From: Gluconacetobacter takamatsuzukensis
Lineage (GTDB): Bacteria; Pseudomonadota; Alphaproteobacteria; Acetobacterales; Acetobacteraceae
DNA: 64,000 nucleotides
Direction of reading: 5' to 3'
Assembly: GCF_014174275.1 (NCBI RefSeq)
Contig: NZ_JABEQK010000003.1
Location: forward strand, 310,001-374,000
The notes under the pieces were generated by a model, which searched no databases, was not told the origin of the DNA, and saw only the letters and a list, made by a program, of their open reading frames with translations. This document shows, piece by piece, positions 1 to 64,000 of the stretch (within the stretch, counting starts at the first letter, position 1; each line of letters starts with the position of its first letter). A program made the translations under genes and the position numbers.

Positions 1-917
1 TGGTCTGGATCGCGGCCGCCACGCCGCCGCGCCAGCTCGGGTCGGCCGCCGGCTGGTTCTGGTTCGCCTTCTCCGGCGGCCTGCCCACCCTGGGCTCGCT
101 CTTCGCCAGCGCCACCATCCCCATGGTCGGCGAGGTGCCGACCTTCTGGCTGTCACTGGTGCTGGTGGTCGCGGGCGGCTGCGTCGCGCTGCTGATGACG
201 CACGAACCGCGTGGCGCCAGCCGCCTGGCACCGCCCGACGTCTCGGTGCGCGGCATCTTCTTCGGCTCGATCTCCATCCTGTGGCGCGAGCCCAAGACGT
301 TCATGGCGATGATCATCCGGACCATCAACACCTCGTCCGAATATGCGTTCCTGGTGATCATGCCCGCCTTCTTCACCAAGGTGGTCGGCTTCACCCTGTC
401 GCAGTGGCTGGTGCTGCTCTCGATCGTGTTCCTCAGCAACATCCTGTTCAACCTGATGTCGGGCATGCTGGCCGACCGGCTGGGCCATCGGACGGTGGTC
501 TCGGTCGCAGGCTGCCTCGGCGCCGCGATCTCGGTCCCGGCCTTCTATTATGTGCCCCTGGCCTATCACGGCAATTTCCTTGTCGCGGCACTGGTGGGCA
601 TCTTCTACGGCGCGACCATCGCGGCCTTCGTCCCTCTCTCCGGCCTGGTCCCGCAGATCTGCCCGAAAGAGAAGGCTGCGGCATTGTCGGCCCTGGGCCT
701 CGGCGCTGGCGCCAGCACCTGGGTCGGGCCGGCCATCGTCACCTGGTTCCAGTCCTGGCATGGGATCGAGGGGATCATCTGGATCTTCTCCGGCCTCTAT
801 GTCTTTGCCGGCGTGCTGACGCTGTCCCTCTCGATTCCGGAACATGCGCGCAAATACATGCAGCAGGCCCGCGCCCGGGGCGAAAACCTGCACGAAGGCG
901 CCGCCGCCTTCCACTGA
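1..917 (+). CDS. MFS transporter, polyol permease-like (5' truncated)
   Basis: The reading frame is open from the window's left edge (codons from base 3), so the N-terminus lies outside. The visible part has the hydrophobic segments of the second half of a 12-helix major facilitator, with the cytoplasmic-loop motif MLADRLGHRTVVS (a DRxGRR-like signature) and a late helix containing PQICPKEKAAALSALGLGAG. This resembles the RbtT/DalT/CsbX polyol (ribitol/arabitol) permease group, which would make it an inner-membrane proton-driven sugar-alcohol importer; that substrate is inference from family resemblance. The next gene is convergent, with a hairpin between them, so this is the last gene of its unit. 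Membership of MFS is secure, substrate is not. Confidence 0.75.
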   Translation, partial: VWIAAATPPRQLGSAAGWFWFAFSGGLPTLGSLFASATIPMVGEVPTFWLSLVLVVAGGCVALLMTHEPRGASRLAPPDVSVRGIFFGSISILWREPKTFMAMIIRTINTSSEYAFLVIMPAFFTKVVGFTLSQWLVLLSIVFLSNILFNLMSGMLADRLGHRTVVSVAGCLGAAISVPAFYYVPLAYHGNFLVAALVGIFYGATIAAFVPLSGLVPQICPKEKAAALSALGLGAGASTWVGPAIVTWFQSWHGIEGIIWIFSGLYVFAGVLTLSLSIPEHARKYMQQARARGENLHEGAAAFH

Positions 918-927
918 GGCAGGGCAC

Positions 928-958
928 GCACCCGGCCGCACCACAGGCAGCCGGGTGC
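928..958. terminator. Hairpin between convergent genes
   Basis: Perfect 9-bp inverted repeat GCACCCGGC (928-936) and GCCGGGTGC (950-958) with a 13-nt loop, placed between the MFS stop (917) and the hemD stop (961). There is no T-tract on either side, so it may be a bidirectional stop that needs help or simply an RNA 3'-end stabiliser. Confidence 0.5.
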
Positions 959-960
959 CA

Positions 961-1695
961 CTACCGGGCGGCGGACCCTTCCGCCTCCCCCGCCACCCCC
1001 AGCAGGTCGAGCATCGCGGCCTGGTCTGGGGTGGCGGCCCGGACGATCTCCCGCCAGGGCGCCGCGCCGAGAATCCCGGCCGCCCTGTCGGAAATCGCGA
1101 TGGCCCGCGCGCTCCGCAGCCCCTCCCGCACGTCGCGCGGCAGATGCCGCAGGAACTGGCGCGCGGTCTCGGCCGAGAAGAACAGGGCAGCGTCCACCCC
1201 GCCCGGCCCGATCATCGCCCGCAAGGCCTCCGGGGCCGGCATCCCGGGCCGGATGCGATACACGCACCGCCGGACGACCCTGAAGCCACCCCCGCGCAAA
1301 GCCGTCACCAGATCCATCCCATATCCCGGCGCCGTCGCCAGCAGCAGCGCACCCGCCGAAGGCCGCCATTCCGCCCGCACCAGGTCGGCCAACGCCTCGG
1401 CCGTGCCCTCCGCCGCCGTCACATGCACGAAGCCCGCCGCACGCGCACGGCGTGCCGTGGCCGCACCGACCGCCAGAACCGGCATGTCCGCCGGCACCCG
1501 CCCGGCCAGCGCGGTAACGGCCTGCCCGCTCGTGACCAGGATCGCCTGCACCCCCCGCACCGGCAGCGCCGCGCGCAGGATCGTCTCGGCACGCAAGGCC
1601 GGCAGCGCCACGGCATGCCAGCCCAGCGCCGTCACGGCCGCCATGGTTTCGCTCAGGCCCGGTTCGGGCCGGGTGACCAGCACCGCCGGTCGCAA
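961..1695 (-). CDS. hemD: Uroporphyrinogen-III synthase
   Basis: HemD cyclises hydroxymethylbilane with inversion of ring D to give uroporphyrinogen III, the cytosolic step after HemC. The homologous part starts at AVLVTRPEPGLSETMAAV and shows the usual weakly conserved two-domain HemD fold, with TSGQAVTALAGR near the middle and ALFFSAETARQFL in the second domain. I chose a TTG start at 1695 because it sits just before the conserved VLVTRPEPG strand, leaves 28 bp after the hemC stop and gives a normal 244 residues. An ATG at 1797 in the same frame would add 34 residues that read through the end of hemC and look unlike HemD. It is cotranscribed with hemC just upstream. HemD sequences diverge greatly, so the call rests partly on the hemC neighbour. 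Confidence 0.85.
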   Translation of the reverse strand: MRPAVLVTRPEPGLSETMAAVTALGWHAVALPALRAETILRAALPVRGVQAILVTSGQAVTALAGRVPADMPVLAVGAATARRARAAGFVHVTAAEGTAEALADLVRAEWRPSAGALLLATAPGYGMDLVTALRGGGFRVVRRCVYRIRPGMPAPEALRAMIGPGGVDAALFFSAETARQFLRHLPRDVREGLRSARAIAISDRAAGILGAAPWREIVRAATPDQAAMLDLLGVAGEAEGSAAR

Positions 1696-1723
1696 CCCGC
1701 CGGATGGCGGGTCGGTCGGCAGA

Positions 1724-2824
1724 TCAGGGCGCAAAAATATCCGCGGGGCTGTCGGCGCGCAGGCTGTGGCCCAGTTCGCGCCCCATCCGCTCGGCATCGG
1801 CCGGCGCGCCGGTCACGACGCGCCGCAGCAGGAACGACCCGTCCTCCCGCGCCACCAGCCCGGTCAGGCGCAGCACCGGCCCGCCCCCCTGTGCATCGTC
1901 GATCAGGCGGGCATAGCCGCCGATCGGCGTGCGGCACGATCCGTCCAGCTCCGCCAGCAGGGCGCGCTCGGCGGTGGAAACGGCCCGCGCCTCGTAATCC
2001 TCGATCGCCGCCAGCAGCTCGCGCAGTTCCAGGTCGCTCTCGCGCACCGTCACGCCCACGATCCCCTGGCCGGCCGCCGGCACCATGATCTCGGGGTCGA
2101 GAATGATATCCGCGCGGTCGCCCATGCCCAGCCGGCGCAGGCCGGCCAGCGCCAGCAGGGTGGCATCGCACTGCCCCGCCGCCAGCTTGTCCAGCCGCGT
2201 CTGCACATTGCCCCGCAGCAGGCCGAAGCGCAGGTCGGGCCGCTGGTGCAGCATCTGGGCCTGCCGCCGCACCGACGCGCAGCCGACCAGCGCGTCGCGC
2301 GGCAGGGCGTCGAACGGCGCCGCCGGGTCCACCGTCTCCGGCCGGCCCTCGCCGGGGCGCAATATCAGTACGTCGCGCGCATCCTCGCGCCGCAGGGTGC
2401 AGGCCAGCACCAGCCCGGGCGGCAGCGTGGTTTCCAGGTCCTTCAGGCTATGGACCGCGAAATCGATCCGCCCGTCCGACAGCGCGTCATGGATTTCCTT
2501 GGCGAACAGCCCCTTGCCGCCGATTTCCGCCAGCCGGCGGTTCTGCACCTGGTCGCCCGTGGTGCTGATCTGGTGCTCCTGGAACGCCCCCATGTCGCGC
2601 AGCACGGGGCAGAAACGCGTCAGCATGGTCAGGAAGGCCCGCGTCTGCACCAGCGCCAGCGGCGACGCCCGCGTGCCCACACGCAGCGGCAGCTGGCGGC
2701 GATGCGGCAGGGCCGGGCGCAGCACGCCCTGCTTCTGGCGCGCGGCGGCCTCGGCCGCGATCTTTTGCAAGGCCGAAGCCCGGGCGGCGGACCCGTCAGA
2801 GACGGAGGACGGAGCGAAAACCAT
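1724..2824 (-). CDS. hemC: Hydroxymethylbilane synthase (porphobilinogen deaminase)
   Basis: Polymerises four porphobilinogens into hydroxymethylbilane in the cytosol for heme and corrinoid synthesis. Clear HemC hallmarks are LRVGTRASPLALVQ (about residues 47-60), ISTTGDQVQNRRL, HSLKDLETTLPPG with the substrate-binding Lys-Asp (about 128-129), and ELDGSCRTPIGGYA carrying the dipyrromethane-cofactor cysteine (Cys297). At 366 residues it is about 45 longer than typical, because roughly 45 alanine-rich residues precede the conserved start; a shorter start is possible but the ATG at 2824 is in frame and intergenic space upstream is short. It is divergent from tsaD with 71 bp between them and is followed by hemD. 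Confidence 0.95.
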   Translation of the reverse strand: MVFAPSSVSDGSAARASALQKIAAEAAARQKQGVLRPALPHRRQLPLRVGTRASPLALVQTRAFLTMLTRFCPVLRDMGAFQEHQISTTGDQVQNRRLAEIGGKGLFAKEIHDALSDGRIDFAVHSLKDLETTLPPGLVLACTLRREDARDVLILRPGEGRPETVDPAAPFDALPRDALVGCASVRRQAQMLHQRPDLRFGLLRGNVQTRLDKLAAGQCDATLLALAGLRRLGMGDRADIILDPEIMVPAAGQGIVGVTVRESDLELRELLAAIEDYEARAVSTAERALLAELDGSCRTPIGGYARLIDDAQGGGPVLRLTGLVAREDGSFLLRRVVTGAPADAERMGRELGHSLRADSPADIFAP

Positions 2825-2895
2825 CCGCTGTCTCTATTACCGCGACGCCCCGAAGAAAAGATGACATAACGCCCGACGGAACTGTCTTTTGCGCA
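2825..2895. promoter_or_regulatory. Divergent hemC / tsaD intergenic region
   Basis: A 71-bp gap between oppositely oriented start codons must hold both promoters or their cores. It is clearly lower in GC than the flanking genes, consistent with promoters, but I cannot define convincing -35/-10 pairs by eye. Confidence 0.4.
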
Positions 2896-4032
2896 ATGAT
2901 CATGTCTTCTCCCCCCCTCGGCGCCCCGGCGCCGGCCGAATCGGCGGCCCAGACCCCTGTCCTGGCGCCTGTTCTGGCGATCGAATCGTCCTGCGACGAC
3001 ACCGCCTGCGCCATCCTGGCGCCTGACGGCACCATCCTGGCCGAAACCGTGCTGTCCCAGTCCGGGCACATCCCCTTCGGCGGCGTGGTGCCCGAAATCG
3101 CGGCCCGCGCCCATCTGGCGGCGCTGCCCGGCCAGGTACGCCGCACGCTCGACGCCGCCGGATTGCCGGCCGAGGCCCTGGGCGCCGTCGCCGCCAGCAC
3201 CGGCCCGGGCCTGATCGGCGGGCTGATCGTGGGGGCCGGCGTCGGCAAGGGGCTCGCGGTGGCGCTGGGCCGGCCGTTCGTCGCCGTGAACCATATCGAG
3301 GCCCACGCCCTGACCGCGCGCCTGCCCGGCCTGGTGCCCGGCGGCGCCCCGTTCCCGTACCTGCTGCTGCTGGTCTCGGGCGGCCATTGCCAATGTATCG
3401 CCGTCGAGGGCGTGGGCCGCTATCGCAAGCTGGGCGGCACGATCGACGACGCCGCCGGCGAGGCCTTCGACAAGGTGGCGAAGATGCTCGGCCTGGGCTG
3501 GCCCGGCGGCCCTGCGGTCGAAGCCCTGGCGCGCGAGGGTGACCCCGCACCCTGGCCGCTGCCCCGCCCGCTGCACGGCCGCCCGGGCTGCGACTTCTCG
3601 TTCTCCGGCCTCAAAACCGCCGTGGCGCAGAAACTCGCGCCCTACGACAATGGCGCCCTGCCCCGCCCGGTCGCCGCCGGCATCGCCGCCAGCTTCCAGA
3701 ACGCGGTGGCCGATATCGTGGCCGACCGCGTCGCACACGCGCTGGACATGATGCCGGACGCCACCCTGCTGGTCGCGGCCGGCGGCGTCGCCGCCAACGG
3801 CGCCCTGCGCGCGCGGCTCGATGCGCTGGCCCGGGCGCGCGGCCTGCCCTTCGCCGCCCCGCCGCTGCGCCTGTGCACCGACAATGCGGTGATGGTGGGC
3901 TGGGCGGCCATCGAGACGATGCGCGCCCGCCACGCATTGGGCCTGCCGCCGGTGGACGATCTCGCCCTGCTGCCCCGCCCGCGCTGGCCGCTGGACCAGA
4001 TGGCGGCACGATTCGACGCGAGCGCCGCATGA
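2896..4032 (+). CDS. tsaD: tRNA N6-adenosine threonylcarbamoyltransferase
   Basis: Transfers the threonylcarbamoyl group to A37 of ANN-decoding tRNAs (t6A), acting in the TsaBDE complex. It has the ASKHA-fold signature IESSCDDTACAIL (about residues 29-41), the metal-binding NHIEAH histidines (His133 and His137), LLLVSGGHCQ and the C-terminal DNAVMVGWAAIE motif with the third metal ligand Asp. At 378 residues it is slightly longer than usual because of an Ala/Pro-rich leader of about 25 residues. Its stop overlaps the rlmJ start (ATGA), so the two are translationally coupled, and gpsA follows. A tsaD-gpsA neighbourhood is common in alphaproteobacteria. Confidence 0.97.
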   Translation: MIMSSPPLGAPAPAESAAQTPVLAPVLAIESSCDDTACAILAPDGTILAETVLSQSGHIPFGGVVPEIAARAHLAALPGQVRRTLDAAGLPAEALGAVAASTGPGLIGGLIVGAGVGKGLAVALGRPFVAVNHIEAHALTARLPGLVPGGAPFPYLLLLVSGGHCQCIAVEGVGRYRKLGGTIDDAAGEAFDKVAKMLGLGWPGGPAVEALAREGDPAPWPLPRPLHGRPGCDFSFSGLKTAVAQKLAPYDNGALPRPVAAGIAASFQNAVADIVADRVAHALDMMPDATLLVAAGGVAANGALRARLDALARARGLPFAAPPLRLCTDNAVMVGWAAIETMRARHALGLPPVDDLALLPRPRWPLDQMAARFDASAA

Positions 4033-4856
4033 ACTACCGTCACGCCTTCCACGCCGGCAATTTCGCCGACTGCATGAAGCACGCGCTGCTGGTGCTGCTG
4101 CTCCAGGCGCTGGCCCGCAAGCCGGCGGCCTTTTCGGTGCTGGATACCCATGCCGGTATCGGGCGCTACGATCTGGGCGGCGATCAGGCCACCCGCACCA
4201 TGGAATGGCAGGGCGGGATCGGCCGCCTGCTCGACGCTCCGCCGGCCGACCTGCCGCCGGCCTATCTGGACCTGGTGCGCCAGGCCGGCGCACCCGCAAT
4301 CTATCCCGGCTCTCCCCTGATCGCGGCGATGATGCTGCGGCCGCAGGACCGGCTGGTATGCTGCGAACTGCACCCCGAGGACAGCCGGATGCTGCGGCGC
4401 CTGTTCGCCGGCAACAGCCAGGTCTCGATCCACGCCCGCGACGGCTACGCCGCCCTGGGCGCCCTGCTGCCGCCGCGCGAGGCCAGACGCGGCCTGGTGC
4501 TGATCGACCCGCCGTTCGAACAACCCGACGAATTCGCCCGCCTGGTCGAAGGGCTGGCCACGGCGCACCGCAGATTCGCCGCCGGCATCCTCGCGGGCTG
4601 GTATCCGATCAAGCACCGCGCGCCCGTCCGCGCCTTCCTCGATTCGCTGCGCGATTCGGGGATTCGCGACATCGTGGCGCTGGAACTCACCCTGCGCCCG
4701 CCGCTCGACCCCGCGCGCCTCAACGGATGCGGGCTGGTGGTGATCAATCCCCCCTTCGGCTTCGCCGAAGCCGCCCTTCCGGCCCTGCGCGCCCTGACCC
4801 ATCTCTCCCCCGACGGCACGGGAGAGGCGAGCGTCACGCGCATCGTGGAGGAATAG
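4029..4856 (+). CDS. rlmJ: 23S rRNA (adenine-2030-N6)-methyltransferase
   Basis: SAM-dependent methylation of A2030 in 23S rRNA. The start MNYRHAFHAGNFADCMKHAL is characteristic of RlmJ, followed by LDTHAGIGRYDL (SAM loop) and the catalytic N6-adenine motif DPPF at residues 160-163. The 275-residue length matches the family. A longer in-frame extension back into tsaD exists, but the ATG at 4029 overlapping the tsaD stop is the correct start because the family's conserved N-terminus begins exactly there. gpsA starts four bases after its stop, so it sits inside a tight three-gene unit. Confidence 0.95.
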   Translation: MNYRHAFHAGNFADCMKHALLVLLLQALARKPAAFSVLDTHAGIGRYDLGGDQATRTMEWQGGIGRLLDAPPADLPPAYLDLVRQAGAPAIYPGSPLIAAMMLRPQDRLVCCELHPEDSRMLRRLFAGNSQVSIHARDGYAALGALLPPREARRGLVLIDPPFEQPDEFARLVEGLATAHRRFAAGILAGWYPIKHRAPVRAFLDSLRDSGIRDIVALELTLRPPLDPARLNGCGLVVINPPFGFAEAALPALRALTHLSPDGTGEASVTRIVEE

Positions 4857-4860
4857 GACC

Positions 4861-5823
4861 ATGGCAGCCGCACGCATCGCCGTCATCGGGGCCGGCGCCT
4901 GGGGCATCGCCCTCGCAGTCCAGGCCGCCCGCGCCGGGGCGCAGGTCCATCTGTGGGCCCGTCACCCCCAGACCCTGACCGACACCCGCACCCTGCCCCG
5001 CCTGCCCGCCATCGCCCTGCCCGAGGCGATCACGGTGACCGACGCGATGCCCACCCAAGCCGACGCGGTGCTGCTGGCGGTGCCGATGCAGCATCTGCGC
5101 GCCGTGCTGGCGCACATCCCTGCCGCCGGCCCCATGATCGCCTGCTGCAAGGGCGTGGAGCGCGACACGCTGGCACTGCCGTTGCAGGTCATCGCGGACC
5201 GCCATCCCGACCTGCCGCGCGCGGTGCTCTCCGGCCCCAATTTCGCGCATGAGGTGGCACAGGGCCTGCCCACCGCCGCCGTGCTGGCCTGCGCCGACCT
5301 GTCGCTGGCCCGCACCCTGGCCGATCACCTGACCACGGCGACCTTCCGCCTCTATGCCAGCGACGACGCAATCGGCGTACAGGTCGGCGGGGCGGCGAAG
5401 AACGTCATCGCCATCGCGGCCGGCGCCACCATCGGCGCGGGCCTGGGCGAAAACGCCCGTGCCTCGCTGATCACGCGCGGCCTTGCCGAACTCGGCCGCC
5501 TGGCCCTGGGGCTGGGCGGCCGCGCTGGCACCCTGTCGGGCCTGGCGGGGGTGGGCGACCTCATCCTGACCTGCACCGGCCCGTCGTCGCGCAATTTCAG
5601 CCTCGGCCTGGCGCTGGGCCGGGGCGAATCGCTGGCCGCGATCCTGGGCAGCCGCACCACCGTCGCCGAAGGGGTCGCCACCGCCCCCGCCCTCCTCGCC
5701 CTCGCCCGCACCCACGGCATCGCCGTACCGGTCATCGAAACAATGTCGCTGCTGCTGGCGGGCGATATCGGCCTGGGCGAAGCCCGCGACCGCCTGCTCA
5801 GCCGCCCGGTCGGGATCGAATAA
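4861..5823 (+). CDS. gpsA: Glycerol-3-phosphate dehydrogenase [NAD(P)+]
   Basis: Reduces dihydroxyacetone phosphate to sn-glycerol-3-phosphate, the backbone for phospholipids. It has the N-terminal Rossmann motif GAGAWG (residues 10-15), SGPNFAHEVA (124-133), the catalytic lysine in GGAAKN (Lys180), and the downstream GLAGVGDLILTC block. The 320-residue length is normal. It is the third gene after tsaD and rlmJ, with only 4 bp between rlmJ stop and gpsA start. The next gene is convergent. Confidence 0.96.
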   Translation: MAAARIAVIGAGAWGIALAVQAARAGAQVHLWARHPQTLTDTRTLPRLPAIALPEAITVTDAMPTQADAVLLAVPMQHLRAVLAHIPAAGPMIACCKGVERDTLALPLQVIADRHPDLPRAVLSGPNFAHEVAQGLPTAAVLACADLSLARTLADHLTTATFRLYASDDAIGVQVGGAAKNVIAIAAGATIGAGLGENARASLITRGLAELGRLALGLGGRAGTLSGLAGVGDLILTCTGPSSRNFSLGLALGRGESLAAILGSRTTVAEGVATAPALLALARTHGIAVPVIETMSLLLAGDIGLGEARDRLLSRPVGIE

Positions 5824-5838
5824 TCCCCGCCCCGCGCC

Positions 5839-5854
5839 CCGGCAGGCCCGCCGG
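5839..5854. terminator. Weak hairpin between gpsA and the M20 peptidase
   Basis: CCGGC (5839-5843) and GCCGG (5850-5854) form a 5-bp stem with a 6-nt loop in the 32-bp gap between two convergent genes. No T-tract follows, so termination is only a suggestion. Confidence 0.3.
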
Positions 5855-5855
5855 C

Positions 5856-7394
5856 CTAGCGCGAAAGATCCGTCACCAGCACCGCAACGATATCCAGGGC
5901 CGGCCCCACGCTGGAGACGGGCGTCCGCTCGTTCAGCCCATGCATGAAGGAATCCGAATTCTTGATGAAGAGCGGGCTGACGGCATAGCTCGGCACCCCG
6001 TGGGAGCGGAACCACATGCTGTCGCTGGCACCCGATCCCAGTGACGGAAAAACGGCCACGCCCGGATAGGCACCATGCACGGCATGCTCGATGGCCCGGA
6101 CCACATCCTCACGCATGGGCGATGCCGGCGTCTCGACCGACCCTTCCGTCACATCCGTGATCGTCAGAGCCGGATCGGCCGCCGCCTGCCGCAGTTCGTT
6201 CAGGATTTCGGCACGCGGATGGCCGGGAAAGATCCGGCAGTTGATATCGGCCGTCACCCGCTGCGGCAGGGCATTGAGGGCATGGCCGCCATTGATCTCG
6301 GTCACGACGCAGGTGGTGCCGATACGCCCGACGAATGACGGGTCGGCGGACAGGGTCTCGATGGCACCCTCATTCGTCGGCTCGGCGGCAAAGGCCCGCA
6401 TTGCCGCCCCGATCGACGCCGACTCCCATTGCGCCGCACCCAGGAAATACCCCCGGCTCAGATCGTTGATCTCGGGCCGGAAGCGATAATGCTGGATACG
6501 CAGCAGGTCCGCCGCCATCTCGTCGATTGCATTCAGCGGGCTGGGCTCCGAGGAATGGCCGCCGGGGTTGGTGACGACCATCTGGTAGTCGGCATAGGTC
6601 TTCTCGCCGCCTTCCCAGGCGAAATAATCGGGCTTGCCGGTCTTCTCGTCGATGACGCCGTTCGCGCCATCCACGTTCAGCACCAGCTCGGCGCCCGACA
6701 GCTTGTCCGCGATGATGGCACCCGTCGCCATCGCCGTTTCCTCGTCGCCGGAAAATTCGATGATGACGTCACGCCGGGGCCTGTATCCCGCGCGCTTCAG
6801 CCCGATCAGCGCCTCGATCGCAATGGCGTCGTCCAGCTTCATGTCCGTCGCGCCGCGCCCCAGCAGGAACCCCTTCTGGATGACCGCCTTGAACGGATCG
6901 TGCGTCCAGTCCCCGGCCTTCGCCTCGACGACATCCATATGCCCCGAAATCACCAGCGGCTTGAGCGACGGGTCGCTCCCCGGCCAGCGCGCGATCAGAT
7001 ACGCCGTGTCCCCCACGGGCGTGATCGCGATATCGGAGGCCGCGAACCCGCCCGCGATCAGCGCGTCCCGAAACAATTGCGCCACCTGCGGCGTCTGGTT
7101 GCCGGGTCCGGCGACCGAGCGCAGCGCAATCGCCTTTTCCGCCAGCGCCAGCGACGCCTCCACCGCATGGCGGTCGCCGACCGGCGCCGACCAGGCCTGC
7201 CCCACGGCACCCACCGCAAGGGCAATCCCCAGCACAGGCCCATACACGCCGCAGGTCCCGAAAAAGCCGGAAGCAGCACCCTCTTTCAGGAATCGGCGCC
7301 GATGCGCGACCGGCACGCCATGGGATGAAATCGTATCGATCCGCCGAATGGAACAATCGCCGTTTTCAGGCCGGAAGAGCGTGCGCAGGAACAA
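5856..7394 (-). CDS. M20-family metallopeptidase, exported
   Basis: Zinc-dependent hydrolase of the M20/M25/M40 family, acting on small peptides or N-acyl amino acids. Metal-site motifs are visible: SGHMDVVEA, GRGATDMKLDDA, and GDEETAM with the catalytic Glu and adjacent metal-ligand Glu; a lid domain follows. The N-terminus contains HRRRFLKEG, a twin-arginine motif, followed by a hydrophobic stretch ending in WSAPVG, so it is probably exported folded by the Tat system. The coordinates use a TTG start at 7394, preceded at nine bases by GAGG. A GTG at 7316 would put the arginines at residues 6-8 in a classical short leader but has no evident ribosome site. It lies alone between convergent gpsA and a same-strand transporter gene. 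Confidence 0.88.
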   Translation of the reverse strand: MFLRTLFRPENGDCSIRRIDTISSHGVPVAHRRRFLKEGAASGFFGTCGVYGPVLGIALAVGAVGQAWSAPVGDRHAVEASLALAEKAIALRSVAGPGNQTPQVAQLFRDALIAGGFAASDIAITPVGDTAYLIARWPGSDPSLKPLVISGHMDVVEAKAGDWTHDPFKAVIQKGFLLGRGATDMKLDDAIAIEALIGLKRAGYRPRRDVIIEFSGDEETAMATGAIIADKLSGAELVLNVDGANGVIDEKTGKPDYFAWEGGEKTYADYQMVVTNPGGHSSEPSPLNAIDEMAADLLRIQHYRFRPEINDLSRGYFLGAAQWESASIGAAMRAFAAEPTNEGAIETLSADPSFVGRIGTTCVVTEINGGHALNALPQRVTADINCRIFPGHPRAEILNELRQAAADPALTITDVTEGSVETPASPMREDVVRAIEHAVHGAYPGVAVFPSLGSGASDSMWFRSHGVPSYAVSPLFIKNSDSFMHGLNERTPVSSVGPALDIVAVLVTDLSR

Positions 7395-7551
7395 TGGAAT
7401 CAGCCTCGAAAGTTATCGCCACGTAACAATTCCCCCGACCTTGGATGAAAAGCCACATATCGACAATAGCTTACCGCTTGCCCGCCGCCACCTCGCCAAC
7501 CGGGCTCATATCAAATTATCGATATTTCCCGCATATCCCCCACCGGGGACC

Positions 7552-8793
7552 CTACCCGATGAACATGCCGGCAATGGTGGCACTCGCGAAATTCGACAGC
7601 GATCCGGCAAACACCGCGCGCACGCCCATGCTGGCCACCTCCCCCCGCCGCTCGGGGGCAATGCTGCCGAAGCCCGCGATCAGGATGCCGACAGAGGACA
7701 GATTGGCAAACCCGCACAAGGCGAAGGAGGCAATCGCCAGCGCACGCGGGTCGAGCGTCGCGTCATGGAAATGCGGCGCCAGCGCGACATAGGCCACGAA
7801 TTCGTTGAACACCAGCTTCTGCCCCATGATCGCGCCGACCATGCCGCTTTCATGCCACGGCACCCCGATCAGCCACGCCAGCGGGGCGAAGATCACGCCG
7901 AAGATCGTCTCCAGCGACAGGTCGCCCAGCCCCAGCCAGCCGCCCAGCCCATGGATCAGCCCGTTGGCCAGCGCGATCAGCCCGATGAACGCGATCAGCA
8001 TCCCGCCCACGGCAACCGCAACGCCGACGCCGCTGGCGGTACCGATGGCGATGGCCTCGAAGACATTGACCGGATGCTCGTGGCCGAATTCCAGGTCGAG
8101 GCCCGAGACACGCGTCTGCGCCCGCGACGGCATCAGGATCTTGGCAAACAGCAGCCCGCCCGGAATCGCCATCACCGACGCCGCCAACAGGTAATCCATC
8201 GGCACGCCCAGCCCGGCATAGCCCACCAGCACCGACCCGGCGACCGATGCGGTGCCGCTGCACATGACGGCAAACAGTTCCTCGCGCGTCAGCAGCGGCA
8301 CATAGGGCCGCAGCGCCACCGGCATCTCGCTCTGGCCGAGAAAGATCGTCGTGACGGCGGAAAAGGATTCGATCATCGAGGTCCCGAGCACCCGCCGCAG
8401 CACCCCGCCCAGCAGCCGCGCCAGATGCTGCATGATGCGGTAATAGTACAGGATCGCGATCAGCGCCGAGATATAGGCGATCTGCGGCAGGATCCGGAGC
8501 GCGAAGATAAAGCCCCCGCCGGGAAACAGCGTGTCCATGCGCGGGCCGACCAGCGGGCCGAACAGGAAGGCGCTGCCCTGCGCGCCATAGCCCAGCACGG
8601 TATCGACGGCACCCGAGATCACATGCAGCGCCACCCGCCCCGGCGGCACGAACAGGATCAGCCCGCCCAGCGCCACCTGCATGGCCACGGCGGCCAGCAC
8701 GATCCTGGGGCGGATCCCCCGCCGGTCCGCCGAAAAGGCCACCGCCAGCGCAATCAGGCAGGCCAGCCCGAGAATTCCATGCAGGACCGCCAT
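7552..8793 (-). CDS. Concentrative nucleoside transporter (NupC/CNT family)
   Basis: Predicted inner-membrane importer of nucleosides driven by a cation gradient. The protein (413 residues) is highly hydrophobic with the three CNT blocks in order: a short N-terminal helix pair, the gate region, and the C-terminal half with QSEMPVALRPY, MCSGTASVAGSVL and NEFVAYVAL, all typical of NupC. Length is standard for bacterial CNTs (about 400). Start at 8793 is an ATG. A tandem 14-bp direct repeat sits 16 bases upstream, between this gene and divergent gpx. Exact nucleoside preference cannot be read. Confidence 0.92.
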   Translation of the reverse strand: MAVLHGILGLACLIALAVAFSADRRGIRPRIVLAAVAMQVALGGLILFVPPGRVALHVISGAVDTVLGYGAQGSAFLFGPLVGPRMDTLFPGGGFIFALRILPQIAYISALIAILYYYRIMQHLARLLGGVLRRVLGTSMIESFSAVTTIFLGQSEMPVALRPYVPLLTREELFAVMCSGTASVAGSVLVGYAGLGVPMDYLLAASVMAIPGGLLFAKILMPSRAQTRVSGLDLEFGHEHPVNVFEAIAIGTASGVGVAVAVGGMLIAFIGLIALANGLIHGLGGWLGLGDLSLETIFGVIFAPLAWLIGVPWHESGMVGAIMGQKLVFNEFVAYVALAPHFHDATLDPRALAIASFALCGFANLSSVGILIAGFGSIAPERRGEVASMGVRAVFAGSLSNFASATIAGMFIG

Positions 8794-8809
8794 TCCACCC
8801 TACCAATCC

Positions 8810-8839
8810 AAAACCGTAACGACCCAAAACCGAAACGAC
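8810..8839. repeat. Tandem 14-bp direct repeat between nucleoside transporter and gpx
   Basis: AAAACCGTAACGAC (8810-8823) and AAAACCGAAACGAC (8826-8839) differ at one base and are separated by CC, giving a 16-bp period. They lie just upstream of the transporter's start codon on the minus strand and 126 bp from gpx. Candidate regulator-binding repeats; no factor can be assigned. Confidence 0.5.
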
Positions 8840-8964
8840 ACTGTGCTCTGCACGATGTGCTGTCCAGAGTGGCGGATGGCGCCGGCCATGCCTACTCGTG
8901 CGGCGGAGGAAACTGCTCTAGGCTCCCACCCCGTTACAGACCGCAACAGATCGAATCGGCTCCC

Positions 8965-9450
8965 ATGACGACCGCGTACGATTTTACCCTGCCGGCCCTG
9001 GAAGGCGGCACGATCGACCTCGGCGCCCTGCGCGGCAAGCCGGTGCTGATCGTGAACACCGCGTCGCAATGCGGCTTCACCCCCCAGTTCGAGGGGCTTC
9101 AGGCGCTCTGGTCGTTCTATCGCGGCAGCGACCTGACCGTGATCGGCGTGCCGTCGAACGATTTCGGCAACCAGGAACCCGGCAGCGCCCAGCAGATCGC
9201 CACCTTCTGCGCCCGCAATTACAGCGTCACCTTCCCCATGGCCACCCGCAGCCATGTCCGGGGCCCCGAGGCGATTCCGCTGTTCCGCTGGCTGGCGCAG
9301 CAGGGCGGCGTGCTGGCACGCCCGCGCTGGAATTTCTACAAATACCTGATCGGCCGCGACGGCACGCTGGCAAACTGGTTCGTCAGCCTGACCTCGCCCG
9401 AATCGCGGCGCATGCGCCTGGCCATCGAACGCGCGATCCTCGATCACTGA
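8965..9450 (+). CDS. Glutathione peroxidase (thiol peroxidase type)
   Basis: Reduces hydroperoxides using glutathione or thioredoxin. The 161-residue protein has the peroxidatic cysteine in NTASQCGFTP (Cys36, Cys rather than selenocysteine), the GVPSNDFGNQEP block with the active-site Gln, and WNFYKYLIGRDG with the active-site Trp and Asn. Start is ATG 8965, which gives the normal family length; the frame is open far upstream but that part is antisense to other genes. The 171-bp gap to the divergent transporter carries its promoter. gshB at 48.8 kb supplies glutathione. Confidence 0.95.
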   Translation: MTTAYDFTLPALEGGTIDLGALRGKPVLIVNTASQCGFTPQFEGLQALWSFYRGSDLTVIGVPSNDFGNQEPGSAQQIATFCARNYSVTFPMATRSHVRGPEAIPLFRWLAQQGGVLARPRWNFYKYLIGRDGTLANWFVSLTSPESRRMRLAIERAILDH

Positions 9451-9504
9451 CCCACCGCGCCGCCGCGCGAATCACGCTGGGCCGAAAGGGCGCCCTCGTG
9501 CAGT

Positions 9505-11103
9505 ATGCGCGCGGCCAAGACAGGAGGGTCCCGTTTGCTCAAGGGTTTTCTAACCGTCGGCGGCTGGACGATGCTCAGCCGCGTGCTTGGCCTGGTGCGT
9601 GACCAGCTGCTCGCGGCCTTCCTGGGGGCCGGCCCGATCCAGGATGCCTATCAGGTCGCCTTCCGCCTGCCGAACATGTTCCGCCAGCTCTTCGGCGAGG
9701 GCGCGCTGAACACGGCTTTCGTGCCGCTCTTCTCCGCCATGCTCACGACCGACGGCACCGAAAAGGCCCGCCGCTTCGCCAGCGAGACGTTCAGCGTCCT
9801 GCTGACCTGGCTGACCATGATCGCGGTCCTGGGCGAGATCTTCATGCCGCAGGTCGTCAGCGTGATCGCCGCCGGCTTCCCCATAGGCGGCGAGCGCTAC
9901 CACATGGCGGTCACGCTCAGCCGCATCACCTTCCCCTACCTGGTGCTGATCTGCGCGGCGGCCCTGGTGTCGGGCGTGCTCAACGGCCTGCACCGGTTCG
10001 GCGTCGCGGCGGCGGCCTACGTGTCCTTCAACGTCGTCGGCATCGCCGCGATCTTCCTGCTCACGCCCCTCACCGGCAATGTCGGGCAGGCCGCCGCGTG
10101 GGGCGTCACCGCATCGGGCGTCGTCCAGCTCGGGCTGCTGCTGCTGGCGGCCCGGCGCGCGGGCTTCCAGCTGATGCTGCTGCCGCCGCGCCTGACGGCA
10201 CGCATTCACACGCTGATCCGGCGCATGGCAATCGGCTGCCTGGGCAGCGGCATCAGCCAGATCAACCTGCTGGTCGATACCATCATCGCCTCGTACCTGC
10301 CGGCCGGCAGCGTATCGTTCATCTATTTCGCCGACCGCATCAACCAGTTGCCGCTGGGCGTGCTGGGGGCGGCGGCCGGCACCACCCTGCTGCCGGTCCT
10401 CAGCCGCCATGTGGCGGCCGAGGACCATGACGGCGCACACGGCGCGCAGAACCGCGCTATCGACTACGCCATGGTCCTGACCCTGCCGGCCGCGCTGGGC
10501 ATGATCGTGCTGGCCCACCCGATCATCGCCACGCTGTTCCAGCACGGCGCCTTCACTCCGCGCGATGCCATGCTGTCGGCCCAGTCACTGCGCGCCTTCG
10601 CCATCGGCCTGCCCGCCTTCGTGCTGATCAAGGTCCTGGCCCCGGGCTTCTTCGCCAGGGGCGATACCGCAACACCGGTGCGGATCGGCCTGTTCACGCT
10701 CACCCTGAATTTCGTGCTCAACCTGCTGCTGATGCACCCGCTGCTCCATGCCGGCCCGCCGCTGGCCAGCAGCCTGGCCGCCATCGTCAATGTCGCGATC
10801 CTCGCCTTCCTGCTGCGCCGCCGGGGCCTGCTGCGCATCGCCCGCACCACCCTGTCGCGGGTCGCCCGGATGCTGCTCGCGGCCCTGGGCATGGCGGCGA
10901 CGCTGGTGATGCTGAACCTGACGGTCCTCGGCCCCCTCGCCGTCCGCCACGGCCCCCTGCGGATCGTGGCGCTGATGGTCCTGATCGCGGCCGGGATGCT
11001 GGCCTACGGCATCGGGCTCCAGATCCTGGGTGTCATGGAACTGCGCGCCGCCATGGCCATGCTGCGCGGCCGGCTGGCGCGCCGGCGCGGCCGAACCGCC
11101 TGA
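9505..11103 (+). CDS. murJ: Lipid II flippase
   Basis: Flips undecaprenyl-linked peptidoglycan precursor (lipid II) across the inner membrane. The N-terminus shows the MurJ signature SRVLGLVRDQLLAAFLGAG followed by FRLPNMFRQLFGEGALNTAF (residues about 24-75), and the rest has about 14 hydrophobic helices of the MOP flippase fold. Length 532 is typical. It begins 54 bp after gpx on the same strand and is followed by mutS and glnD, a gene order seen in other alphaproteobacteria. Confidence 0.96.
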   Translation: MRAAKTGGSRLLKGFLTVGGWTMLSRVLGLVRDQLLAAFLGAGPIQDAYQVAFRLPNMFRQLFGEGALNTAFVPLFSAMLTTDGTEKARRFASETFSVLLTWLTMIAVLGEIFMPQVVSVIAAGFPIGGERYHMAVTLSRITFPYLVLICAAALVSGVLNGLHRFGVAAAAYVSFNVVGIAAIFLLTPLTGNVGQAAAWGVTASGVVQLGLLLLAARRAGFQLMLLPPRLTARIHTLIRRMAIGCLGSGISQINLLVDTIIASYLPAGSVSFIYFADRINQLPLGVLGAAAGTTLLPVLSRHVAAEDHDGAHGAQNRAIDYAMVLTLPAALGMIVLAHPIIATLFQHGAFTPRDAMLSAQSLRAFAIGLPAFVLIKVLAPGFFARGDTATPVRIGLFTLTLNFVLNLLLMHPLLHAGPPLASSLAAIVNVAILAFLLRRRGLLRIARTTLSRVARMLLAALGMAATLVMLNLTVLGPLAVRHGPLRIVALMVLIAAGMLAYGIGLQILGVMELRAAMAMLRGRLARRRGRTA

Positions 11104-11170
11104 AGCGTGAGCCGAAACCGGGTTCCGTCCTTGACCATCGCGCCGCATTTCCCGGCTGGCACATCGCCAC

Positions 11171-11192
11171 GCGGGCCTGTACACAGGCCCGC
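11171..11192. repeat. Perfect 10-bp inverted repeat abutting the mutS start
   Basis: GCGGGCCTGT (11171-11180) and ACAGGCCCGC (11183-11192) are exact reverse complements with two bases between. The repeat ends one base before the mutS ATG at 11193 and occupies the place where a ribosome-binding site would be. It could be a protein operator or an mRNA hairpin that limits initiation; murJ ends 67 bp upstream, so a terminator role is also possible though no T-tract exists. Confidence 0.6.
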
Positions 11193-13847
11193 ATGACGCT
11201 CCCTTCCCCGGACGGCGCCACCCCGGCCATGGCGCAATGGTTTTCCCTGAAAGCCGAACATCCCGAAGCCCTGCTGTTCTTCCGCATGGGCGATTTCTAC
11301 GAGATGTTCTTCTCCGACGCCGAAGCGGCGTCCGCCGCGCTCGACATCGCGCTCACGACGCGCGGCACGCATGGCGACATGCCGATCCCGATGTGCGGCG
11401 TGCCGGTGGCGGCCGCCTCGGCCTACCTGGCCCGGCTGATCCGCCGGGGCTTCCGCGTCGCGGTGGCCGAGCAGACGGAGCCCCCGCGCAAGCCCGGCAA
11501 GGGCGTCGCCAAGGGCCCGCTGGCCCGCGCGGTGGTGCGCCTGGTCACCCCCGGCACCCTGACCGAGGACGAACTGCTGGAGGCCGGGCGCCAGAACCTG
11601 CTGGTGGCGGTGGCGGCCGGCGCGGGCCGTGCCCCGGCCGGCCGTGGCTGGGGCGTCGCATGGATCGATATCTCGACCGGCGCGTTCGAAACCGCATCCG
11701 TCCCGCCCGACGGGCTGATGGACCTGCTGGGCCGGCTGGACCCGGCCGAGATCCTGGCCGCCGGCGGCATCGACCTGGGCGATTTCGACGCCAGGCGCGC
11801 GCCGGAGGCCACGCCCCCGGCACCCGCCACGGCCCGCCGCCGGGTGGCCGAGACATTCGAGGTCGCCAGCCTGGACGCATTCGGCACCTTCTCGGACGAA
11901 GAAGCCATCGCCGCCGCGATGGCGCTGGACTATGTCCGCCGCAGCCAGGCCGGGCAGATGCCGCGCCTGGCCCACCCCCACGCCCATGAAAACGGCGGCA
12001 TCCTGGGCCTGGACCCGGCCACCCGCGCCAGCCTGGACCTGCTGCGCACCCGCGACGGCACCACCGAGCACACGCTGCTGGCCAGCGTCGGCCGCACCGT
12101 CACCGCACCCGGCAGCCGCCTGCTGGCAGAATGGATCGCCGCCCCCCTCACCCGCTGCGCGCCGATCGCCGCGCGCCAGGATGGCTGGTCGTGGCTGATC
12201 GACGAAGGCGGGGTGCGCGCCGCCCTGCGCCAGGGGCTGCGGGGCACGCCGGATATCGCCCGCGCGCTGGCCCGCCTCTCGCTGGGCCGGGGCCTGCCGC
12301 GCGACGCGGCGGCGGTGCGCGACGGCCTGTCCATCGCCCGGCGCATCGCCTCCTCCCTGGCCGACGGCCGCGCGGCGCCCCCCGCCCTGATCGCGGACGC
12401 CATGCGCCATCTGGGCGGCGGCACCGCGCTGGAAGACCGGCTGAAGCAGGCACTGGCCGAATCCCTGCCGGCACGGGTCGAGGATGGCGGCGTGATCGCC
12501 CCCGGCTTCGACCCCGAACTGGACGCCGAACGCGGCCTGCGCGACGACAGCCGGCGGATCATCGCCGGCCTGCAGAACGACTACGCGCAGGAATTCGGGG
12601 TCGCCAGCCTCAAGATCCGCCACCACGCGCAACTCGGCTACGTCATCGAAATCCCCACCGCCGCCGCGACCCGCGTGCGCGAACGCACCGACCTGATCCT
12701 GCGCCAGGGCACCGCCAGCGCCGCCCGCTTCTCGACCGACGAGCTGATCACCCTGGACCGCCGCATCGCCGAGGCCGGGGAACGCGCAAGCGCGCGCGAA
12801 CGCGGCATCTTCGCCACCCTGGTGCGCGACATCCTGGCCGAACCGGCGGTGCCGGCCATCGCCCATGCGCTGGCAGTGCTGGACGTACTGCAATCCTGCG
12901 CCGACCTGGCGGCCGGCGGCCTGTGGTGCCGGCCCGAGGTCACCGACGACGCCGCCTTCACCCTCACCGGCTGCCGCCATCCGGTGGTCGAGGCCGCGCT
13001 GCCGCGCAGCGAGCGCTTCACCCCCAACGATTGCGTGCTGGAACCCGCCCAGCGCGTCATGCTGCTGACCGGCCCCAACATGGCCGGTAAATCGACCTTC
13101 CTGCGCCAGGGCGCGCTGGCGGTCATCCTGGCCCAGGCCGGCCTGCCGGTACCGGCCAGGGCGGCACGGATCGGCATCGTCGACCGGCTGTTCTCGCGCG
13201 TCGGCGCGTCGGACGACCTGGCGCGCGGCCGCTCCACCTTCATGGTCGAAATGACCGAGACGGCGGCGATCCTCAACCAGGCCGGCCCGCGCTCGCTGGT
13301 GGTGGTCGACGAAATCGGCCGCGGCACCGCGACGCTGGACGGCCTGGCCATCGCCTGGGCGGTGCTGGAAGCCATGCATTCCACGTTGCGGTGCCGCTCG
13401 ATTTTCGCAACGCATTTCCACGAACTGGCCGAGCTGGCCGAAAGCCTCCCCCGCCTCTCCCCCCACACCATGAGCGTGCGCGAATGGAAGGGCCAGGTCG
13501 TGTTCCAGCACGAGGTCGTTCCGGGCTCGGCACGCCGGAGCTGGGGCGTGCACGTGGCCCGCCTGGCAGGCGTGCCGGAGCCCGTTGTCCGCCGCGCAGC
13601 TAGGCTTCTGGCCGGTCTGGAGAAAGAACGCGCGGTCGGCGCCCGCCCGCTCCCGCTCTTCGCCTCCACCGACGCGCCGGCGGCGCCGGAACCGGTCGAT
13701 CCGGCCGAGCCCGAAGTGCCCGAAGCCGTCCGCCAGATGCTCGAACAGCTCGACCCGGATGCCTTGACGCCGCGCAGCGCGCTGGACATGGTCTATGCTC
13801 TCAAGAAACTGATGCTTGAAGAATCGCGGCATCTGGACCACGGATAG
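11193..13847 (+). CDS. mutS: DNA mismatch repair protein MutS
   Basis: Recognises mismatches and small loops in DNA and starts repair with MutL. The mismatch-binding motif FRMGDFYEMFF is near residues 30-40 (its Phe stacks on the mismatch and its Glu contacts it). The C-terminal ABC-type ATPase has Walker A GPNMAGKST, the DDLARGRSTFMVEM signature region, DEIGRGTATLDG (Walker B) and FATHFHELAEL. Length 884 is normal. ATG 11193 is directly preceded by a perfect inverted repeat rather than a recognisable ribosome site; an in-frame ATG at 11229 would still precede the mismatch motif but would cut the usual leader. Confidence 0.97.
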   Translation: MTLPSPDGATPAMAQWFSLKAEHPEALLFFRMGDFYEMFFSDAEAASAALDIALTTRGTHGDMPIPMCGVPVAAASAYLARLIRRGFRVAVAEQTEPPRKPGKGVAKGPLARAVVRLVTPGTLTEDELLEAGRQNLLVAVAAGAGRAPAGRGWGVAWIDISTGAFETASVPPDGLMDLLGRLDPAEILAAGGIDLGDFDARRAPEATPPAPATARRRVAETFEVASLDAFGTFSDEEAIAAAMALDYVRRSQAGQMPRLAHPHAHENGGILGLDPATRASLDLLRTRDGTTEHTLLASVGRTVTAPGSRLLAEWIAAPLTRCAPIAARQDGWSWLIDEGGVRAALRQGLRGTPDIARALARLSLGRGLPRDAAAVRDGLSIARRIASSLADGRAAPPALIADAMRHLGGGTALEDRLKQALAESLPARVEDGGVIAPGFDPELDAERGLRDDSRRIIAGLQNDYAQEFGVASLKIRHHAQLGYVIEIPTAAATRVRERTDLILRQGTASAARFSTDELITLDRRIAEAGERASARERGIFATLVRDILAEPAVPAIAHALAVLDVLQSCADLAAGGLWCRPEVTDDAAFTLTGCRHPVVEAALPRSERFTPNDCVLEPAQRVMLLTGPNMAGKSTFLRQGALAVILAQAGLPVPARAARIGIVDRLFSRVGASDDLARGRSTFMVEMTETAAILNQAGPRSLVVVDEIGRGTATLDGLAIAWAVLEAMHSTLRCRSIFATHFHELAELAESLPRLSPHTMSVREWKGQVVFQHEVVPGSARRSWGVHVARLAGVPEPVVRRAARLLAGLEKERAVGARPLPLFASTDAPAAPEPVDPAEPEVPEAVRQMLEQLDPDALTPRSALDMVYALKKLMLEESRHLDHG

Positions 13848-13938
13848 GGTGGACAGGAGGCTGCTTCGAAAGCTTCGATGGTGAACGCAAGCGCGGCCTG
13901 CCGCGCGTCCGGCGGTAGTGATCGGGCATCGGAGCGGA

Positions 13939-16900
13939 ATGGCCCTGCCGGCCATGCGCACCCAAGTGCCGGAAAACGCCGTCAGCGACGCTTTTGAAGC
14001 AGCCTCCAGGGCCGGGCGCATGCCCGGCCATAAACATTTTCAGGAAACCGATCACGCCGCGATGCCGACTCTGTCTTCTCCTTCCCTGTCCGTCAGGGAC
14101 CTGACCCGAAGCCTCGCGGCCTCCCTCCTGTCGCCGGAAACGGGAGATGCCGTCCCGCGCGATGTGGCCATCGGCCTGTTCCGCCGGCATCTCGCCAGGT
14201 TCCAGGCCTCGGTGCGCGAGGAATTCGAGGCCCATCGCCTGCACGGCGCCTCCGCCGCCAAGCAGCTGGCGCACTACACCGACGGCATGATCCGCACGCT
14301 GGTCGATTTCACGATGGCCCACGCGCTTGATTTCGCGCCCGGATCCGGCCGCCCCGTCCTCGCGGTGGCGGCGACCGGCGGCTACGGGCGCGGCATGCTG
14401 GCCCCCTTCAGCGATATCGACCTGCTGTTCCTGACGCCCGACGAGCCCTCGGCCGATGTCAGCCGCGTGGTCGAATATATCCTGTATTTCCTGTGGGACC
14501 TGGGGCTGAAGGTCGGCCACGCCACCCGCTCGATCCCCCAGTGCATCGCCGAGGCCGAGGCCGACACCACGGTCCGCACCACCCTGCTCGACGCGCGCCT
14601 GCTGGCGGGCGACGACGCGCTGTTCGCGATGTTCGAGGCCCGCTACATCGTCGCGTGCGTCGAGGCCGGTGCCGCGCGCTTCATCACCGACAAGCGCAAG
14701 GAGCGCACGGCCCGCCACCACCGTTTCGGCGACAGCCCCTACCTGGTGGAGCCCAACGTCAAGGAAGGGCGCGGCGGCCTGCGCGACCTGCAGACGCTCT
14801 ACTGGATGTGCCGCTACACGTTCGGCACCCGCCATGTCTCCGATCTGCTGGCTCCCGGCTTCAGCAGCCTAGGCCTGCTGACCGAGCAGGAAGCCAAGCG
14901 GGCTCGTCGCTCGTGGAACTTCCTGTGGAGCGTGCGGCTGCATCTGCACTACATCTCGGGCCGCGCCGAGGAACGGCTGACCTTCGACGTCCAGCCCGTG
15001 GTCGGCGCGCGCATGGGCTATACCCGTCACGGCCGCCAGGTCGGGGTGGAGCGCTTCATGCGCCATTATTTCCTGACGGTGCGAGAGGTCATGCGCCTGA
15101 CGCATGTGCTGGAACCGGCGGTGATGCGCCAGGCCCTGGGCCCGACCGCGAACGCGCCGCAGGCCGACGCCGCGATGCGCGACGCGGGCTTCACGGTGCT
15201 GGACGGCCAGATCCTGCCCGAACGCGGCACCTCGTTCGATGCCGAGCCGATCCAGATGATGCGCCTGCTGGAATGGGCACGCACGCGCAAGCTGCCCATC
15301 CACCCGCTGGCCATGCACAAGCTGATTCGGTGGGAACGCCGGGCCGCCAGCCTGCGCGGCAACCCCGAGGCGGCGCGGATCTTCCTCGACCTGCTGTGCG
15401 GCGCACCGCCCGAACGCGCCCCCCGCCCCGCCCCGGCGGCCGACGGCGCCGGCACCCCGCGCGAGGAAGCCCCCAGCTTCCACGCCACCGCCGAGGACCG
15501 GCGGCAGGGCAACGCCTACTGGCTGCACATCATGAACGAAACCGGGATCATGGGGCGGCTGATGCCCGACTGGTCGCGCATCGTCGGCCAGATGCAGTTC
15601 GACACCTATCACGTCTTCACGGTCGACGAGCACACGATCGAGGCCATCCGCATCTTCGGCCGCATCGAACACGGCGCCATGGCCGACGAAATCCCGCTGG
15701 CCTACGACCTGGCCCGCAATCTCCAGTCCCGCCGCGCGCTGTACATGGCCATCCTGCTGCATGACGTCGCCAAGGGCCGCGGCGGCGACCATTCCGAACT
15801 CGGGTCCGAGATCGCGCTGGAAGTCTGCCCCGAAATGGGCCTGACGGGCGAGGAAACCGAAACCGTCTCGTGGCTGGTCCTCCACCACCTGCTGCTCAGC
15901 CAGACGGCGTTCCAGCGCGATATCGACGACCCGAAGACCATCCTGGACCTCGCCGACACCATCCAGTCGCCCGAGCGGCTGCGCCTGCTGCTGCTGCTGA
16001 CGATCGTGGACATGCGCGCCGTCAGCCCTCGCGTCTGGAACGCGTGGAAGGCCACCCTGCTGCACGAGCTGTACATGCGCGTGGCCGAGGTTCTGGAAGG
16101 CGGCCTGGCCACCACCGAGCGCGACGTGCGCGTCGCCCGCGCCAAGGACGCGGTGGGCGAGATCCTCGCGGAAGACGGTTTCACCCCCGGGGAAAGCGAG
16201 CATTTCCTCGGCCTGGGCTATGGCAGCTACTGGCTGTCCTTCGACCAGGACACCCACGCCCGCCACGCCCTGCTGATCCGCGAATCCGAACGCCGCGACT
16301 CTCCGCTGACGGTCGAAACCCAGCCCCTGCCGACGCGCGGCGTGACCGAGGTCACGATCTACACCGCCGACCATCCCGGCCTGTTCTCGCGCATCGCCGG
16401 CGCGCTGGCCATCGCCGGCGCATCGATCGTCGATGCGCGCATCCACACGCTGATCAACGGCATGGCGCTGGACACGTTCTGGATCCAGGACGCCAGCGGC
16501 GAAGCGTTCGAAGAGCCCCACCAGCTCGCCCGCCTGTCCGCCCTGGTCGAGCAGACCCTGTCCGGACGGATGGATATCGCGCGCGAGATCGGCGGCATCG
16601 GCCGCATGCGCCACGGGCGGCGCATGCGCGCGATCCACGTGCCGCCCCGGGTAGTGATCGATAACCGCGCTTCGAACAGCTACACGGTCATCGAGGTCAA
16701 CGGCCGCGACCGGCCCGGCCTGCTGCATGACGTCACCCAGGCCATCAGCGACCATAAACTCCAGATCGCCTCGGCCCACATCACCACCTACGGCGTGCGC
16801 GCGGTCGACGTCTTCTACGTCAAGGACCTGTTCGGCCTGAAGATCACCGACGAACACCGGCTGACCGAAATCCGCGAGGCCCTGATCCACGGCCTGCGCC

Positions 16901-16962
16901 AGGCCGAAGAAGCCGCGACCAGCGATGTCGAGGTCCCGCCCGTCGAAACCCTGTCCATCTGA
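13939..16962 (+). CDS. glnD: [Protein-PII] uridylyltransferase/uridylyl-removing enzyme
   Basis: Master nitrogen sensor: uridylylates PII proteins when glutamine is low and removes UMP when it is high. Domains in order are a nucleotidyltransferase (ATGGYGRGMLAPFSDIDLLF, with the catalytic Gly-Gly and Asp-x-Asp), a linker, an HD hydrolase domain (LLHDVAKGRGGDHSELG) and two C-terminal ACT domains (VTIYTADHPGLFSRIAGAL and VNGRDRPGLLHDVTQAI) that bind glutamine. Start is uncertain: ATG 13939 has GGAG just upstream and is used here (1007 residues), but ATG 14062 would give 966 residues, closer to other GlnDs; a GTG at 13918 is also open. Its target pathway includes gltBD at the right end of this window. 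Confidence 0.95.
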   Translation: MALPAMRTQVPENAVSDAFEAASRAGRMPGHKHFQETDHAAMPTLSSPSLSVRDLTRSLAASLLSPETGDAVPRDVAIGLFRRHLARFQASVREEFEAHRLHGASAAKQLAHYTDGMIRTLVDFTMAHALDFAPGSGRPVLAVAATGGYGRGMLAPFSDIDLLFLTPDEPSADVSRVVEYILYFLWDLGLKVGHATRSIPQCIAEAEADTTVRTTLLDARLLAGDDALFAMFEARYIVACVEAGAARFITDKRKERTARHHRFGDSPYLVEPNVKEGRGGLRDLQTLYWMCRYTFGTRHVSDLLAPGFSSLGLLTEQEAKRARRSWNFLWSVRLHLHYISGRAEERLTFDVQPVVGARMGYTRHGRQVGVERFMRHYFLTVREVMRLTHVLEPAVMRQALGPTANAPQADAAMRDAGFTVLDGQILPERGTSFDAEPIQMMRLLEWARTRKLPIHPLAMHKLIRWERRAASLRGNPEAARIFLDLLCGAPPERAPRPAPAADGAGTPREEAPSFHATAEDRRQGNAYWLHIMNETGIMGRLMPDWSRIVGQMQFDTYHVFTVDEHTIEAIRIFGRIEHGAMADEIPLAYDLARNLQSRRALYMAILLHDVAKGRGGDHSELGSEIALEVCPEMGLTGEETETVSWLVLHHLLLSQTAFQRDIDDPKTILDLADTIQSPERLRLLLLLTIVDMRAVSPRVWNAWKATLLHELYMRVAEVLEGGLATTERDVRVARAKDAVGEILAEDGFTPGESEHFLGLGYGSYWLSFDQDTHARHALLIRESERRDSPLTVETQPLPTRGVTEVTIYTADHPGLFSRIAGALAIAGASIVDARIHTLINGMALDTFWIQDASGEAFEEPHQLARLSALVEQTLSGRMDIAREIGGIGRMRHGRRMRAIHVPPRVVIDNRASNSYTVIEVNGRDRPGLLHDVTQAISDHKLQIASAHITTYGVRAVDVFYVKDLFGLKITDEHRLTEIREALIHGLRQAEEAATSDVEVPPVETLSI

Positions 16963-16975
16963 CGGCACGTCCTGT

Positions 16976-17019
16976 CGCGGGGCGACGGCAGGCCGGCAAG
17001 ACCGGTCCCGTTCCCCGCG
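16976..17019 (+). terminator. Possible glnD 3' stem-loop
   Basis: CGCGGGG (16976-16982) pairs with CCCCGCG (17013-17019) and encloses a smaller CCGG/CCGG pairing. It starts 14 bp after the glnD stop. No U-run follows, so its terminator role is weakly supported. Confidence 0.3.
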
Positions 17020-17116
17020 CCTGCGGCAGGCGACTGGCAATCATGCCATGAATTGCTGACAGCAACCTGAACAGACCGGCCATTCGGCCGCAAATGAAAA
17101 TAAAAGACCGGCATCG

Positions 17117-17141
17117 ATGCATCTCGAAAAATGCATTTCGA
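17117..17141. repeat. Direct repeat of ATGCATnTCGA upstream of metal-transport operon
   Basis: ATGCATCTCGA (17117-17127) and ATGCATTTCGA (17131-17141) are 11-bp direct repeats with one mismatch and a 14-bp period, each containing the palindrome ATGCAT. They lie in an AT-rich part of the 239-bp gap after glnD, 60 bp before the VIT-family start. They are good candidates for an operator controlling the metal transporters. Confidence 0.5.
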
Positions 17142-17201
17142 CAAAAGGATTCTTTACATCAAAGATAGCTGCCGGTTCTATCGATCAGGGCAGCCTGTCT
17201 C

Positions 17202-17897
17202 ATGTCGCGACTTCCCAAGCATACCGAGCACCATGCCGTCGAAAAGCTCGGGTGGCTGCGCGCCGCCGTGCTGGGCGCCAATGACGGCACCCTGTCGACC
17301 GGCAGCCTGATCGTCGGCGTCGCCAGCTCCCATGCCGCGCGCGGCAGCATTCTGGTCGCCGGCCTGTCCGCGCTGGTGGCGGGCGCGCTGTCCATGGCCG
17401 CCGGCGAATATGTCTCCGTCAGTTCCCAGGCCGATTCCGAACATGCGGACCTCGCCCGCGAAAAGCGCGAACTGGCGACCGACTGGGGCGGCGAAATCGA
17501 CGAACTGGCCGGCATCTACCGCAAACGGGGACTGGACGAGACCCTTGCCCGCCAGGTGGCGACCGAACTCATGAAGCACGATGCCCTCGGCGCCCATGCC
17601 CGCGACGAGCTCGGGCTTTCCGCGGCGACGACCGCCCGGCCGTTCCAGGCGGCCCTCGCCTCGGCCTCGGCCTTCTTCTCCGGGGCGCTGCTGCCGGTGA
17701 TGGCGGCGGTCCTGACGCCGGAACCCTATGTCTCCTGGGGCGTCTCCCTCGTCTCCGTCCTGGCCCTCGCCGGCCTGGGCGCCGTCGGCGCGGTCGCGGG
17801 CGGCGCGCCACCGCTGCGCCCCACGCTGCGGGTCACCTTCTGGGGGATCGTCGCGATGATCGTCACCGGCGGCATAGGCCAGATCTTCGGTGTCTAG
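17202..17897 (+). CDS. VIT/CCC1-family iron/manganese transporter
   Basis: Membrane protein of the vacuolar iron transporter family, expected to move Fe2+ or Mn2+. The start HHAVEKLGWLRAAVLGANDG with TLSTGSLIVGVA matches the conserved first helix, and ALSMAAGEYVSVSSQ with the following acidic-helical segment (residues about 80-130, many Glu and Lys) is the metal-binding region between helices 2 and 3. Five transmembrane helices in 231 residues fits the family. In bacteria such proteins are thought to export or detoxify the metal; direction here is inferred. chrA follows after 17 bp, so the two are probably cotranscribed from a promoter in the AT-rich gap containing the direct repeat. Confidence 0.92.
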   Translation: MSRLPKHTEHHAVEKLGWLRAAVLGANDGTLSTGSLIVGVASSHAARGSILVAGLSALVAGALSMAAGEYVSVSSQADSEHADLAREKRELATDWGGEIDELAGIYRKRGLDETLARQVATELMKHDALGAHARDELGLSAATTARPFQAALASASAFFSGALLPVMAAVLTPEPYVSWGVSLVSVLALAGLGAVGAVAGGAPPLRPTLRVTFWGIVAMIVTGGIGQIFGV

Positions 17898-17914
17898 CAC
17901 CCACGGCCCGGATC

Positions 17915-19126
17915 ATGCGCGCTAGCACCCCGCCGGCAGCCGCCCCGGGCAGCCCGCCATTCGCCATCCTGCGCATCTTCCTCCGGCTGGGCTGCACCGC
18001 CTTCGGCGGCCCGATCGCCCATCTGGGCTATTTCCGGGCAGAATTCGTCGAGCGCCGGCAATGGCTGACCGAACAGGCCTATGCCGACCTGGTCGCCCTG
18101 TCGCAATTCCTCCCCGGACCGGCCTCCAGCCAGACCGGCTTCGGGATCGGCCTGATCCGGGGCGGGCTGGCCGGCGGCATCGCGGCCTGGATCGGCTTCA
18201 CCCTTCCCTCGGCGGCGCTGCTGGTCGCCTTCTCCTACGGCGCCGGCACTATCGCGGCGACCGCTTCCGGGGCCGGCCTGCTCCACGGGCTCAAGCTCGC
18301 GACCGTGGCCATCGTCGCGCAGGCCGTCATGGGCATGGCGCGCAGCCTGTGCCCGGATCGCACGCGCGCCACCATCGCCACGGCCGCGATGGTAACGATG
18401 CTGCTCGCGCCGGGCGCCCTCTTCCAGTTCGGCACCATCCTCGCCGGCGGCATCGCGGGCCGCCTGCTGTGCCAGGGTCCGCGCCCGATGCCGCCCGACA
18501 CGCTGCGCCTGCCGCAGTCCCGGCGCGCGGCCATCGGCTGCTTGGTGTTGTTCCTGGGGCTGCTGGCCTTCGCGTTCATCCCCATGCCCCCCGGCCCGGT
18601 CGCGCTGTTCGACGCGTTCTACCGCTCGGGCGCGCTGGTGTTCGGCGGCGGCCACGTCGTGCTGCCCCTGTTGCGCGAGGCCGTCGTCACGCCCGGATGG
18701 GTGTCCGACAGCGCCTTCCTGGCCGGATACGGCGCCACACAGGCCGTCCCCGGCCCCCTCTTCACCTTCGCGGCCTATCTCGGCGCCATCGCCGGCATGC
18801 CGCCAGGCGGCGTGGCCGGCGCCCTGATCGCGCTCTGCGCCATCTTCCTGCCCGGTATTCTCTGCCTGCTGGGTGCCCTGCCCTTCTGGCACGATCTGCG
18901 CGGCCGACCGGGGACCCAGGCGGCAATGCGCGGCACCAACGCCGCCGTGGTGGGACTACTGGCCGCAGCCCTCTACGACCCGGTCTGGACCAGCGCCGTG
19001 CACGGGTCCGCCGATTGCGCGGTCGTGGCCATGGGCGTCGTCCTCCTCGTCGCCTGGCGCGCGCCGCCACTTCCCGTCGTGCTGCTTTCGGCGCTGGCCG
19101 GCCTGTTGCTGCCGATCCCCGCCTGA
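17915..19126 (+). CDS. chrA: Chromate transporter, ChrA family
   Basis: Inner-membrane efflux protein of the CHR superfamily, linked in studied members to chromate resistance. Two homologous CHR halves are visible: the first begins FLRLGCTAFGGPIAHLGYF with LSQFLPGPASSQTGFGIG, and the second has the FGGGHVVLPLL and TQAVPGPLFTFAAYLGA motifs. The 403-residue length matches long-chain, two-domain ChrA. It lies 17 bp after the VIT-family gene. Whether chromate is the physiological substrate cannot be told from sequence. Confidence 0.93.
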   Translation: MRASTPPAAAPGSPPFAILRIFLRLGCTAFGGPIAHLGYFRAEFVERRQWLTEQAYADLVALSQFLPGPASSQTGFGIGLIRGGLAGGIAAWIGFTLPSAALLVAFSYGAGTIAATASGAGLLHGLKLATVAIVAQAVMGMARSLCPDRTRATIATAAMVTMLLAPGALFQFGTILAGGIAGRLLCQGPRPMPPDTLRLPQSRRAAIGCLVLFLGLLAFAFIPMPPGPVALFDAFYRSGALVFGGGHVVLPLLREAVVTPGWVSDSAFLAGYGATQAVPGPLFTFAAYLGAIAGMPPGGVAGALIALCAIFLPGILCLLGALPFWHDLRGRPGTQAAMRGTNAAVVGLLAAALYDPVWTSAVHGSADCAVVAMGVVLLVAWRAPPLPVVLLSALAGLLLPIPA

Positions 19127-19229
19127 TCCCCCCTAGCCGATCACGCCTTCGCGATCACGGTCTGGTTATTCGGGCCGCGTGCCCCAACATCGAAAGGTGT
19201 GTGTGGCAACAGCGTAGGATTACCGACCG

Positions 19230-20600
19230 ATGAGCACCTATCGCACGATCAATCCGGCAACCGGCAAGACCGAGAAAGTCTTCGACCTGCACAGCGACCG
19301 ACAGCTCCAGGAAAAACTGGAAATCGCCCATCAGCTCTGGAAGGATGACTGGCGTCACCGCAGCTTCGCCCAACGCCGCGCCATCGTGGGCAGGGCCGCC
19401 GACATCCTGCGCCGCGACAAGGAAAAACATGCGCGCCTGATTTCCATCGAAATGGGCAAGATTCTTCCCGAAGCGATTGCCGAGATCGAACTCTCGGCCG
19501 ACATCCTGACCTACTACGCCGAAAAGGCGGAACATTTCCTCGCCCCGATGAAGCTGGACGTCGCCCAGGGCCACGCCACGGTGCTGAGCCAGCCGCTGGG
19601 CGTGATCTATTGTGTCGAGCCCTGGAATTTTCCCTATTACCAGCTCGCGCGCGTTGCCGCCCCCAACCTGATGGCGGGCAATGTGGTGATGGTGAAGCAC
19701 GCCCCCGGCGTGCCGCAATGCGCCGAGACCTTCGAGGCCCTGTTCCTCGAGGCCGGGGCCCCGACAGGCGCCTACACCAACCTGTTCATCACCAACGACC
19801 AGTCCGAGACCCTGATCGCCCGCCCCGAAATCCGCGGCGTCGCCCTGACGGGCAGCGAGCGCGCCGGCAGCGCGGTGGCCGGCCAGGCCGGCCGCGCGCT
19901 CAAGAAAAGCACGATGGAACTTGGCGGCGCCGATGCCTTCATCGTGCTCGACGATGCCGACCTGGACGACGTCATCCCGCGCGCCGTCGCGGGCCGCATG
20001 TCCAATAACGGCCAGGTCTGCACCGCCGCCAAGCGGATGATCGTCCACGATTCCCTGGTCGACGAATTCACGATCCGCCTGGAAAAGGCCATCGGCGAAT
20101 TCCGCTACGGCGACCCGCTGCAACAGGGCGTGACCCACGGCCCGATGAGCAGCGAGGACGCGATGAAACGCGCGATCTCCCAGGTCGAAAAGGCGGTGAA
20201 GCATGGCGCCACCCTCGTAACCGGCGGCAAGCGCCTGAAGCAGGAAGGCTTCTTCATGGGCGCCGCGATCCTCACGAGCGTGACCCGCGACAACCCGATC
20301 TTCCATGAGGAGATCTTCGGCCCCGTCGCCACCATCTATCCCGTCGGGACCGAGGCCGAAGCCATCGCCCTGGCCAACGATTCGGCCTACGGGCTCGGCG
20401 GCTCGGTGCATACCCGCAACGTCGCGCGCGGCCGCAAGGTGGCCGAGCAGATCGAAACCGGCATGGTCTTCGTCAACGACATCACCGGCTCCGCCCCCGA
20501 CCTGCCCTTCGGCGGTATCGGAAATTCGGGCTACGGCCGCGAATTGTCGCAATTCGGGATCACCGAATTCGTCAACCACAAGCTCATTCACACGCCCTGA
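19230..20600 (+). CDS. NAD(P)-dependent succinate-semialdehyde dehydrogenase-like aldehyde dehydrogenase
   Basis: Aldehyde dehydrogenase of the GabD/Sad (YneI) type, oxidising succinate semialdehyde or a similar aldehyde to the acid. The catalytic cysteine is in NNGQVCTAAKR (Cys264), the general-base Glu is in MELGGAD (Glu230), and the cofactor region has EPWNFPYYQLARV. The protein is 456 residues, the Sad-type length, shorter than GabD. It stands alone with 103 bp before it, and an MHS-type transporter follows 183 bp later on the same strand. The family is certain, the exact substrate is moderately supported. Confidence 0.88.
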   Translation: MSTYRTINPATGKTEKVFDLHSDRQLQEKLEIAHQLWKDDWRHRSFAQRRAIVGRAADILRRDKEKHARLISIEMGKILPEAIAEIELSADILTYYAEKAEHFLAPMKLDVAQGHATVLSQPLGVIYCVEPWNFPYYQLARVAAPNLMAGNVVMVKHAPGVPQCAETFEALFLEAGAPTGAYTNLFITNDQSETLIARPEIRGVALTGSERAGSAVAGQAGRALKKSTMELGGADAFIVLDDADLDDVIPRAVAGRMSNNGQVCTAAKRMIVHDSLVDEFTIRLEKAIGEFRYGDPLQQGVTHGPMSSEDAMKRAISQVEKAVKHGATLVTGGKRLKQEGFFMGAAILTSVTRDNPIFHEEIFGPVATIYPVGTEAEAIALANDSAYGLGGSVHTRNVARGRKVAEQIETGMVFVNDITGSAPDLPFGGIGNSGYGRELSQFGITEFVNHKLIHTP

Positions 20601-20719
20601 CCCCCGCCACTCCCCCGGCCCTCCAGGCTGCCCGCCCATACGCGGCAGCCACAGGGACCGGCGGGGGTCGTCCGGCCCGCTTCCAGAACGTTCCGAAACC
20701 GCCCATATTCGTGTCGCAT

Positions 20720-20748
20720 GCCCGCCCGGCCCTGACGGCCAGGCGGGC
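20720..20748 (+). terminator. Long hairpin between the aldehyde dehydrogenase and MFS genes
   Basis: GCCCGCC, C, GGCC (20720-20731) pairs with GGCC, A, GGCGGGC (20737-20748) around a 5-nt loop, giving 11 paired bases with one mismatch. It lies 119 bp after the dehydrogenase stop and 35 bp before the transporter start. It may end the upstream transcript or form a 5'-leader structure for the transporter; no T-tract is present. Confidence 0.4.
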
Positions 20749-20783
20749 CCCCGCCGCACGGAACAGGACGGAAAGACGAAGCG

Positions 20784-22097
20784 ATGGCACAGAATGCGGG
20801 CCGGGCCCGGGCAGGCATCCTGATCGGCGCCGCCTGCGCGGGCAATTTCCTGGAATTCTACAATTTCATGGCCTACGCGTTCTTCGCGCCCATGATCGGC
20901 CATGCGTTCTTCCCCGGCGGTGCCGGCACGCTGGTGAACCTGCTCTACGCGCTGATGACATTCGCCGTGGGCTTCGTCATGCGCCCGCTGGGCGCGGTCA
21001 TCGTCGGGCGCTTCGCCCGGGCACGCGGGCAGCACGCGGCCCTGATGTCGACATTCGCCATGATGGGGCTGGGCTCGTTCCTGATTGCGGCGACACCCCC
21101 GGCGGCCTCCATCGGCATCGCAGCCCCGATCGTCATCATTTTCGCCCGCATGCTCCAGGGTTTTTCCGATGGCGGCGAAGTCGGACCGGCGACCGATCTG
21201 CTCTATTCCGCAGCCCCCGGCGGCCTCGGCGGCGTCTTCGGCACGCTTCAGTACATGACGCAGCTGCTCGGCAGCCTGCTCGCCGTCCTGCTGGGCCTTG
21301 TCCTGTCTCTCACCATGTCGCACGATGCCCTGTTCGCGTGGGGCTGGCGGGTGCCCTTCATCCTCGGACTCGTCATCGTCCCGGCAGGCCTTTTCCTTCG
21401 CAGCCTTGCCGCGGGCCACGCCATCGCCCCCCATCGCCACCCGGCATCCTCGCCCGAGGACCGGCGCGCGGTCCGCAAGGTGATCCTGTTCGTGTTCCTC
21501 GCCATCGTCAGCGGAACCGTCTCCACCTATCTCCGCAGCTTCGGCGTCAGCTACGCGGTGTCGGTGCTCCATCTTTCGCCGGCAACCGGCATGGCCGCCA
21601 TGACGGCCGGCCTGGCCTTCGGCGCACTGAGCGTCCTCGCCAGCATGGCCTTCATCGCCCGCTATCCCGACCCGACCGGCATGGTGATCGGCGTGACCCT
21701 CCTGACGGGTGCCCTGTCGCCGATCGTCTATCATTACGCCATCCACCATCCGGGCCTCGGCAGCCAGATGGCGCTGAACATCTCCATGTTCGCCCTGTCG
21801 GGCTTCGTCATGAGCAGCATGTGGAAGACCGTGCTGGACGCCCTGCCGCCCCACAGCCGTTCCTTCCTGTTCGGCGTGATCTACGCAACCGCCGTCTCCG
21901 TGTTCGGCGGCCTGACCCAACCCGCCGTCACCTGGCTGATCGCCGTCAGCGGCAATCCGCTGTTCCCGGGCTGGATGATGGCGGCCATGGCCGGCCTGGG
22001 GCTGTTCAGCTATCTTCGTCTGCAGGCCCTGCAATTCCAGAAGACGCATGCCGCCCCGCGAGTGACCGCGCCCCTGAAAACCGGCGCCTCCTCATGA
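20784..22097 (+). CDS. MFS transporter, metabolite:H+ symporter (MHS) type
   Basis: Predicted 12-helix proton symporter for an organic acid or similar metabolite. The N-terminus GNFLEFYNFMAYAFFAPMIG is the typical first helix of the MHS subfamily (citrate, alpha-ketoglutarate, proline/betaine carriers), with RMLQGFSDGGEVGPATDLL in helix 4-5 and WGWRVPFILGLVIVP before the central loop. Start ATG 20784 is preceded by a purine-rich site (GGAAAG). The neighbouring aldehyde dehydrogenase could act on a product of the imported compound, but this is guesswork. It is convergent with the next gene, 24 bp apart. Confidence 0.88.
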   Translation: MAQNAGRARAGILIGAACAGNFLEFYNFMAYAFFAPMIGHAFFPGGAGTLVNLLYALMTFAVGFVMRPLGAVIVGRFARARGQHAALMSTFAMMGLGSFLIAATPPAASIGIAAPIVIIFARMLQGFSDGGEVGPATDLLYSAAPGGLGGVFGTLQYMTQLLGSLLAVLLGLVLSLTMSHDALFAWGWRVPFILGLVIVPAGLFLRSLAAGHAIAPHRHPASSPEDRRAVRKVILFVFLAIVSGTVSTYLRSFGVSYAVSVLHLSPATGMAAMTAGLAFGALSVLASMAFIARYPDPTGMVIGVTLLTGALSPIVYHYAIHHPGLGSQMALNISMFALSGFVMSSMWKTVLDALPPHSRSFLFGVIYATAVSVFGGLTQPAVTWLIAVSGNPLFPGWMMAAMAGLGLFSYLRLQALQFQKTHAAPRVTAPLKTGASS

Positions 22098-22121
22098 AAC
22101 ATCCCGGCAGAATCGCGATAT

Positions 22122-24005
22122 TCATCGGCCGCCCTGCCGCCAGCCCGCCAGCGCGGCCCGCAGCGCGGCAACCGGCGCCTGCCATGCCCGCTCCGGCACC
22201 TCGGGCCCGGCCTGCCTGAACTGCTCCAGCGACGGATACCACCGGCTGGTCCCGTTCCCCCAGCATGGCGGCGCCCCCCGGTCGAACGCGGCGGACCACC
22301 GCCAATCGCCCCCAAAGCGGTTCAGCAGCCAGACCGGCCGCCCCATCGCCCCCGCCAGATGCGCCATGGCGGTATCGACCGTGATCACCAGGTCCAGCCC
22401 GGCGACGACCCGCGCGGTCTCCAGCCAGTCGCCCGCGGCGGCCGGTTCCATGACAAAGGGCAGCGCCCCGGCAGCGACCCCATGCTGGAGACTGACGAAA
22501 CACAGCCCCCCGACATCCCCCAGCGGCGCAAGCACATGCGGCGGGATCGACCGCCTCCGGTCGAACCGAAACGCCGGGTTCCCCGCCCAGCACACCCCGA
22601 CCCGCAACCGCCCATCGCCTTCACCCACTGATGGCAGCAGATAGGGCGCAAAGGCCGGCACCTCCGCCATGCCCAGCAGATGCGGCAGGCTGGGCAACCC
22701 GCAACGGGCCGCCACATCGCCCGGCAGCGGCGTCCCGACCGGCCACAGCGTGCAGCGCGACGCGATCAACCCGTCCGGATCGGGCATGGTCCGCACCAGC
22801 CGATGCAGCGCCGGCGGCAGGTCCAGCACCACTTCCACCCGGCGCAGGCACTCCGGGAGATAGCGCAGGAACTGGATCGCATCGCCCACCCCCTGCTCGG
22901 CATGCAGCAGCAGGCGCCCCCCGGGCAGCGCCGATCCATCCCACGCTGCCACACCCGGCCAGCGCCTCTCGGGCAGCAGGCGCCCCCGCGCCTCCAGATG
23001 CCGCCACCCCTCCGCCATCGCCCCCCGCGCCAGCAGCAGCGTGCCCAGGTTGAATTCCGCCCGCGCCCCCTCCACGCCCCGTCCCGCCACCGGGTCGGCC
23101 GTCACGCCGCGCAGCAGTTCCTCGGCTGCCGCATCGTCGCCCAGCTCGGCCAGGATGGTCGCGTCGTTGACGGCAATCCGGACATCCTCCGGCGCGCATC
23201 GCCGCGACCGCGCCAGCGCCTCGCCCGCCCGTGGCAGATCGCCCAGCGCCATCCGCACCAGCCCCAGATTGTTCAGCGTCTCGGCCACGTCCGGCGCCAA
23301 CCGGTCGGCCTGCTCCAGCGCCACCAACGCCTCGTCATGCCGGTTCAGCGCAAACAGCACGGCACCATGATTCGCCCACGCCGCCCCCTGGTCCGGGCAC
23401 AGATCCCGCACCAGCCGGTAGAGGCCCTCCGCCTCCCCATGCTGCCCCCGCTCCGACAGCAGCACCGCCAGCGCGTGTAGCCGCCCGGCATCCGGCGCGG
23501 CGAACAGCCCGGCCGACGCCACCAGCCGCCCCGCGATCCCGGCTCCGCCGGCCATAATCGCCGCCCGCCCCCAGTCCAGCAGCAGCGCGGGGTCGCCCGG
23601 CCGCAGGCCCAGCGCGGCACGCAGGCTCGCCTCGGCCTCGCTCCAGCGTCCCATCTCCCCCAGCACGGCGGCGAGGGCGGCATGGGCGCGCGCGTCGCGC
23701 GGCTCGCGCAGGGTCGCGACATGCAGGGCGGCGCGGCCGGGCTCCAGATGCCCCTGCTCATGCAGCGCGCACCCCAGGGTGATATGGAAATGCGCGGCCG
23801 GCAGGCTCGCGATCGCCCGCCCCGCCAGCCCGATCGCCAGGTCCGGCCGGCCCGACGCACGGGCGACACAGGCCATGCCGTGCAGGATCTCCGGGTCGTC
23901 CGGTGCGTCGGCCAGCGCCGCGCGCAGCAGGGACGCGGCGCCGTCGCGGTCGCCTGCCGCCAGCCTCGCCATCGCCCCGGCCACCCTGTCCTGTCGTCCG
24001 TCCAT
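22122..24005 (-). CDS. TPR protein with C-terminal glycosyltransferase-9-like domain
   Basis: The first ~370 residues are tandem tetratricopeptide repeats (alternating helices such as ALAADPGD-like and LLLDWGRAAIMAGG). The last ~250 residues resemble ADP-heptose/O-GlcNAc-type glycosyltransferases: GVCWAGNPAFRFDRRRSIP, CFVSLQHG, LDLVITVDTAMAHLAGAMG and a final WYPSLEQFRQ. This two-part architecture is common in alphaproteobacteria, often in surface polysaccharide or flagellin glycosylation settings, though nothing here fixes a substrate. ATG 24005 (627 residues) was chosen because the reading frame beyond it would run into the divergent carboxypeptidase gene. The protein is probably cytosolic. 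Confidence 0.82.
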   Translation of the reverse strand: MDGRQDRVAGAMARLAAGDRDGAASLLRAALADAPDDPEILHGMACVARASGRPDLAIGLAGRAIASLPAAHFHITLGCALHEQGHLEPGRAALHVATLREPRDARAHAALAAVLGEMGRWSEAEASLRAALGLRPGDPALLLDWGRAAIMAGGAGIAGRLVASAGLFAAPDAGRLHALAVLLSERGQHGEAEGLYRLVRDLCPDQGAAWANHGAVLFALNRHDEALVALEQADRLAPDVAETLNNLGLVRMALGDLPRAGEALARSRRCAPEDVRIAVNDATILAELGDDAAAEELLRGVTADPVAGRGVEGARAEFNLGTLLLARGAMAEGWRHLEARGRLLPERRWPGVAAWDGSALPGGRLLLHAEQGVGDAIQFLRYLPECLRRVEVVLDLPPALHRLVRTMPDPDGLIASRCTLWPVGTPLPGDVAARCGLPSLPHLLGMAEVPAFAPYLLPSVGEGDGRLRVGVCWAGNPAFRFDRRRSIPPHVLAPLGDVGGLCFVSLQHGVAAGALPFVMEPAAAGDWLETARVVAGLDLVITVDTAMAHLAGAMGRPVWLLNRFGGDWRWSAAFDRGAPPCWGNGTSRWYPSLEQFRQAGPEVPERAWQAPVAALRAALAGWRQGGR

Positions 24006-24083
24006 TCCGTTCGTCCCGGTTGCATCCGCCGCCCGCCATCGCCCAGAGTGCGACAGCCCGTCCCGTTCGCAAGAAGAGAGACC

Positions 24084-25580
24084 ATGCCACAAAGCGCTTA
24101 CCAGGACCTGACCAGCCATTTCGCCCGCATCGGGCGCATCCGCAATGCGCTGGGCATCCTGGGATGGGACAAGGATGTGATGATGCCCTCCGGTGCCGCC
24201 GACAGCCGCACCGACAGCATCGCCACCCTCAGCGTCCTGTGCCACGACATGCTGACCGACCCGCGCGTCGGCGAATTGCTGGAACGCGCGGAAGCCCCGG
24301 CCGGCTCGTGGGAGGCCGCGAACCTGCACGAAATGCGGCGCGCCTGGCTGCACGCCGCCTCGGTCCCCGCCGAACTGGTCGAGGCCTCGTCCCGCGCCGC
24401 ATCGCGGTGCGAGGTCGCATGGCGCACCGCCCGCCGCGATGGCGATTTCGCCGCCCTGCTGCCGCTCCTGTCCGACGTGCTGGACCGCACGCGCGAACTG
24501 GCCATCGTCAAGGGCGCGGCACTGGGCCTGCCGCCCTACGACGCGCTACTGGACCAGTACGACCCCGGCACCCGCCGCACCGATATCGACCCGGTCTTCG
24601 CCGAATTGCGCCGCGACCTCCCCGGCCTGATCGCCGAGGCCCAGGCCCACCAGGCCACCCTGCCCCCGGTCGTCGCCCCCACCGGCCCCTTCCCCGTGGC
24701 GCAACAGGAGGCATTGGGCCGGCAAATCATGACGGCGCTGGGCTTCGACATGGCGCGCGGCCGGCTGGATGTCAGCATCCACCCGTTCTGCGGCGGGGCC
24801 GAGGACGATGTGCGCATCACCACCCGCTACGACGACGCGGATTTCCTCTCCGCCCTGATGGGCGTAGTGCACGAGACTGGGCACGCGCTCTACGAACAGG
24901 GCCTGCCGGCGGCATGGCACACCCTGCCCGTCGGCCAGTCCCGGGGCATGAGCCTGCACGAGAGCCAGTCGCTGCTGATGGAAATGCAGATCGCGCGCTC
25001 CCGCCCCTTCATCGACTGGGTCGCCCCCCTGCTGCGCGAGACGTTCGGCGCGGCCGCGACCGATCCGGGCTGGTCGGCCGACGCGCTGTATCGCACCGTC
25101 ACACAGGTCAAGCCCGGCTTCATCCGCGTCGATGCCGACGAGATCACCTACCCCGCCCATGTGCTGGTCCGCTACGAGCTGGAAACCGCGCTGATCGACG
25201 GCACATTGCCCCTGCGCGACCTGCCGGAAGCCTTCAATGCCGGCATCCGCGACCTGCTGGGACTGGACGTGCCCAACGACCGGCTGGGCTGCCTGCAGGA
25301 TATCCACTGGCCCTCGGGCGCATGGGGCTATTTCCCCACCTACACGCTGGGCGCGATCCTGGCCGCGCAACTGCGCCAGGCGGCGTTCGACGCCGATCCC
25401 GCCATCGCGCAGGGCATCGCGCACGGCGATTTCGCGCCCCTGGTCGCGTGGCTGCGCGAACATGTGCACGGCCAGGCCAGCCGCCTGTCCACCGCCGGGA
25501 TCGTGGCCGCCGCCACCGGCGCCCCGCCCTCCACCGCCGCCTATCGCACCCATCTGCGCGAACGCTACTGCGGCGCCTAG
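24084..25580 (+). CDS. Carboxypeptidase M32
   Basis: Metal-dependent carboxypeptidase of family M32 (Taq carboxypeptidase type), removing C-terminal residues from peptides in the cytosol. The zinc site HETGH is at residues 263-267, followed about 30 residues later by SLHESQSLLME with the third ligand Glu, and the family motifs DVSIHPFCGGA and RVDADEITYPAHVLVRYELE are present. Length 498 is normal. ATG 24084 follows a purine-rich site (AAGAGAG) and lies 78 bp from the divergent TPR gene. The next gene is convergent. Confidence 0.95.
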   Translation: MPQSAYQDLTSHFARIGRIRNALGILGWDKDVMMPSGAADSRTDSIATLSVLCHDMLTDPRVGELLERAEAPAGSWEAANLHEMRRAWLHAASVPAELVEASSRAASRCEVAWRTARRDGDFAALLPLLSDVLDRTRELAIVKGAALGLPPYDALLDQYDPGTRRTDIDPVFAELRRDLPGLIAEAQAHQATLPPVVAPTGPFPVAQQEALGRQIMTALGFDMARGRLDVSIHPFCGGAEDDVRITTRYDDADFLSALMGVVHETGHALYEQGLPAAWHTLPVGQSRGMSLHESQSLLMEMQIARSRPFIDWVAPLLRETFGAAATDPGWSADALYRTVTQVKPGFIRVDADEITYPAHVLVRYELETALIDGTLPLRDLPEAFNAGIRDLLGLDVPNDRLGCLQDIHWPSGAWGYFPTYTLGAILAAQLRQAAFDADPAIAQGIAHGDFAPLVAWLREHVHGQASRLSTAGIVAAATGAPPSTAAYRTHLRERYCGA

Positions 25581-25598
25581 GCAGCGGCACGGTAGCGC

Positions 25599-26915
25599 CT
25601 ACCGCGCCACGACCGACGCAACGCCCTTCGCCCGCGCGTAGCAGGCATTGATGAAATGCGCGGGGTTCGGCGTCAGCCCCGCGAACATGATGTCCTTGCG
25701 CACATACAGCGTCTTCCGGCCGATCTTCACCAGCGGCAGCACCGCGTGGCTCCCCGCCCCCCGCGCCAGTTGCGGGTCGGCGGCCCAGGCCCGGCTGATG
25801 GCCGCCACCCGCGTCAGGTCCGCGATGCAGACCGCAAGATGCACCCCCACCAGCATGACAGCCATCACCCCGACCAGCCGGTCCCGCACCGGGCCAACCG
25901 GCCGCAGCAGGAACAGCGCCGCCACATAGCAGACCAGAAACATGCTGGCCGGAAACGACACGCGCGCCGCAAGCGCCGCGCGCGGCACGCCAAGCAGCGT
26001 GGCCATGTAGACCAGTGCGAGAGGCAGGAAGACCCAGCCCCTCCCGGCAGCAAGCACCCGCCCGCCCGCCGGGCGCCCCACGAAACAGAGCACAATCAGC
26101 ACCAGCGCAACGATCCAGCAGGGATCGAACAGGCTGCCCAGGTTGCTGACAATCCCGGCAACGCGATCCATCGCCGAACTCGACGCCACGACATGGGTGC
26201 GGGCAAAATTGCCCGGCGCCCCCAGCAGCACCATCGTCCCCAGCACCTGCCCCACGATCAGGGCCAGCGGAACAGGCCGCCCTTGCCGCCGCTGCCGCAC
26301 CCCGTAAAGCGCGAAGACGCCCGACATCGCCAGCGACAGCGGCTCCAGAAAATTCGCGATAAAGAAGGCAAAGGGCCCGATCCAGAAACGCCCCGTCGCC
26401 CGCCCCTCCAGCATCCGCCGCAGCAGCCACAGCTCACCGGCCACGGGCCACAGATAGCCGATGGCGCCGGTCTTCCACAGCGCCACCTCCCCGATGGTCC
26501 GCGGCAGCCACCACACCAGAAGCCCCACGACGACCATGTCGGTCACACCGGCCAGAAAACCGCGTGATGCCTTCACGGGGTTCCCGCCCGCGATCCATCC
26601 CAGACGCAGCACGGTGTCGATCAGCCCGACGAAGACAAGCGCGTTGAGGATATCGAACCCGATCATCCACCATGGCGGCAGGGTGGCGAGGGCGAAATAG
26701 GTCAGGGCGGTGGCGAAAAACCGGCCGGTCCACTGGAAATAATCCCGCCAGGCCAGCAGGACCGGGCTCGTCAGGCTGAACGGCGCGGTGCGGCAGTAAT
26801 CGTCGGCCCATAGCGGCGTGACGATATTCGCCCAGACCAGGAACAGGAAGCACAGGCCCAACCCCACGGCATGACCACGGTCGGCAAGCGGGAAGCGACG
26901 CAGTCTGGCACTCAT
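25599..26915 (-). CDS. Polytopic membrane protein, DUF6056-like
   Basis: A 438-residue protein with about ten hydrophobic segments. Its first loop has the motif LWADDYCRTAP followed by WTGRF, which I associate with the DUF6056 family, sometimes grouped with GT-C-type glycosyltransferase-like membrane proteins because of the acidic pair after the first helix. A function in lipid-linked sugar transfer is possible but not shown. ATG 26915 was chosen because the frame further upstream (to 27341) is antisense to the next gene and lacks hydrophobic segments. It is divergent from the secreted protein gene at 27070 and convergent with the carboxypeptidase. Confidence 0.7.
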   Translation of the reverse strand: MSARLRRFPLADRGHAVGLGLCFLFLVWANIVTPLWADDYCRTAPFSLTSPVLLAWRDYFQWTGRFFATALTYFALATLPPWWMIGFDILNALVFVGLIDTVLRLGWIAGGNPVKASRGFLAGVTDMVVVGLLVWWLPRTIGEVALWKTGAIGYLWPVAGELWLLRRMLEGRATGRFWIGPFAFFIANFLEPLSLAMSGVFALYGVRQRRQGRPVPLALIVGQVLGTMVLLGAPGNFARTHVVASSSAMDRVAGIVSNLGSLFDPCWIVALVLIVLCFVGRPAGGRVLAAGRGWVFLPLALVYMATLLGVPRAALAARVSFPASMFLVCYVAALFLLRPVGPVRDRLVGVMAVMLVGVHLAVCIADLTRVAAISRAWAADPQLARGAGSHAVLPLVKIGRKTLYVRKDIMFAGLTPNPAHFINACYARAKGVASVVAR

Positions 26916-27069
26916 GACCGCGTAGTTGGCCGGCACACCCGACCCTGTCAAGCAATCCCCAGGCCCTCCGCCGGCCGCGCCGTTCCGGGCCATTCGCGCC
27001 AGCGTCCCCGCATGCGGGGCCCTGCCCCTCTCGCCCGACAGGTTGCCTTCGGCGGGCGATCGTGGCGAC

Positions 27070-28209
27070 ATGGCGCCGATGTTCCGTACCCTCTCCCTCC
27101 CGTCCCGCGTGATGCCGGCCGCGCTGGCCGCGTCGATCCTCTCCGCCGCCGTGCCGGCCCTGGCCGCCAAGCCGGCGCCGCCGCTCGACCCGTCCGCCCC
27201 GCTGGTCGCGGTCGCCCAGTCGACCACGCAGGTCTGGACCGCCCTGGTGGTCCTGCCCGACGGCCGCATGATCCTCGACTCCCCCACCTCCACCGGCACC
27301 CAGGGCCCGACCCTGGCATTGCGCGACGCCGACGGCACCACGCACCCCTACCCCGATGCGGGCTGGAACGACCCCGCCACCCCGCCCGAAAAGCGCCTGG
27401 TGTCGGCCGAAAGCCTCCAGTTGGTCGAAGACGGCACGCTGTGGGTGCTCGATAGCGGCTTCGACAGCGCGGACCGCGCCGTCGCGCCCGCCAAACTGGT
27501 GCGGCTCGACACCCGCACCGGCACCGTCACCCGGACATGGACGGTCGACCCGGCCGTCCTGCGCCCCGGCAGCCGCGTCGCGGGCGTCCGGGTGGGCCGG
27601 GGCCACGCCTTCATCCTCGATTCCGGCGTGCCCGGCCTGATCGTGATCGATCTCGAACACGGGCCCCAGCGGCGCCTGATGGACCACCACCCCTCCCTGA
27701 CCGCCCAGCGCCCGATCACCGTGGGCGGCCAGGTGGTGCAGGACGCGACCGGCCACACCGCGATCGTCCATGCGAACGAGATCGAAATCAGCCCCGACAG
27801 CCAGTGGCTCTATTACCAGCCCTTCTGCGGCCCCCTCTACCGGATCGGCACCGACCTGCTGACCGACACCACCATCACCAGCTTCGAACTCGATGACAGC
27901 GCGACGCTCTGGTACAAGACGCCTCCGCTGGGCGGCATGACGGTCGCCCGCGACGGCACGCTCTATTTCGACGATATCTCGACCGGCAGCATCTTCCGCT
28001 TCACCGCCGGGCGCATCTACCAGCGCATCGTCCTCGACCCGCGCCTGCGCTGGCCCGCCACCCCCGCCATCACGCCGTCCGGCCAGCTCTACATCCCCAC
28101 CGCCCAGCTCGACCGCACGCCGCGCTTCAATCACGGCCAGATGGCGGTCCAGTGGCCGCTGACGATCTATCGCATCGACACTGCCGCCCTCCCCCCTCCG
28201 ATCCGCTGA
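27070..28209 (+). CDS. Secreted yellow/major royal jelly-like protein (L-dopachrome tautomerase-related)
   Basis: A 379-residue protein with an N-terminal signal peptide (charged start, hydrophobic AALAASILSAAVPALAAK, cleavage probably after the Ala run). The mature part has beta-propeller-like segments seen in the yellow/MRJP family: LWVLDSGF, AFILDSGVPGLIVIDL, IEISPDSQWLYYQPFCG and GGMTVARDGTLYFDD. Bacterial members are annotated as L-dopachrome tautomerase-related, but their substrates are unknown. ATG 27070 starts the signal peptide directly; a second ATG nine bases on is also possible. thrC follows 44 bp downstream on the same strand. Confidence 0.82.
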   Translation: MAPMFRTLSLPSRVMPAALAASILSAAVPALAAKPAPPLDPSAPLVAVAQSTTQVWTALVVLPDGRMILDSPTSTGTQGPTLALRDADGTTHPYPDAGWNDPATPPEKRLVSAESLQLVEDGTLWVLDSGFDSADRAVAPAKLVRLDTRTGTVTRTWTVDPAVLRPGSRVAGVRVGRGHAFILDSGVPGLIVIDLEHGPQRRLMDHHPSLTAQRPITVGGQVVQDATGHTAIVHANEIEISPDSQWLYYQPFCGPLYRIGTDLLTDTTITSFELDDSATLWYKTPPLGGMTVARDGTLYFDDISTGSIFRFTAGRIYQRIVLDPRLRWPATPAITPSGQLYIPTAQLDRTPRFNHGQMAVQWPLTIYRIDTAALPPPIR

Positions 28210-28253
28210 CACAACCCCTTCGCGTGGGGCCCGCTTGGCGGTATGAAGGGGGC

Positions 28254-29651
28254 ATGCGCTACGTTTCGACCCGGGGACAGGCCCCCGTCCGCGATTTCTC
28301 CTCGGTTCTCATGGCCGGTCTCGCCGAGGATGGCGGCCTCTACCTGCCGGAAAGCTGGCCGGTCCTGACCGCCGACGACTGGCGGGCCCTGCGCGGCCTG
28401 CCCTATCCCGAACTGGCGGCACGCATCATCGCGCCCTTCACCGCCGGCTGCATCGCGCCCGACGTGCTGCTGCGCCTGTGCCGGGAAGCCTATGCCGGGT
28501 TCGACCACGCCGCCATCGTGCCGCTGGTCCAGGTCGAAGACGGGCTGTTCGTCCAGGAACTGTTCCACGGCCCCACGCTCGCCTTCAAGGACATGGCGAT
28601 GCAGCTGCTGGGCCGGCTGTTCGACCATGTGCTGACTGAGCGCGACGCGCACGTCACCATCGTCGGCGCCACCTCGGGCGACACCGGCTCGGCCGCGATC
28701 GAGGCCTGCCGCGGGCGCGAGCGCGTGCGCATCGTCATCCTCCACCCCGAGGGGCGCACGTCGGACGTCCAGCGCCGGCAGATGACCACGGTGCTGGAAC
28801 CCAACGTGACCAACCTGGCGGTCCAGGGCACGTTCGACGACTGCCAGGACCTGGTGAAGGCGATGTTCGCCGACGCCCCCTTCCGGCAGGACATGGGGCT
28901 CTCGGCGGTCAACTCCATCAACTGGGCCCGCATCGCGGCCCAGATCCCCTATTACGTCTACGCCGCCCTGGCCCTCGGCGCGCCCGACCGCGAGGTCTCG
29001 TTCGCGGTACCCACCGGCAATTTCGGCAACATCCTCGCCGCCTGGGCCGCGCGCCGCATGGGCCTGCCGGTCCGCGCGCTGTGCGTGGGCTCCAACCGCA
29101 ACGACATCCTGACCCGCTTCCTGCGCGACAACGACATGAGCGCGCGCGAGGTCGTGCCCAGCCTGTCGCCGTCGATGGATATCCAGGTCTCGTCGAATTT
29201 CGAGCGCCTGCTGTTCGAACTGCTGAACCGCGACGCCGAGGCCTGCGCCCGCGCCGTCACCGGTTTCCGCAGCACCGGCCGCATGGTGGTCCCGGACGCG
29301 GTCTGGCGCCAGGCCTCGGGCCTGTTCCACGCCCTCGCCCTTGACGACGAGGACACGAAGACCGAAATCCGGACTCTGTACCGGTCCAGCCAGTATCTGG
29401 CGGACCCGCACAGCGCCATCGGCATCGCCGCCGGGCGGATGTTCCGCGAACCCGGCATCCCGATGGTGGCGATGGCAACCGCCCATCCGGCCAAATTCCC
29501 CGATGCGATGGCGCAGGCGGTCGGCATCCGCCCCGCCCTGCCGCCGCATCTCGCGGATCTGTTCGACCGGCCGGAGCGTTATGACGTCGTGCCCAACCAA
29601 CTGGATGCGGTGGAAGACCGCGTCCGCGCGGCGGTGATGAAGAACAGCTGA
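28254..29651 (+). CDS. thrC: Threonine synthase
   Basis: PLP enzyme converting O-phosphohomoserine to threonine. The N-terminus MRYVSTRGQAPVRDFSSVL and GLYLPESWP are characteristic, the PLP lysine is in GPTLAFKDMAM (Lys112), and GATSGDTGSAA with VPTGNFGNI forms the phosphate-binding part. Length 465 matches the longer (Gram-negative) ThrC form. ATG 28254 is the family start, with AAGGGG just before it. The downstream M16 peptidase gene begins 64 bp later after a hairpin. Confidence 0.96.
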   Translation: MRYVSTRGQAPVRDFSSVLMAGLAEDGGLYLPESWPVLTADDWRALRGLPYPELAARIIAPFTAGCIAPDVLLRLCREAYAGFDHAAIVPLVQVEDGLFVQELFHGPTLAFKDMAMQLLGRLFDHVLTERDAHVTIVGATSGDTGSAAIEACRGRERVRIVILHPEGRTSDVQRRQMTTVLEPNVTNLAVQGTFDDCQDLVKAMFADAPFRQDMGLSAVNSINWARIAAQIPYYVYAALALGAPDREVSFAVPTGNFGNILAAWAARRMGLPVRALCVGSNRNDILTRFLRDNDMSAREVVPSLSPSMDIQVSSNFERLLFELLNRDAEACARAVTGFRSTGRMVVPDAVWRQASGLFHALALDDEDTKTEIRTLYRSSQYLADPHSAIGIAAGRMFREPGIPMVAMATAHPAKFPDAMAQAVGIRPALPPHLADLFDRPERYDVVPNQLDAVEDRVRAAVMKNS

Positions 29652-29677
29652 CGCCCATACCTTCCCTTTCTCCGGAC

Positions 29678-29698
29678 GTCCGGCCCTGCCGGCCGGAC
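29678..29698 (+). terminator. Hairpin between thrC and the M16 peptidase
   Basis: GTCCGGCC (29678-29685) and GGCCGGAC (29691-29698) form a perfect 8-bp stem with a 5-nt loop 26 bp after thrC. It has no following T-tract and lies 17 bp before the next start, so it may attenuate or separate the two genes. Confidence 0.45.
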
Positions 29699-29715
29699 CG
29701 TCACGCAGGACCCTG

Positions 29716-30981
29716 ATGACCGACCAGATCAACGTAACCCGCCTCCCTTCCGGCCTGACCGTGGTCACCGAACGCATGGACCGGGTCGAAACCGTGTCGT
29801 TCGGCGCCTATGTCGCCGCCGGCACCTGCCACGAGCACGCCGAGGAAAACGGCGTCTCGCATTTCCTCGAACATATGGCCTTCAAGGGCACCGAACGCCG
29901 CAGCGCCGCCGGCATCGCCGAGGAAATCGAGAATGTGGGCGGCCATATCAACGCCTACACGGCGCGCGAGCACACCGCTTATTACGTCAAGCTGCTGAAG
30001 GAAGACTTGGCCCTGGGCGCCGACATCATCGGCGACATCCTGACCCACAGCAGCTTCGCGCCTGATGAGGTCGAGCGCGAGCGCGGCGTGATCCTGCAGG
30101 AAATCGGGCAGGCCAACGACACGCCCGACGATATCATCTTCGACCATTTCCAGGAAACCGCGTTCCCCGAGCAGCCGATGGGCCGCCCCACGCTCGGCAC
30201 CGAGGCCCTGATCCGCGACATGAGCCGCGAGACCCTGATGCGCTACATGCGCGGCCATTACACGACCGCCAACACCGTGGTCGCGGCGGCGGGCAACCTG
30301 CATCATGAAGACGTGGTCGCCCTGGCCGAACGCCATTTCCGCGACCTGCCGACCCTGGGCAGCCCCGCCAGCTTCGACTCCCGCTACACGGGCGGCGAAT
30401 TCCGGCGCGAGAAGGATCTCGACCAGGCCCATGTCGTGCTGGGCTTCCCCTCGGTCGGATACGGCGACCCCGATTACTACCCGGTGCTGCTGCTCTCCAC
30501 CCTGCTCGGCGGCGGGATGTCGTCGCGCCTGTTCCAGGAAATCCGCGAGAAGCGCGGCCTGGTCTATTCGGTCTATTCCTTCAACGCCCCGTTCCGCGAC
30601 GGCGGCCTGTTCGGTATCTATGCCGGCACCGGCGCCGACCAGGTCGGCGAACTGGTTCCCGTGACGCTGGAGGAACTGCGCAAGGTGCAGCTCCAGGTCG
30701 GGCAGGAGGAACTGGACCGCGCCCGCGCCCAGCTCAAATCGTCGCTCCTGATGTCGCTGGAAAGCACCGGCAGCCGGTGCGAGCAGCTGGCCCGCCAGTT
30801 GCAGGTCTTCGGCCGCCTGGTCCCCACGGCCGAGACCGTCAGCCTGGTCAACAAGGTCACGATCGACGACGTCCGGCGCGTCGCCGCCCGCGTCTTCCGC
30901 GGCACGCCCACGCTGGCGTCGCTGGGCCCGGTGCACAACATGCCCACCCTGGGCTCCATTGCCGAGGCTCTGGCGGCATGA
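29716..30981 (+). CDS. M16 (pitrilysin/processing peptidase-like) zinc peptidase
   Basis: Inverse-zincin metallopeptidase. The zinc motif HFLEH lies at residues 49-53, with the distal Glu in the helix about 75 residues later (DEVERERGVILQEIGQ), and both the N-terminal and C-terminal M16 domains are present (421 residues; GGGMSSRLFQEIREKRGLVY near residue 270 is typical). Related alphaproteobacterial proteins are close to the mitochondrial processing peptidase beta subunit; PqqF-like alternatives seem less likely because pqq genes are not near. It is translationally coupled to pmbA (ATGA overlap). Confidence 0.93.
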   Translation: MTDQINVTRLPSGLTVVTERMDRVETVSFGAYVAAGTCHEHAEENGVSHFLEHMAFKGTERRSAAGIAEEIENVGGHINAYTAREHTAYYVKLLKEDLALGADIIGDILTHSSFAPDEVERERGVILQEIGQANDTPDDIIFDHFQETAFPEQPMGRPTLGTEALIRDMSRETLMRYMRGHYTTANTVVAAAGNLHHEDVVALAERHFRDLPTLGSPASFDSRYTGGEFRREKDLDQAHVVLGFPSVGYGDPDYYPVLLLSTLLGGGMSSRLFQEIREKRGLVYSVYSFNAPFRDGGLFGIYAGTGADQVGELVPVTLEELRKVQLQVGQEELDRARAQLKSSLLMSLESTGSRCEQLARQLQVFGRLVPTAETVSLVNKVTIDDVRRVAARVFRGTPTLASLGPVHNMPTLGSIAEALAA

Positions 30982-32318
30982 GCACCGACCCGCTCGACCT
31001 GATCGGCACCCTGATCGGCAAGGCCCGCGCCGCCGGCGCCGATGCGGTGGATGCGGTCTACACGGCCCGCACGGCCCATGGCGTGCAGATCCGCAACGGC
31101 AAGACCGAGGACCTGGAACGGTCGGAAACCTGCGACCTCGGGCTGCGCGTCTTCACCGGCCGGCAATCGGCCATCGTCTCGGCCACCAGCCTCGACCCGG
31201 CGCGCTTCGACGCGCTGGTCGAGCAGGCGCTGGCCATGGCCCGCGTCCTGCCCGAGGACCCGCATGCCGGCCTGTCGCCCCAGGCCGAACACGGTTTCGT
31301 CGACGGCACCGGGCTGGACCTTCTGGACAGCGCGCGGCCCGACACGGCGGCGCTGATGGCACGCGCCCGCGCGGCCGAGGACGCGGCGCTTGCGGTCGCG
31401 GGCGTGACCAACAGCAGCGGCGGCTCGGCCAGTTTCGGCCTGGCGGACATCGTGCTCATGACCTCGGCCGGTTTCTCCGGCCGCTATGCCCGCAGCAGCC
31501 ATTCCGTGTCGGTCAGCGTGCTGGCCGGCCAGGGTACCGGCATGCAGCGCGATTACGATTACGACGCCACCGTTCATCTCTCCGACCTCGCCGATGCGGG
31601 CACGATCGGGCGCAGCGCGGGCGAAAAGGCCGTGGCCCGGCTCAACCCCACCCGCCCGCGCACCGGCAGCATGCATGTGGTCTTCGATCCGCGCGTCTCC
31701 TCCAGCCTGCTGGGCCACCTGGCCGGGGCCGTAAACGGCACCGCCATCGCGCGCGGCACCTCCTTCCTCAAGGACCGGATGGGCCGGCGGATCATGCCCG
31801 CGGGCATCGACATCCTCGACGACCCCACGCGCGTGCGCGGCCTGTCCGCCCACCCGTTCGACGGCGAGGGCGTGCGCTGCGGCGAACTGGCGATCGTGCA
31901 GGACGGCGTGCTGGCCAACTGGGCGCTGGATTCCCGCAGCGCCCGGCAACTGGGCCTGCCGGGCAACGGCCGCGCCAGCCGTGGCAGCAGCGCGCCGCCC
32001 GGCCCCTCGCTGGGCAGCCTGTATGCCCGCCCCGGCGCCCCCACCCCGGCGGCGCTGATGGCCGACATCGCGGAAGGGATCTATATTACCGAGCTGATGG
32101 GCTCGGCCATCAACGGGCTGACCGGCGACTACAGCCGGGGGGCCTCCGGCTTCATGATCCGGGGCGGCACGCTTGCGGAACCGGTCGCGGAACTGACCAT
32201 CGCGGGAAACCTGAACGACATGTTCGCCCGCATGATGCTGGCGGACGACCTGGTGTTCCGCCGCGGCATCAATGCGCCCACGATCCGCATCGATGATATG
32301 ATGATCGCCGGCTCCTGA
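30978..32318 (+). CDS. pmbA: TldD/PmbA family protein (PmbA/TldE)
   Basis: Partner subunit of the TldD-TldE metallopeptidase complex, which degrades or matures small peptides (for example microcin B17 and, in some bacteria, CcdA-type antitoxins). The protein (446 residues) has GVQIRNGKTEDLERSETCDLG and LGLRVFTGRQSAIVS in the N-terminal half and GHLAGAVNGTAIARGTSFLK and GLTGDYSRGASGFMI in the C-terminal half, all typical of PmbA/TldE, which lacks TldD's HExxxH zinc site. ATG 30978 overlaps the M16 peptidase stop. No tldD is visible in the window, so its partner must be elsewhere. Confidence 0.92.
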   Translation: MSTDPLDLIGTLIGKARAAGADAVDAVYTARTAHGVQIRNGKTEDLERSETCDLGLRVFTGRQSAIVSATSLDPARFDALVEQALAMARVLPEDPHAGLSPQAEHGFVDGTGLDLLDSARPDTAALMARARAAEDAALAVAGVTNSSGGSASFGLADIVLMTSAGFSGRYARSSHSVSVSVLAGQGTGMQRDYDYDATVHLSDLADAGTIGRSAGEKAVARLNPTRPRTGSMHVVFDPRVSSSLLGHLAGAVNGTAIARGTSFLKDRMGRRIMPAGIDILDDPTRVRGLSAHPFDGEGVRCGELAIVQDGVLANWALDSRSARQLGLPGNGRASRGSSAPPGPSLGSLYARPGAPTPAALMADIAEGIYITELMGSAINGLTGDYSRGASGFMIRGGTLAEPVAELTIAGNLNDMFARMMLADDLVFRRGINAPTIRIDDMMIAGS

Positions 32319-32341
32319 GCCGGACCCGCACGACTGGAGAA

Positions 32342-33310
32342 ATGGACACAGCCATGACCACCCCGTCCCAGCCCGTCCGCACCGCCCGCCGCCTCGGCGT
32401 CCTGCTGCTGGGCACCGCCCTGGCGGTATTGCCGCTGCTGTCCCATGGTGCCGATGCCCGGCCCGGCGGCGGTTCCTCGATCGGCAGCCGGGGCTCGCGC
32501 ACCTACAGCGCCCCCGCCCCCACCCAGACCGCGCCCTACGGGGCGGCGCCGATGCAGCGCTCGATCACCCAGCCCTCGTCCGGCGGATACATGAACGGGC
32601 CGTCCTCCTATCCGCGCTCGCCCTATGGCGCGCCCTACGGGTCGCCCTATGCCGCGCGGCCGCATCCGTTCGCCAGCGGCTTCCTCGGCGGCATGCTGGG
32701 CGCCGGTCTGTTCGGCGTGCTGTTCGGCCACGGCATCGCCGGCGGGCTGCATGGCGGCGGCAGCTTCCTCGGCATGCTGGTCCAGCTCCTGCTGCTGGGC
32801 CTGCTGATCGGCTGGCTGGTGCGCCGCTTCGGCGGCGGCGCCCGGCAGGGCGCGCCGATCGCCGCTCCCCCCTCCTACGGCCAGGCCGGCCCCTCGGGCG
32901 CCCCGGTCACGATCACCCCCGACGATTACCGTGCGTTCCAGCGCCTGCTGATGGACGTCCAGGCGGCATGGAGCCAGCAGAACCTCCCGGCGCTGCAACA
33001 TATGGCAACGCCCGAGATGGTGGGCTATTTCAACGCCCAGCTTTCCGACCTCGCCAGCCGCGGCGCGCGCAACGTCGTCTCCGACGTCCGCTTCGAACAT
33101 GGCGACCTGTCCGAGGCATGGAGCGAGAGCGGGTTCGACTACGCCACGGTGGCGATGCGCTATTCCATGATCGACATCACCACCGACATGACCGGCCGCG
33201 TCATCGACGGCAGCTCGACCGAGCGCGTCAGCGTCACCGAACTCTGGACCTTCATGCGCCCCTCGCGCGGCGGCGGCTGGCTGCTCTCGGCCATCCAGCA
33301 GACCCGCTGA
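32342..33310 (+). CDS. Tim44-like domain protein
   Basis: Predicted secreted or membrane-bound protein of 322 residues with a signal-like N-terminal helix (LGVLLLGTALAVLPLLSHG, about residues 19-37), a Gly/Pro/Ser-rich stretch, two hydrophobic segments with a Gly-rich hairpin (around 105-165), and a C-terminal Tim44-like domain (from about 195, ITPDDYRAFQRLLMDVQAAW onwards). Tim44-like bacterial proteins are thought to sit at the membrane; function unproven. ATG 32342 is used, but ATG 32354 four codons on would serve equally. It begins 23 bp after pmbA, and is followed by a hairpin and an intrinsic terminator. Confidence 0.82.
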   Translation: MDTAMTTPSQPVRTARRLGVLLLGTALAVLPLLSHGADARPGGGSSIGSRGSRTYSAPAPTQTAPYGAAPMQRSITQPSSGGYMNGPSSYPRSPYGAPYGSPYAARPHPFASGFLGGMLGAGLFGVLFGHGIAGGLHGGGSFLGMLVQLLLLGLLIGWLVRRFGGGARQGAPIAAPPSYGQAGPSGAPVTITPDDYRAFQRLLMDVQAAWSQQNLPALQHMATPEMVGYFNAQLSDLASRGARNVVSDVRFEHGDLSEAWSESGFDYATVAMRYSMIDITTDMTGRVIDGSSTERVSVTELWTFMRPSRGGGWLLSAIQQTR

Positions 33311-33319
33311 CCCGCCTCC

Positions 33320-33349
33320 CCGGCGGGGCGCGGCATCGCTCCCCGCCGG
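33320..33349 (+). terminator. Stem-loop after the Tim44-like gene
   Basis: CCGGCGGGG (33320-33328) pairs with CCCCGCCGG (33341-33349) with a 12-nt loop, 9 bp after the stop codon. A proper U-tailed terminator follows 60 bp later, so this may serve transcript-end protection. Confidence 0.45.
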
Positions 33350-33410
33350 AACCATCGACCGGAAAACCCCGGCCCATCTCCCTCCCCACACCCTGCCCCG
33401 ACGCCCGACA

Positions 33411-33435
33411 AGGTCCTTGACGGACCTGTTTTTTT
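33411..33435 (+). terminator. Intrinsic terminator
   Basis: AGGTCC (33411-33416), loop TTGAC, GGACCT (33422-33427), then G and seven T (33429-33435). It is the only textbook stem plus T-run terminator I found in the window. It ends the unit containing the Tim44-like gene and isolates the small gene starting at 33460. Confidence 0.75.
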
Positions 33436-33459
33436 GTCGAAGCGTTACGGGCCCGTTGC

Positions 33460-33726
33460 ATGACGCACGAGGAGGTGGGCGCGGACGATGACCCAAAGCT
33501 CAAGGCCGCCCGCACCACCGCCGCCCAGCGCGGCGTCGATCCGCGCCAGGTCGAGGCCCCGTCGCAGGCCGCCGACAAGGTGACGCGGGCCCTGGCCAAA
33601 ATGGCAGGAAACGACCGGCGGGCCATCGAGCACACCCGCACGCAGCAAGCCCGGCTGCGCCAGTTGCGCGACCGCATCTCGGACGGCATGCCCACGCTCG
33701 CCACCCGCGCCGTGGCGCCGGAATGA
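33460..33726 (+). CDS. Small hypothetical protein, 88 aa
   Basis: No family recognised. The protein is charged and likely helical (Ala, Arg, Gln rich; TRALAKMAGNDRRAIEHTRT in the middle) with no signal peptide or membrane segment. Third-position GC is high as in neighbouring genes, which supports coding on this strand over the overlapping 132-codon antisense frame. It begins 24 bp after a strong terminator, so it has its own promoter, and lies 40 bp upstream of another small orphan and an ATP-grasp enzyme on the same strand. Confidence 0.6.
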   Translation: MTHEEVGADDDPKLKAARTTAAQRGVDPRQVEAPSQAADKVTRALAKMAGNDRRAIEHTRTQQARLRQLRDRISDGMPTLATRAVAPE

Positions 33727-33766
33727 TCGCGCCCGCCAGGACCCGACACCCTTCAGGATCGTACCG

Positions 33767-34123
33767 ATGAACAAACAGTCCACTGTCATTCTCGTGGCGG
33801 CCGGGGCGCTGGGGATCGCAGGCGCAACATCGTTCCTGGTCACGTCCAGCCATCAGGCGGACGACCAGGCCTGCCGGCAGGATGCACCGCCCGCCGCCCC
33901 CGGCACCCATCCGCCGGACACGGCGCACGACCGCCGGCCCGAAGAGTGCGATCACCACCCTCATTCCTCCGGCGGGATGGCATTCCTCACCGGCAGCGGT
34001 CGCGGCGACAATGACGACGATTCCCGCGCCGGCCGCACAGGCGGCGGCGAGGGCGAGGCGGAATCGGCAGGCCATGCCGGCTTCGGCGGCAGCGCCGCCG
34101 GTCACGGCGGCGGCGGCGAATAG
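33767..34123 (+). CDS. Small Gly/Asp/His-rich protein with N-terminal membrane anchor, 118 aa
   Basis: Starts with a hydrophobic segment (VILVAAGALGIAGATSFLV, residues 7-25) that is a signal peptide or membrane anchor. The rest is low complexity: His, Asp and Gly rich, with two cysteines and a Gly-rich tail ending FGGSAAGHGGGGE. The arrangement of a small Gly-rich exported protein directly before a glutathionylspermidine-synthase-like enzyme (gap 15 bp) recalls the ygiB-ygiC pair of enterobacteria, whose YgiB (DUF1190) also has a Gly-rich FGGS tail. That relationship is a resemblance only; I cannot show homology. Confidence 0.6.
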   Translation: MNKQSTVILVAAGALGIAGATSFLVTSSHQADDQACRQDAPPAAPGTHPPDTAHDRRPEECDHHPHSSGGMAFLTGSGRGDNDDDSRAGRTGGGEGEAESAGHAGFGGSAAGHGGGGE

Positions 34124-34138
34124 GCCGCTCCGCCCCCG

Positions 34139-35281
34139 ATGATCCCCGGCATCAGGCGCATCGGCTGCTCCCCGCGCCCCGACTGGCAGCAGTGCGCCGA
34201 CACGCTCGGCTACACCTATTACCGCAACGATGACGGCAGCCTCGCCTGGCGCGAGGACGCGTATTACGCCATCGCCCCCACCGCCGCCGAAACCCTGCGC
34301 CGCGCGGCCGAGACGCTGCATCGCATGTGCCTCGCCCTGGTGGACGAGGCCACCCGCACCCCGCGCGGCCTCGACGCCTTCCACATTCCCGAAGCCATGC
34401 AGCCGGTGGTGCGCGACTCCTGGGCACGGCGCGATTCCTTCCTGATCGGCCGGTTCGATTTCGCATGGCAGGGCGGCCGGCCGAAACTGATCGAATATAA
34501 TGCCGACACCCCCGCCACCCTGCCCGAAAGCACGCGCATGCAGGCGGCATGGCGGCGCGCGACACATCCCGCGCTAGGCGACCGCGCGCTCAGCGAGGCC
34601 GCGCTGGTCAACCACCTGTCGGCACTCCGCGCGCAGGACCGGCTGGACGATATCGTCCATGTCGTCCCCTACCCCGACAATCGCGAAGACGCCGTCCATG
34701 CCCGCTATTACATCGACTGGGCGCGGCAGGCCGGGCTGGACGCGGTGCAATGCGAACTGCGCGACCTCGAAATCAGTACCGATGGACGATTACTGCATCG
34801 CGGCCGCATTGTCCGCACCATGATCCGCATGTATCCGTGGGAGCTGATGTTCCGCGATGCCGGCGCGCGCCACCTGCGCCGATGCGGCTGCCGGTTCCTC
34901 AACCCGCCCTGGACGGCACTCCTGTCCAACAAGGCGCTGCTGCCGGCACTGTGGCGGCATCACCCCGGCCATCCGCTCCTGCTGCCCGCCGCGTGGACGC
35001 CCGAGGGCATGGCGCATTACGTCGAAAAACCCATCCACGCACGCGGCGGCGAGAATGTCCGCATCGTCGCGGGTCAGGAAACGCTGGCGCTGGAACCGGG
35101 CACCTACGGCGATTATCCCCGGATCTACCAGCATTATGCCGATCACCGCATCGACGGCGTCACCGCCTCCATCGGCGCCTGGATCGTCGGCAGCCATTTC
35201 GCCGGCATCACGGTGCGCGAAAGCCCCGATGCCGTCATCCGCCACACCTCGCCCATCGTGCCCCACCTGATCGCCGGATAG
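34139..35281 (+). CDS. Glutathionylspermidine synthase-like preATP-grasp protein
   Basis: ATP-grasp ligase of the YgiC/YjfC group. Visible landmarks are CADTLGYTYYRND at the start, the FDFAWQGGRPKLIEYNADTPATLPEST block with the substrate/ATP contact residues, and the later ALLPALWRHHPGHPLLLPA, YVEKPIHARGGENVRI and GSHFAGITVRESPDAVI. Length 380 is the short (synthetase-only) form without an amidase domain. Members join an amine or amino acid to a carboxylate with ATP, but YgiC-type proteins have not been shown to make glutathionylspermidine; product unknown. It is the third gene of a small unit, 15 bp after the Gly-rich protein. Confidence 0.85.
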   Translation: MIPGIRRIGCSPRPDWQQCADTLGYTYYRNDDGSLAWREDAYYAIAPTAAETLRRAAETLHRMCLALVDEATRTPRGLDAFHIPEAMQPVVRDSWARRDSFLIGRFDFAWQGGRPKLIEYNADTPATLPESTRMQAAWRRATHPALGDRALSEAALVNHLSALRAQDRLDDIVHVVPYPDNREDAVHARYYIDWARQAGLDAVQCELRDLEISTDGRLLHRGRIVRTMIRMYPWELMFRDAGARHLRRCGCRFLNPPWTALLSNKALLPALWRHHPGHPLLLPAAWTPEGMAHYVEKPIHARGGENVRIVAGQETLALEPGTYGDYPRIYQHYADHRIDGVTASIGAWIVGSHFAGITVRESPDAVIRHTSPIVPHLIAG

Positions 35282-35295
35282 ACCTAGCCCCAGAC

Positions 35296-36357
35296 CTACC
35301 CCCTCCGGGCAGCCGCCAGTTCGTCGCGCAGGCAGGCCACCAGCTGCGCCGCCGGCATGGATCGCGCCAGCGGCGCCCCCTGCCCGGCCCACTGGGCCCC
35401 GAACCCGAATTCTCCACGCGCCTTCGCCGCGGCATGCAGCGTCTTCCCCGCATCGTAGGTAACGGGATAATCCGGCGGCACCGGCACCGCCCCCGCATCG
35501 GCCAGGGCCGTGAAGCGGTTCGCCAGCACCCGCGCCGGCCGGCCGGAAATCACGCTGGTCAGCCGGGTATGAAAGGCCCCCGGCCCCGCCAGCGCCGCGC
35601 GATAGGCCGCGTCAGCGGCGGATTCCGGGCACAGGATGAAGGCCGTCCCCATCTGGGCCGCCACCGCCCCCAGGTCGAGCACGGCAGCCATCCCCGCACC
35701 ATCCATGATCCCGCCGGCCGCTATCACCGGCCCGCGACACCGCCGCACCAGTAGCCGCGTCAGCGCAAGAATGCCCAGCGCGTCGTCCGGCGCGGCCGGA
35801 TCGAACACCCCCCGATGCCCGCCCGCCTCGATCCCCTGCGCGACGACCGCATCCATCCCGGCCGCCTCGGCCGCGCGCGCCTCGTCCAGACAGGTCACGC
35901 TGGCCAGCAGCACCGCCCCGGTCGCGCGCAGCGCCGCCACCATCTCCGCCGGCGGCAACCCGAAATGAAAGCTGATGACCGGCGGCCGGACCGCACGCAG
36001 CATGTCCAGCATCTCCGGATCGTCGGCAAAACGCCTGTACGGCGCACGCAACGCCGCCGGGGCCGGCGCCCCGAAAGCGGCAAAGACCGGGCCCAGCCAC
36101 GCCAGCCACGCCGCCTCGCGCACCCGGTCGCGGCGCGGTGCCGCATGGACGAACAGGTTCACGTTGAACGGGCGATCGGTTCGCTCCCTGATCTCGGCAA
36201 TCATCCCCCGGGCACCCGCCGCGTCGACCGCGCCGACCCCGATGGACCCAAGCCCGCCGGCCTCCGATACCGCCGCCGCCATGGCCGGCGTGGAAACCCC
36301 CGCCATCGGCGCCTGAATCAGCGGAACAGCCAGACCGAGGCGCTCGAAACCGGACAT
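35296..36357 (-). CDS. Nitronate monooxygenase / 2-nitropropane dioxygenase-family flavoprotein
   Basis: FMN-dependent TIM-barrel oxidoreductase oxidising alkyl nitronates such as propionate-3-nitronate. Landmarks are [15 protein letters not shown] near the N-terminus, the FNVNLFVH strand, [17 protein letters not shown] (phosphate-binding loop with the catalytic His) and [19 protein letters not shown]. Length 353 from ATG 36357 is standard; a longer start at 36384 adds only nine non-conserved residues. It is convergent with the ATP-grasp gene (14 bp gap) and divergent from the orphan at 36546. Confidence 0.92.
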
Positions 36358-36545
36358 GAACCACGCTCCCTGCAAGTGCGGCATTGCCTGCCATCTCTAC
36401 CATCGCGGGCGCCGGGCCTGCCACGAAAGCCGCGCGCCTGCGGTTGACCAGGCCGCGAACCGCCCCATAGAGTCGCGCCGATGATATCCTCGACACCGGA
36501 TTTCCCGATGAAATCGCCTGCTGCCGCCAGCCACGAGGGAATATC

Positions 36546-38231
36546 GTGAAGAAAAAGAAATCCAGCATCCCGCCGGCCTCCCTCGCGGCTTCCGACTCTG
36601 ATCGCCTGTTTCACGACATGAAGATGGACGCGGCCCGGGCGCTGGCCATGGATCCCCAGAATGTCCGCGCCCTCGCCCAGGCCATTGCATCCACGCCAAC
36701 CGGCACCGATCCGGAACCGGAACCGTGCGAACTCCTGGCAATGACGCTCGACCAGGCCCGCATGGCGCAGGAAGACGGCCAGCATTTCGGCAAGCAATGC
36801 CTGGACGCCCTGTCGGACCATCTTGCCGCCCTGTCCGCAAACGGCACGCTCACGCTCGGCGGCAGCATGGCGATCACCCGCTGTTATGTCAGGGCCGGCC
36901 TCCCGGTCCCCGAGAGCCTGGCACCCGACGAACAGGCGGTGCTGGAGGAAACCTCCGCGATTTCCCTTGGGGACCATGCCAGCCCCGAGGCAGCATTCGC
37001 GGCCATTCTCGATGAGCTCGTCACCAGCGTCGGCCACGATCCCTCGCTCCTGCACCAGACATTTGCCGAAGTCCTGCCCGGGATTCCGGCGCCCGCCCGA
37101 CGCATGCTGTGCGCACTGGCCGCCGCCAACCCCGATCCGCGCTTCGAGGCGCTGGCCTGCGCGTGGCTTCTCGACCCGTCCGAACCGGTCCGCGACGGCG
37201 CGCGCGAAGGCCTGGCCAACCGGCTGGCCGCCGGAAAACTGAGCGCACAGGCGCTCGGCCGTCTTGCGGTCCTCAGGACATGGATCACCCATAAACCCAC
37301 CCGCCAGCGCGTGGACACCCTGATCAAAAGCGCCATCCGCACCGGCCTCGCCCCCGCGCAGGACGCTCCGCCCGCCCCCCGGATCACAGGCTGCGTCTCC
37401 AGCCCCATCGACGGCGTCGGCAGCCAGAGCCTCGGGATCGCACTCCAGAAAGGGCGGACGCGCTCCATCGCCACCGTCCTGCTCAAGCAGGGATTCGGCG
37501 TCAAGGACGCCTATCTCGCCCCCTGCGCCAACGCGGCGGAACAGCGCGACATCCTGCGACAGATCACATTCACCGCGGAAAAGGGCGACGTCTCGCTGGC
37601 CTATGTGCAGTCCGTCCTGGGCCTCGCCCTGGCCGACGGGCTCGCAAACGGTGTGTCTCCGGCCCCCGGCCTGGTCGATATCGTGGATGCGTGCGCCATC
37701 GCCGACCTGCGCCCGGCAGAGGACGCCTCCGTCCAGGCCCTGCTCCACCGGTACGACCCCGAAGGCGCCCTCGCCTCGCTCGACGCGGAAACATGCGAAC
37801 GCCTCGTCGCCGCCAGCGCGGACTGGCCGGCCGACTATCCTGTCCTGGCCAGCTGGCTGGAGGATAACGAGGCACTGCGCAACGGCACCGGCTCTTCGAC
37901 GGCGCGCATGGACGCGGTATGGGCCCTGCTCGAAACCCGCCGGACGTTCTGGGCCACCCTCGTCGCACGCACGGCCCTGCTCCTGAAGGATCGCGACGAC
38001 CCCCTCGCGGACTCCTTCGCGATCACCGCCCGCGAGATGATCAACGGCCTGCCGCTCCGGCAGATTCCCATCATGGTCGCGATCATGGGCCAGACCCTGG
38101 AACCGCGCTACGCGGCCTTCCCCGATCTGGACGATGACGTCCCGGAGCCCTCCGACGAGGAAATCATGGTCTTCCTGCGCGACAGCATGGCCACGCCCCC
38201 TCGGAAAAGCGCATCCAAAAAGCCGAAATGA
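36546..38231 (+). CDS. Hypothetical protein, 561 aa, no recognised family
   Basis: I do not recognise this protein. It starts at a GTG preceded by GAGGGA and begins with a lysine run (KKKK). The sequence is soluble, rich in Ala, Asp and Leu, and largely helical, with segments such as RFEALACAWLLDPSEPVRDGA that look like HEAT-type repeats. There is no signal peptide and no metal or nucleotide motif I can see. The C-terminus ends in a lysine-rich tail (KSASKKPK), so both ends are basic and the middle is acidic. It is divergent from the nitronate monooxygenase with a 188-bp gap and precedes the LprI/peptidoglycan-binding gene by 49 bp, suggesting cotranscription. Confidence 0.75.
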   Translation: MKKKKSSIPPASLAASDSDRLFHDMKMDAARALAMDPQNVRALAQAIASTPTGTDPEPEPCELLAMTLDQARMAQEDGQHFGKQCLDALSDHLAALSANGTLTLGGSMAITRCYVRAGLPVPESLAPDEQAVLEETSAISLGDHASPEAAFAAILDELVTSVGHDPSLLHQTFAEVLPGIPAPARRMLCALAAANPDPRFEALACAWLLDPSEPVRDGAREGLANRLAAGKLSAQALGRLAVLRTWITHKPTRQRVDTLIKSAIRTGLAPAQDAPPAPRITGCVSSPIDGVGSQSLGIALQKGRTRSIATVLLKQGFGVKDAYLAPCANAAEQRDILRQITFTAEKGDVSLAYVQSVLGLALADGLANGVSPAPGLVDIVDACAIADLRPAEDASVQALLHRYDPEGALASLDAETCERLVAASADWPADYPVLASWLEDNEALRNGTGSSTARMDAVWALLETRRTFWATLVARTALLLKDRDDPLADSFAITAREMINGLPLRQIPIMVAIMGQTLEPRYAAFPDLDDDVPEPSDEEIMVFLRDSMATPPRKSASKKPK

Positions 38232-38280
38232 CGTTTCAGAACAGACCGTCACAGGACGCTTGCAACCGGAGAGGCGCTTG

Positions 38281-40101
38281 ATGCCACAGACATTTCCCAG
38301 CGCCGCCATGGCCGGCAACCGGCGCGCCGCGTCCGGCGGCCTTCTCACGCTCGCCATGCTGGCCGCGTGCGCCCACCCGGCACATGCCGCCTCGCACGCC
38401 GTTCCCGCCCTGGCGGAAGCCGGCTTGGGCGACCGGTCGCGGCTCGACCTCGCCGCCGACGGGCTGACGGCATCGATCACGCTGAAATCGTCGACGCAAT
38501 GCGGCGTCGCCATGGCGTGGCAGCCAGCCGACCCCGATCCGGCTGCCACCTGCCGCATCGCCACATTATCCATCGAGGCCACGGGCCAGGCCCACAAGGT
38601 ATCCTTTCCGCTGGCCCCCTACGGCGCCGATGCCGGCTTCATGGACCTCAAGCTGAGCATCCGGCAGCTCGACCCCGCGTCCACCGTGCCGCAGATCATG
38701 GTCTCGGCCTATACCGGCGGCGCGCATTGCTGCGAGGTCACATCCATCTTCGGCCGGAGCCGGAACGGGCAATGGACGCATGCGGACCTGGGCATGCAGG
38801 ATGGCGGCGGCCCGCCCGAGATCGTCGCCGTGCCGGGGGCGCCCGCCCCCGTCATCGTGACCTACGACCAGGCGTTCCTCTACACATTCGCCTCCCATGC
38901 CGGGTCCTTCACCCCCGTCATCCTCTCCCGCTATCATGACGGCCGGCTGGCGAATGTCAGCGACGATCCGGCCTACCGCTCCTATCTGGTGGAGGATCTG
39001 GCGAGGCAGACCCGGCAATGGCAGGCATCGGGCCGGTCGGAACCCAACGGCTACCTGGCCTATTACGTCGCAACCCGGGCCCGCCTCGGCCAATTGTCCG
39101 CCGCCTGGGCGCACATGCTGCCGCGCGCGCAGAATTCGGCGAAGAGCGGCTTCGGCGTCTCGGCATGCAGCTTGAAATCCCCCGAGGAAACCGCAAACGG
39201 CCGCTACTGCTCCAAGGCCGACCGCGCCCCGCTCCCCTTCCCGCAGGGTCTGGCCGCCTTCCTGACCCGCAACGACTATATGTCCGAGGCCCAGGCCCGC
39301 GCCCTCCTGTCCGACAAACCCGCAGCGGGCGCCGGCTCCGCCCCGTCCGGCCCCTACCACCCCGATTTCCCCTGCGATCCTCCGCCGGCCGACAACGGCG
39401 TGGCCACGATGCTGTGCCAAGACAGCGAAGCCGCGCGGCACGAGCTGATGTTCGACCAGGTCTATTACGCGCTGCGCCACCAGGTCGGCCAGGATGGATG
39501 GAAGGACCTGAAGCAGCAGGTCGTCCTCGACCAGAACACGGCCAACCAGTCCTGCGGCCTCCCCGTTCCCGGCGACGGCGCCCAGGACCTCCCGCCGAAC
39601 GCCGCCACCTGCTACGAGGCCGCCATGGACCGGCTGGCGGCCCAATATCGCGTCCGCCTCTCCGGCGCCGCGCTCATGGAAAGCCAGCGCCCGCTGGAGC
39701 GCCACATCGCGCTCCAGAAAAAACTGGTCGAACTCGGCTACCTGCCGGCCGATACGGTGGTCGACGGCCTGTATGGCGAGGCCACGCGTGCCGCCATCGC
39801 CGCCTGGCAACAGGCCGCCCACCGCCCGGCGACCGACGGCTTCCTCTCCGACGACGACGCGGCCACGCTGATCCCATCCGAAACCACCCCGGCAACCCCC
39901 GCCCCACCAACGACCACGGCCACAGCGGAAGCACCGCCACCTGCCCAGCCCGCCCCCACCGCGCCACAGGCGGCAAAGCCGCAAGCCGTCGCCGCCCGCT
40001 CCATCGGCCCGGTCGCCTCTCTCATATTCGGATGCGCCGTCGTCGCGGCCCTGATCGCAATCGTCCTCGTCCGCAGGCGCCGCGCGCTTTCGAAACGCTA
40101 G
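38281..40101 (+). CDS. Exported LprI-like / peptidoglycan-binding protein with C-terminal anchor
   Basis: A 606-residue, multi-part envelope protein. It has a leader with LAAC at residues 27-30 that could be a lipobox (a signal-peptidase-I site after AHAAS is the alternative), an N-terminal domain of unknown type (40-340), a cysteine-containing LprI/DUF1311-like helical region (about 360-470: FPCDPPPADNG, MLCQDSEAARHEL, NQSCGLPVPGD, ATCYEAAMDRLAAQYRVRL), a peptidoglycan-binding-type repeat (about 475-530: LVELGYLPADTVVDGLYGEA), a Pro/Thr/Ala-rich linker and a final transmembrane helix with a basic tail (RRRRALSKR). Start ATG 38281 begins the leader. The gene for the 561-aa orphan ends 49 bp upstream. 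Confidence 0.72.
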   Translation: MPQTFPSAAMAGNRRAASGGLLTLAMLAACAHPAHAASHAVPALAEAGLGDRSRLDLAADGLTASITLKSSTQCGVAMAWQPADPDPAATCRIATLSIEATGQAHKVSFPLAPYGADAGFMDLKLSIRQLDPASTVPQIMVSAYTGGAHCCEVTSIFGRSRNGQWTHADLGMQDGGGPPEIVAVPGAPAPVIVTYDQAFLYTFASHAGSFTPVILSRYHDGRLANVSDDPAYRSYLVEDLARQTRQWQASGRSEPNGYLAYYVATRARLGQLSAAWAHMLPRAQNSAKSGFGVSACSLKSPEETANGRYCSKADRAPLPFPQGLAAFLTRNDYMSEAQARALLSDKPAAGAGSAPSGPYHPDFPCDPPPADNGVATMLCQDSEAARHELMFDQVYYALRHQVGQDGWKDLKQQVVLDQNTANQSCGLPVPGDGAQDLPPNAATCYEAAMDRLAAQYRVRLSGAALMESQRPLERHIALQKKLVELGYLPADTVVDGLYGEATRAAIAAWQQAAHRPATDGFLSDDDAATLIPSETTPATPAPPTTTATAEAPPPAQPAPTAPQAAKPQAVAARSIGPVASLIFGCAVVAALIAIVLVRRRRALSKR

Positions 40102-40169
40102 GCAAACGGGCCATCCTGCCGCCGCTCCCCGCGACCGGCGTCAGGATGGCCCCCGCGATCCCTGCGCCG

Positions 40170-40835
40170 TCAGTCGTGCATCAGCCGGACCTTCGTCGTA
40201 TCGATCGACTGGTTTTCCCGCGTCGCATAATCGCCATACGTCATCTTCCCCCGCGTCAGTTCGGAGGCATTCCTCGCCTTTTCGATATCCCGTTCCTGAA
40301 ATATCTTCCTGTCCTCAACGGTCAGAAGAGGGCCGACGCGATTCAGATACCGCGTATGACATTCTTCCACGGCCGGGAAATACGTCGCCAGGGCAGACGC
40401 ATCCGCCGCGGATGGAAACTCGTTCGACACCGTCTGCGCAAAACTGAACCGCGCCGTATAGAGATCGGGAAACATCCTGTAGATCCGGCTATATTGCGGC
40501 CGATCCCGAACGTCCTTGACGCAGGCATTCCTGACATCCTGCGCACTTTGCAGCGTCTCGTTCGTTTCCTGCATGACAAGCTTCGCATCGTCGGAATCGT
40601 ATTTGGCCCAGCCCTTCGACCTCATGCACGTGTCATAAAAATTGCCGGTATCGGCAGCAAAAAACGCAGCATCCACCACGGGGATACCCAATGCCCAGTG
40701 CCAGGTCCGGTGCGCATCCTTCAGGCACGCATATTTCGCGGCTTTCCGATCCTGCTCCGTCGTGCCCGGCTTCACCCAGGTACATGCGGACAGACCGACA
40801 CTTGCAGTCAGAAGAAATATAGCAGTCCTGTTCAC
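40170..40835 (-). CDS. Putative lipoprotein, 221 aa, function unknown
   Basis: GTG start at 40835, preceded by GGGGGCAGAGG, giving a short leader ending in the lipobox LSAC (cysteine 18) and the common lipoprotein continuation TWVKPGTTEQD. The mature part has conserved-looking cysteines (YACLKDA, YDTCMRSKGW, NACVKDV) and many charged helices; I do not recognise a family. Codon GC here is clearly lower than in flanking genes, suggesting recent acquisition or relaxed selection. A perfect 12-bp palindrome sits 34 bp upstream of the start. The downstream neighbour is convergent. Confidence 0.7.
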   Translation of the reverse strand: MNRTAIFLLTASVGLSACTWVKPGTTEQDRKAAKYACLKDAHRTWHWALGIPVVDAAFFAADTGNFYDTCMRSKGWAKYDSDDAKLVMQETNETLQSAQDVRNACVKDVRDRPQYSRIYRMFPDLYTARFSFAQTVSNEFPSAADASALATYFPAVEECHTRYLNRVGPLLTVEDRKIFQERDIEKARNASELTRGKMTYGDYATRENQSIDTTKVRLMHD

Positions 40836-40868
40836 CCTCTGCCCCCAACCCGATGATAGAGATACCGT

Positions 40869-40880
40869 CGTGATATCACG
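40869..40880. promoter_or_regulatory. 12-bp perfect palindrome upstream of lipoprotein gene
   Basis: CGTGATATCACG is an exact dyad 34 bp before the lipoprotein GTG, in a low-GC 232-bp gap (40836-41067) that otherwise shows no gene. It is a plausible operator; no factor can be named. Confidence 0.45.
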
Positions 40881-41067
40881 GCTTCTCCGGTCAGGCGAGA
40901 CAGCACCCTTTATCCACGACAATGCAGCAGAGTAAAATTACCCCTGTATTTCGATCATATACCCCATTTGGCACGATCATTACGGCCCACTACCCCATCC
41001 GTGCATGGCGGTCGCCATCCGTTTCACGGCAATAACGGCCACAACCGCATGACGCGCGGCAAGGCAT

Positions 41068-41646
41068 TCATCGCTGCCCGATCACTTTCTCGATGATCGT
41101 CTCGTCCGCCGGGATCTGGCCGTCGAGCATCAGCAGCGCCAAGCCATGGACCAGCGCCCAGGCCTCGATGGCCCGCATGGCGGCCTCGCCCCCCTCCTGG
41201 GCCGCCGCTTCCGCCGCATTGGCCTGCAACAGCATCGCGGGGTCGGATTTCAACGTATCGGGGGTCCGGGCCGATGCCAGCACGGGCGACGTAAAGATCA
41301 GGCGGAACAGCGCCGGATTGGCCAGGGCAAAGCGCACATAGGCCCGCCCCGTCGCGGCAAAGCCGGCGCGCCCGCCGCCCGCCGTCGCCCCGGCCGCACG
41401 CTGCGCCGCACCCAATTGCACCAGCCCTTCCTGCGCCAGCGCGGCCAGCAGCGCATCCTTGTCCGGAAAATGGCGGTAAACCGAGGTCGCGCTCACGCCC
41501 ACCCCCCGCGCGACCTCGCGAAGCGACAGCGAATCCACATCCCGTTCCGCCAGCAACCGCAGCCCCTCGGCAATCAGCGCCGCGCGCAGATCACCATGAT
41601 GATAGGACCGCTTCTTTATGTTGACGCTGTTATCATTCCCACTCAT
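41068..41646 (-). CDS. TetR-family transcriptional regulator
   Basis: A 192-residue repressor with an N-terminal helix-turn-helix (YHHGDLRAALIAEGLRLLAE, then SLREVARGVGVSATSVYRHF at about residues 40-60) and a ligand-binding C-terminal half (FRLIFTSPVL, ALVHGLALLML). ATG 41646 was chosen because the HTH follows in family position; longer in-frame starts would overlap the divergent operon. It is divergent from the carotenoid oxygenase with only 28 bp between start codons, and a perfect inverted repeat overlaps the divergent promoter, so it very likely represses that operon and itself. Confidence 0.92.
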   Translation of the reverse strand: MSGNDNSVNIKKRSYHHGDLRAALIAEGLRLLAERDVDSLSLREVARGVGVSATSVYRHFPDKDALLAALAQEGLVQLGAAQRAAGATAGGGRAGFAATGRAYVRFALANPALFRLIFTSPVLASARTPDTLKSDPAMLLQANAAEAAAQEGGEAAMRAIEAWALVHGLALLMLDGQIPADETIIEKVIGQR

Positions 41647-41669
41647 AGTAACAGCGTAAACATCGGAGG
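41621..41669 (+). promoter_or_regulatory. Carotenoid-oxygenase operon promoter with TetR operator
   Basis: TTGACG (41621-41626, -35-like, five of six) is followed by exactly 17 bp and CATAGT (41644-41649, -10-like, four of six). A perfect 9-bp inverted repeat ACGCTGTTA (41624-41632) and TAACAGCGT (41649-41657) overlaps the -35 end and the base after the -10, the arrangement expected for TetR-type repression. GGAGG (41665-41669) is the ribosome site, five bases from the oxygenase ATG. The left half also covers the first codons of the regulator gene. Confidence 0.7.
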
Positions 41670-41674
41670 CCGAC

Positions 41675-43114
41675 ATGGGAAGCCCGATCGAAACGCTGAT
41701 CCGCGAAACGGTGACCAGGGGCATCGAAGCCCTCGCCGCCCACAACCGCAAACGCATGCCCCGGCACGCCAACCCGTTCCTGACCGGCATCCATGCCCCG
41801 ATGACCGAGGAACGGACACTGACCGAACTCCCGGTCACGGGCACGATCCCCGCCGGGCTCAACGGACGCTACCTGCGCATCGGCCCCAACCCGATAGCGC
41901 CCGATCCGGCCTCCTATCACTGGTTCACCGGCGACGGCATGGTCCACGGGCTCGCAATCGCCGATGGCCGCGCATTGTGGTACCGCAATCGCTGGATCCG
42001 CTCGAACGCCGTCGCCAGGGCACGCGGCGTCGTCCCCGCACCGGGGCCACGCCACGTCTTCGATACGGTCAACACCAATGTCGTCGATATCGGCGGTCGC
42101 ACCTTCGCGCTGGTCGAGGCCGGCAGCTACCCGGTCGAACTGGGCGAAACGCTCGACGACCAGCGCTACAATCCGTTCGACGGCTCGCTGAAAGGCTCCT
42201 TCAGCGCACACCCCCACCGCGATCCGAAAACCGGAGAACAGCACGCGATCTGTTACGAGGGCCGCGATCCCGGCACCATCCGCCACGTCGTGGTCGACGC
42301 AGCCGGGCGCGTGATCCGCGAGGAACCGGTCGCGGTAAAGCACGGCCCGATGATCCATGATTGCGCGCTTACCGACCGTTTCGTCATCATCCTCGACCTG
42401 CCCGTGACATTTTCGATGAAGGCCCTGGTCGCAGGCCACGGCTTCCCCTATCGCTGGAACCCCGCACACCCGGCGCGCGTCGGGCTGCTGCCACGCCATG
42501 GCGGGCAGGACGACATCATCTGGTGCCCGGTGGCGCCCGGATACGCCTTCCATGTCGCCAACGCCCACGATGCGGACGACGGAAGCGTTATCCTCGATCT
42601 CTGTGTCTACGACACGATGTTCGGCGACGGCGCACAGGGCCCGGACGCAAGATCGCGCGGGCTTGAACGCTGGACCATCGACCCCGCCGGCCGCATGGTC
42701 GCCATCCGCACGCTCGACGCCGCACCGCAGGAATTCCCCCGCCCCGACGAACGCTTCTTCGGCCGCCCCTCCCGCCATGTCTGGAGCCTCGCCCTGCCGG
42801 CCGACCCGGCCAACCGCTTCATCGGCGCAACGGCGCTCTACGCGCACGACCTCGTAACAGGCGAACGGCAGGTCCACGATTTCGGCCCCAACCGCCACCC
42901 CGGCGAATTCGTCTTCGTGCCCGAGACCCCCGACAGCCCCGAAGGGCATGGCTGGCTGATCGGCTTCGTCATCGACATGGCGAGCGAAACGACCGACCTC
43001 GTCATCCTCGACGCCCGCCGGTTTTCCGAGCCGCCGGTCGCCGGCATCCGCCTGCCGCACCGCGTGCCGCCGGGCTTCCACGGCAACTGGATCGCCGGAG
43101 GCAGCACCCCATGA
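41675..43114 (+). CDS. Carotenoid cleavage oxygenase (RPE65/lignostilbene dioxygenase family)
   Basis: Non-heme Fe2+ dioxygenase that cleaves carotenoids, apocarotenoids or stilbene-type C=C bonds. All four iron-binding histidines are in place: [10 protein letters not shown] (His179), [10 protein letters not shown] (His228), [10 protein letters not shown] (His293) and PPGFHGNW (His469). Also present are [12 protein letters not shown] and [12 protein letters not shown] near the start. Length 479 is standard for bacterial members. ATG 41675 follows GGAGG. Its stop overlaps the next start (ATGA), so the operon is translationally coupled. Substrate cannot be told; no carotenoid biosynthesis genes are in the window. 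Confidence 0.93.
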
Positions 43115-43887
43115 ACAGCCTGCGCCCGCGCATCCCCGGCCTGGCACTCCTGGCACTCGACCTCGCGGTGAATTTCGCCGCCCCCGCGCTGATCTACGAC
43201 CGGATGCAGGCGGCTTGGGGCGATGTCGATGCACTTCTGGCCTCGTCCATGCCCCCGCTCCTGTGGAGCATCGGCGGCTTCCTGCGCAACCGGCGGGTCG
43301 ATGCGCTGTCCCTCCTTTCCCTGGCCGGCATCGCCCTCTCCCTGCTCGCCTTCCTGGGCGGCGGCTCCGCGCGGATGCTGGAACTGCGCGAGAAAATGGT
43401 CACCTTCCTGATCGGCCTGGCCTTCCTCGGCTCGGCGGCAATCGGCAAACCGCTGGTCGCCGCCCTGGCACGCGCAACCGTGGCCCGGGAATCCGCCCAG
43501 GCCCTCGCCGATTTCGACGCGCACCGCAACACCCCCGGCATGCGGCGCGCCATCATGGTCATGACACTGGTATGGGGCGCCGGCCTGCTGGCAGACGTGG
43601 CGGTCTCGGTCGTGCTCATCTACAGCCTGCCGATCGCCACCTATCTCGTGGTCGGCCCGATCCTCGGCTACGTCACGATGGGCGGGCTGGCACTCTGGAC
43701 CGTGGCCTATCGGCGCTACCGAATGCACTACCGCGCCCCAGGCCCCCCCCGGCCACGCACCAGGACCAGGTGGACCGACCGGAATCCTCGCCCGACCGGG
43801 ACATTTTTCAAACAGCATCTTAACGATTCGCTAATACTTGAAAGGGAGCCTGACAGACCCCCGTCCGCCACTGGAACCGCCCGATGA
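43111..43887 (+). CDS. VC0807-like integral membrane protein
   Basis: A 258-residue protein with six hydrophobic segments in the first ~210 residues, then a polar proline/arginine-rich tail. The start [19 protein letters not shown] and the [22 protein letters not shown] loop-helix match the VC0807 family of unknown function, often found beside transcription regulators or oxidoreductases. It overlaps the oxygenase stop by ATGA (43111) and the next gene's start by ATGA (43884). It may help deliver or retain a hydrophobic substrate for the oxygenase, but that is speculation. Confidence 0.8.
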
Positions 43888-45299
43888 TCAGGATCGACGC
43901 CATACAGCCGGACTCGGTCCCCATCTCCTTTCCCGGCGCCGAGAGCGACCGGCCGAAAGCCGGCGGCGCCTCGCCCAGCGGCGGCAACCGCTCCGGCAGC
44001 AACGCCGCAGCCCCCGGCGACGGCGATACCGTCACCCTGTCGGCGGAAGCCCTCGCCGCCCTGGCCGTCCTGTCGTCCGAGACGACGGAAGACCCGCAAG
44101 CCCTCCAGGACACTCCCCTGCCGCCCGAGATGCAACCGGCCGACGCCGAAGATGCCCCACCCGATCCGACGAACCAGATCCCCTCGGCCATCATCGACGC
44201 CGCGCAAGCCGACATGGAGGCTGCCGTTCTCACCATGGGCGCCAATGAAGGAATGCCCACCCCGGCCATCTGGGGCCGCGCCTACGAACGCACCCTGATG
44301 TCGGCCCCCGATCACGCCGCCCCAACCCCCGCTCAGACCAGAACCGCCCCCCCTCCCGGCCCGGGCCAAACGGATTCCGCAACCCCCGACACAGCGGAGA
44401 ACACGATCCTCGCGAACGATGTGGAAAGAGCCCTCACCGAACGCCTGCTCAACAGCGGACTGGATGACGATCCGGGCACCCACTTTCTGGCCGGTCGCCC
44501 CACCGACCACGCCGGCAACAGGCCCCAGACCGTTACCGACCCGATGGTGCCCGATCTCTCCCACGATCTGACCGGGTCGACCGATCCCGAATCCATCGCC
44601 CAGAACGTCCAGAATCTCCCCCAGGTCGATGAACGGATGGTCGCGATGTATGCCCCTCCCATGGGCAACCGCCCAATCCGGGAGCCCGCACCGGAGATCG
44701 ACGACACCGACCCACCGCCGGAACCCACCGGCCGGGTCACGGGTGCCCTTCTCGACGCGGTCGCCGCATGGCAGGGGCGCCGGCTGAACGCGCTCTATCC
44801 CGTGATCTTCTTCGACACGCTACAGGTCAAGGTCCGCGACGACAGCATCGTCCGCGACAAGCCCGTGCACGTCGTGCGCGGGATGCACCTCGACGGCACC
44901 ATGGACATGCTCGGCCTGTGGCTCGAACGGCACCAGACTACCGGCTTCGGGCGCCATATCATGGATGCGCTGAAGCGCCGGGGCATGGAAGATATCCTGA
45001 TGGCCGTTGCCGAGGGGGCAGACGGCATTCCCGCCGCCATCCACGCGGCCTTCCCCCAGGCGCTGGTCCATCCTTCGATCGCGCACCTGCTGCATCATCT
45101 GCCAAACGTCATGGCCGTGACCGACCGCGTCGCCATGGCCGACAGCCCATGGGGCCAGATGCTCCAATCGGCCGCCCATACGATCGCTGCGTCGAATGCG
45201 ATGCTCGGCCGCGCCATCCAGGCCCGAGGCTATTTCGCCAACGACCAGGCCGCGCTGGCCTTTCTCTACCTGACCTTGAACAGCGCCCGGGCGTCCTGA
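43884..45299 (+). CDS. Degenerate IS256/Mutator transposase-derived protein with novel N-terminal region
   Basis: A 471-residue intact reading frame. Residues 1-175 are Pro/Ala/Asp-rich and unrecognised (with VTLSAEALAALA near 51). From about residue 178 to the end it follows an IS256-family transposase: VERALTERLL, DHAGNRPQTVTD, a VDERMVAMYAPPM segment (248-260), VTGALLDAVAAWQ (285-297), LYPVIFFDTLQVKVRD (first catalytic Asp, 311), LGLWLERHQ, ILMAVAEGADG (family Asp replaced by Glu377), and the C-terminal RAIQARGYFANDQAALAFLYL. The ~100-residue insertion domain is missing and the catalytic Glu region (TTNAIEALN in active enzymes) is degenerate (AASNAML). It should be transposition-dead but conserved as a protein. 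It is coupled to the upstream membrane protein by ATGA. Confidence 0.75.
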   Translation: MIRIDAIQPDSVPISFPGAESDRPKAGGASPSGGNRSGSNAAAPGDGDTVTLSAEALAALAVLSSETTEDPQALQDTPLPPEMQPADAEDAPPDPTNQIPSAIIDAAQADMEAAVLTMGANEGMPTPAIWGRAYERTLMSAPDHAAPTPAQTRTAPPPGPGQTDSATPDTAENTILANDVERALTERLLNSGLDDDPGTHFLAGRPTDHAGNRPQTVTDPMVPDLSHDLTGSTDPESIAQNVQNLPQVDERMVAMYAPPMGNRPIREPAPEIDDTDPPPEPTGRVTGALLDAVAAWQGRRLNALYPVIFFDTLQVKVRDDSIVRDKPVHVVRGMHLDGTMDMLGLWLERHQTTGFGRHIMDALKRRGMEDILMAVAEGADGIPAAIHAAFPQALVHPSIAHLLHHLPNVMAVTDRVAMADSPWGQMLQSAAHTIAASNAMLGRAIQARGYFANDQAALAFLYLTLNSARAS

Positions 45300-45334
45300 T
45301 CGAAGGGCCTGCCAAGGACTTTGCCCTTGACCCA

Positions 45335-45356
45335 CCAAAGGACAGTCGCCCTTTGG
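45335..45356. terminator. Hairpin after the transposase-derived gene
   Basis: CCAAAGG (45335-45341) and CCTTTGG (45350-45356) form a 7-bp stem with an 8-nt loop in the 112-bp gap between the carotenoid operon and the convergent heme/oxidase operon. A poor AT tail follows on each side. It may terminate both. Confidence 0.5.
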
Positions 45357-45411
45357 AAACCCATTCATAATCGGATGATTTCAGCCGTGGGGATAAGAGG
45401 CCGAGCGCCTC

Positions 45412-45549
45412 TTACATGCGCACCAGGGCCAGACCGTAGAACACGGCTGCCAGACCCAGCAGCGTAAAGGCCACACCAAGCAGCCGGCCACGATGGCGGC
45501 GCACGCATTCGCGGGCCTGGTCGGGCGTCAGGGCAAGCGGTTGATCCAT
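45412..45549 (-). CDS. CoxF-like small membrane protein, 45 aa
   Basis: A 45-codon gene with a strong ribosome site (GAGGAGG six bases before ATG 45549) overlapping the ctaB stop. The protein is a polar N-terminus (ALTPDQARECVRRHRGR) followed by one transmembrane helix (LLGVAFTLLGLAAVFYGLALV). A single-pass protein directly after ctaB matches the CoxF type that accompanies oxidase assembly genes in other alphaproteobacteria. The open frame extends upstream within ctaB but lacks coding character there. Confidence 0.75.
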   Translation of the reverse strand: MDQPLALTPDQARECVRRHRGRLLGVAFTLLGLAAVFYGLALVRM

Positions 45550-45560
45550 CACCGGCCTCC

Positions 45561-46505
45561 TCAGCCCATGACCAGGAAATGATCGGCCAGCAGGCCGCAG
45601 AACAGCAGGAACAGATAAAGCAGCGAGAAGCGGAACGCCCGCCGCGCCGCGCCATCGCCCGTCAGGCTCACGCCGGTCGCATCCTGCCGGTCCCTCAGCA
45701 CGCGCACGGCACAGCCCACGAAGCCGGCATCCAGCAGCATCGCGGTGGCGGAATACAGCCAGCCCGCCTGATGCAGCACCGACGGCACCAGCGATACCGC
45801 CGAGAGGATCAGCGTATAGATCAGGATCTGCCAGCGCGTATGCCGTGCCCCGCGCACCACCGGCAGCATCGGAATCCCGGCCCGCCCGTAATCCTTGCAG
45901 GCATATAGCGACAGCGACCAGAAATGCGGCGGCGTCCACAGGAACACGATCGCGAACATCACGACGGGCATCACATCCAGCGATCCCGTCGCCGCCGCCC
46001 AACCGATCATGGGCGGAAAGGCCCCGGCCGCCCCACCGATCACGATGTTCTGCGGCGTCGAGCGCTTCAGCCACATCGTATAGATCACGGCATAGAAGAA
46101 GATGGAAAAGGCCAGGATAAACGCCGCCAGCGCATTGGTCGCCAGCCACATCAGCAGCACCGAGGCCGTCGACAGGCCGATGCCGAACCCCAGCGCCTGA
46201 TCCTGGCGAATCCGCCCATCGGGGATCGGGCGGCGCGCGGTCCGGGTCATGATCGCGTCGATATCGCGATCGTACCACATGTTGATCGCCCCCGCCGCAC
46301 CCGACGCCATGCAGATGCACAGGATGGCAACGCACGCCACCACCGGGTTCAGGTGGCCCGGCGCCATGGCCATGCCGGCCGCACCGGTAAACACTACCAG
46401 CGAAATCACGCGCGGCTTCAGCAGCGCGAACCAGTCACGGGCCTCGGTCCCGACCAGCGCCGCGTCGAAACGCGGCGCCTCCGGTGCGGCGGCGCGGGCG
46501 CTCAT
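45561..46505 (-). CDS. ctaB: Protoheme IX farnesyltransferase (heme O synthase)
   Basis: Integral membrane prenyltransferase that adds a hydroxyethylfarnesyl group to heme B, producing heme O for terminal oxidases. The UbiA-fold active-site motif is clear in NMWYDRDIDAIMTRTARRP (Asp-rich, about residues 75-93) after the LKPRVISLVVFTGAAGM helix, and a second Asp-rich region follows the IPMLPVVRGARHTR loop. Length 314 is typical. Its ATG (46505) overlaps the stop of the oxidase-like gene upstream (ATGA), and a CoxF-like gene follows. The same product would be needed for cytochrome bo3-type ubiquinol oxidase encoded elsewhere. Confidence 0.95.
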   Translation of the reverse strand: MSARAAAPEAPRFDAALVGTEARDWFALLKPRVISLVVFTGAAGMAMAPGHLNPVVACVAILCICMASGAAGAINMWYDRDIDAIMTRTARRPIPDGRIRQDQALGFGIGLSTASVLLMWLATNALAAFILAFSIFFYAVIYTMWLKRSTPQNIVIGGAAGAFPPMIGWAAATGSLDVMPVVMFAIVFLWTPPHFWSLSLYACKDYGRAGIPMLPVVRGARHTRWQILIYTLILSAVSLVPSVLHQAGWLYSATAMLLDAGFVGCAVRVLRDRQDATGVSLTGDGAARRAFRFSLLYLFLLFCGLLADHFLVMG

Positions 46506-47839
46506 GCCCCGGCTCCCCCCACCATGAAGCCGGCGAAGGAATCACGCGGCGCGGGCGACGGCAACGTCCATTCCAGGGTGCGGGCCCCCGCCCCCCAGTA
46601 ATTGCCGGTAACGCGATGCCGCCCCAGCAGCGCCACGGCCAGCACGGCGACGAAGGCCACCATCGACAGGCCCTGCATCGCCACCCCGGCCAGCACGCCG
46701 CCGGGCAGCAGGCCTACGACACTGCCGCCGACCGCCAGCGCCACATGCAGGCGCCCCGCCCATTCTGGATAGGCTCCGCCGGCCATCTTGCCGATCCAGT
46801 AATAGAACCCGCCGAACGCGGCGAACAGCGCGGCAGGCAGCACCAGCGCATGCGCGTCGGCCCCACCACCCGCCAGCGTCTGCACGGGGGCCGCAATCAG
46901 CATCGCCATGAAGGCGACGGCCCACAGCATCGGCACCCGAAAGACCGGCCGACCGGCCATCAGCGTCCTGCCCCAGGCCGCCAGCAGCACCAGCATCGGC
47001 AGCGCCATCACGGCCTGCTCGGCCAGCGGCCGCGCGGCAGGCTGCGCCGCCAGACCGATGGCAAACAGATCATGCACCCACACCGACGCCCCGCCGACCG
47101 ACAGCACGACCATTGCCCCAAGCGCCGCGCCACGCAGGCGCAGCGCCACGCCCGAGAAAGTCTCAACCAGCTGGCAGATCACCCCGGCGGCCGGCAGCAG
47201 CAGCAGCCCCGCTTCGGGGCCCGAGAACGCGCGCAACGCCCGCGCCACCACATCGGTGCCCGCCCCGGCCAGCAGGCCGCGCGTTAGCGCCGCCGCCAGC
47301 ACCGGCAGCACGATCACCATCATCATCGCGGTCAGGACCTGCGCCCAGACGAACAGCGGCATGGCCCCCAGCCCGACGCCACGTCCACGCATGTTCAGCG
47401 CGGTGGCGACGATATTGATCGCCAGCCCCAGCATCGCCGCACACCACAGCATCATCGCGCCCGCCGTCGACACCCCGGCGACGACCAGCCCGAAGCTGGC
47501 GGCAACACCGGCCCAGCACGCCAGGTTCAGGCGACGGAACGCCATGTCGGGCGCACCCAGCAGCAGCGGCACGAACCACGAGCCGAACCCGCCGACCAGC
47601 GCCGGCAGGGCGCAGAACAGCACCATAAGCGCGCCATGGTCGATCGCCATCCGGCCCCACGCGGCGCTGGCATCCGGCCCGATACGCAGCGGCAGGGCCA
47701 GCCCGCCGCCGATCAGCCCGGCCAGGACCGCCATGACCAGATAGAGCGTCCCGACCGCCTTGTGGCCGCTCAGGCCGCCGCTCCGCGTCAGGAAGCCCCC
47801 GGTTGCGACATCCATCCGGACCTGCCTCTCTGCCGGCAT
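46502..47839 (-). CDS. Oxidase subunit I-like protein lacking the CuB/heme a3 site
   Basis: 445 residues with clear colinear homology to cytochrome c oxidase subunit I: SGHKAVGTLYLV, MAIDHGALMVLF, GGFGSWFVPLLLGAPDMAF, PMLWA, GGFYYWIGKMAGGAYPEWAG and the ending TLEWTLPSPAP. By alignment to Paracoccus CtaD (from memory), the low-spin heme a ligands His94 and His413 are kept (His68, His330), but CuB His276 is Gly207, CuB His326 is Asp257, heme a3 His411 is Asp328, Tyr280 is Gly211 and the K-channel Lys354 is Leu285; only CuB His325 (His256) remains. It therefore cannot make a normal O2-reducing site. ATG 47839 has GGAG nine bases upstream. Its stop overlaps the ctaB start. No subunit II or III gene is adjacent. 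Confidence 0.85.
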   Translation of the reverse strand: MPAERQVRMDVATGGFLTRSGGLSGHKAVGTLYLVMAVLAGLIGGGLALPLRIGPDASAAWGRMAIDHGALMVLFCALPALVGGFGSWFVPLLLGAPDMAFRRLNLACWAGVAASFGLVVAGVSTAGAMMLWCAAMLGLAINIVATALNMRGRGVGLGAMPLFVWAQVLTAMMMVIVLPVLAAALTRGLLAGAGTDVVARALRAFSGPEAGLLLLPAAGVICQLVETFSGVALRLRGAALGAMVVLSVGGASVWVHDLFAIGLAAQPAARPLAEQAVMALPMLVLLAAWGRTLMAGRPVFRVPMLWAVAFMAMLIAAPVQTLAGGGADAHALVLPAALFAAFGGFYYWIGKMAGGAYPEWAGRLHVALAVGGSVVGLLPGGVLAGVAMQGLSMVAFVAVLAVALLGRHRVTGNYWGAGARTLEWTLPSPAPRDSFAGFMVGGAGA

Positions 47840-47949
47840 ACGCCACTTCTCCTGCGCCGATGGGCCGCCGGAGGGCGACCGTGCTCGAAATCGTGATGAT
47901 GTTACCGAAACCAGCCCGCCAAGACGAGAGCCCGCAGCCCCCGCCTCCA

Positions 47950-47973
47950 GCATGGCCGGCATTCCGGCCATGC
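47950..47973. terminator. Strong hairpin between pmtA and the oxidase-like gene
   Basis: GCATGGCCGG (47950-47959), loop CATT, CCGGCCATGC (47964-47973): a perfect 10-bp stem 18 bp past the pmtA stop on the minus strand, before the oxidase-like gene's leader. It probably ends the pmtA transcript, although no T-run follows. Confidence 0.5.
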
Positions 47974-47991
47974 CGACATGGCGGGGCAGCG

Positions 47992-48723
47992 TCAGGCGGC
48001 AGGCTTCTCCACCCGGCTCGCAACGGCAAGGCGCGGCAGCGTCACCAGCGTGAACAGCCCCGCCGGCGGCACCGGCTGGATGGTCGCGCGGGCCAGGTCG
48101 TCGGGCGGCAGCAGGGCTTCCATCGCGAAGTCCGGATGCCAGCCCAGCGAATGCGACGCCCGCGCCATGCCGCGCTCGACCGCCAGCCGCACGCCGCCGG
48201 TGGCCAGGAAGTGATTGACGAACAGGATATGCCCGCCCGGCCGCACCACGCGCTTCAGTTCCGCCAGCAGCCGGCGCGGATTGGGCACGACGGAGGCCAC
48301 GAACATCGCCACCGCGATATCGAAGGACGCATCCGCAAACCGCGTATCCTCGGCATCCATTTCCAGCAGGGCATCGATATTGCGCAGGTTCATCCGCGCC
48401 ACACGCTGGCGCGCGCGGTCCAGCATGTCGCCCGAAAGGTCGATGCCGGTAATGCGCTTGTCGGCGCGATAATGCGGCAGGGCCAGGCCGGTGCCCACGC
48501 CCACTTCCAGCACCGCCGTGCCGGGCAGGCCGTTCACGGCGGCGACCGCCCGCTTGCGTCCGAAGGCCGAAACCCCACCGAACACCGTGTCGTAGACACC
48601 GGCCCACCGGCGATAGGCTGCCTTGACGGCGTCGGCGTCCAGGGCCGAACGCGGTACCGGCGCACAGGCCAGGCTGGCGGCGGCATCCGCCTCGGCAGGC
48701 GCGTCTTGAAGAACGTTGCTCAT
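47992..48723 (-). CDS. pmtA: Phosphatidylethanolamine N-methyltransferase-like SAM methyltransferase
   Basis: Class I SAM methyltransferase of the Rhodobacter-type PmtA group, which methylates phosphatidylethanolamine stepwise to phosphatidylcholine. SAM-binding motif VLEVGVGTGLALPHY is at about residues 62-76, with ITGIDLSGDMLDRA and the PmtA-typical FVASVVPNPRRLLAELKRVVRPGG. The N-terminal YRRWAGVYDTVFGG helix is also characteristic. Length 243 from ATG 48723 fits; a longer in-frame start at 48777 is less likely. It is the first gene upstream of the oxidase-like/ctaB unit on the same strand but is separated by a hairpin. A UbiE-like quinone methyltransferase is the main alternative. Confidence 0.85.
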   Translation of the reverse strand: MSNVLQDAPAEADAAASLACAPVPRSALDADAVKAAYRRWAGVYDTVFGGVSAFGRKRAVAAVNGLPGTAVLEVGVGTGLALPHYRADKRITGIDLSGDMLDRARQRVARMNLRNIDALLEMDAEDTRFADASFDIAVAMFVASVVPNPRRLLAELKRVVRPGGHILFVNHFLATGGVRLAVERGMARASHSLGWHPDFAMEALLPPDDLARATIQPVPPAGLFTLVTLPRLAVASRVEKPAA

Positions 48724-48837
48724 CGGGAACCCTTTGTGCCCTGCCGGGCGATTGTCTTCAAGGGGATAGCGGACCATGGCCCGGTGGCACAGCGCAAATC
48801 ACCCACTCCTCTTTCTCGTCCGCCATCCCGGCGCCGG

Positions 48838-49833
48838 TTACACGCCACCGTCGAGCCGCCGCAGGATGCAGTCCCAGATCAGCCCGGCGGAATTGATGCC
48901 GTCGAAACGGTCGATTTCCTGCAACCCTGTCGGCGACGTGACATTGATCTCCGTCAGCCAGTCGCCGATCACGTCGATCCCCACGAAGATCAGGCCCTTC
49001 TCGCGCAGCATCGGCCCGATCGCCTCGCAGATCTCGCGGTCGCGCGGGCTCAGCTCGACCTTCACCGCGCGGCCGCCCACATGCATGTTCGACCGCGCCT
49101 CGCCCTGCGCCGGCACGCGGTTGATCGCGCCGATCGGCACGCCGTCGGCCAGGATGATGCGCTTGTCCCCCTGGCGCACCGCCGGCTCGTAGCGCTGGAT
49201 CATCAGCGGCTCGCGCGAACGCGCGAAATGCATCTCCAGCAGCGAATTCAGGTTCTCGTCATCCTCGCGGATACGAAACACCCCCGCCCCGCCATTGCCG
49301 AACAGTGGCTTGACGATAATGTCCCGCCACTCGGCGCGGAAATCACGGATCGCCAGCACATCCCACGTCACCAGCGTCGGCGGCATCAGCTCGGGAAAAT
49401 GCGTGACCAGCAGCTTCTCGGGCGCATTGCGCACCGATTCCGGGTCGTTGACCACCAGTGCCCTGCCCGGCCCGGTGCCGTGCACATGCTCCAGCATGTG
49501 GGTGGCGCTGATATACGCCATGTCGAAGGGCGGGTCCTGGCGCATCAGGATCACATCCATCGCGGACAGGTCGATCACCTGCTCCGCGCCCAGCTCGGCA
49601 TGGTCGCCCGCGACCCGCCGCACCCGCGCCGGGCGCGCGCGCGCCGTCAGCCGTTGGGCCCGCGCGCCCTCGGCCACGCGCCCCTCGCGCAGGCTCAGCC
49701 CCTGCACCTGGTAGACGAACAGGTCGTACCCCCGCGCCTGCGCTTCCAGCATCAGGGCAAAAGTCGAATCGCCGTTGATGTCCACCCCCGACAGGGGGTC
49801 CATCTGCACGGCAACCTTCAGCGAGCGGGACAT
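48838..49833 (-). CDS. gshB: Glutathione synthetase
   Basis: ATP-grasp enzyme joining gamma-glutamylcysteine and glycine to make glutathione. The N-terminal [20 protein letters not shown] and [12 protein letters not shown] are hallmark GshB segments, followed by [17 protein letters not shown] (ATP-grasp loop) and [21 protein letters not shown] (metal and ATP ligands). Length 331. ATG 49833 has GGAGG eight bases before it; a longer in-frame start is not needed. A short inverted repeat TGACA/TGTCA (49868-49882) sits upstream. The gene downstream on the same strand is pmtA, 114 bp away. Confidence 0.96.
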
Positions 49834-49924
49834 CAACGCGACCTCCGGGTACAATCCGATACCGTGATGACACGATCTGTCACCGGCCCTTGCTTCTTAG
49901 TCGAGTTCTCGGCCGCGAAAAACC

Positions 49925-50473
49925 TCATAGCGCATCCACCCCGACAGGTTCGGGGTACGAAATGGCCAGGATCTCGATCAATTCGGCGCCCGAGGGCGTC
50001 ATCACCCGCACTTCGTCGCCCACCTGCCCCCCCAGCAGGGCCCGGGCGACGGGCGATGCCAGGCTGACCTGCCCCACTGTCAGGTCAGCCTCGTCCACAC
50101 CCACGATCACGACCGTCCGCTCCACATCCTCTTCCGTCACATAGGTCACGGTGGCACCGAAGAAGACCCGATTCCGCTGGGTCTGCGCGGCCGGATCGAC
50201 CACGATCGCCTTCTCGATGCGGCGCGTCAGAAAGCGCACCCGCCGGTCGATCTCCCGCAGCCGCCTCTTACCGTACAGATAGTCCCCGTTTTCCGAGCGG
50301 TCGCCGTTCCCCGCGGCCCACGACACGATCTCGACGATGCGCGGCCGCTCCTCGTACAGCAGCGCGCTCAGTTCCCGCCGCGTCGCACCCATGCCGGTAG
50401 GGGTGATGTAGCGCGACACCCCGTCTATGGCGCGCGGCCGCGTCTCGTCATCATCGTCGTCATCGTGCGTCAT
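49925..50473 (-). CDS. greB: Transcription elongation factor GreB-like
   Basis: Rescues backtracked RNA polymerase by stimulating transcript cleavage. The N-terminal coiled coil is present with GDRSENGDYLYGKRRLREID (acidic tip in the coiled-coil, a GreB-type signature) and the C-terminal FKBP-like domain ends RVMTPSGAELIEILAISY. The first residues form an unusual acidic run (DDDDDDE) before the canonical part. Start ATG 50473 (182 residues). The gene upstream on the same strand is the aldose epimerase, 15 bp away, so cotranscription is likely; gshB is downstream with a 91-bp gap. Confidence 0.9.
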   Translation of the reverse strand: MTHDDDDDDETRPRAIDGVSRYITPTGMGATRRELSALLYEERPRIVEIVSWAAGNGDRSENGDYLYGKRRLREIDRRVRFLTRRIEKAIVVDPAAQTQRNRVFFGATVTYVTEEDVERTVVIVGVDEADLTVGQVSLASPVARALLGGQVGDEVRVMTPSGAELIEILAISYPEPVGVDAL

Positions 50474-50488
50474 GGGCCACATTGTGCC

Positions 50489-51376
50489 TCAGCACGCGGT
50501 CAGCGCAAAATGGATGTGCCCCTCCAGCCGCGCCCCGGGCGCCAGGATCGTGATCCCCCGGTCGGTCACGCCGGCATGGTTCAGCGCATCGTTCATGTTG
50601 CTCACCGGCTCCACGGCGATAAAATTCTTCTCCGGCGGCGTGAACAGCACCAGATGGCGAAAGGCCGGACTGGCCGAAACGGTCAGGGCCAGCCCGTCAT
50701 CGGGCCAGCGCAGGAAGGCCGCGCCGTCCCAGCCGGCATAGCAATTGTCGATCGCCTGGTCGGTAACGGCGCGCATATGCTCGAACGACCACTCCCCCGT
50801 GGCCGGCACCCGCAGCGCCGGCAGGTGGTGCTCGTCGTTCGTCCACACCGTATCGGCCGAAAACCCCAGTTTCACGCCGCTGCGCCGGGGAAAATAGGGG
50901 TGAAACCCCAACCCGACCGGCTGGGGCCGCTGATCGATATTCTCGATCACCATCCCCACCGCCAGGCTCTCCTCGCGCAGGTCGAAGCGGATCTGCGCCC
51001 GGTAGGCAAACGGCCATTCATCCATGGGGCGGTCGTAGGGCGGGTGCCATTCCAGTTGCAGCGTGGCACTGTCGTCGCTCAGCAGCTCCAGCTCCCACGG
51101 ATGTTCCCACCCGTTGCCGTGGATCACATGCGGCTCGCCGGCGAAATTCGGCTTCATCCGGTAGTCCGCGCCATCAAAACGGAAATGCCCGTCCGCGACC
51201 CGGTTCGAGAACGGCACCAGCGGATAGGCCGCCACCTTGTGCCCCTTCTGCGCCAACAGGTTCGGATCGCTGACGGTGTCGAGCACGCAGACATCCCCAC
51301 TTTTCCAGTAGCTCACCGCGCCGCCCAGTTCGGGTAACAGGCCCAGCCGGGCCGCCCCCGCCTTCAGTTCGATCAT
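50489..51376 (-). CDS. Aldose 1-epimerase (GalM-like)
   Basis: Mutarotase-family protein equilibrating alpha and beta anomers of a sugar. The fold's active site is visible in NRVADGHFRFDG near the N-terminus, VIHGNGWEHPW with the catalytic His, and GLGFHPYFP with the second His; the general-base Glu is in FIAVEPVSNMND. Length 295 from ATG 51376 agrees with the shorter GalM-like group; substrate sugar unknown. It is followed by greB after 15 bp and preceded by uvrB with 88 bp between. Confidence 0.9.
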   Translation of the reverse strand: MIELKAGAARLGLLPELGGAVSYWKSGDVCVLDTVSDPNLLAQKGHKVAAYPLVPFSNRVADGHFRFDGADYRMKPNFAGEPHVIHGNGWEHPWELELLSDDSATLQLEWHPPYDRPMDEWPFAYRAQIRFDLREESLAVGMVIENIDQRPQPVGLGFHPYFPRRSGVKLGFSADTVWTNDEHHLPALRVPATGEWSFEHMRAVTDQAIDNCYAGWDGAAFLRWPDDGLALTVSASPAFRHLVLFTPPEKNFIAVEPVSNMNDALNHAGVTDRGITILAPGARLEGHIHFALTAC

Positions 51377-51464
51377 CCGTCTCTTTTCCCGTCCCTGTTC
51401 ACCCTGAAAGACCGTTTCGGAAACCGCCGCCGAACCGCCGCCGGCAAAGCTTCCGCAACAGCCT

Positions 51465-53702
<2,238 letters not shown>

Positions 53703-53822
53703 GGTTCAGGACTGTGGGCATCGCGCGACGCCAGCGCAAGAGCCGTCGCGCGCGCACCAGCCCGCACGCCGGGCGTGCCGATTCGGTTTGGGAATCGCGC
53801 CGCCTGTCCCTACACTGGGCGG

Positions 53823-54614
53823 ATGGACGGTACCCTGTCCCCCCAATCCCCTCCCTATGTCCGGGTCATCGACCTGGAAACCAGCGACCGCGACGCCGCG
53901 CAGGGCGGAATCGTAGAAATCGGCTGGCAGGACGTGGCGCAGGCACCCGACGGCTGGCAACTGGCCGACAGCCCCCACGCCCGTCTGACCCACCCGGGCG
54001 GCCCCATCGCGCCGTGGACCACGGCCATCCACCACATCACCGATCACGATGTGCGCGACGCCCCGCCGATCGCCACCGTCGCCCCCGGCATCCTGCGCCC
54101 GCCGGCCCGCCCCCAGGCCTTCGCCGCCCACCGCGCCAGTTTCGAGCAAGGCTGGCTGCGCGCCCACCTGCCGCCCGCCCTGATGGCGGGCACGGGCTGG
54201 ATCTGCACCTACAAATGCGCGCTGCGCCTGTGGCCCGACGAGCCCGGTCATTCCAACCAGGGCCTGCGCTACTCCCGCCGCCCGGCAGGCCTCGACAAGC
54301 ATCTGGGCAACCCCGCCCACCGCGCCGGCCCCGATGCCTATGTCACGGCCCACCATCTGCGCGACATGCTGGCCCTGGCCTCGGTGGAACAGTTGCTGCG
54401 CTGGTCGCGCCAGCCGGCGCTGCTGGTGCGGGTGCCCCACGGCCCCCTGCGCGGCCGCCGCATCCGCACGCTGGCCACAAGCGACCTGGACCGGCTGCTG
54501 GCCAACTGCCGCCCGCCCGGCCCCGACCTGGCCTTCGCGCTGCGCACCGAACGCGCCCGCCGTACAGGACAGGACGACGCCACCTCCATGCGCCAGCTCG
54601 CCCTGCCCCTGTAA
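53823..54614 (+). CDS. exoX: 3'-5' exonuclease, ExoX-like
   Basis: DEDDh exonuclease related to exodeoxyribonuclease X. Exo I motif VIDLETSD (Asp17, Glu19), the GIVEIGWQDV and AIHHITDHDV blocks, WICTYKCALRLWPDEPGHSNQGLR and the Exo III HRAGPDAYVTAHHL (His166, Asp171) align with ExoX, as does the C-terminal PHGPLRGRRIRTLATSDLDRLLAN. Exo II is unusual: FAAHRASFEQGW has Glu108 where the metal-binding Asp is expected. Start ATG 53823 (263 residues). It is divergent from uvrB, fitting a repair function, and convergent with the ABC1 kinase gene. Confidence 0.85.
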   Translation: MDGTLSPQSPPYVRVIDLETSDRDAAQGGIVEIGWQDVAQAPDGWQLADSPHARLTHPGGPIAPWTTAIHHITDHDVRDAPPIATVAPGILRPPARPQAFAAHRASFEQGWLRAHLPPALMAGTGWICTYKCALRLWPDEPGHSNQGLRYSRRPAGLDKHLGNPAHRAGPDAYVTAHHLRDMLALASVEQLLRWSRQPALLVRVPHGPLRGRRIRTLATSDLDRLLANCRPPGPDLAFALRTERARRTGQDDATSMRQLALPL

Positions 54615-54636
54615 CACCCCGAGGGGGCTGGGAAGA

Positions 54637-56001
54637 TCAGCCCTCGACCGGCGGCGGCACCCGTGCCTGCTGCAACAGCTCCGCCTGCCGCGCCGCCAGC
54701 TTGGCCGAATCGAAATCGGCGATCAGTTCCTGGAACAGCCGATACCAGTTCAGCTTCGCCCCCAGCCGCAGGAACACGCTGCCCAGCCCGATCGCCGAAC
54801 GGTCCACCAGCACGAACTCGCGCGGCGGCCGCACCCCCCCGGTCTGTTTCAGCCCGGCATAGACCCGCTCGGCCACCGCACGCCCATATTGCGGATCGTC
54901 ATTTTCCTGGATCGCCCGCACACGGTCCTGCATCAGCGGCTCGTAGACGAAGCGCGCCCACTCGTTCAGCACACGCATGGTCTCGCGCGACATGTTGACG
55001 AAGCCCCAGGCCTGGTAGGCGTGATAGGCCAGATCCTCGTCATTGGTCTCCAGCGCGCGATACAGGTCGATGATCCCCTGCACGAAACGGGCCGGGAAGA
55101 TCCGGATCGCGCCCAGGTCCAGCAGGTTCAGCCCGTAATCGGGCCGCACCGTGAAATTGCCCATATGCGGGTCGCCATGGATCACGCCGTTGCGATAGAG
55201 CGGCACGTACCAGGCATGGAACAGCGCCCGCGCCATGGCATCGCGCTGCTCCTGCGACGGGTCGGCATCCAGCACCGACTGCACGCCCCGCCCGTCCAGC
55301 CAGTCCATCACCAGCAGCCGCCGCGTCGTCAGGTCCTCGACCGGCATGGGCACGCTGACATCCGGGCACCCGGCCAGCATCAGGTTGTACAGCCGCAGGT
55401 TCGCCGCCTCGCGCAGATAGTCCAGCTCTTCCTGCAGGCGCGCGGTCAGCTCCACCAGCACGTCGTCCTGCTTGATGGTGCTGTCGATGCGGTAATACAG
55501 CCCCACCGCCATGCGGAACTGCCGCAGGTCGGAATCCACCGTGGCCTGCATGTCCGGATATTGCAGCTTGCACGCCACCCGGCGCCCGTCGGGCAGCACC
55601 GCCCGATGCACCTGCCCCAGGCTGGCGGCGGCCGCGGCCTCATGCTCGAACGAGCGGAATCGCCGCTCCCAGTCGCGTCCCAGCTCGGCGCTCATCCGCC
55701 GGCGCACGAAGCTCCACCCCATCGGCGGCGCATTGGCCTGCAACTGCGCCAGCTCCGCCGCATATTCGTCCGGCAACGCGCCGGGAATGGTGGACAGAAG
55801 CTGCGCCCCCTTCATCAGCGGCCCCTTCAGCCCGCCGAGAATCGATTTCAGGTCCCCGGCATGGGTGGCGTGGTCGGTGCGCAGCCCCATCTTGTGGCCC
55901 GCGATGCGCGCCGCGATACCGCCGACCGCGCCCGACGTCCGCACCATCCGGCGCAGCTCGCCGAACATGCCGGTATTGTCCAGATCCCGTTCCTCCGCCA
56001 C
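54637..56001 (-). CDS. ABC1/AarF (UbiB-like) atypical kinase
   Basis: Atypical protein-kinase-like ATPase linked to ubiquinone synthesis or lipid homeostasis. Present are the signature around LMKGAQLLSTIPGALP (KxxQ motif with an Ala rather than Gly-rich spacing), the Ala-rich AAAASLGQVHRAVL loop, VACKLQYPDM (ATP lysine), QEELDYLREA, HGDPHMGNF (catalytic loop with Asp) and LLDLGAIR (DLG metal motif). GTG 56001 is chosen: GGAG lies ten bases upstream and it begins one base after the pepF stop. A TTG at 56025 would add eight residues. It follows pepF as a coupled pair. Confidence 0.9.
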   Translation of the reverse strand: MAEERDLDNTGMFGELRRMVRTSGAVGGIAARIAGHKMGLRTDHATHAGDLKSILGGLKGPLMKGAQLLSTIPGALPDEYAAELAQLQANAPPMGWSFVRRRMSAELGRDWERRFRSFEHEAAAAASLGQVHRAVLPDGRRVACKLQYPDMQATVDSDLRQFRMAVGLYYRIDSTIKQDDVLVELTARLQEELDYLREAANLRLYNLMLAGCPDVSVPMPVEDLTTRRLLVMDWLDGRGVQSVLDADPSQEQRDAMARALFHAWYVPLYRNGVIHGDPHMGNFTVRPDYGLNLLDLGAIRIFPARFVQGIIDLYRALETNDEDLAYHAYQAWGFVNMSRETMRVLNEWARFVYEPLMQDRVRAIQENDDPQYGRAVAERVYAGLKQTGGVRPPREFVLVDRSAIGLGSVFLRLGAKLNWYRLFQELIADFDSAKLAARQAELLQQARVPPPVEG

Positions 56002-56002
56002 G

Positions 56003-57841
56003 TCAGGCACGCTCCAGTTCGTCAATAAATCCGGCGATCACGTCCAGCCCCTTGCGCCAGAAACCCGGATCGGCCGCGTCCAGCCCGAACGGCGCCAGCA
56101 ATTCGCGATGCCGCATCGTGCCCCCCGCCCGCAGCATGTCCAGATATTTGTCCTGGAACCCCGCATGACCCGACGTGAAGACGCCATACAGCGCATTCAC
56201 CAGGCAATCCCCGAACGCATAGGCATAGACATAGAACGGAGAATGGATGAAGTGCGGGACATAGGTCCAGTACACGTCATAATCCGGCGTAAAGTTGAAG
56301 GCCGGGCCCAGGCTCTCGGTCTGCACCTGCCGCCAGATGGCGCCGATCCGCTCGGGCAGCAATTCGCCCGATTTCCGCTCGTCATGCACCAGGGTCTCGA
56401 ACCGGTAGAACGCGATCTGGCGCACGACCGTGTTCAGCATGTCCTCCACCTTGGCGGCCAGCATCAGCCGCCGCCGCGCCGGATCGGTCTCGGCATCCAG
56501 CAGCGCGCGAAAGGTCAGCATCTCCCCGAACACGCTCGCCGTCTCGGCCAGCGTCAGCGGCGTGCCCGACATCAGGTACCCGTGCGGCGCCGCCAGCACC
56601 TGGTGCACCCCATGGCCCAGCTCGTGGGCCAGCGTCATCACGTCGCGGGTGCGGCCATGATAGTTCAGCAGCAGGTAAGGGTGGACCGACGGCACGGTCG
56701 GATGCGCGAACGCCCCCGACGCCTTGCCCGGCACGGGGGGGGCATCGATCCACGGATTGTCGAAGAACCGCCGCGCCACCGCGCCCATGCGCGGGTCGAA
56801 CCCTTCATAGGCCGCCAGCACCTGCCGCGTGGCCTCGTCCCACGGAATGGTCCGCTCGTCCGCCGCCGGCAGCGGGGCATTGCGGTCCCAATGCTCCAGC
56901 TTCTCCAGCCCCAGCCAGCGCGCCTTCATCGCGTAATAGCGATGCGACAGGCGCGGATAATCCTCCGTCACCGCCTGCACCAGCGCGTCGACGACCTCGT
57001 CTTCCACCATGTTGCTGCGATTGCGGTACGAACCCGGGCGCGGATAATGCCGCAGCGAGTCGGTAATCGCCTTGTCCTTGGCCAGCGTGTTGGTAATCAG
57101 CGAAAACAGCTTGATATTGTTCCCGAACACGGTGCCGATCGCCTGCGCCGCGCGCTCGCGCACCGCCCGGTCCTGATCCGACAGGCGGTTCAGCGCCTCG
57201 CCCACCGTCAGCTCCCGACCGTCCAGCGGAATGCGCAGCCCGGCCATCGTCTCGTCGAACAGCCGGCTCCACGCCGCCGCCCCCGTCACCGATTTCTCGT
57301 GCAGGACCTGCTCGATCTCGTCGGTCAGCTGATGCGGCCGGAAAACCCGCAGGTCGCGCAGGAACGGCGCCCACACCGCCAGCGCCGGGTCCGCCAGGCG
57401 GGCGGCCAGATCCTCGTCCCCGATCCGGTTCAGCTCCAGGGTAAAGAACAGCAGATGGCTGGAGATATCGGTCAGCCGCTCGTTGATCGACTGCGAGAAC
57501 CGACCGATCCCGGCATCCGACGAATCGCCGGCAAACAGCAATTGCGCGTATGACGCCGCCCGCCCCAGCACCTCGTCGATTCGCTGATATTTCCCGATCG
57601 CCTCGGCCATGTCGGCCGGCGCGGCCCCGGCCAGCCGGCCCTTCCAAGCGGCGGCAAAGGCGGCGGCGTCCGATTCGGCCTGCGCCAGGTCGGTGCGCAG
57701 CGCATCCGATTCGGGGCTCTCATACAGGTCCCGCAGATCCCAGCGCGGCAGGTCCCCGATCGTACCGGCCGGGGCACCGCCATCGGCGGCCCGCAAGGGG
57801 CTGTGATCCATCGGGCCGGAGACAAGATTCAACGTCGGCAT
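56003..57841 (-). CDS. pepF: Oligoendopeptidase F, M3 family
   Basis: Cytosolic metallopeptidase cleaving short peptides. The zinc motif HELGH is at residues 406-410 in VMTLAHELGHGVHQ, preceded by the M3 PepF-type VPSVHPYLLLNYHGRTRD segment and followed by FGEMLTFRALLD with the third ligand Glu and YVPHFIHSPFYVYAY. Length 612. ATG 57841 is preceded at ten bases by AAGGAG; a GTG six bases earlier (57847) is also open. The ABC1 kinase starts one base beyond its stop. Confidence 0.94.
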   Translation of the reverse strand: MPTLNLVSGPMDHSPLRAADGGAPAGTIGDLPRWDLRDLYESPESDALRTDLAQAESDAAAFAAAWKGRLAGAAPADMAEAIGKYQRIDEVLGRAASYAQLLFAGDSSDAGIGRFSQSINERLTDISSHLLFFTLELNRIGDEDLAARLADPALAVWAPFLRDLRVFRPHQLTDEIEQVLHEKSVTGAAAWSRLFDETMAGLRIPLDGRELTVGEALNRLSDQDRAVRERAAQAIGTVFGNNIKLFSLITNTLAKDKAITDSLRHYPRPGSYRNRSNMVEDEVVDALVQAVTEDYPRLSHRYYAMKARWLGLEKLEHWDRNAPLPAADERTIPWDEATRQVLAAYEGFDPRMGAVARRFFDNPWIDAPPVPGKASGAFAHPTVPSVHPYLLLNYHGRTRDVMTLAHELGHGVHQVLAAPHGYLMSGTPLTLAETASVFGEMLTFRALLDAETDPARRRLMLAAKVEDMLNTVVRQIAFYRFETLVHDERKSGELLPERIGAIWRQVQTESLGPAFNFTPDYDVYWTYVPHFIHSPFYVYAYAFGDCLVNALYGVFTSGHAGFQDKYLDMLRAGGTMRHRELLAPFGLDAADPGFWRKGLDVIAGFIDELERA

Positions 57842-57987
57842 CGGCACGCCACTCCTTCAACGCCCCCGGCACGTCACGTACGGGGGGCCGGTCCTGCCCT
57901 GATCTCTACCAGACTGTCCCGGGCATGTCGCCGCCGGCAAGGCGGTCCCACCCGCGCGTCCCCGGCGGGCACACGCAGGTACCGCGC

Positions 57988-59130
57988 CTATCCCAGTGCC
58001 GGCAACCGTTCGATGAAACGCCCCTTGCGGGCATGCCGTTCGCGAATTCCGTCCAGACGGCGGCAGAAATCCTCCCCCGTCCCCTGCTCCCCGGCGAGGG
58101 CCCGCAGGTCCAGTAGAAGACCCAGCGCCCTGTCGTAGCCCGCCGCATTCCGGCGCTCGATCTCCGCCTCGACCTCGCCCCACACCGCCTCGCCCTGCGT
58201 CAGAAGACCGTCCAGACGCGCGCGCCGGGCACATTCCTCCTCCGCCGCCCGCCGCGTCCGCTCCATCGCCGCGCGCTGCGCCTCTTCCCGTTCCCGGGCC
58301 TCCCCGATGGCATGGGCACGGGCGCGCAGTTCGCCCGCCATGCGCAAGCCGACGACAGGCCGGCCACCCGGCGCCTCCGCCTCCAGGCGACGCCGAAGCA
58401 GCAGCCGAAGCTCGCTGGCCACCAGGCAATCGCCCTGCGCCAGCCGGGCCAGCAGCCCGTCCTTTTCCCCAGCCGTCAATTCCGCGACAAGCCGCCCGGC
58501 GATATCCGGGGCGAAAACCTCATCCGCGGGCACGTCGCCACACCGCTCCGACGCCGCCGCGACAAGGTCCCGATCAATGCCGAAGAATCGCGCGAAGGAT
58601 TCGAGCGCGCCCGATAGCGGCCCGATTCCCGGCAGCGGTTCCGCCGCATCGTCCGGGACGGTGCCATCCGCGACCGCCGTCAGCCACAGCAGGTAAAAGA
58701 ATCGCAGATCCCCGCCGATGGCATCCGCCCGCAAAGGCGCCAGCGCGGCCAGCCAGTCCGAGCCGCCCTCGCCCTCCGGCTCCAGATCCTCGCGAACGAT
58801 ATCCAGGATCAGGTTCTCGCCGGACAGTCTCAGCGCCGCGCAATCGACGGGGCGCAGGAACGCGTCCAGGGACCTCGGATCCACCAGCCGCCGGGGAAAG
58901 CGCAGCATCAGACGATGCGTCCCCCAATCGGCGACATAAAGATGCAGGTCGAACCAGCGTTCCACCAGCGTAACCGGGTCGCCCTTGAAATCATCCCCGT
59001 CGGAGGTAACGGCAAAGCGCGTCGCCGTGATCTCCGCCCGCGACGACAATGCCCGCAAGGCCTCGCGGCACACCGCGTCAAGCGGCCGGTCGAGCGCCAG
59101 GAACGCGTAATACTGATATTCGCCCAACAC
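57988..59130 (-). CDS. Hypothetical protein, 380 aa
   Basis: GTG start at 59130. The start MLGEYQYYAFLALDRPLDA and the segment ITATRFAVTSDGDDFKGDP with LVERWFDLHLYVADWGTHRLMLRFP are recognisable as a conserved bacterial family of unknown role; I have an unverified memory of relatives adjacent to SWIM zinc-finger proteins, but none is here. The C-terminal 150 residues form a charged, Glu/Arg-rich helical (probably coiled-coil) region. There is no signal peptide or membrane segment. It stands alone between pepF (140 bp) and gltB (223 bp), same strand as both. Confidence 0.75.
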   Translation of the reverse strand: MLGEYQYYAFLALDRPLDAVCREALRALSSRAEITATRFAVTSDGDDFKGDPVTLVERWFDLHLYVADWGTHRLMLRFPRRLVDPRSLDAFLRPVDCAALRLSGENLILDIVREDLEPEGEGGSDWLAALAPLRADAIGGDLRFFYLLWLTAVADGTVPDDAAEPLPGIGPLSGALESFARFFGIDRDLVAAASERCGDVPADEVFAPDIAGRLVAELTAGEKDGLLARLAQGDCLVASELRLLLRRRLEAEAPGGRPVVGLRMAGELRARAHAIGEAREREEAQRAAMERTRRAAEEECARRARLDGLLTQGEAVWGEVEAEIERRNAAGYDRALGLLLDLRALAGEQGTGEDFCRRLDGIRERHARKGRFIERLPALG

Positions 59131-59353
59131 GGCCCCTCATCGGATCTCGCACTATCCTCGATAAGATGGACCGGTATAAATCCGCAAGAACCCCCGTCAA
59201 TGCCAACGCCGGGGTCGGTCTCCCAAGAACAGACGCAAACATCCCCCTCGGCCCGGCAGACCGCCAGGCGACCGGCAGGGCCCCAGCCCTGCCTCAATCA
59301 CCTGACAGCGACGGGTTTTCCGGCAGCACGACCGTTCCGGCCATGCAACGCGC

Positions 59354-62300
59354 CTAGGCGCGCAGCACGGTCTCGGCCGGGGTGGCATAGCCGATCACCT
59401 TCGCATATTCGCGCGGCACCAGCTGCCAGAAATGCTGGATGACATTGTCCCATTTATGCAGCATCAGCGCGGCGTAGCGGCTGTGCGTCTCGCGCGCATG
59501 GGTCTCCACCAGCCCGCGCAGCACAGCCTCCCATTTCGGGTCGACCACCCGGTTCCACAGCAGCGTATCGGGGTTGATCCGCTGCTCGAACGTGCCCTTC
59601 TCGTCATAGACGAAGGCCATGCCCCCGGTGAAACCGGCACCGAAATTGTCGCCCGCCTCGCCCAGGATCACCACGGTGCCGCCGGTCATGTATTCGCAGC
59701 CGTTCGACCCACAGCCCTCGACCACCGCCGTCGCGCCGGAATTGCGCACCGCGAAGCGCTCGCCCGCCTGGCCGGCGGCATACAGCGCCCCCGCCGTCGC
59801 GCCATACAGCACGGTATTGCCGATGATCGCGTTCTCGTTCGACACCAGGTTCGAAGAGGGCGACTGCCGCACCACGATGGTCGCGCCCGACAGGCCCTTG
59901 CCGACATAATCGTTGGCGTCGCCCAGCACTTCCAGCTTCAGCCCCTGCACGGCAAACGCCCCCAGCGACTGCCCGGCCGAGCCGCGCAGACGCACCGTCA
60001 GATGCCCCGGCGCCAGCTTGGACATGCCGAACTGCCGCACGATCAGCGAGGAAATACGCGTGCCGATCGCCCGATGCGTGTTCTGCACGTTGTAGTGCAA
60101 CTGCATCTTCTCGCCATGGTCGAACAGCGGCCGCGCATCGGCGATCATCTGCGCATCCAGCGTCTCGGGCACTTCGTTGCGCCCTTCGCGCGTGCAATAG
60201 CGCGCATGCGGCCCCGGATCGGCCTGCGCGAGCAGCGAATTGAGGTCCAGATCGTCCAGATAATCCGCACCGCGCGACACCTGCCTCAGCAGGTCGGTCC
60301 GCCCGATGATCTCGTTCAGCGAAGAGAAACCGAGCGAAGCCAGGATGTTGCGCACATCCTCGGCGATGAACGAGAACAGGTTGATCACCTTCTCCGGCGT
60401 GCCCTCGAACTTGCCGCGCAGGGCCTCGTCCTGGGTACACACCCCGACCGGGCAGGTGTTGGAATGGCACTGGCGCACCATGATGCACCCCATGGCCACC
60501 AGGCTGGCGGTGCCGATGCCGAATTCCTCGGCCCCCAGCATCGCCGCGATCACCACGTCGCGCCCGGTCTTCAGCCCGCCATCGGTGCGCAGCTTCACCC
60601 GGTGGCGCAGCCGGTTCAGCATCAGCACCTGATGCGCCTCCGCCAGCCCCAGCTCCCACGGCAGGCCGGCATATTTGACCGAACTCTGCGGGCTGGCGCC
60701 GGTGCCGCCGCTATGGCCAGAAATCAGGATCGCATCGGCCTTGGCCTTGGCCACGCCGGCGGCAATGGTGCCGATGCCCGACCGCGCGACCAGCTTCACC
60801 GTGACCGTGGCCTCGGGATTGATCTGCTTCAGGTCGTAGATCAGCTGCGCCAGATCCTCGATCGAATAGATGTCATGATGCGGCGGCGGCGAAATCAGCG
60901 TCACGCCCGGCGTCGCATGCCGCAGCTTCGCGATCAGCCCCGTCACCTTGAAGCCCGGCAGCTGCCCGCCCTCGCCGGGCTTGGCGCCCTGCGCCATCTT
61001 GATCTCGATCTCGCGGCAATCGTTCAGATACTGCGCCGTGACGCCGAAGCGGCCCGAGGCGATCTGCTTGATGGCCGAGGACGCATTGTCCCCGTTCGGC
61101 CGCGGCTTCGCACGCGCGGGGTCCTCGCCCCCCTCGCCCGAATCCGACTTCGCGCCGATCCGGTTCATGGCGATCGACAGGGTCTCGTGCGCCTCGGGGC
61201 TCAGTGCGCCCAGCGAGATCCCCGGCGCGATCAGCCGCTTGCGCAGCTGGGTGATGCTCTCCACCGCCTCGACGGGGATCGGCGTCCGCCCGCCGCGGAA
61301 ATCCAGCAGGTCGCGCAGCGCCACCGGCGGCTGGCGCCGCACCGCGTCGGCATAGCGGCGATAGATCGTGAAACTGTCGCTCGCCACCGCCGTCTGCAAC
61401 ATGTGGATCAGGTTGCCGTCGAAGGCATGGACCTCGCCATGGCGGCGCATCTTGTACTGGCCGCCCACCGGCAGCGCGATCACGTTCTGGTCCCACGCGA
61501 TCCGGTGGAAGCTCATCACATTGGTCGCGATGCCCGACAGGCCGATGCCGGAAATACGCGACGGCATGCCGGGGAAAAACTCCGCCGTCAGCGCCCGCGA
61601 CAGCCCGATCGCCTCGAAATTATACCCGCCGCGATAGGCCGACACGACCGAGATGCCCATCTTGGACATCACCTTCAGCAGCCCCTTGTCCACCGCCTTG
61701 CGGTACCGCTCCACCGCCTCGCGCAGCGAGATCTCGCCGAACAGCCCGCGCCGCTGCCGGTCGGCAATGCTTTCCTGCGCCAGATAGGGGTTGATGCTGG
61801 TCGCCCCCACCCCGATCGTCACCGCAATGGCATGCACGTCCAGCGCCTCGGCCGAGCGAACGTTCAGCGAGGTAAAGGTCCGCAGCGACTGGCGGACCAG
61901 ATGCGTATGCACCGCCGCCGTGGCCAGGATCATCGGGATATAGGCACGCTCCGCCGACTGCGCCTGGTCGGTCAGGAACAGATGGGTGCACCCTTCGCGC
62001 ACCCGGTCCTCGGCCTCGCGCCGGATGCGGGCAATGGCCTCGCGCAGCCCCGCCTCCCCTTCCGCCGCCGGAAAGGTGCAGTCGATCACGAAGCCGCTGT
62101 CGCCGCAGAAATTACGCAGCGCCTCGAACTCGCCGGTAGTCAGCACCGGGCTGGGCAGTTGCAGCAGGTCGCACTGGACCTCGGATTCCTCCAGGATGTT
62201 GCCCAGATTGCCCAGCCGGGTCAGCAGGCTCATCACCCGCGTCTCGCGCAGGCTGTCGATCGGCGGGTTCGTCACCTGGCTGAACGCCTGGCGGAAATAA

Positions 62301-63901
62301 TGCGCCAGCCCCCGATAGCGCGCCGACAGCACCGCCAGCGGCGCATCGTCACCCATCGAGCCGATGGCCTCGGCGGCGGTCTCCACCATCGGATGCAGGA
62401 TGGTCTCCAGCTCCTCCAAGGTGGTGCCGACCGCCAGCTGCCGACGGCGCAGCTCGTCGCGGCCGTACAGTACCGGTTCCTGCACGTCCGCCCGCACGAC
62501 CGAGCCGATCTTCTGGATGTTCTTCACCCAGGCGCCGAAATCGCGGCGGCCGGCCAGCAGGTCCAGCAGCGCCTCGTTGCCGTAGAGCTTCGCCTCCTGC
62601 AGGTCCAGGCCGATCATCTGCCCCGGCCCAAGCCGCCCGCGCCGCACGATGTCGGTCTCGGCCACCTTCACCATGCCGGTCTCCGACCCCACGATCAGCA
62701 GCCCGTCCGCCGTCACGGTGTAGCGCAGCGGGCGCAGGCCGCTGCGGTCCAGCCCCGCCACGACCCAGCGCCCGTCGGTGGCGCACAGCGCCGCCGGCCC
62801 GTCCCACGGCTCCATCACCGCGTTGCAATAGGCGTACAGGTCCTGGTGCTTCTGCGGCATGCCCGAATTGCCGCCGACACTGGCCGGCACCATCAGCGCC
62901 TTGACCATGGGCGCGTCGCGCCCGGCAAAGGTCAGCAGCTCGAACACATTGTCCAGCATCGCGGTGTCCGACCCCGCGGCCTGCACCACGGGCTTCAGGT
63001 CCTCCATCACCGGGTCCAGCCCCGGGTCCGCCAGCCGCGTCTCGTGGCTCTTCATCCAGTTGACGTTGCCCTGGATCGTGTTGATCTCGCCGTTATGCGC
63101 CAGCCGGCGGAAAGGCTGCGCCAGCTTCCAGGTCGGGAACGTGTTGGTCGAATAGCGCTGGTGATAGATCGCAAAACGGCTGACGAAGCGCGGGTCCAGC
63201 AGGTCGGGATAGAAATCCGTCAGGTTCTCGGCCAGGAACATGCCCTTGTAGATCACCGACCGGCAGGACATCGAGCAGATATACAGGTCCAGCGAATTGG
63301 CCTGCGCACTCTTCTCGATCCGGCGGCGGATCACATACAGGTCGCGCTCGAACGCCTCCTCGTCCCGCCCCGGCAGGTTGCGGATCATGATCTGCTCGAT
63401 CTCGGGCCGGGTGGCATTCGCCTTCTCGCCGATGCACGCGGTATCGATCGGCACCTGCCGCCAGCCATAGATCCCGTAGCCGAAGGCCAGGATCTCGGTC
63501 TCGATGATCTGCCGGCAGCGTTCCTGCGCCGCCAGGTCGGTCTTGGGCAGAAAGATCATCCCGATGGCGATCTGCGTGTCCACGCAGCCCTCGCCGCCGC
63601 TGTGAATCGCCTCGGCAAAGAAATCCTGCGGAATCTCCAGATGAATCCCCGCACCGTCCCCGGTCTTGCCGTCGGCATCGACCGCGCCGCGATGCCACAG
63701 CGCCTTCAGGGCGGCGATCCCGGCATTGACGACCTCGCGCCGCTTGCGCCCGTCCAGCGACGCGATCAGCCCCACGCCGCAGGCATCGCGCTCCTGCGTG
63801 GCGTCGTACAGCCCCGCGATCGCCTCGGCATTCTCCTGCCATTCGGCCACGAACGCCTGGCCGGCATCCCGCGGTCCATGATCCTGGGTCAACTGGTCCA
63901 T
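59354..63901 (-). CDS. gltB: Glutamate synthase (NADPH) large subunit
   Basis: Converts 2-oxoglutarate and glutamine to two glutamates. The N-terminal glutamine amidotransferase begins after a short propeptide with catalytic Cys41 in ERDACGVGLIASL. The central and FMN domains carry the ISGHSGGTGASPQSS loop and the 3Fe-4S cluster cysteines in MGCIMVRQCHSNTCPVGVC, and the C-terminal beta-helix GXGXG-type region contains NSGATAVVEGCGSNGCEYM. Length 1515. ATG 63901 was chosen because GGAG lies eight bases before it; a GTG three codons upstream overlaps the gltD stop. It forms the gltD-gltB unit. GlnD at 14 kb controls PII in the same nitrogen network. Confidence 0.97.
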   Translation of the reverse strand: MDQLTQDHGPRDAGQAFVAEWQENAEAIAGLYDATQERDACGVGLIASLDGRKRREVVNAGIAALKALWHRGAVDADGKTGDGAGIHLEIPQDFFAEAIHSGGEGCVDTQIAIGMIFLPKTDLAAQERCRQIIETEILAFGYGIYGWRQVPIDTACIGEKANATRPEIEQIMIRNLPGRDEEAFERDLYVIRRRIEKSAQANSLDLYICSMSCRSVIYKGMFLAENLTDFYPDLLDPRFVSRFAIYHQRYSTNTFPTWKLAQPFRRLAHNGEINTIQGNVNWMKSHETRLADPGLDPVMEDLKPVVQAAGSDTAMLDNVFELLTFAGRDAPMVKALMVPASVGGNSGMPQKHQDLYAYCNAVMEPWDGPAALCATDGRWVVAGLDRSGLRPLRYTVTADGLLIVGSETGMVKVAETDIVRRGRLGPGQMIGLDLQEAKLYGNEALLDLLAGRRDFGAWVKNIQKIGSVVRADVQEPVLYGRDELRRRQLAVGTTLEELETILHPMVETAAEAIGSMGDDAPLAVLSARYRGLAHYFRQAFSQVTNPPIDSLRETRVMSLLTRLGNLGNILEESEVQCDLLQLPSPVLTTGEFEALRNFCGDSGFVIDCTFPAAEGEAGLREAIARIRREAEDRVREGCTHLFLTDQAQSAERAYIPMILATAAVHTHLVRQSLRTFTSLNVRSAEALDVHAIAVTIGVGATSINPYLAQESIADRQRRGLFGEISLREAVERYRKAVDKGLLKVMSKMGISVVSAYRGGYNFEAIGLSRALTAEFFPGMPSRISGIGLSGIATNVMSFHRIAWDQNVIALPVGGQYKMRRHGEVHAFDGNLIHMLQTAVASDSFTIYRRYADAVRRQPPVALRDLLDFRGGRTPIPVEAVESITQLRKRLIAPGISLGALSPEAHETLSIAMNRIGAKSDSGEGGEDPARAKPRPNGDNASSAIKQIASGRFGVTAQYLNDCREIEIKMAQGAKPGEGGQLPGFKVTGLIAKLRHATPGVTLISPPPHHDIYSIEDLAQLIYDLKQINPEATVTVKLVARSGIGTIAAGVAKAKADAILISGHSGGTGASPQSSVKYAGLPWELGLAEAHQVLMLNRLRHRVKLRTDGGLKTGRDVVIAAMLGAEEFGIGTASLVAMGCIMVRQCHSNTCPVGVCTQDEALRGKFEGTPEKVINLFSFIAEDVRNILASLGFSSLNEIIGRTDLLRQVSRGADYLDDLDLNSLLAQADPGPHARYCTREGRNEVPETLDAQMIADARPLFDHGEKMQLHYNVQNTHRAIGTRISSLIVRQFGMSKLAPGHLTVRLRGSAGQSLGAFAVQGLKLEVLGDANDYVGKGLSGATIVVRQSPSSNLVSNENAIIGNTVLYGATAGALYAAGQAGERFAVRNSGATAVVEGCGSNGCEYMTGGTVVILGEAGDNFGAGFTGGMAFVYDEKGTFEQRINPDTLLWNRVVDPKWEAVLRGLVETHARETHSRYAALMLHKWDNVIQHFWQLVPREYAKVIGYATPAETVLRA

Positions 63902-63906
63902 GTCCG

Positions 63907-64000
63907 TCACTCCGCCGCCTGGGCGCACTGCGCCGCCCGATTTTCCAGCCAGCGATGCATCTGCGCCGCCGCATCCCGTCCATCGCGGATCGCCCACACC
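63907..64000 (-). CDS. gltD: Glutamate synthase small subunit, C-terminal fragment
   Basis: The window's right edge cuts this gene; only the last 30 codons are visible on the minus strand. They read VWAIRDGRDAAAQMHRWLEN, the usual end of GltD (the NADPH-oxidising, FAD/4Fe-4S subunit), and stop five bases before the gltB ATG. Adjacency to gltB makes the identification good despite the short length. Confidence 0.8.
   Translation of the reverse strand, partial: VWAIRDGRDAAAQMHRWLENRAAQCAQAAE

Follow-up and report, generated by a model that had tools for sequence, protein, structure and literature searches.

What is a reading frame that resembles an IS256/Mutator transposase doing, open and intact, among the host genes of Gluconacetobacter takamatsuzukensis? 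The frame, which we call TPN, occupies positions 43884-45299 (+ strand) of the window, that is, the whole 64,000-nt stretch of contig NZ_JABEQK010000003.1 that was analysed. An ORF check of the window found all of its 471 codons open, as the original prediction had stated. That prediction, made from the sequence of the window, read TPN as a domesticated transposase with a new N-terminal region inside a regulated operon. Our results support the domesticated-transposase reading and revise both of the other elements. On the combined evidence of the ORF, orthologues in seven species and dN/dS, we describe TPN as a putative domesticated fusion of a host gene with a transposase gene.

Two genes precede TPN on the same strand. 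The first encodes an apo-carotenoid cleaving dioxygenase of the CCD/RPE65 family (hereafter CCD; 41675-43114, +; NF052295, E=5e-244) and the second a VC0807 family protein (43111-43887, +; NF041646, E=3e-49, and synteny). Downstream, the heme o synthase gene ctaB (45561-46505, −; TIGR01473) is the convergent neighbour and served as synteny anchor. TPN has a composition like that of its neighbours (GC3 of 0.83-0.84). VC0807 and TPN share the ATGA overlap from which it had been argued that TPN is maintained; the overlap is real but not conserved, being present in the window genome only, whereas a gap of about 70-105 bp separates the two genes in the orthologues measured. It exists because the C-terminus of VC0807 is ∼40 residues longer in the window genome (258 aa versus 217-219 aa in relatives), and positions 43760-43887 are coding in VC0807 here and intergenic in relatives. 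The proposed regulation of the operon is putative at most: upstream of CCD we found one promoter-like site, against 0.5 expected by chance. No terminator was found by consensus in the interval between TPN and ctaB (fold z=-1.4). A small reading frame in the same interval (45412-45560, −) resembles a small single-helix protein of cytochrome oxidase operons.

The resemblance to IS256 transposases, originally placed at residues ∼178-471, was readily confirmed. Residues 228-410 gave a strong match to Pfam PF00872 (Transposase_mut; E=1.1e-31, 110.6 bits against a gathering cut-off of 21), and the NCBIfam model transpos_IS256 matched at 1e-31, but with 110 bits versus a curated equivalog cut-off of 150. 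Residues ∼174-468 aligned at ∼44% identity with intact 408-aa IS256 transposases encoded within the genus. The sole close relative with a solved structure was the ISCth4 transposase (6xg8), with E=4e-29 by sequence and 7e-38 with the orthologue profile. Judged from these sequence comparisons, the homology of the TPN core to IS256/Mutator transposases lies far above chance.

We also modelled the protein with AlphaFold (AF2), using an 8-row alignment that included active IS256 transposases. The mean pLDDT of the model was 50; residues 290-470 mostly reached 75-84, and nearly all others stayed below 40. The best PDB match of the model was again the ISCth4 transposase (6xgx, E=1e-14). An RNase H-like fold is therefore predicted with moderate confidence, the first part of the core, whose fold would be kept, corresponding to residues 303-413 (44790-45122, +; pLDDT mostly 75-84). 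Because the alignment contained IS256 transposases, this prediction is supportive rather than an independent proof. A predicted helix at residues 174-190 (44403-44453, +) aligns with the second, leucine-rich helix of the dimerisation domain of IS256 and is absent from the orthologue of one genome of the genus, G009.

The fold may have outlived the active site. Catalytic residues were located with the ISCth4 domain map, which gives the boundaries of its helix-turn-helix (HTH) domain and the catalytic residues D175, D241 and E348 (PMC7780238), and were compared in the window gene, G. asukensis, G. dulcium, G. tumulicola, G001, G. liquefaciens and G009, in that order. At the first aspartate (D311 in TPN; 44814-44816, +) the residues are D/D/E/D/D/D/T, the exceptions being the E of G. 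dulcium and the T of G009. At the second (E377; 45012-45014, +) they are E/D/D/D/E/D/D, with D in five orthologues and E here and in G001. At the glutamate (A435; 45186-45188, +) they are A/K/K/K/K/K/E, with K in five orthologues and E only in G009. Thus, the alignment bears out both the replacement of the second aspartate by Glu377 and the degeneration of the glutamate region that had been read from the window. At least one residue of the triad has been lost in each copy, and which one varies. Also, the cysteine of the CxxH motif is serine in all seven copies, giving SxxH in six (S398xxH401 in the window gene) and SxxD in one.

Larger losses accompany these substitutions. Alignments place the site of ∼50 missing residues of the alpha-helical insertion domain at residues 415-430 (45126-45173, +), and the spacing between the second aspartate and the glutamate is 58 in TPN versus 107 in ISCth4 (D241-E348, PMC7780238). 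The domain had been reported as gone over ∼100 residues; the loss is real but about 50 residues in size, and part of the CxxH region persists as SxxH. Compared with the intact IS256 transposases of the genus, ∼36 residues are missing at the C-terminus of TPN. All seven orthologues lack the C-terminus and the bulk of the insertion domain. As for the ends of the element, we read the terminal inverted repeats (TIRs) of a related element from five copies (GGGCCTATCCTGAATTTCGTGTG / GGGACTGTCAGGAATTTCGTGTG). Their 12-nt core was unmatched near TPN at ≤2 mismatches and occurred window-wide at about chance level, in agreement with the terminal repeats having been reported as absent, and no convincing inverted repeat pair brackets TPN. 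The gene is single-copy, with no other relative in its own genome at E≤0.01. By all these comparisons TPN appears to be without the features of an active IS256-family element, terminal inverted repeats and a target duplication included.

A still active, divergent transposase working on distant non-autonomous elements would be compatible with the second aspartate and the glutamate kept in G009 and with the two aspartates kept in several other orthologues. We consider this reading extremely improbable, since a full triad occurs in no copy, the CxxH cysteine is lost in all of them together with most of the insertion domain, no ends lie nearby, and each genome holds a single full-length copy at a fixed site. 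Taken together, TPN shares with ISCth4 TnpA (IS256 family; 6xg8/6xgw/6xgx) the RNase H-like core, the order of elements and 23-44% identity over residues 174-468. Unlike it, TPN has no DDE triad, carries SxxH for CxxH, lacks the C-terminus and the larger part of the insertion domain, and shows a broken HTH, a foreign N-terminus, no TIRs and a fixed locus.

If TPN no longer cuts DNA, it might still bind it. A degenerate remnant of the HTH domain was delimited at residues 241-298 (44604-44777, +) by alignments and by the HTH boundaries of ISCth4 (PMC7780238). Mutation of four IS256 residues (Y, G, T and R) abolishes or significantly reduces DNA binding (cited in PMC7780238). Two of the four, Y256 and R263, are invariant in the TPN orthologues, while the G has become P/A/L and the T has become N/S/R. 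In the YARGM motif the R-G pair is replaced by P258 and P/A/L259, with Y256 and R263 retained. These positions bear on the main rival to our reading, namely that TPN is a catalytically dead regulator that binds a DNA site through its remnant N-terminal domains and either represses its own operon or activates it, much as TldR acts on flagellin. TPN does lie downstream of CCD-VC0807, and Y256 and R263 correspond to Y120 and R127, which contact DNA in ISCth4 (PMC7780238). On the other hand, the changed positions are the equivalents of G123 and T126, needed for IS256 DNA binding; the HTH has acquired prolines, TPN has no counterpart of the PRDR segment that belongs to the N-terminal DNA-binding domain, and residues 190-280 are modelled with pLDDT below 40; and no TIR-like site is left near TPN. 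We therefore regard a regulator of this kind as unlikely, if a serious contender. TldR proteins are regulators derived from nuclease-dead TnpB (PMC13418256), and TPN resembles them in being a transposon protein that has a dead active site and is still kept next to genes of the host; unlike TldR, whose parent TnpB is an RNA-guided nuclease, TPN has an eroded DNA-binding domain in which Y256 and R263 stay invariant. Overall, TPN appears to have kept the RNase H-like fold while its catalytic function and a large part of its DNA-binding region eroded.

The region preceding the transposase part had been taken as new. A profile of TPN residues 1-173, searched against 398 genomes of the family, found a set of proteins that we call family H, with E-values from 2.5e-13 to 2e-4. 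H proteins have ∼316-375 residues (open frames of 327-403) and are encoded at other loci in G001 (two), in G009 and in two further genera. They are annotated as hypothetical in Komagataeibacter (WP_118963714.1) and on Azospirillum plasmids. TPN and H align colinearly, starting at the first Met and passing through GDTVTLSxEAxxALA as far as TLMSxxDR, and hhalign of the TPN N-terminus against H gave E=3.1e-12 over columns 1-152. The N-terminal region with homology to H comprises residues 1-150 (43884-44333, +; mostly predicted disordered, pLDDT <40). Within it, the motif GDTVTLSxEAxxALAxLSxE at residues 47-66 (44022-44081, +) is common to TPN and H, with invariant columns and a predicted helix at residues 54-65. 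TLMSAPD at residues 137-143 (44292-44312, +) matches TLMSxLDR of H and is the last clear H-derived block in the alignments. The fusion joint would thus fall between residues ∼143-150 and ∼174. TPN resembles H in its first ∼150 residues and differs from it in lacking a counterpart of the ∼190 further conserved residues of H.

This match might instead reflect convergence between disordered, Ala/Pro-rich N-termini that share a short motif, with the TPN extension arising de novo. The TPN N-terminus is indeed low-complexity and predicted to be disordered, and against the H profile the window sequence alone scores 24 bits and that of G009 13 bits. However, the match runs colinearly over ∼150 residues from the initiator Met and comprises several separate blocks, GDTVTLSxEA and TLMSxxDR among them. 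Real H proteins scored 19-51 bits, versus at most 7.8 bits in 2100 H copies with residues 1-170 shuffled, and the reciprocal search concurred, the H profile giving 24-33 bits in five orthologues while shuffles reached at most 7.0. Furthermore, the DNA pattern of the GDTVTLS motif occurs within the genus only in TPN and H genes. Convergence is accordingly improbable. Because residues 1-150 are homologous to H and residues ∼174-468 to IS256, TPN would be the N-terminus of H fused to an IS256 transposase, and its N-terminal region, contrary to the original prediction, would not have arisen de novo.

H itself is patchily distributed in the Acetobacteraceae (L097 6453-7469, L098 5438-6454, L072 2792-3808 and L099-L102); Azospirillum plasmids carry more distant relatives, and a class-wide search found H in 2 of 384 other genomes. 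Its neighbourhoods differ in each genome. At L097, L098 and L072 H is followed by a second protein, which carries a VTLSQTG motif, and inspection by eye showed an encapsulin-like ORF in L097 and a C39-peptidase ABC-type ORF in L098. No C-terminal remnant of H was found downstream of TPN, nor any H gene at the non-carrier loci. PHROGs returned transposase matches and one weak match of unknown function, with no H family. The way in which the N-terminus begins, together with its VTLSxxA motif (TPN 44022-44081 and the H N-termini), resembles the N-terminus of FlgM, but a FlgM-like anti-sigma N-terminus was set aside, as neither TPN residues 1-173 nor H matched any Pfam or NCBIfam model at E≤1.

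We then ask how widely the fusion is shared. TPN orthologues occur in 7 of the 14 genomes of the genus Gluconacetobacter, one full-length copy in each; carriers with species names include G. asukensis, G. dulcium, G. tumulicola and G. liquefaciens. The order CCD, VC0807, TPN and convergent ctaB is conserved in all seven, which are the seven species of one clade, so that these are full-length, in-frame syntenic genes at a fixed site and not the scattered, frameshifted fragments that would have refuted the original prediction. Neither TPN nor CCD was present in any of the seven non-carrier genomes. There, ctaB has 86-89% identity, compared with 94-97% in carriers (none was found in the incomplete G012), and it has other neighbours in the non-carriers examined. 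The unrooted topology of the TPN tree equals that of the CCD tree. Since all carriers share the neighbours, the unrooted tree matches that of CCD and no non-carrier has the fusion, a single ancestral origin is indicated. CCD and TPN co-occur in exactly the same genomes (window genome, G001, G002, G006, G008, G009 and G010), probably because the clade ancestor had both. G013 is without CCD and yet carries a VC0807 gene with 54% identity.

The orthologues are not uniform. That of G009 is one ORF of 428 codons, matched in two pieces, from which further segments have been lost. Apart from an in-frame TAG at codon 30, the G. asukensis orthologue (L043 8001-9455) reads open to its usual end. The TAG could be a recent loss, a sign of an alternative start or a sequencing error; as a loss, it would indicate that TPN can be lost, either whole or in its N-terminal part. 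Outside the genus, a 314-aa IS256 protein of another Acetobacteraceae genus (G231, L064 6786-7730) retains the Glu, is without an H portion and is encoded at another locus, which makes it an IS deletion derivative and not a TPN orthologue. It has lost the insertion domain independently and in frame with the Glu region kept, a convergent internal deletion derivative. A match in G038 was a truncated IS. No relative of the fusion was found in viral contigs, and the plasmid matches listed were ordinary IS256 transposases, none of the 3358 records covering 80% of the TPN query.

Because the orthologues have their deletions and the fusion in common, their ancestor already had the present form, and the dN/dS of TPN therefore postdates domestication. 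GY94 estimates of dN/dS were 0.19-0.45, with likelihood ratio statistics of 14-138 versus omega=1, in 21 of 21 pairs. By part, omega was 0.16-0.43 for residues 174-471 and 0.20-0.65 for residues 1-173, where the test for values below 1 lacks significance in one pair, asukensis-G001. As a control, the same alignments were read in the other five frames and gave omega above 1; the exception was the antisense frame with mirrored third positions, at 0.27-0.57 and interrupted by 5-13 stops. The annotated frame is thus the sole frame both low in omega and stop-free. Pairwise gaps in the orthologue alignments were multiples of three in 132 of 149 cases. These results are in line with the original view that TPN is maintained as a protein, one of the seven orthologues having an early stop, and point to purifying selection on TPN after domestication. 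In addition, 14 columns are fixed in the seven TPN orthologues at a residue that differs from the one fixed in eight IS256 transposases (P258, H396, S398 and H404 are examples), which suggests new constraints.

A slowly decaying, functionless transposon fossil, its reading frame kept open partly by high GC, would account for some of these features. TPN is the fastest-evolving of the genes compared (median omega of 0.29, versus 0.07 for CCD, 0.17 for VC0807 and 0.03 for ctaB), and both the premature stop of G. asukensis and the additional losses of G009 would fit decay. Against it stand dN/dS values significantly below 1 in every pair over a divergence that postdates domestication, indels that stay in frame, the confinement of low omega and openness to the annotated frame, and the retention of the gene in all members of the clade. 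We judge a fossil to be very improbable.

The reading that we prefer, and hold to be very likely, is that TPN is a host-transposase fusion born in the ancestor of the clade, which lost catalysis and whose RNase H-like fold has been selected. The homology of both halves, the synteny, the loss of catalytic residues and the selection are observed; the order of events we infer as follows. An in-frame junction would have formed, in the common ancestor of a single Gluconacetobacter clade, between the opening ∼150 codons of an H gene and a gene for an IS256-family transposase next to CCD-VC0807. The element would then have shed its ends, its C-terminal tail and the greater part of its insertion domain, with the loss of one or more catalytic residues in every lineage, while purifying selection preserved the RNase H-like fold. 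As for its mode of action, we tentatively infer that TPN may serve as a non-enzymatic adaptor, a proposal for which the chances seem to us somewhat short of even. The protein would have given up cutting and joining DNA, and its RNase H-like core would be a folded, possibly dimeric, binding platform from which the flexible H-derived tail, through its conserved GDTVTLSxEAxxALAxLSxE motif, could dock a partner. By position alone, such an adaptor or modulator would plausibly be tied to the VC0807 protein and the apo-carotenoid dioxygenase.

Vertebrate host-transposase fusions, formed by transposase capture, usually capture the DNA-binding domain of the transposase, by splicing. Like them, TPN joins a host part to a transposase part and appears to be retained by selection; unlike them, it is bacterial, keeps the half with the catalytic fold and would have arisen without splicing. 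Plant FAR1/FHY3 are exapted Mutator-superfamily transposases that act as DNA-binding transcription factors; TPN likewise derives from a Mutator-type transposase and differs in having its DNA-binding region eroded. Among bacteria, RAYTs are HUH (Y1) enzymes that retain catalysis and act on REP sequences. TnpA-REP (RAYT) has been described as the first domesticated transposase of prokaryotes (PMC8266576), and TPN parallels it in being derived from a transposase and retained by bacteria as one copy that is not part of an IS; unlike it, TPN is a DDE derivative without the catalytic triad, and a fusion. In the literature searched, whose scope excluded subscription journals and preprints, no case of an IS256-type or fusion domestication in bacteria was found.

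Few genes in nature are as abundant as those for transposases, yet well-documented domestications of bacterial DDE transposases are scarce. TPN is probably, we think with some reserve, the first documented bacterial fusion of a host protein with a DDE transposase, in which an H tail and a dead IS256 transposase would make up a conserved, non-enzymatic protein with an RNase H fold and fixed residues of its own at an apo-carotenoid dioxygenase locus. Fusing the front of a host protein to a dead transposase would represent a rarely documented route to a new bacterial gene. Since relatives of both parents, the clade of origin and fusion-free relatives are all identifiable, the steps that led from insertion to new gene should be open to reconstruction and to testing in culture-collection strains.

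Follow-up and report, generated by a model that had tools for sequence, protein, structure and literature searches.

A cytochrome oxidase subunit I homologue beside ctaB in acetous Acetobacteraceae: loss of the binuclear centre and retention of the low-spin heme ligands

What is a cytochrome oxidase subunit I kept for once its O2-reducing centre has been lost? The question is raised by a gene directly upstream of ctaB in a 64,000 nucleotide stretch of Gluconacetobacter takamatsuzukensis DNA (the window; all positions are within it). The gene itself is already known. A 'deranged COX1-like protein' encoded beside ctaB in Acetobacter was described by Degli Esposti et al. 2023 (PMC10715153), citing Matsutani et al. 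2014, and the passages of that paper that deal with it describe it as lacking all conserved cofactor-binding residues. In A. pasteurianus SKU1108, ctaD (APT_01775) and ctaB (APT_01774) are listed as neighbours (PMC5158111), and ctaB and ctaA have been called functional remnants of a COX cluster (PMC6915089). No experiment on the COX1-like protein was found in the literature.

The COX1-like gene and its surroundings

The locus has the following features.

45412..45549, minus strand: 45-aa protein with a single helix; its homologue in intact COX operons is the short ORF that follows ctaB, and acetous genera keep it together with the COX1-like gene
45561..46505, minus strand: ctaB, coding for a heme O synthase of 314 aa; its start overlaps the stop codon of the COX1-like gene by ATGA (TIGR01473, 333 bits; cut-off 210.3)
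46502..47839, minus strand: COX1-like gene, 445 aa, without a binuclear centre and with the low-spin heme ligand pair kept (Pfam, phmmer, AlphaFold2)
46850..46852, minus strand: His330 codon; the residue aligns with Paracoccus His413, a ligand of the low-spin heme, and is unchanged in 66/66 deranged homologues
47636..47638, minus strand: His68 codon; the residue aligns with Paracoccus His94, the other ligand of the low-spin heme, and is unchanged in 66/66 deranged homologues
47849..47853, minus strand: AGGAG, read from the sequence and probably the ribosome-binding site for the COX1-like gene
47992..48720, minus strand: PmtA-like methyltransferase; its counterpart in the COX operon of an intact relative lies upstream of ctaC
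48838..49785, minus strand: gshB (glutathione synthase), a conserved gene flanking the locus upstream (NF003573, 420.7 bits)

The COX1-like CDS begins with an ATG at 47839 and extends, stop codon included, to 46502 without an internal stop; AGGAG is positioned 9 nt before the ATG, and the TGA overlaps the ATG of ctaB. A preliminary description had reported this clean frame, the ribosome site and the ATGA coupling, and every detail of its account of the gene stands except the strand, which is minus. The plus-strand reading of 46502-47839 contains a stop and was rejected as a gene.

The homology with subunit I claimed in that description is confirmed by Pfam COX1 (PF00115; 9.6e-39, 133.9 bits against a cut-off of 34.8), the sole Pfam match, with none to COX15-CtaA, and by phmmer against chain A of Paracoccus 1ar1 (2.9e-49). 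The AlphaFold2 model, built with 36 homologues, has a pLDDT of 83.6, a pTM of 0.87 and 12 long helices, the second containing H68 and the tenth H330; its best match in the PDB is an aa3 oxidase subunit I, that of Paracoccus (TM 0.81 over the query). By PF00115 homology and 12-helix fold, the protein belongs to the subunit I family of the heme-copper oxidase superfamily. An orthologue with 70% identity is encoded by Gluconacetobacter diazotrophicus PA1 5 (NC_011365.1).

Two ORFs elsewhere in the window also deserve mention. A 471-aa ORF at 43884-45296 (plus strand), which has no counterpart at the G. diazotrophicus locus, resembles Mutator/IS256 transposases in their catalytic part over residues 228-410 (1.1e-31), scores below the IS256 equivalog cut-off and has ~220 unrelated, disordered-looking residues preceding the match; it is possibly a domesticated or chimeric transposase. 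A 479-aa ORF at 41675-43114 (plus strand) resembles, by eye, a carotenoid oxygenase.

Residues kept and lost, and selection on the gene

When aligned by phmmer with Paracoccus 1ar1, the low-spin heme ligands H94 and H413 correspond to H68 and H330, the CuB ligands H276 and H326 to G207 and D257, with H325 alone kept (as H256), the heme a3 ligand H411 to D328, the cross-linked Y280 to G211 and the K-channel K354 to L285, a list identical, residue by residue, to that of the preliminary description. The protein resembles the A-type CtaD of Paracoccus (1ar1) in fold, 12 transmembrane helices, low-spin ligand pair and operon position before ctaB, but differs from it in lacking the CuB ligand set, heme a3 ligand, cross-linked Tyr, K-channel Lys and propionate Arg pair, and it scores far below the cut-off of the NCBIfam CtaD equivalog (TIGR02891, 159.7 against 670.75 bits).

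The same pattern is found in 66 homologues from 20 acetous genera, among which pairwise identity falls to 18%. Only H68, W165, W254 and H330 are invariant in all 66; 244 columns are invariant in 12 intact A-type subunits, only these four remain so across the deranged homologues, and two of the four are the low-spin ligands (hypergeometric 2e-4). Thirteen of the columns invariant in intact subunits are His, and the only ones fully conserved in the deranged set are again the low-spin pair; the third-best conserved, H325, is present in 47% and alone cannot form CuB. H411 is found in 2 of the 66, a Tyr is never seen at the Y280 position, and no member of the clade keeps the CuB or heme a3 ligands as a set, so that the loss of the O2-reducing centre suggested for this one protein is fixed in its relatives throughout the clade. 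Retention of the low-spin pair thus exceeds chance. All deranged homologues lack K354 and the propionate Arg pair R473/R474, most lack R54, and no proton-channel residues are conserved. With these Arg residues gone, any heme would occupy an altered pocket.

The protein published as deranged in Acetobacter is of the same family, has the same position upstream of ctaB and has lost the same O2-reducing centre. It differs as published, with all ligands lacking, from what is documented here, namely retention of both low-spin ligands in 66 of 66 sequences. A further addition is that the small protein encoded downstream is retained alongside the COX1-like protein.

The gene is not a pseudogene. The reading frame is open in all 66 homologues, with no internal frameshift or stop in any clade relative; apparent in-frame stops in two genomes (G062 and G067) result from matches that overrun the true stop, and another sequence taken as deranged (G075) is in fact an intact COX1 on a cut contig. 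Between close relatives, dN/dS is 0.12-0.23, as compared with 0.03-0.09 for ctaB, showing purifying selection that is about three times weaker than on ctaB, in agreement with the preliminary description, which had considered the gene to be under selection. In an IQ-TREE phylogeny, the 38 deranged sequences included, a subset of the 66, form one side of a 100/100 branch, documenting a single origin and one loss of the catalytic centre, with long branches and an unsure internal order; branch lengths within the subset sum to ~35 substitutions per site. The most divergent member, which has no Pfam match, is still modelled confidently by AlphaFold with a COX1 fold (pLDDT 89.9). In one genus (g80; L219, L228, L232, L233 and L103) some COX1-like proteins are easily recognised as such and others hardly at all, which would make this genus useful for tracing the course of derangement.

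Linkage to ctaB, the ancestral operon and the heme available

Homologues upstream of ctaB were found in 20 genera, all in the same family as the host. In every acetous genome whose contig permits the check, the COX1-like frame is directly upstream of the sole ctaB, separated from it by a few nt at most and usually overlapping it by ATGA or GTGA, and the ctaB in the window is the only heme O synthase gene above the family cut-off in the host genome. The five sampled genomes that have no ctaB (G066, G102, G106, G152 and G244) also have no COX1-like gene. Two seeming exceptions (G020 and G068) were discounted, as each has a normal small ORF, ctaG and ctaE after ctaB and a contig break upstream. 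A scan of the genome contigs gave, besides a majority of intact COX1, just one additional Gluconacetobacter record and two from Komagataeibacter. The small protein after ctaB, 35-50 aa with one predicted helix, is conserved in intact COX operons and the acetous clade alike; the 45-aa protein of the window has no Pfam or NCBIfam match. Linkage of the COX1-like gene to ctaB is strict, and the small protein is retained jointly with it.

The intact COX operon of a relative (L124) has the order PmtA-like methyltransferase, ctaC, ctaD, ctaB, small ORF, ctaG and ctaE. Relative to this operon, the window retains the methyltransferase, the ctaD-like gene, ctaB and the small ORF and has lost the rest; ctaC, ctaG and ctaE, recognised by their sequences around the intact L124 gene, are absent from the locus. 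The adjacent methyltransferase thus identifies the locus as a shrunken remnant of a COX operon. The gene order at gshB is the same in G. diazotrophicus (L128). ATGA coupling to ctaB is likewise present in the intact operon, and the close coupling is therefore ancestral.

One further genome (G014, locus L122) has only gshB, the methyltransferase and ctaB, the COX operon having been cleanly deleted with neither COX1 nor the small ORF left. Its CtaB falls outside the acetous clade in the CtaB tree, of which two rows (L105 and L121) are artefactually short, and this excludes a loss inside the clade and identifies an independent loss of the COX operon. The lineage is thereby a natural contrast to the acetous relic. 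As ctaB is kept there with no COX1 relic, retention of the gene in acetous bacteria is not a passive by-product of keeping ctaB.

The search for an intact ctaD or cyoB proposed in the preliminary description was successful. Besides the COX1-like gene, the 3.78 Mb host genome encodes three COX1-family members whose ligand motifs are intact: one of CyoB type, an A2-type CtaD and a more distant one. The last (G000:C1:157608-158942) has TGHPIVY, HHQ and GHFH motifs and is remote from both CtaD and CyoB, which suggests a B-type or otherwise unusual oxidase. The host also has one CtaA, separate and intact. Of the 20 genera with the COX1-like gene, however, only 8 have CtaA/Cox15 and 12 do not, and in these 12 the gene and its two ligands are just as well conserved. 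If a heme is bound, the site must then accept heme b or o and cannot rely on a supply of heme A. This distribution fits heme b or heme O at the bis-His site and does not fit the heme a proposed in the preliminary description, which is the chief correction to that description. That the COX1-like protein substitutes for a missing CtaA was ruled out, as the host has CtaA and many carriers have none.

Possible functions of the retained subunit

We propose, with a probability of about 0.5 for the reading as a whole, that the COX1-like protein, left over from a COX operon since lost, has been retained as a low-spin heme protein with bis-His ligation that works with CtaB. The gene would have originated as subunit I of an ancestral aa3 cytochrome c oxidase operon, from which the acetous ancestor presumably dropped ctaC, ctaG, ctaE and surf1, with the CuB/heme a3 centre of subunit I lost once. 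The remaining 12-helix membrane protein would bind one low-spin heme, b or o, with His68 and His330 as its ligands and would be co-translated with CtaB and the 45-aa single-helix protein. As a membrane heme site alongside CtaB, it could receive, hold or pass heme O, or present heme b, to a bo3/ba3 quinol oxidase, and by that role would stabilise CtaB. Judged from the conserved ligands, the protein probably binds one bis-His heme. Whether its functional partner is CtaB, or heme O traffic, is close to an even call: the strict linkage to ctaB counts in favour of a role as CtaB acceptor, holder or stabiliser, and against it stand the function of CtaB without a COX1-like protein in E. coli and in G014, the ancestral nature of the close gene coupling and a constraint weaker than that on ctaB. 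More tentatively, the dead subunit might be a dedicated acceptor or carrier of heme O (or heme b), with CtaB, the bis-His protein and the 45-aa helix acting as one module in capturing prenylated heme and handing it to quinol oxidase.

CtaA/Cox15, the heme A synthase, is a membrane partner of heme O synthase with a His-ligated heme. The COX1-like protein as proposed here would resemble it in this respect, but has no sequence match to it. A heme-holding membrane partner of heme synthases is plausible, given that bacterial heme O and heme A synthases have been reported as a complex (PMC13213658) and that heme insertion into subunit I is described as unresolved (PMC5249081).

The strict linkage and coupling to ctaB would also be expected of a scaffold that stabilises CtaB, the structural role suggested in PMC10715153, and that binds no heme or binds one only as a folding aid. 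Cox1 needs hemes for stable folding (PMC13213658), so that the heme could be a pure folding element, and loss of the propionate Arg residues also fits such a protein. We nevertheless consider this rather unlikely, since a scaffold gives no reason to keep just two low-spin His and almost nothing else over 66 sequences, and CtaB needs no scaffold in G014 or E. coli. Ongoing decay, with a pseudogene in progress being kept since its translation couples to ctaB, would account for the coupling as well, and for the lost catalytic residues, fast evolution and weaker constraint than on ctaB, but is already contradicted by the intact frames in all 20 genera, the dN/dS values, the two invariant His and two invariant Trp, and the fold preserved in the most divergent member.

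The bis-His site kept within a 12-helix respiratory fold is also what a membrane cytochrome for electron transfer might have, for example one passing electrons from quinol to a periplasmic or assembly redox partner, a function named in the preliminary description. This is improbable and found no positive support: by comparison with L124, no subunit II/CuA gene adjoins the COX1-like gene, the proton-channel residues are gone, no redox partner gene is linked, and the gene is present with and without CtaA, across very different respiratory chains. A function specific to heme A, in binding heme a or in heme A formation, is more improbable still. In aa3 oxidase the retained ligands hold heme a, and CtaA is present in the host and in 8 of the 20 genera, but the 12 genera without it have the gene nonetheless, and in the host a separate CtaA already exists. 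In Paracoccus, R54 hydrogen-bonds the heme a formyl; its loss in most homologues also argues against a heme A function.

In the literature covered, which did not extend to Matsutani et al. 2014, universal retention of the low-spin pair, joint retention of the small protein and independence from heme A were not found. The invariant low-spin pair corrects the published description in which all ligands were lost, and indicates that a catalytic subunit is reducible to one cofactor site across a whole bacterial clade. If the dead subunit is kept solely for its low-spin site beside the only heme O synthase gene, it would provide a natural, separable heme-acceptor partner with which the passage of heme O and heme A from their synthases to oxidases may be isolated and assayed.
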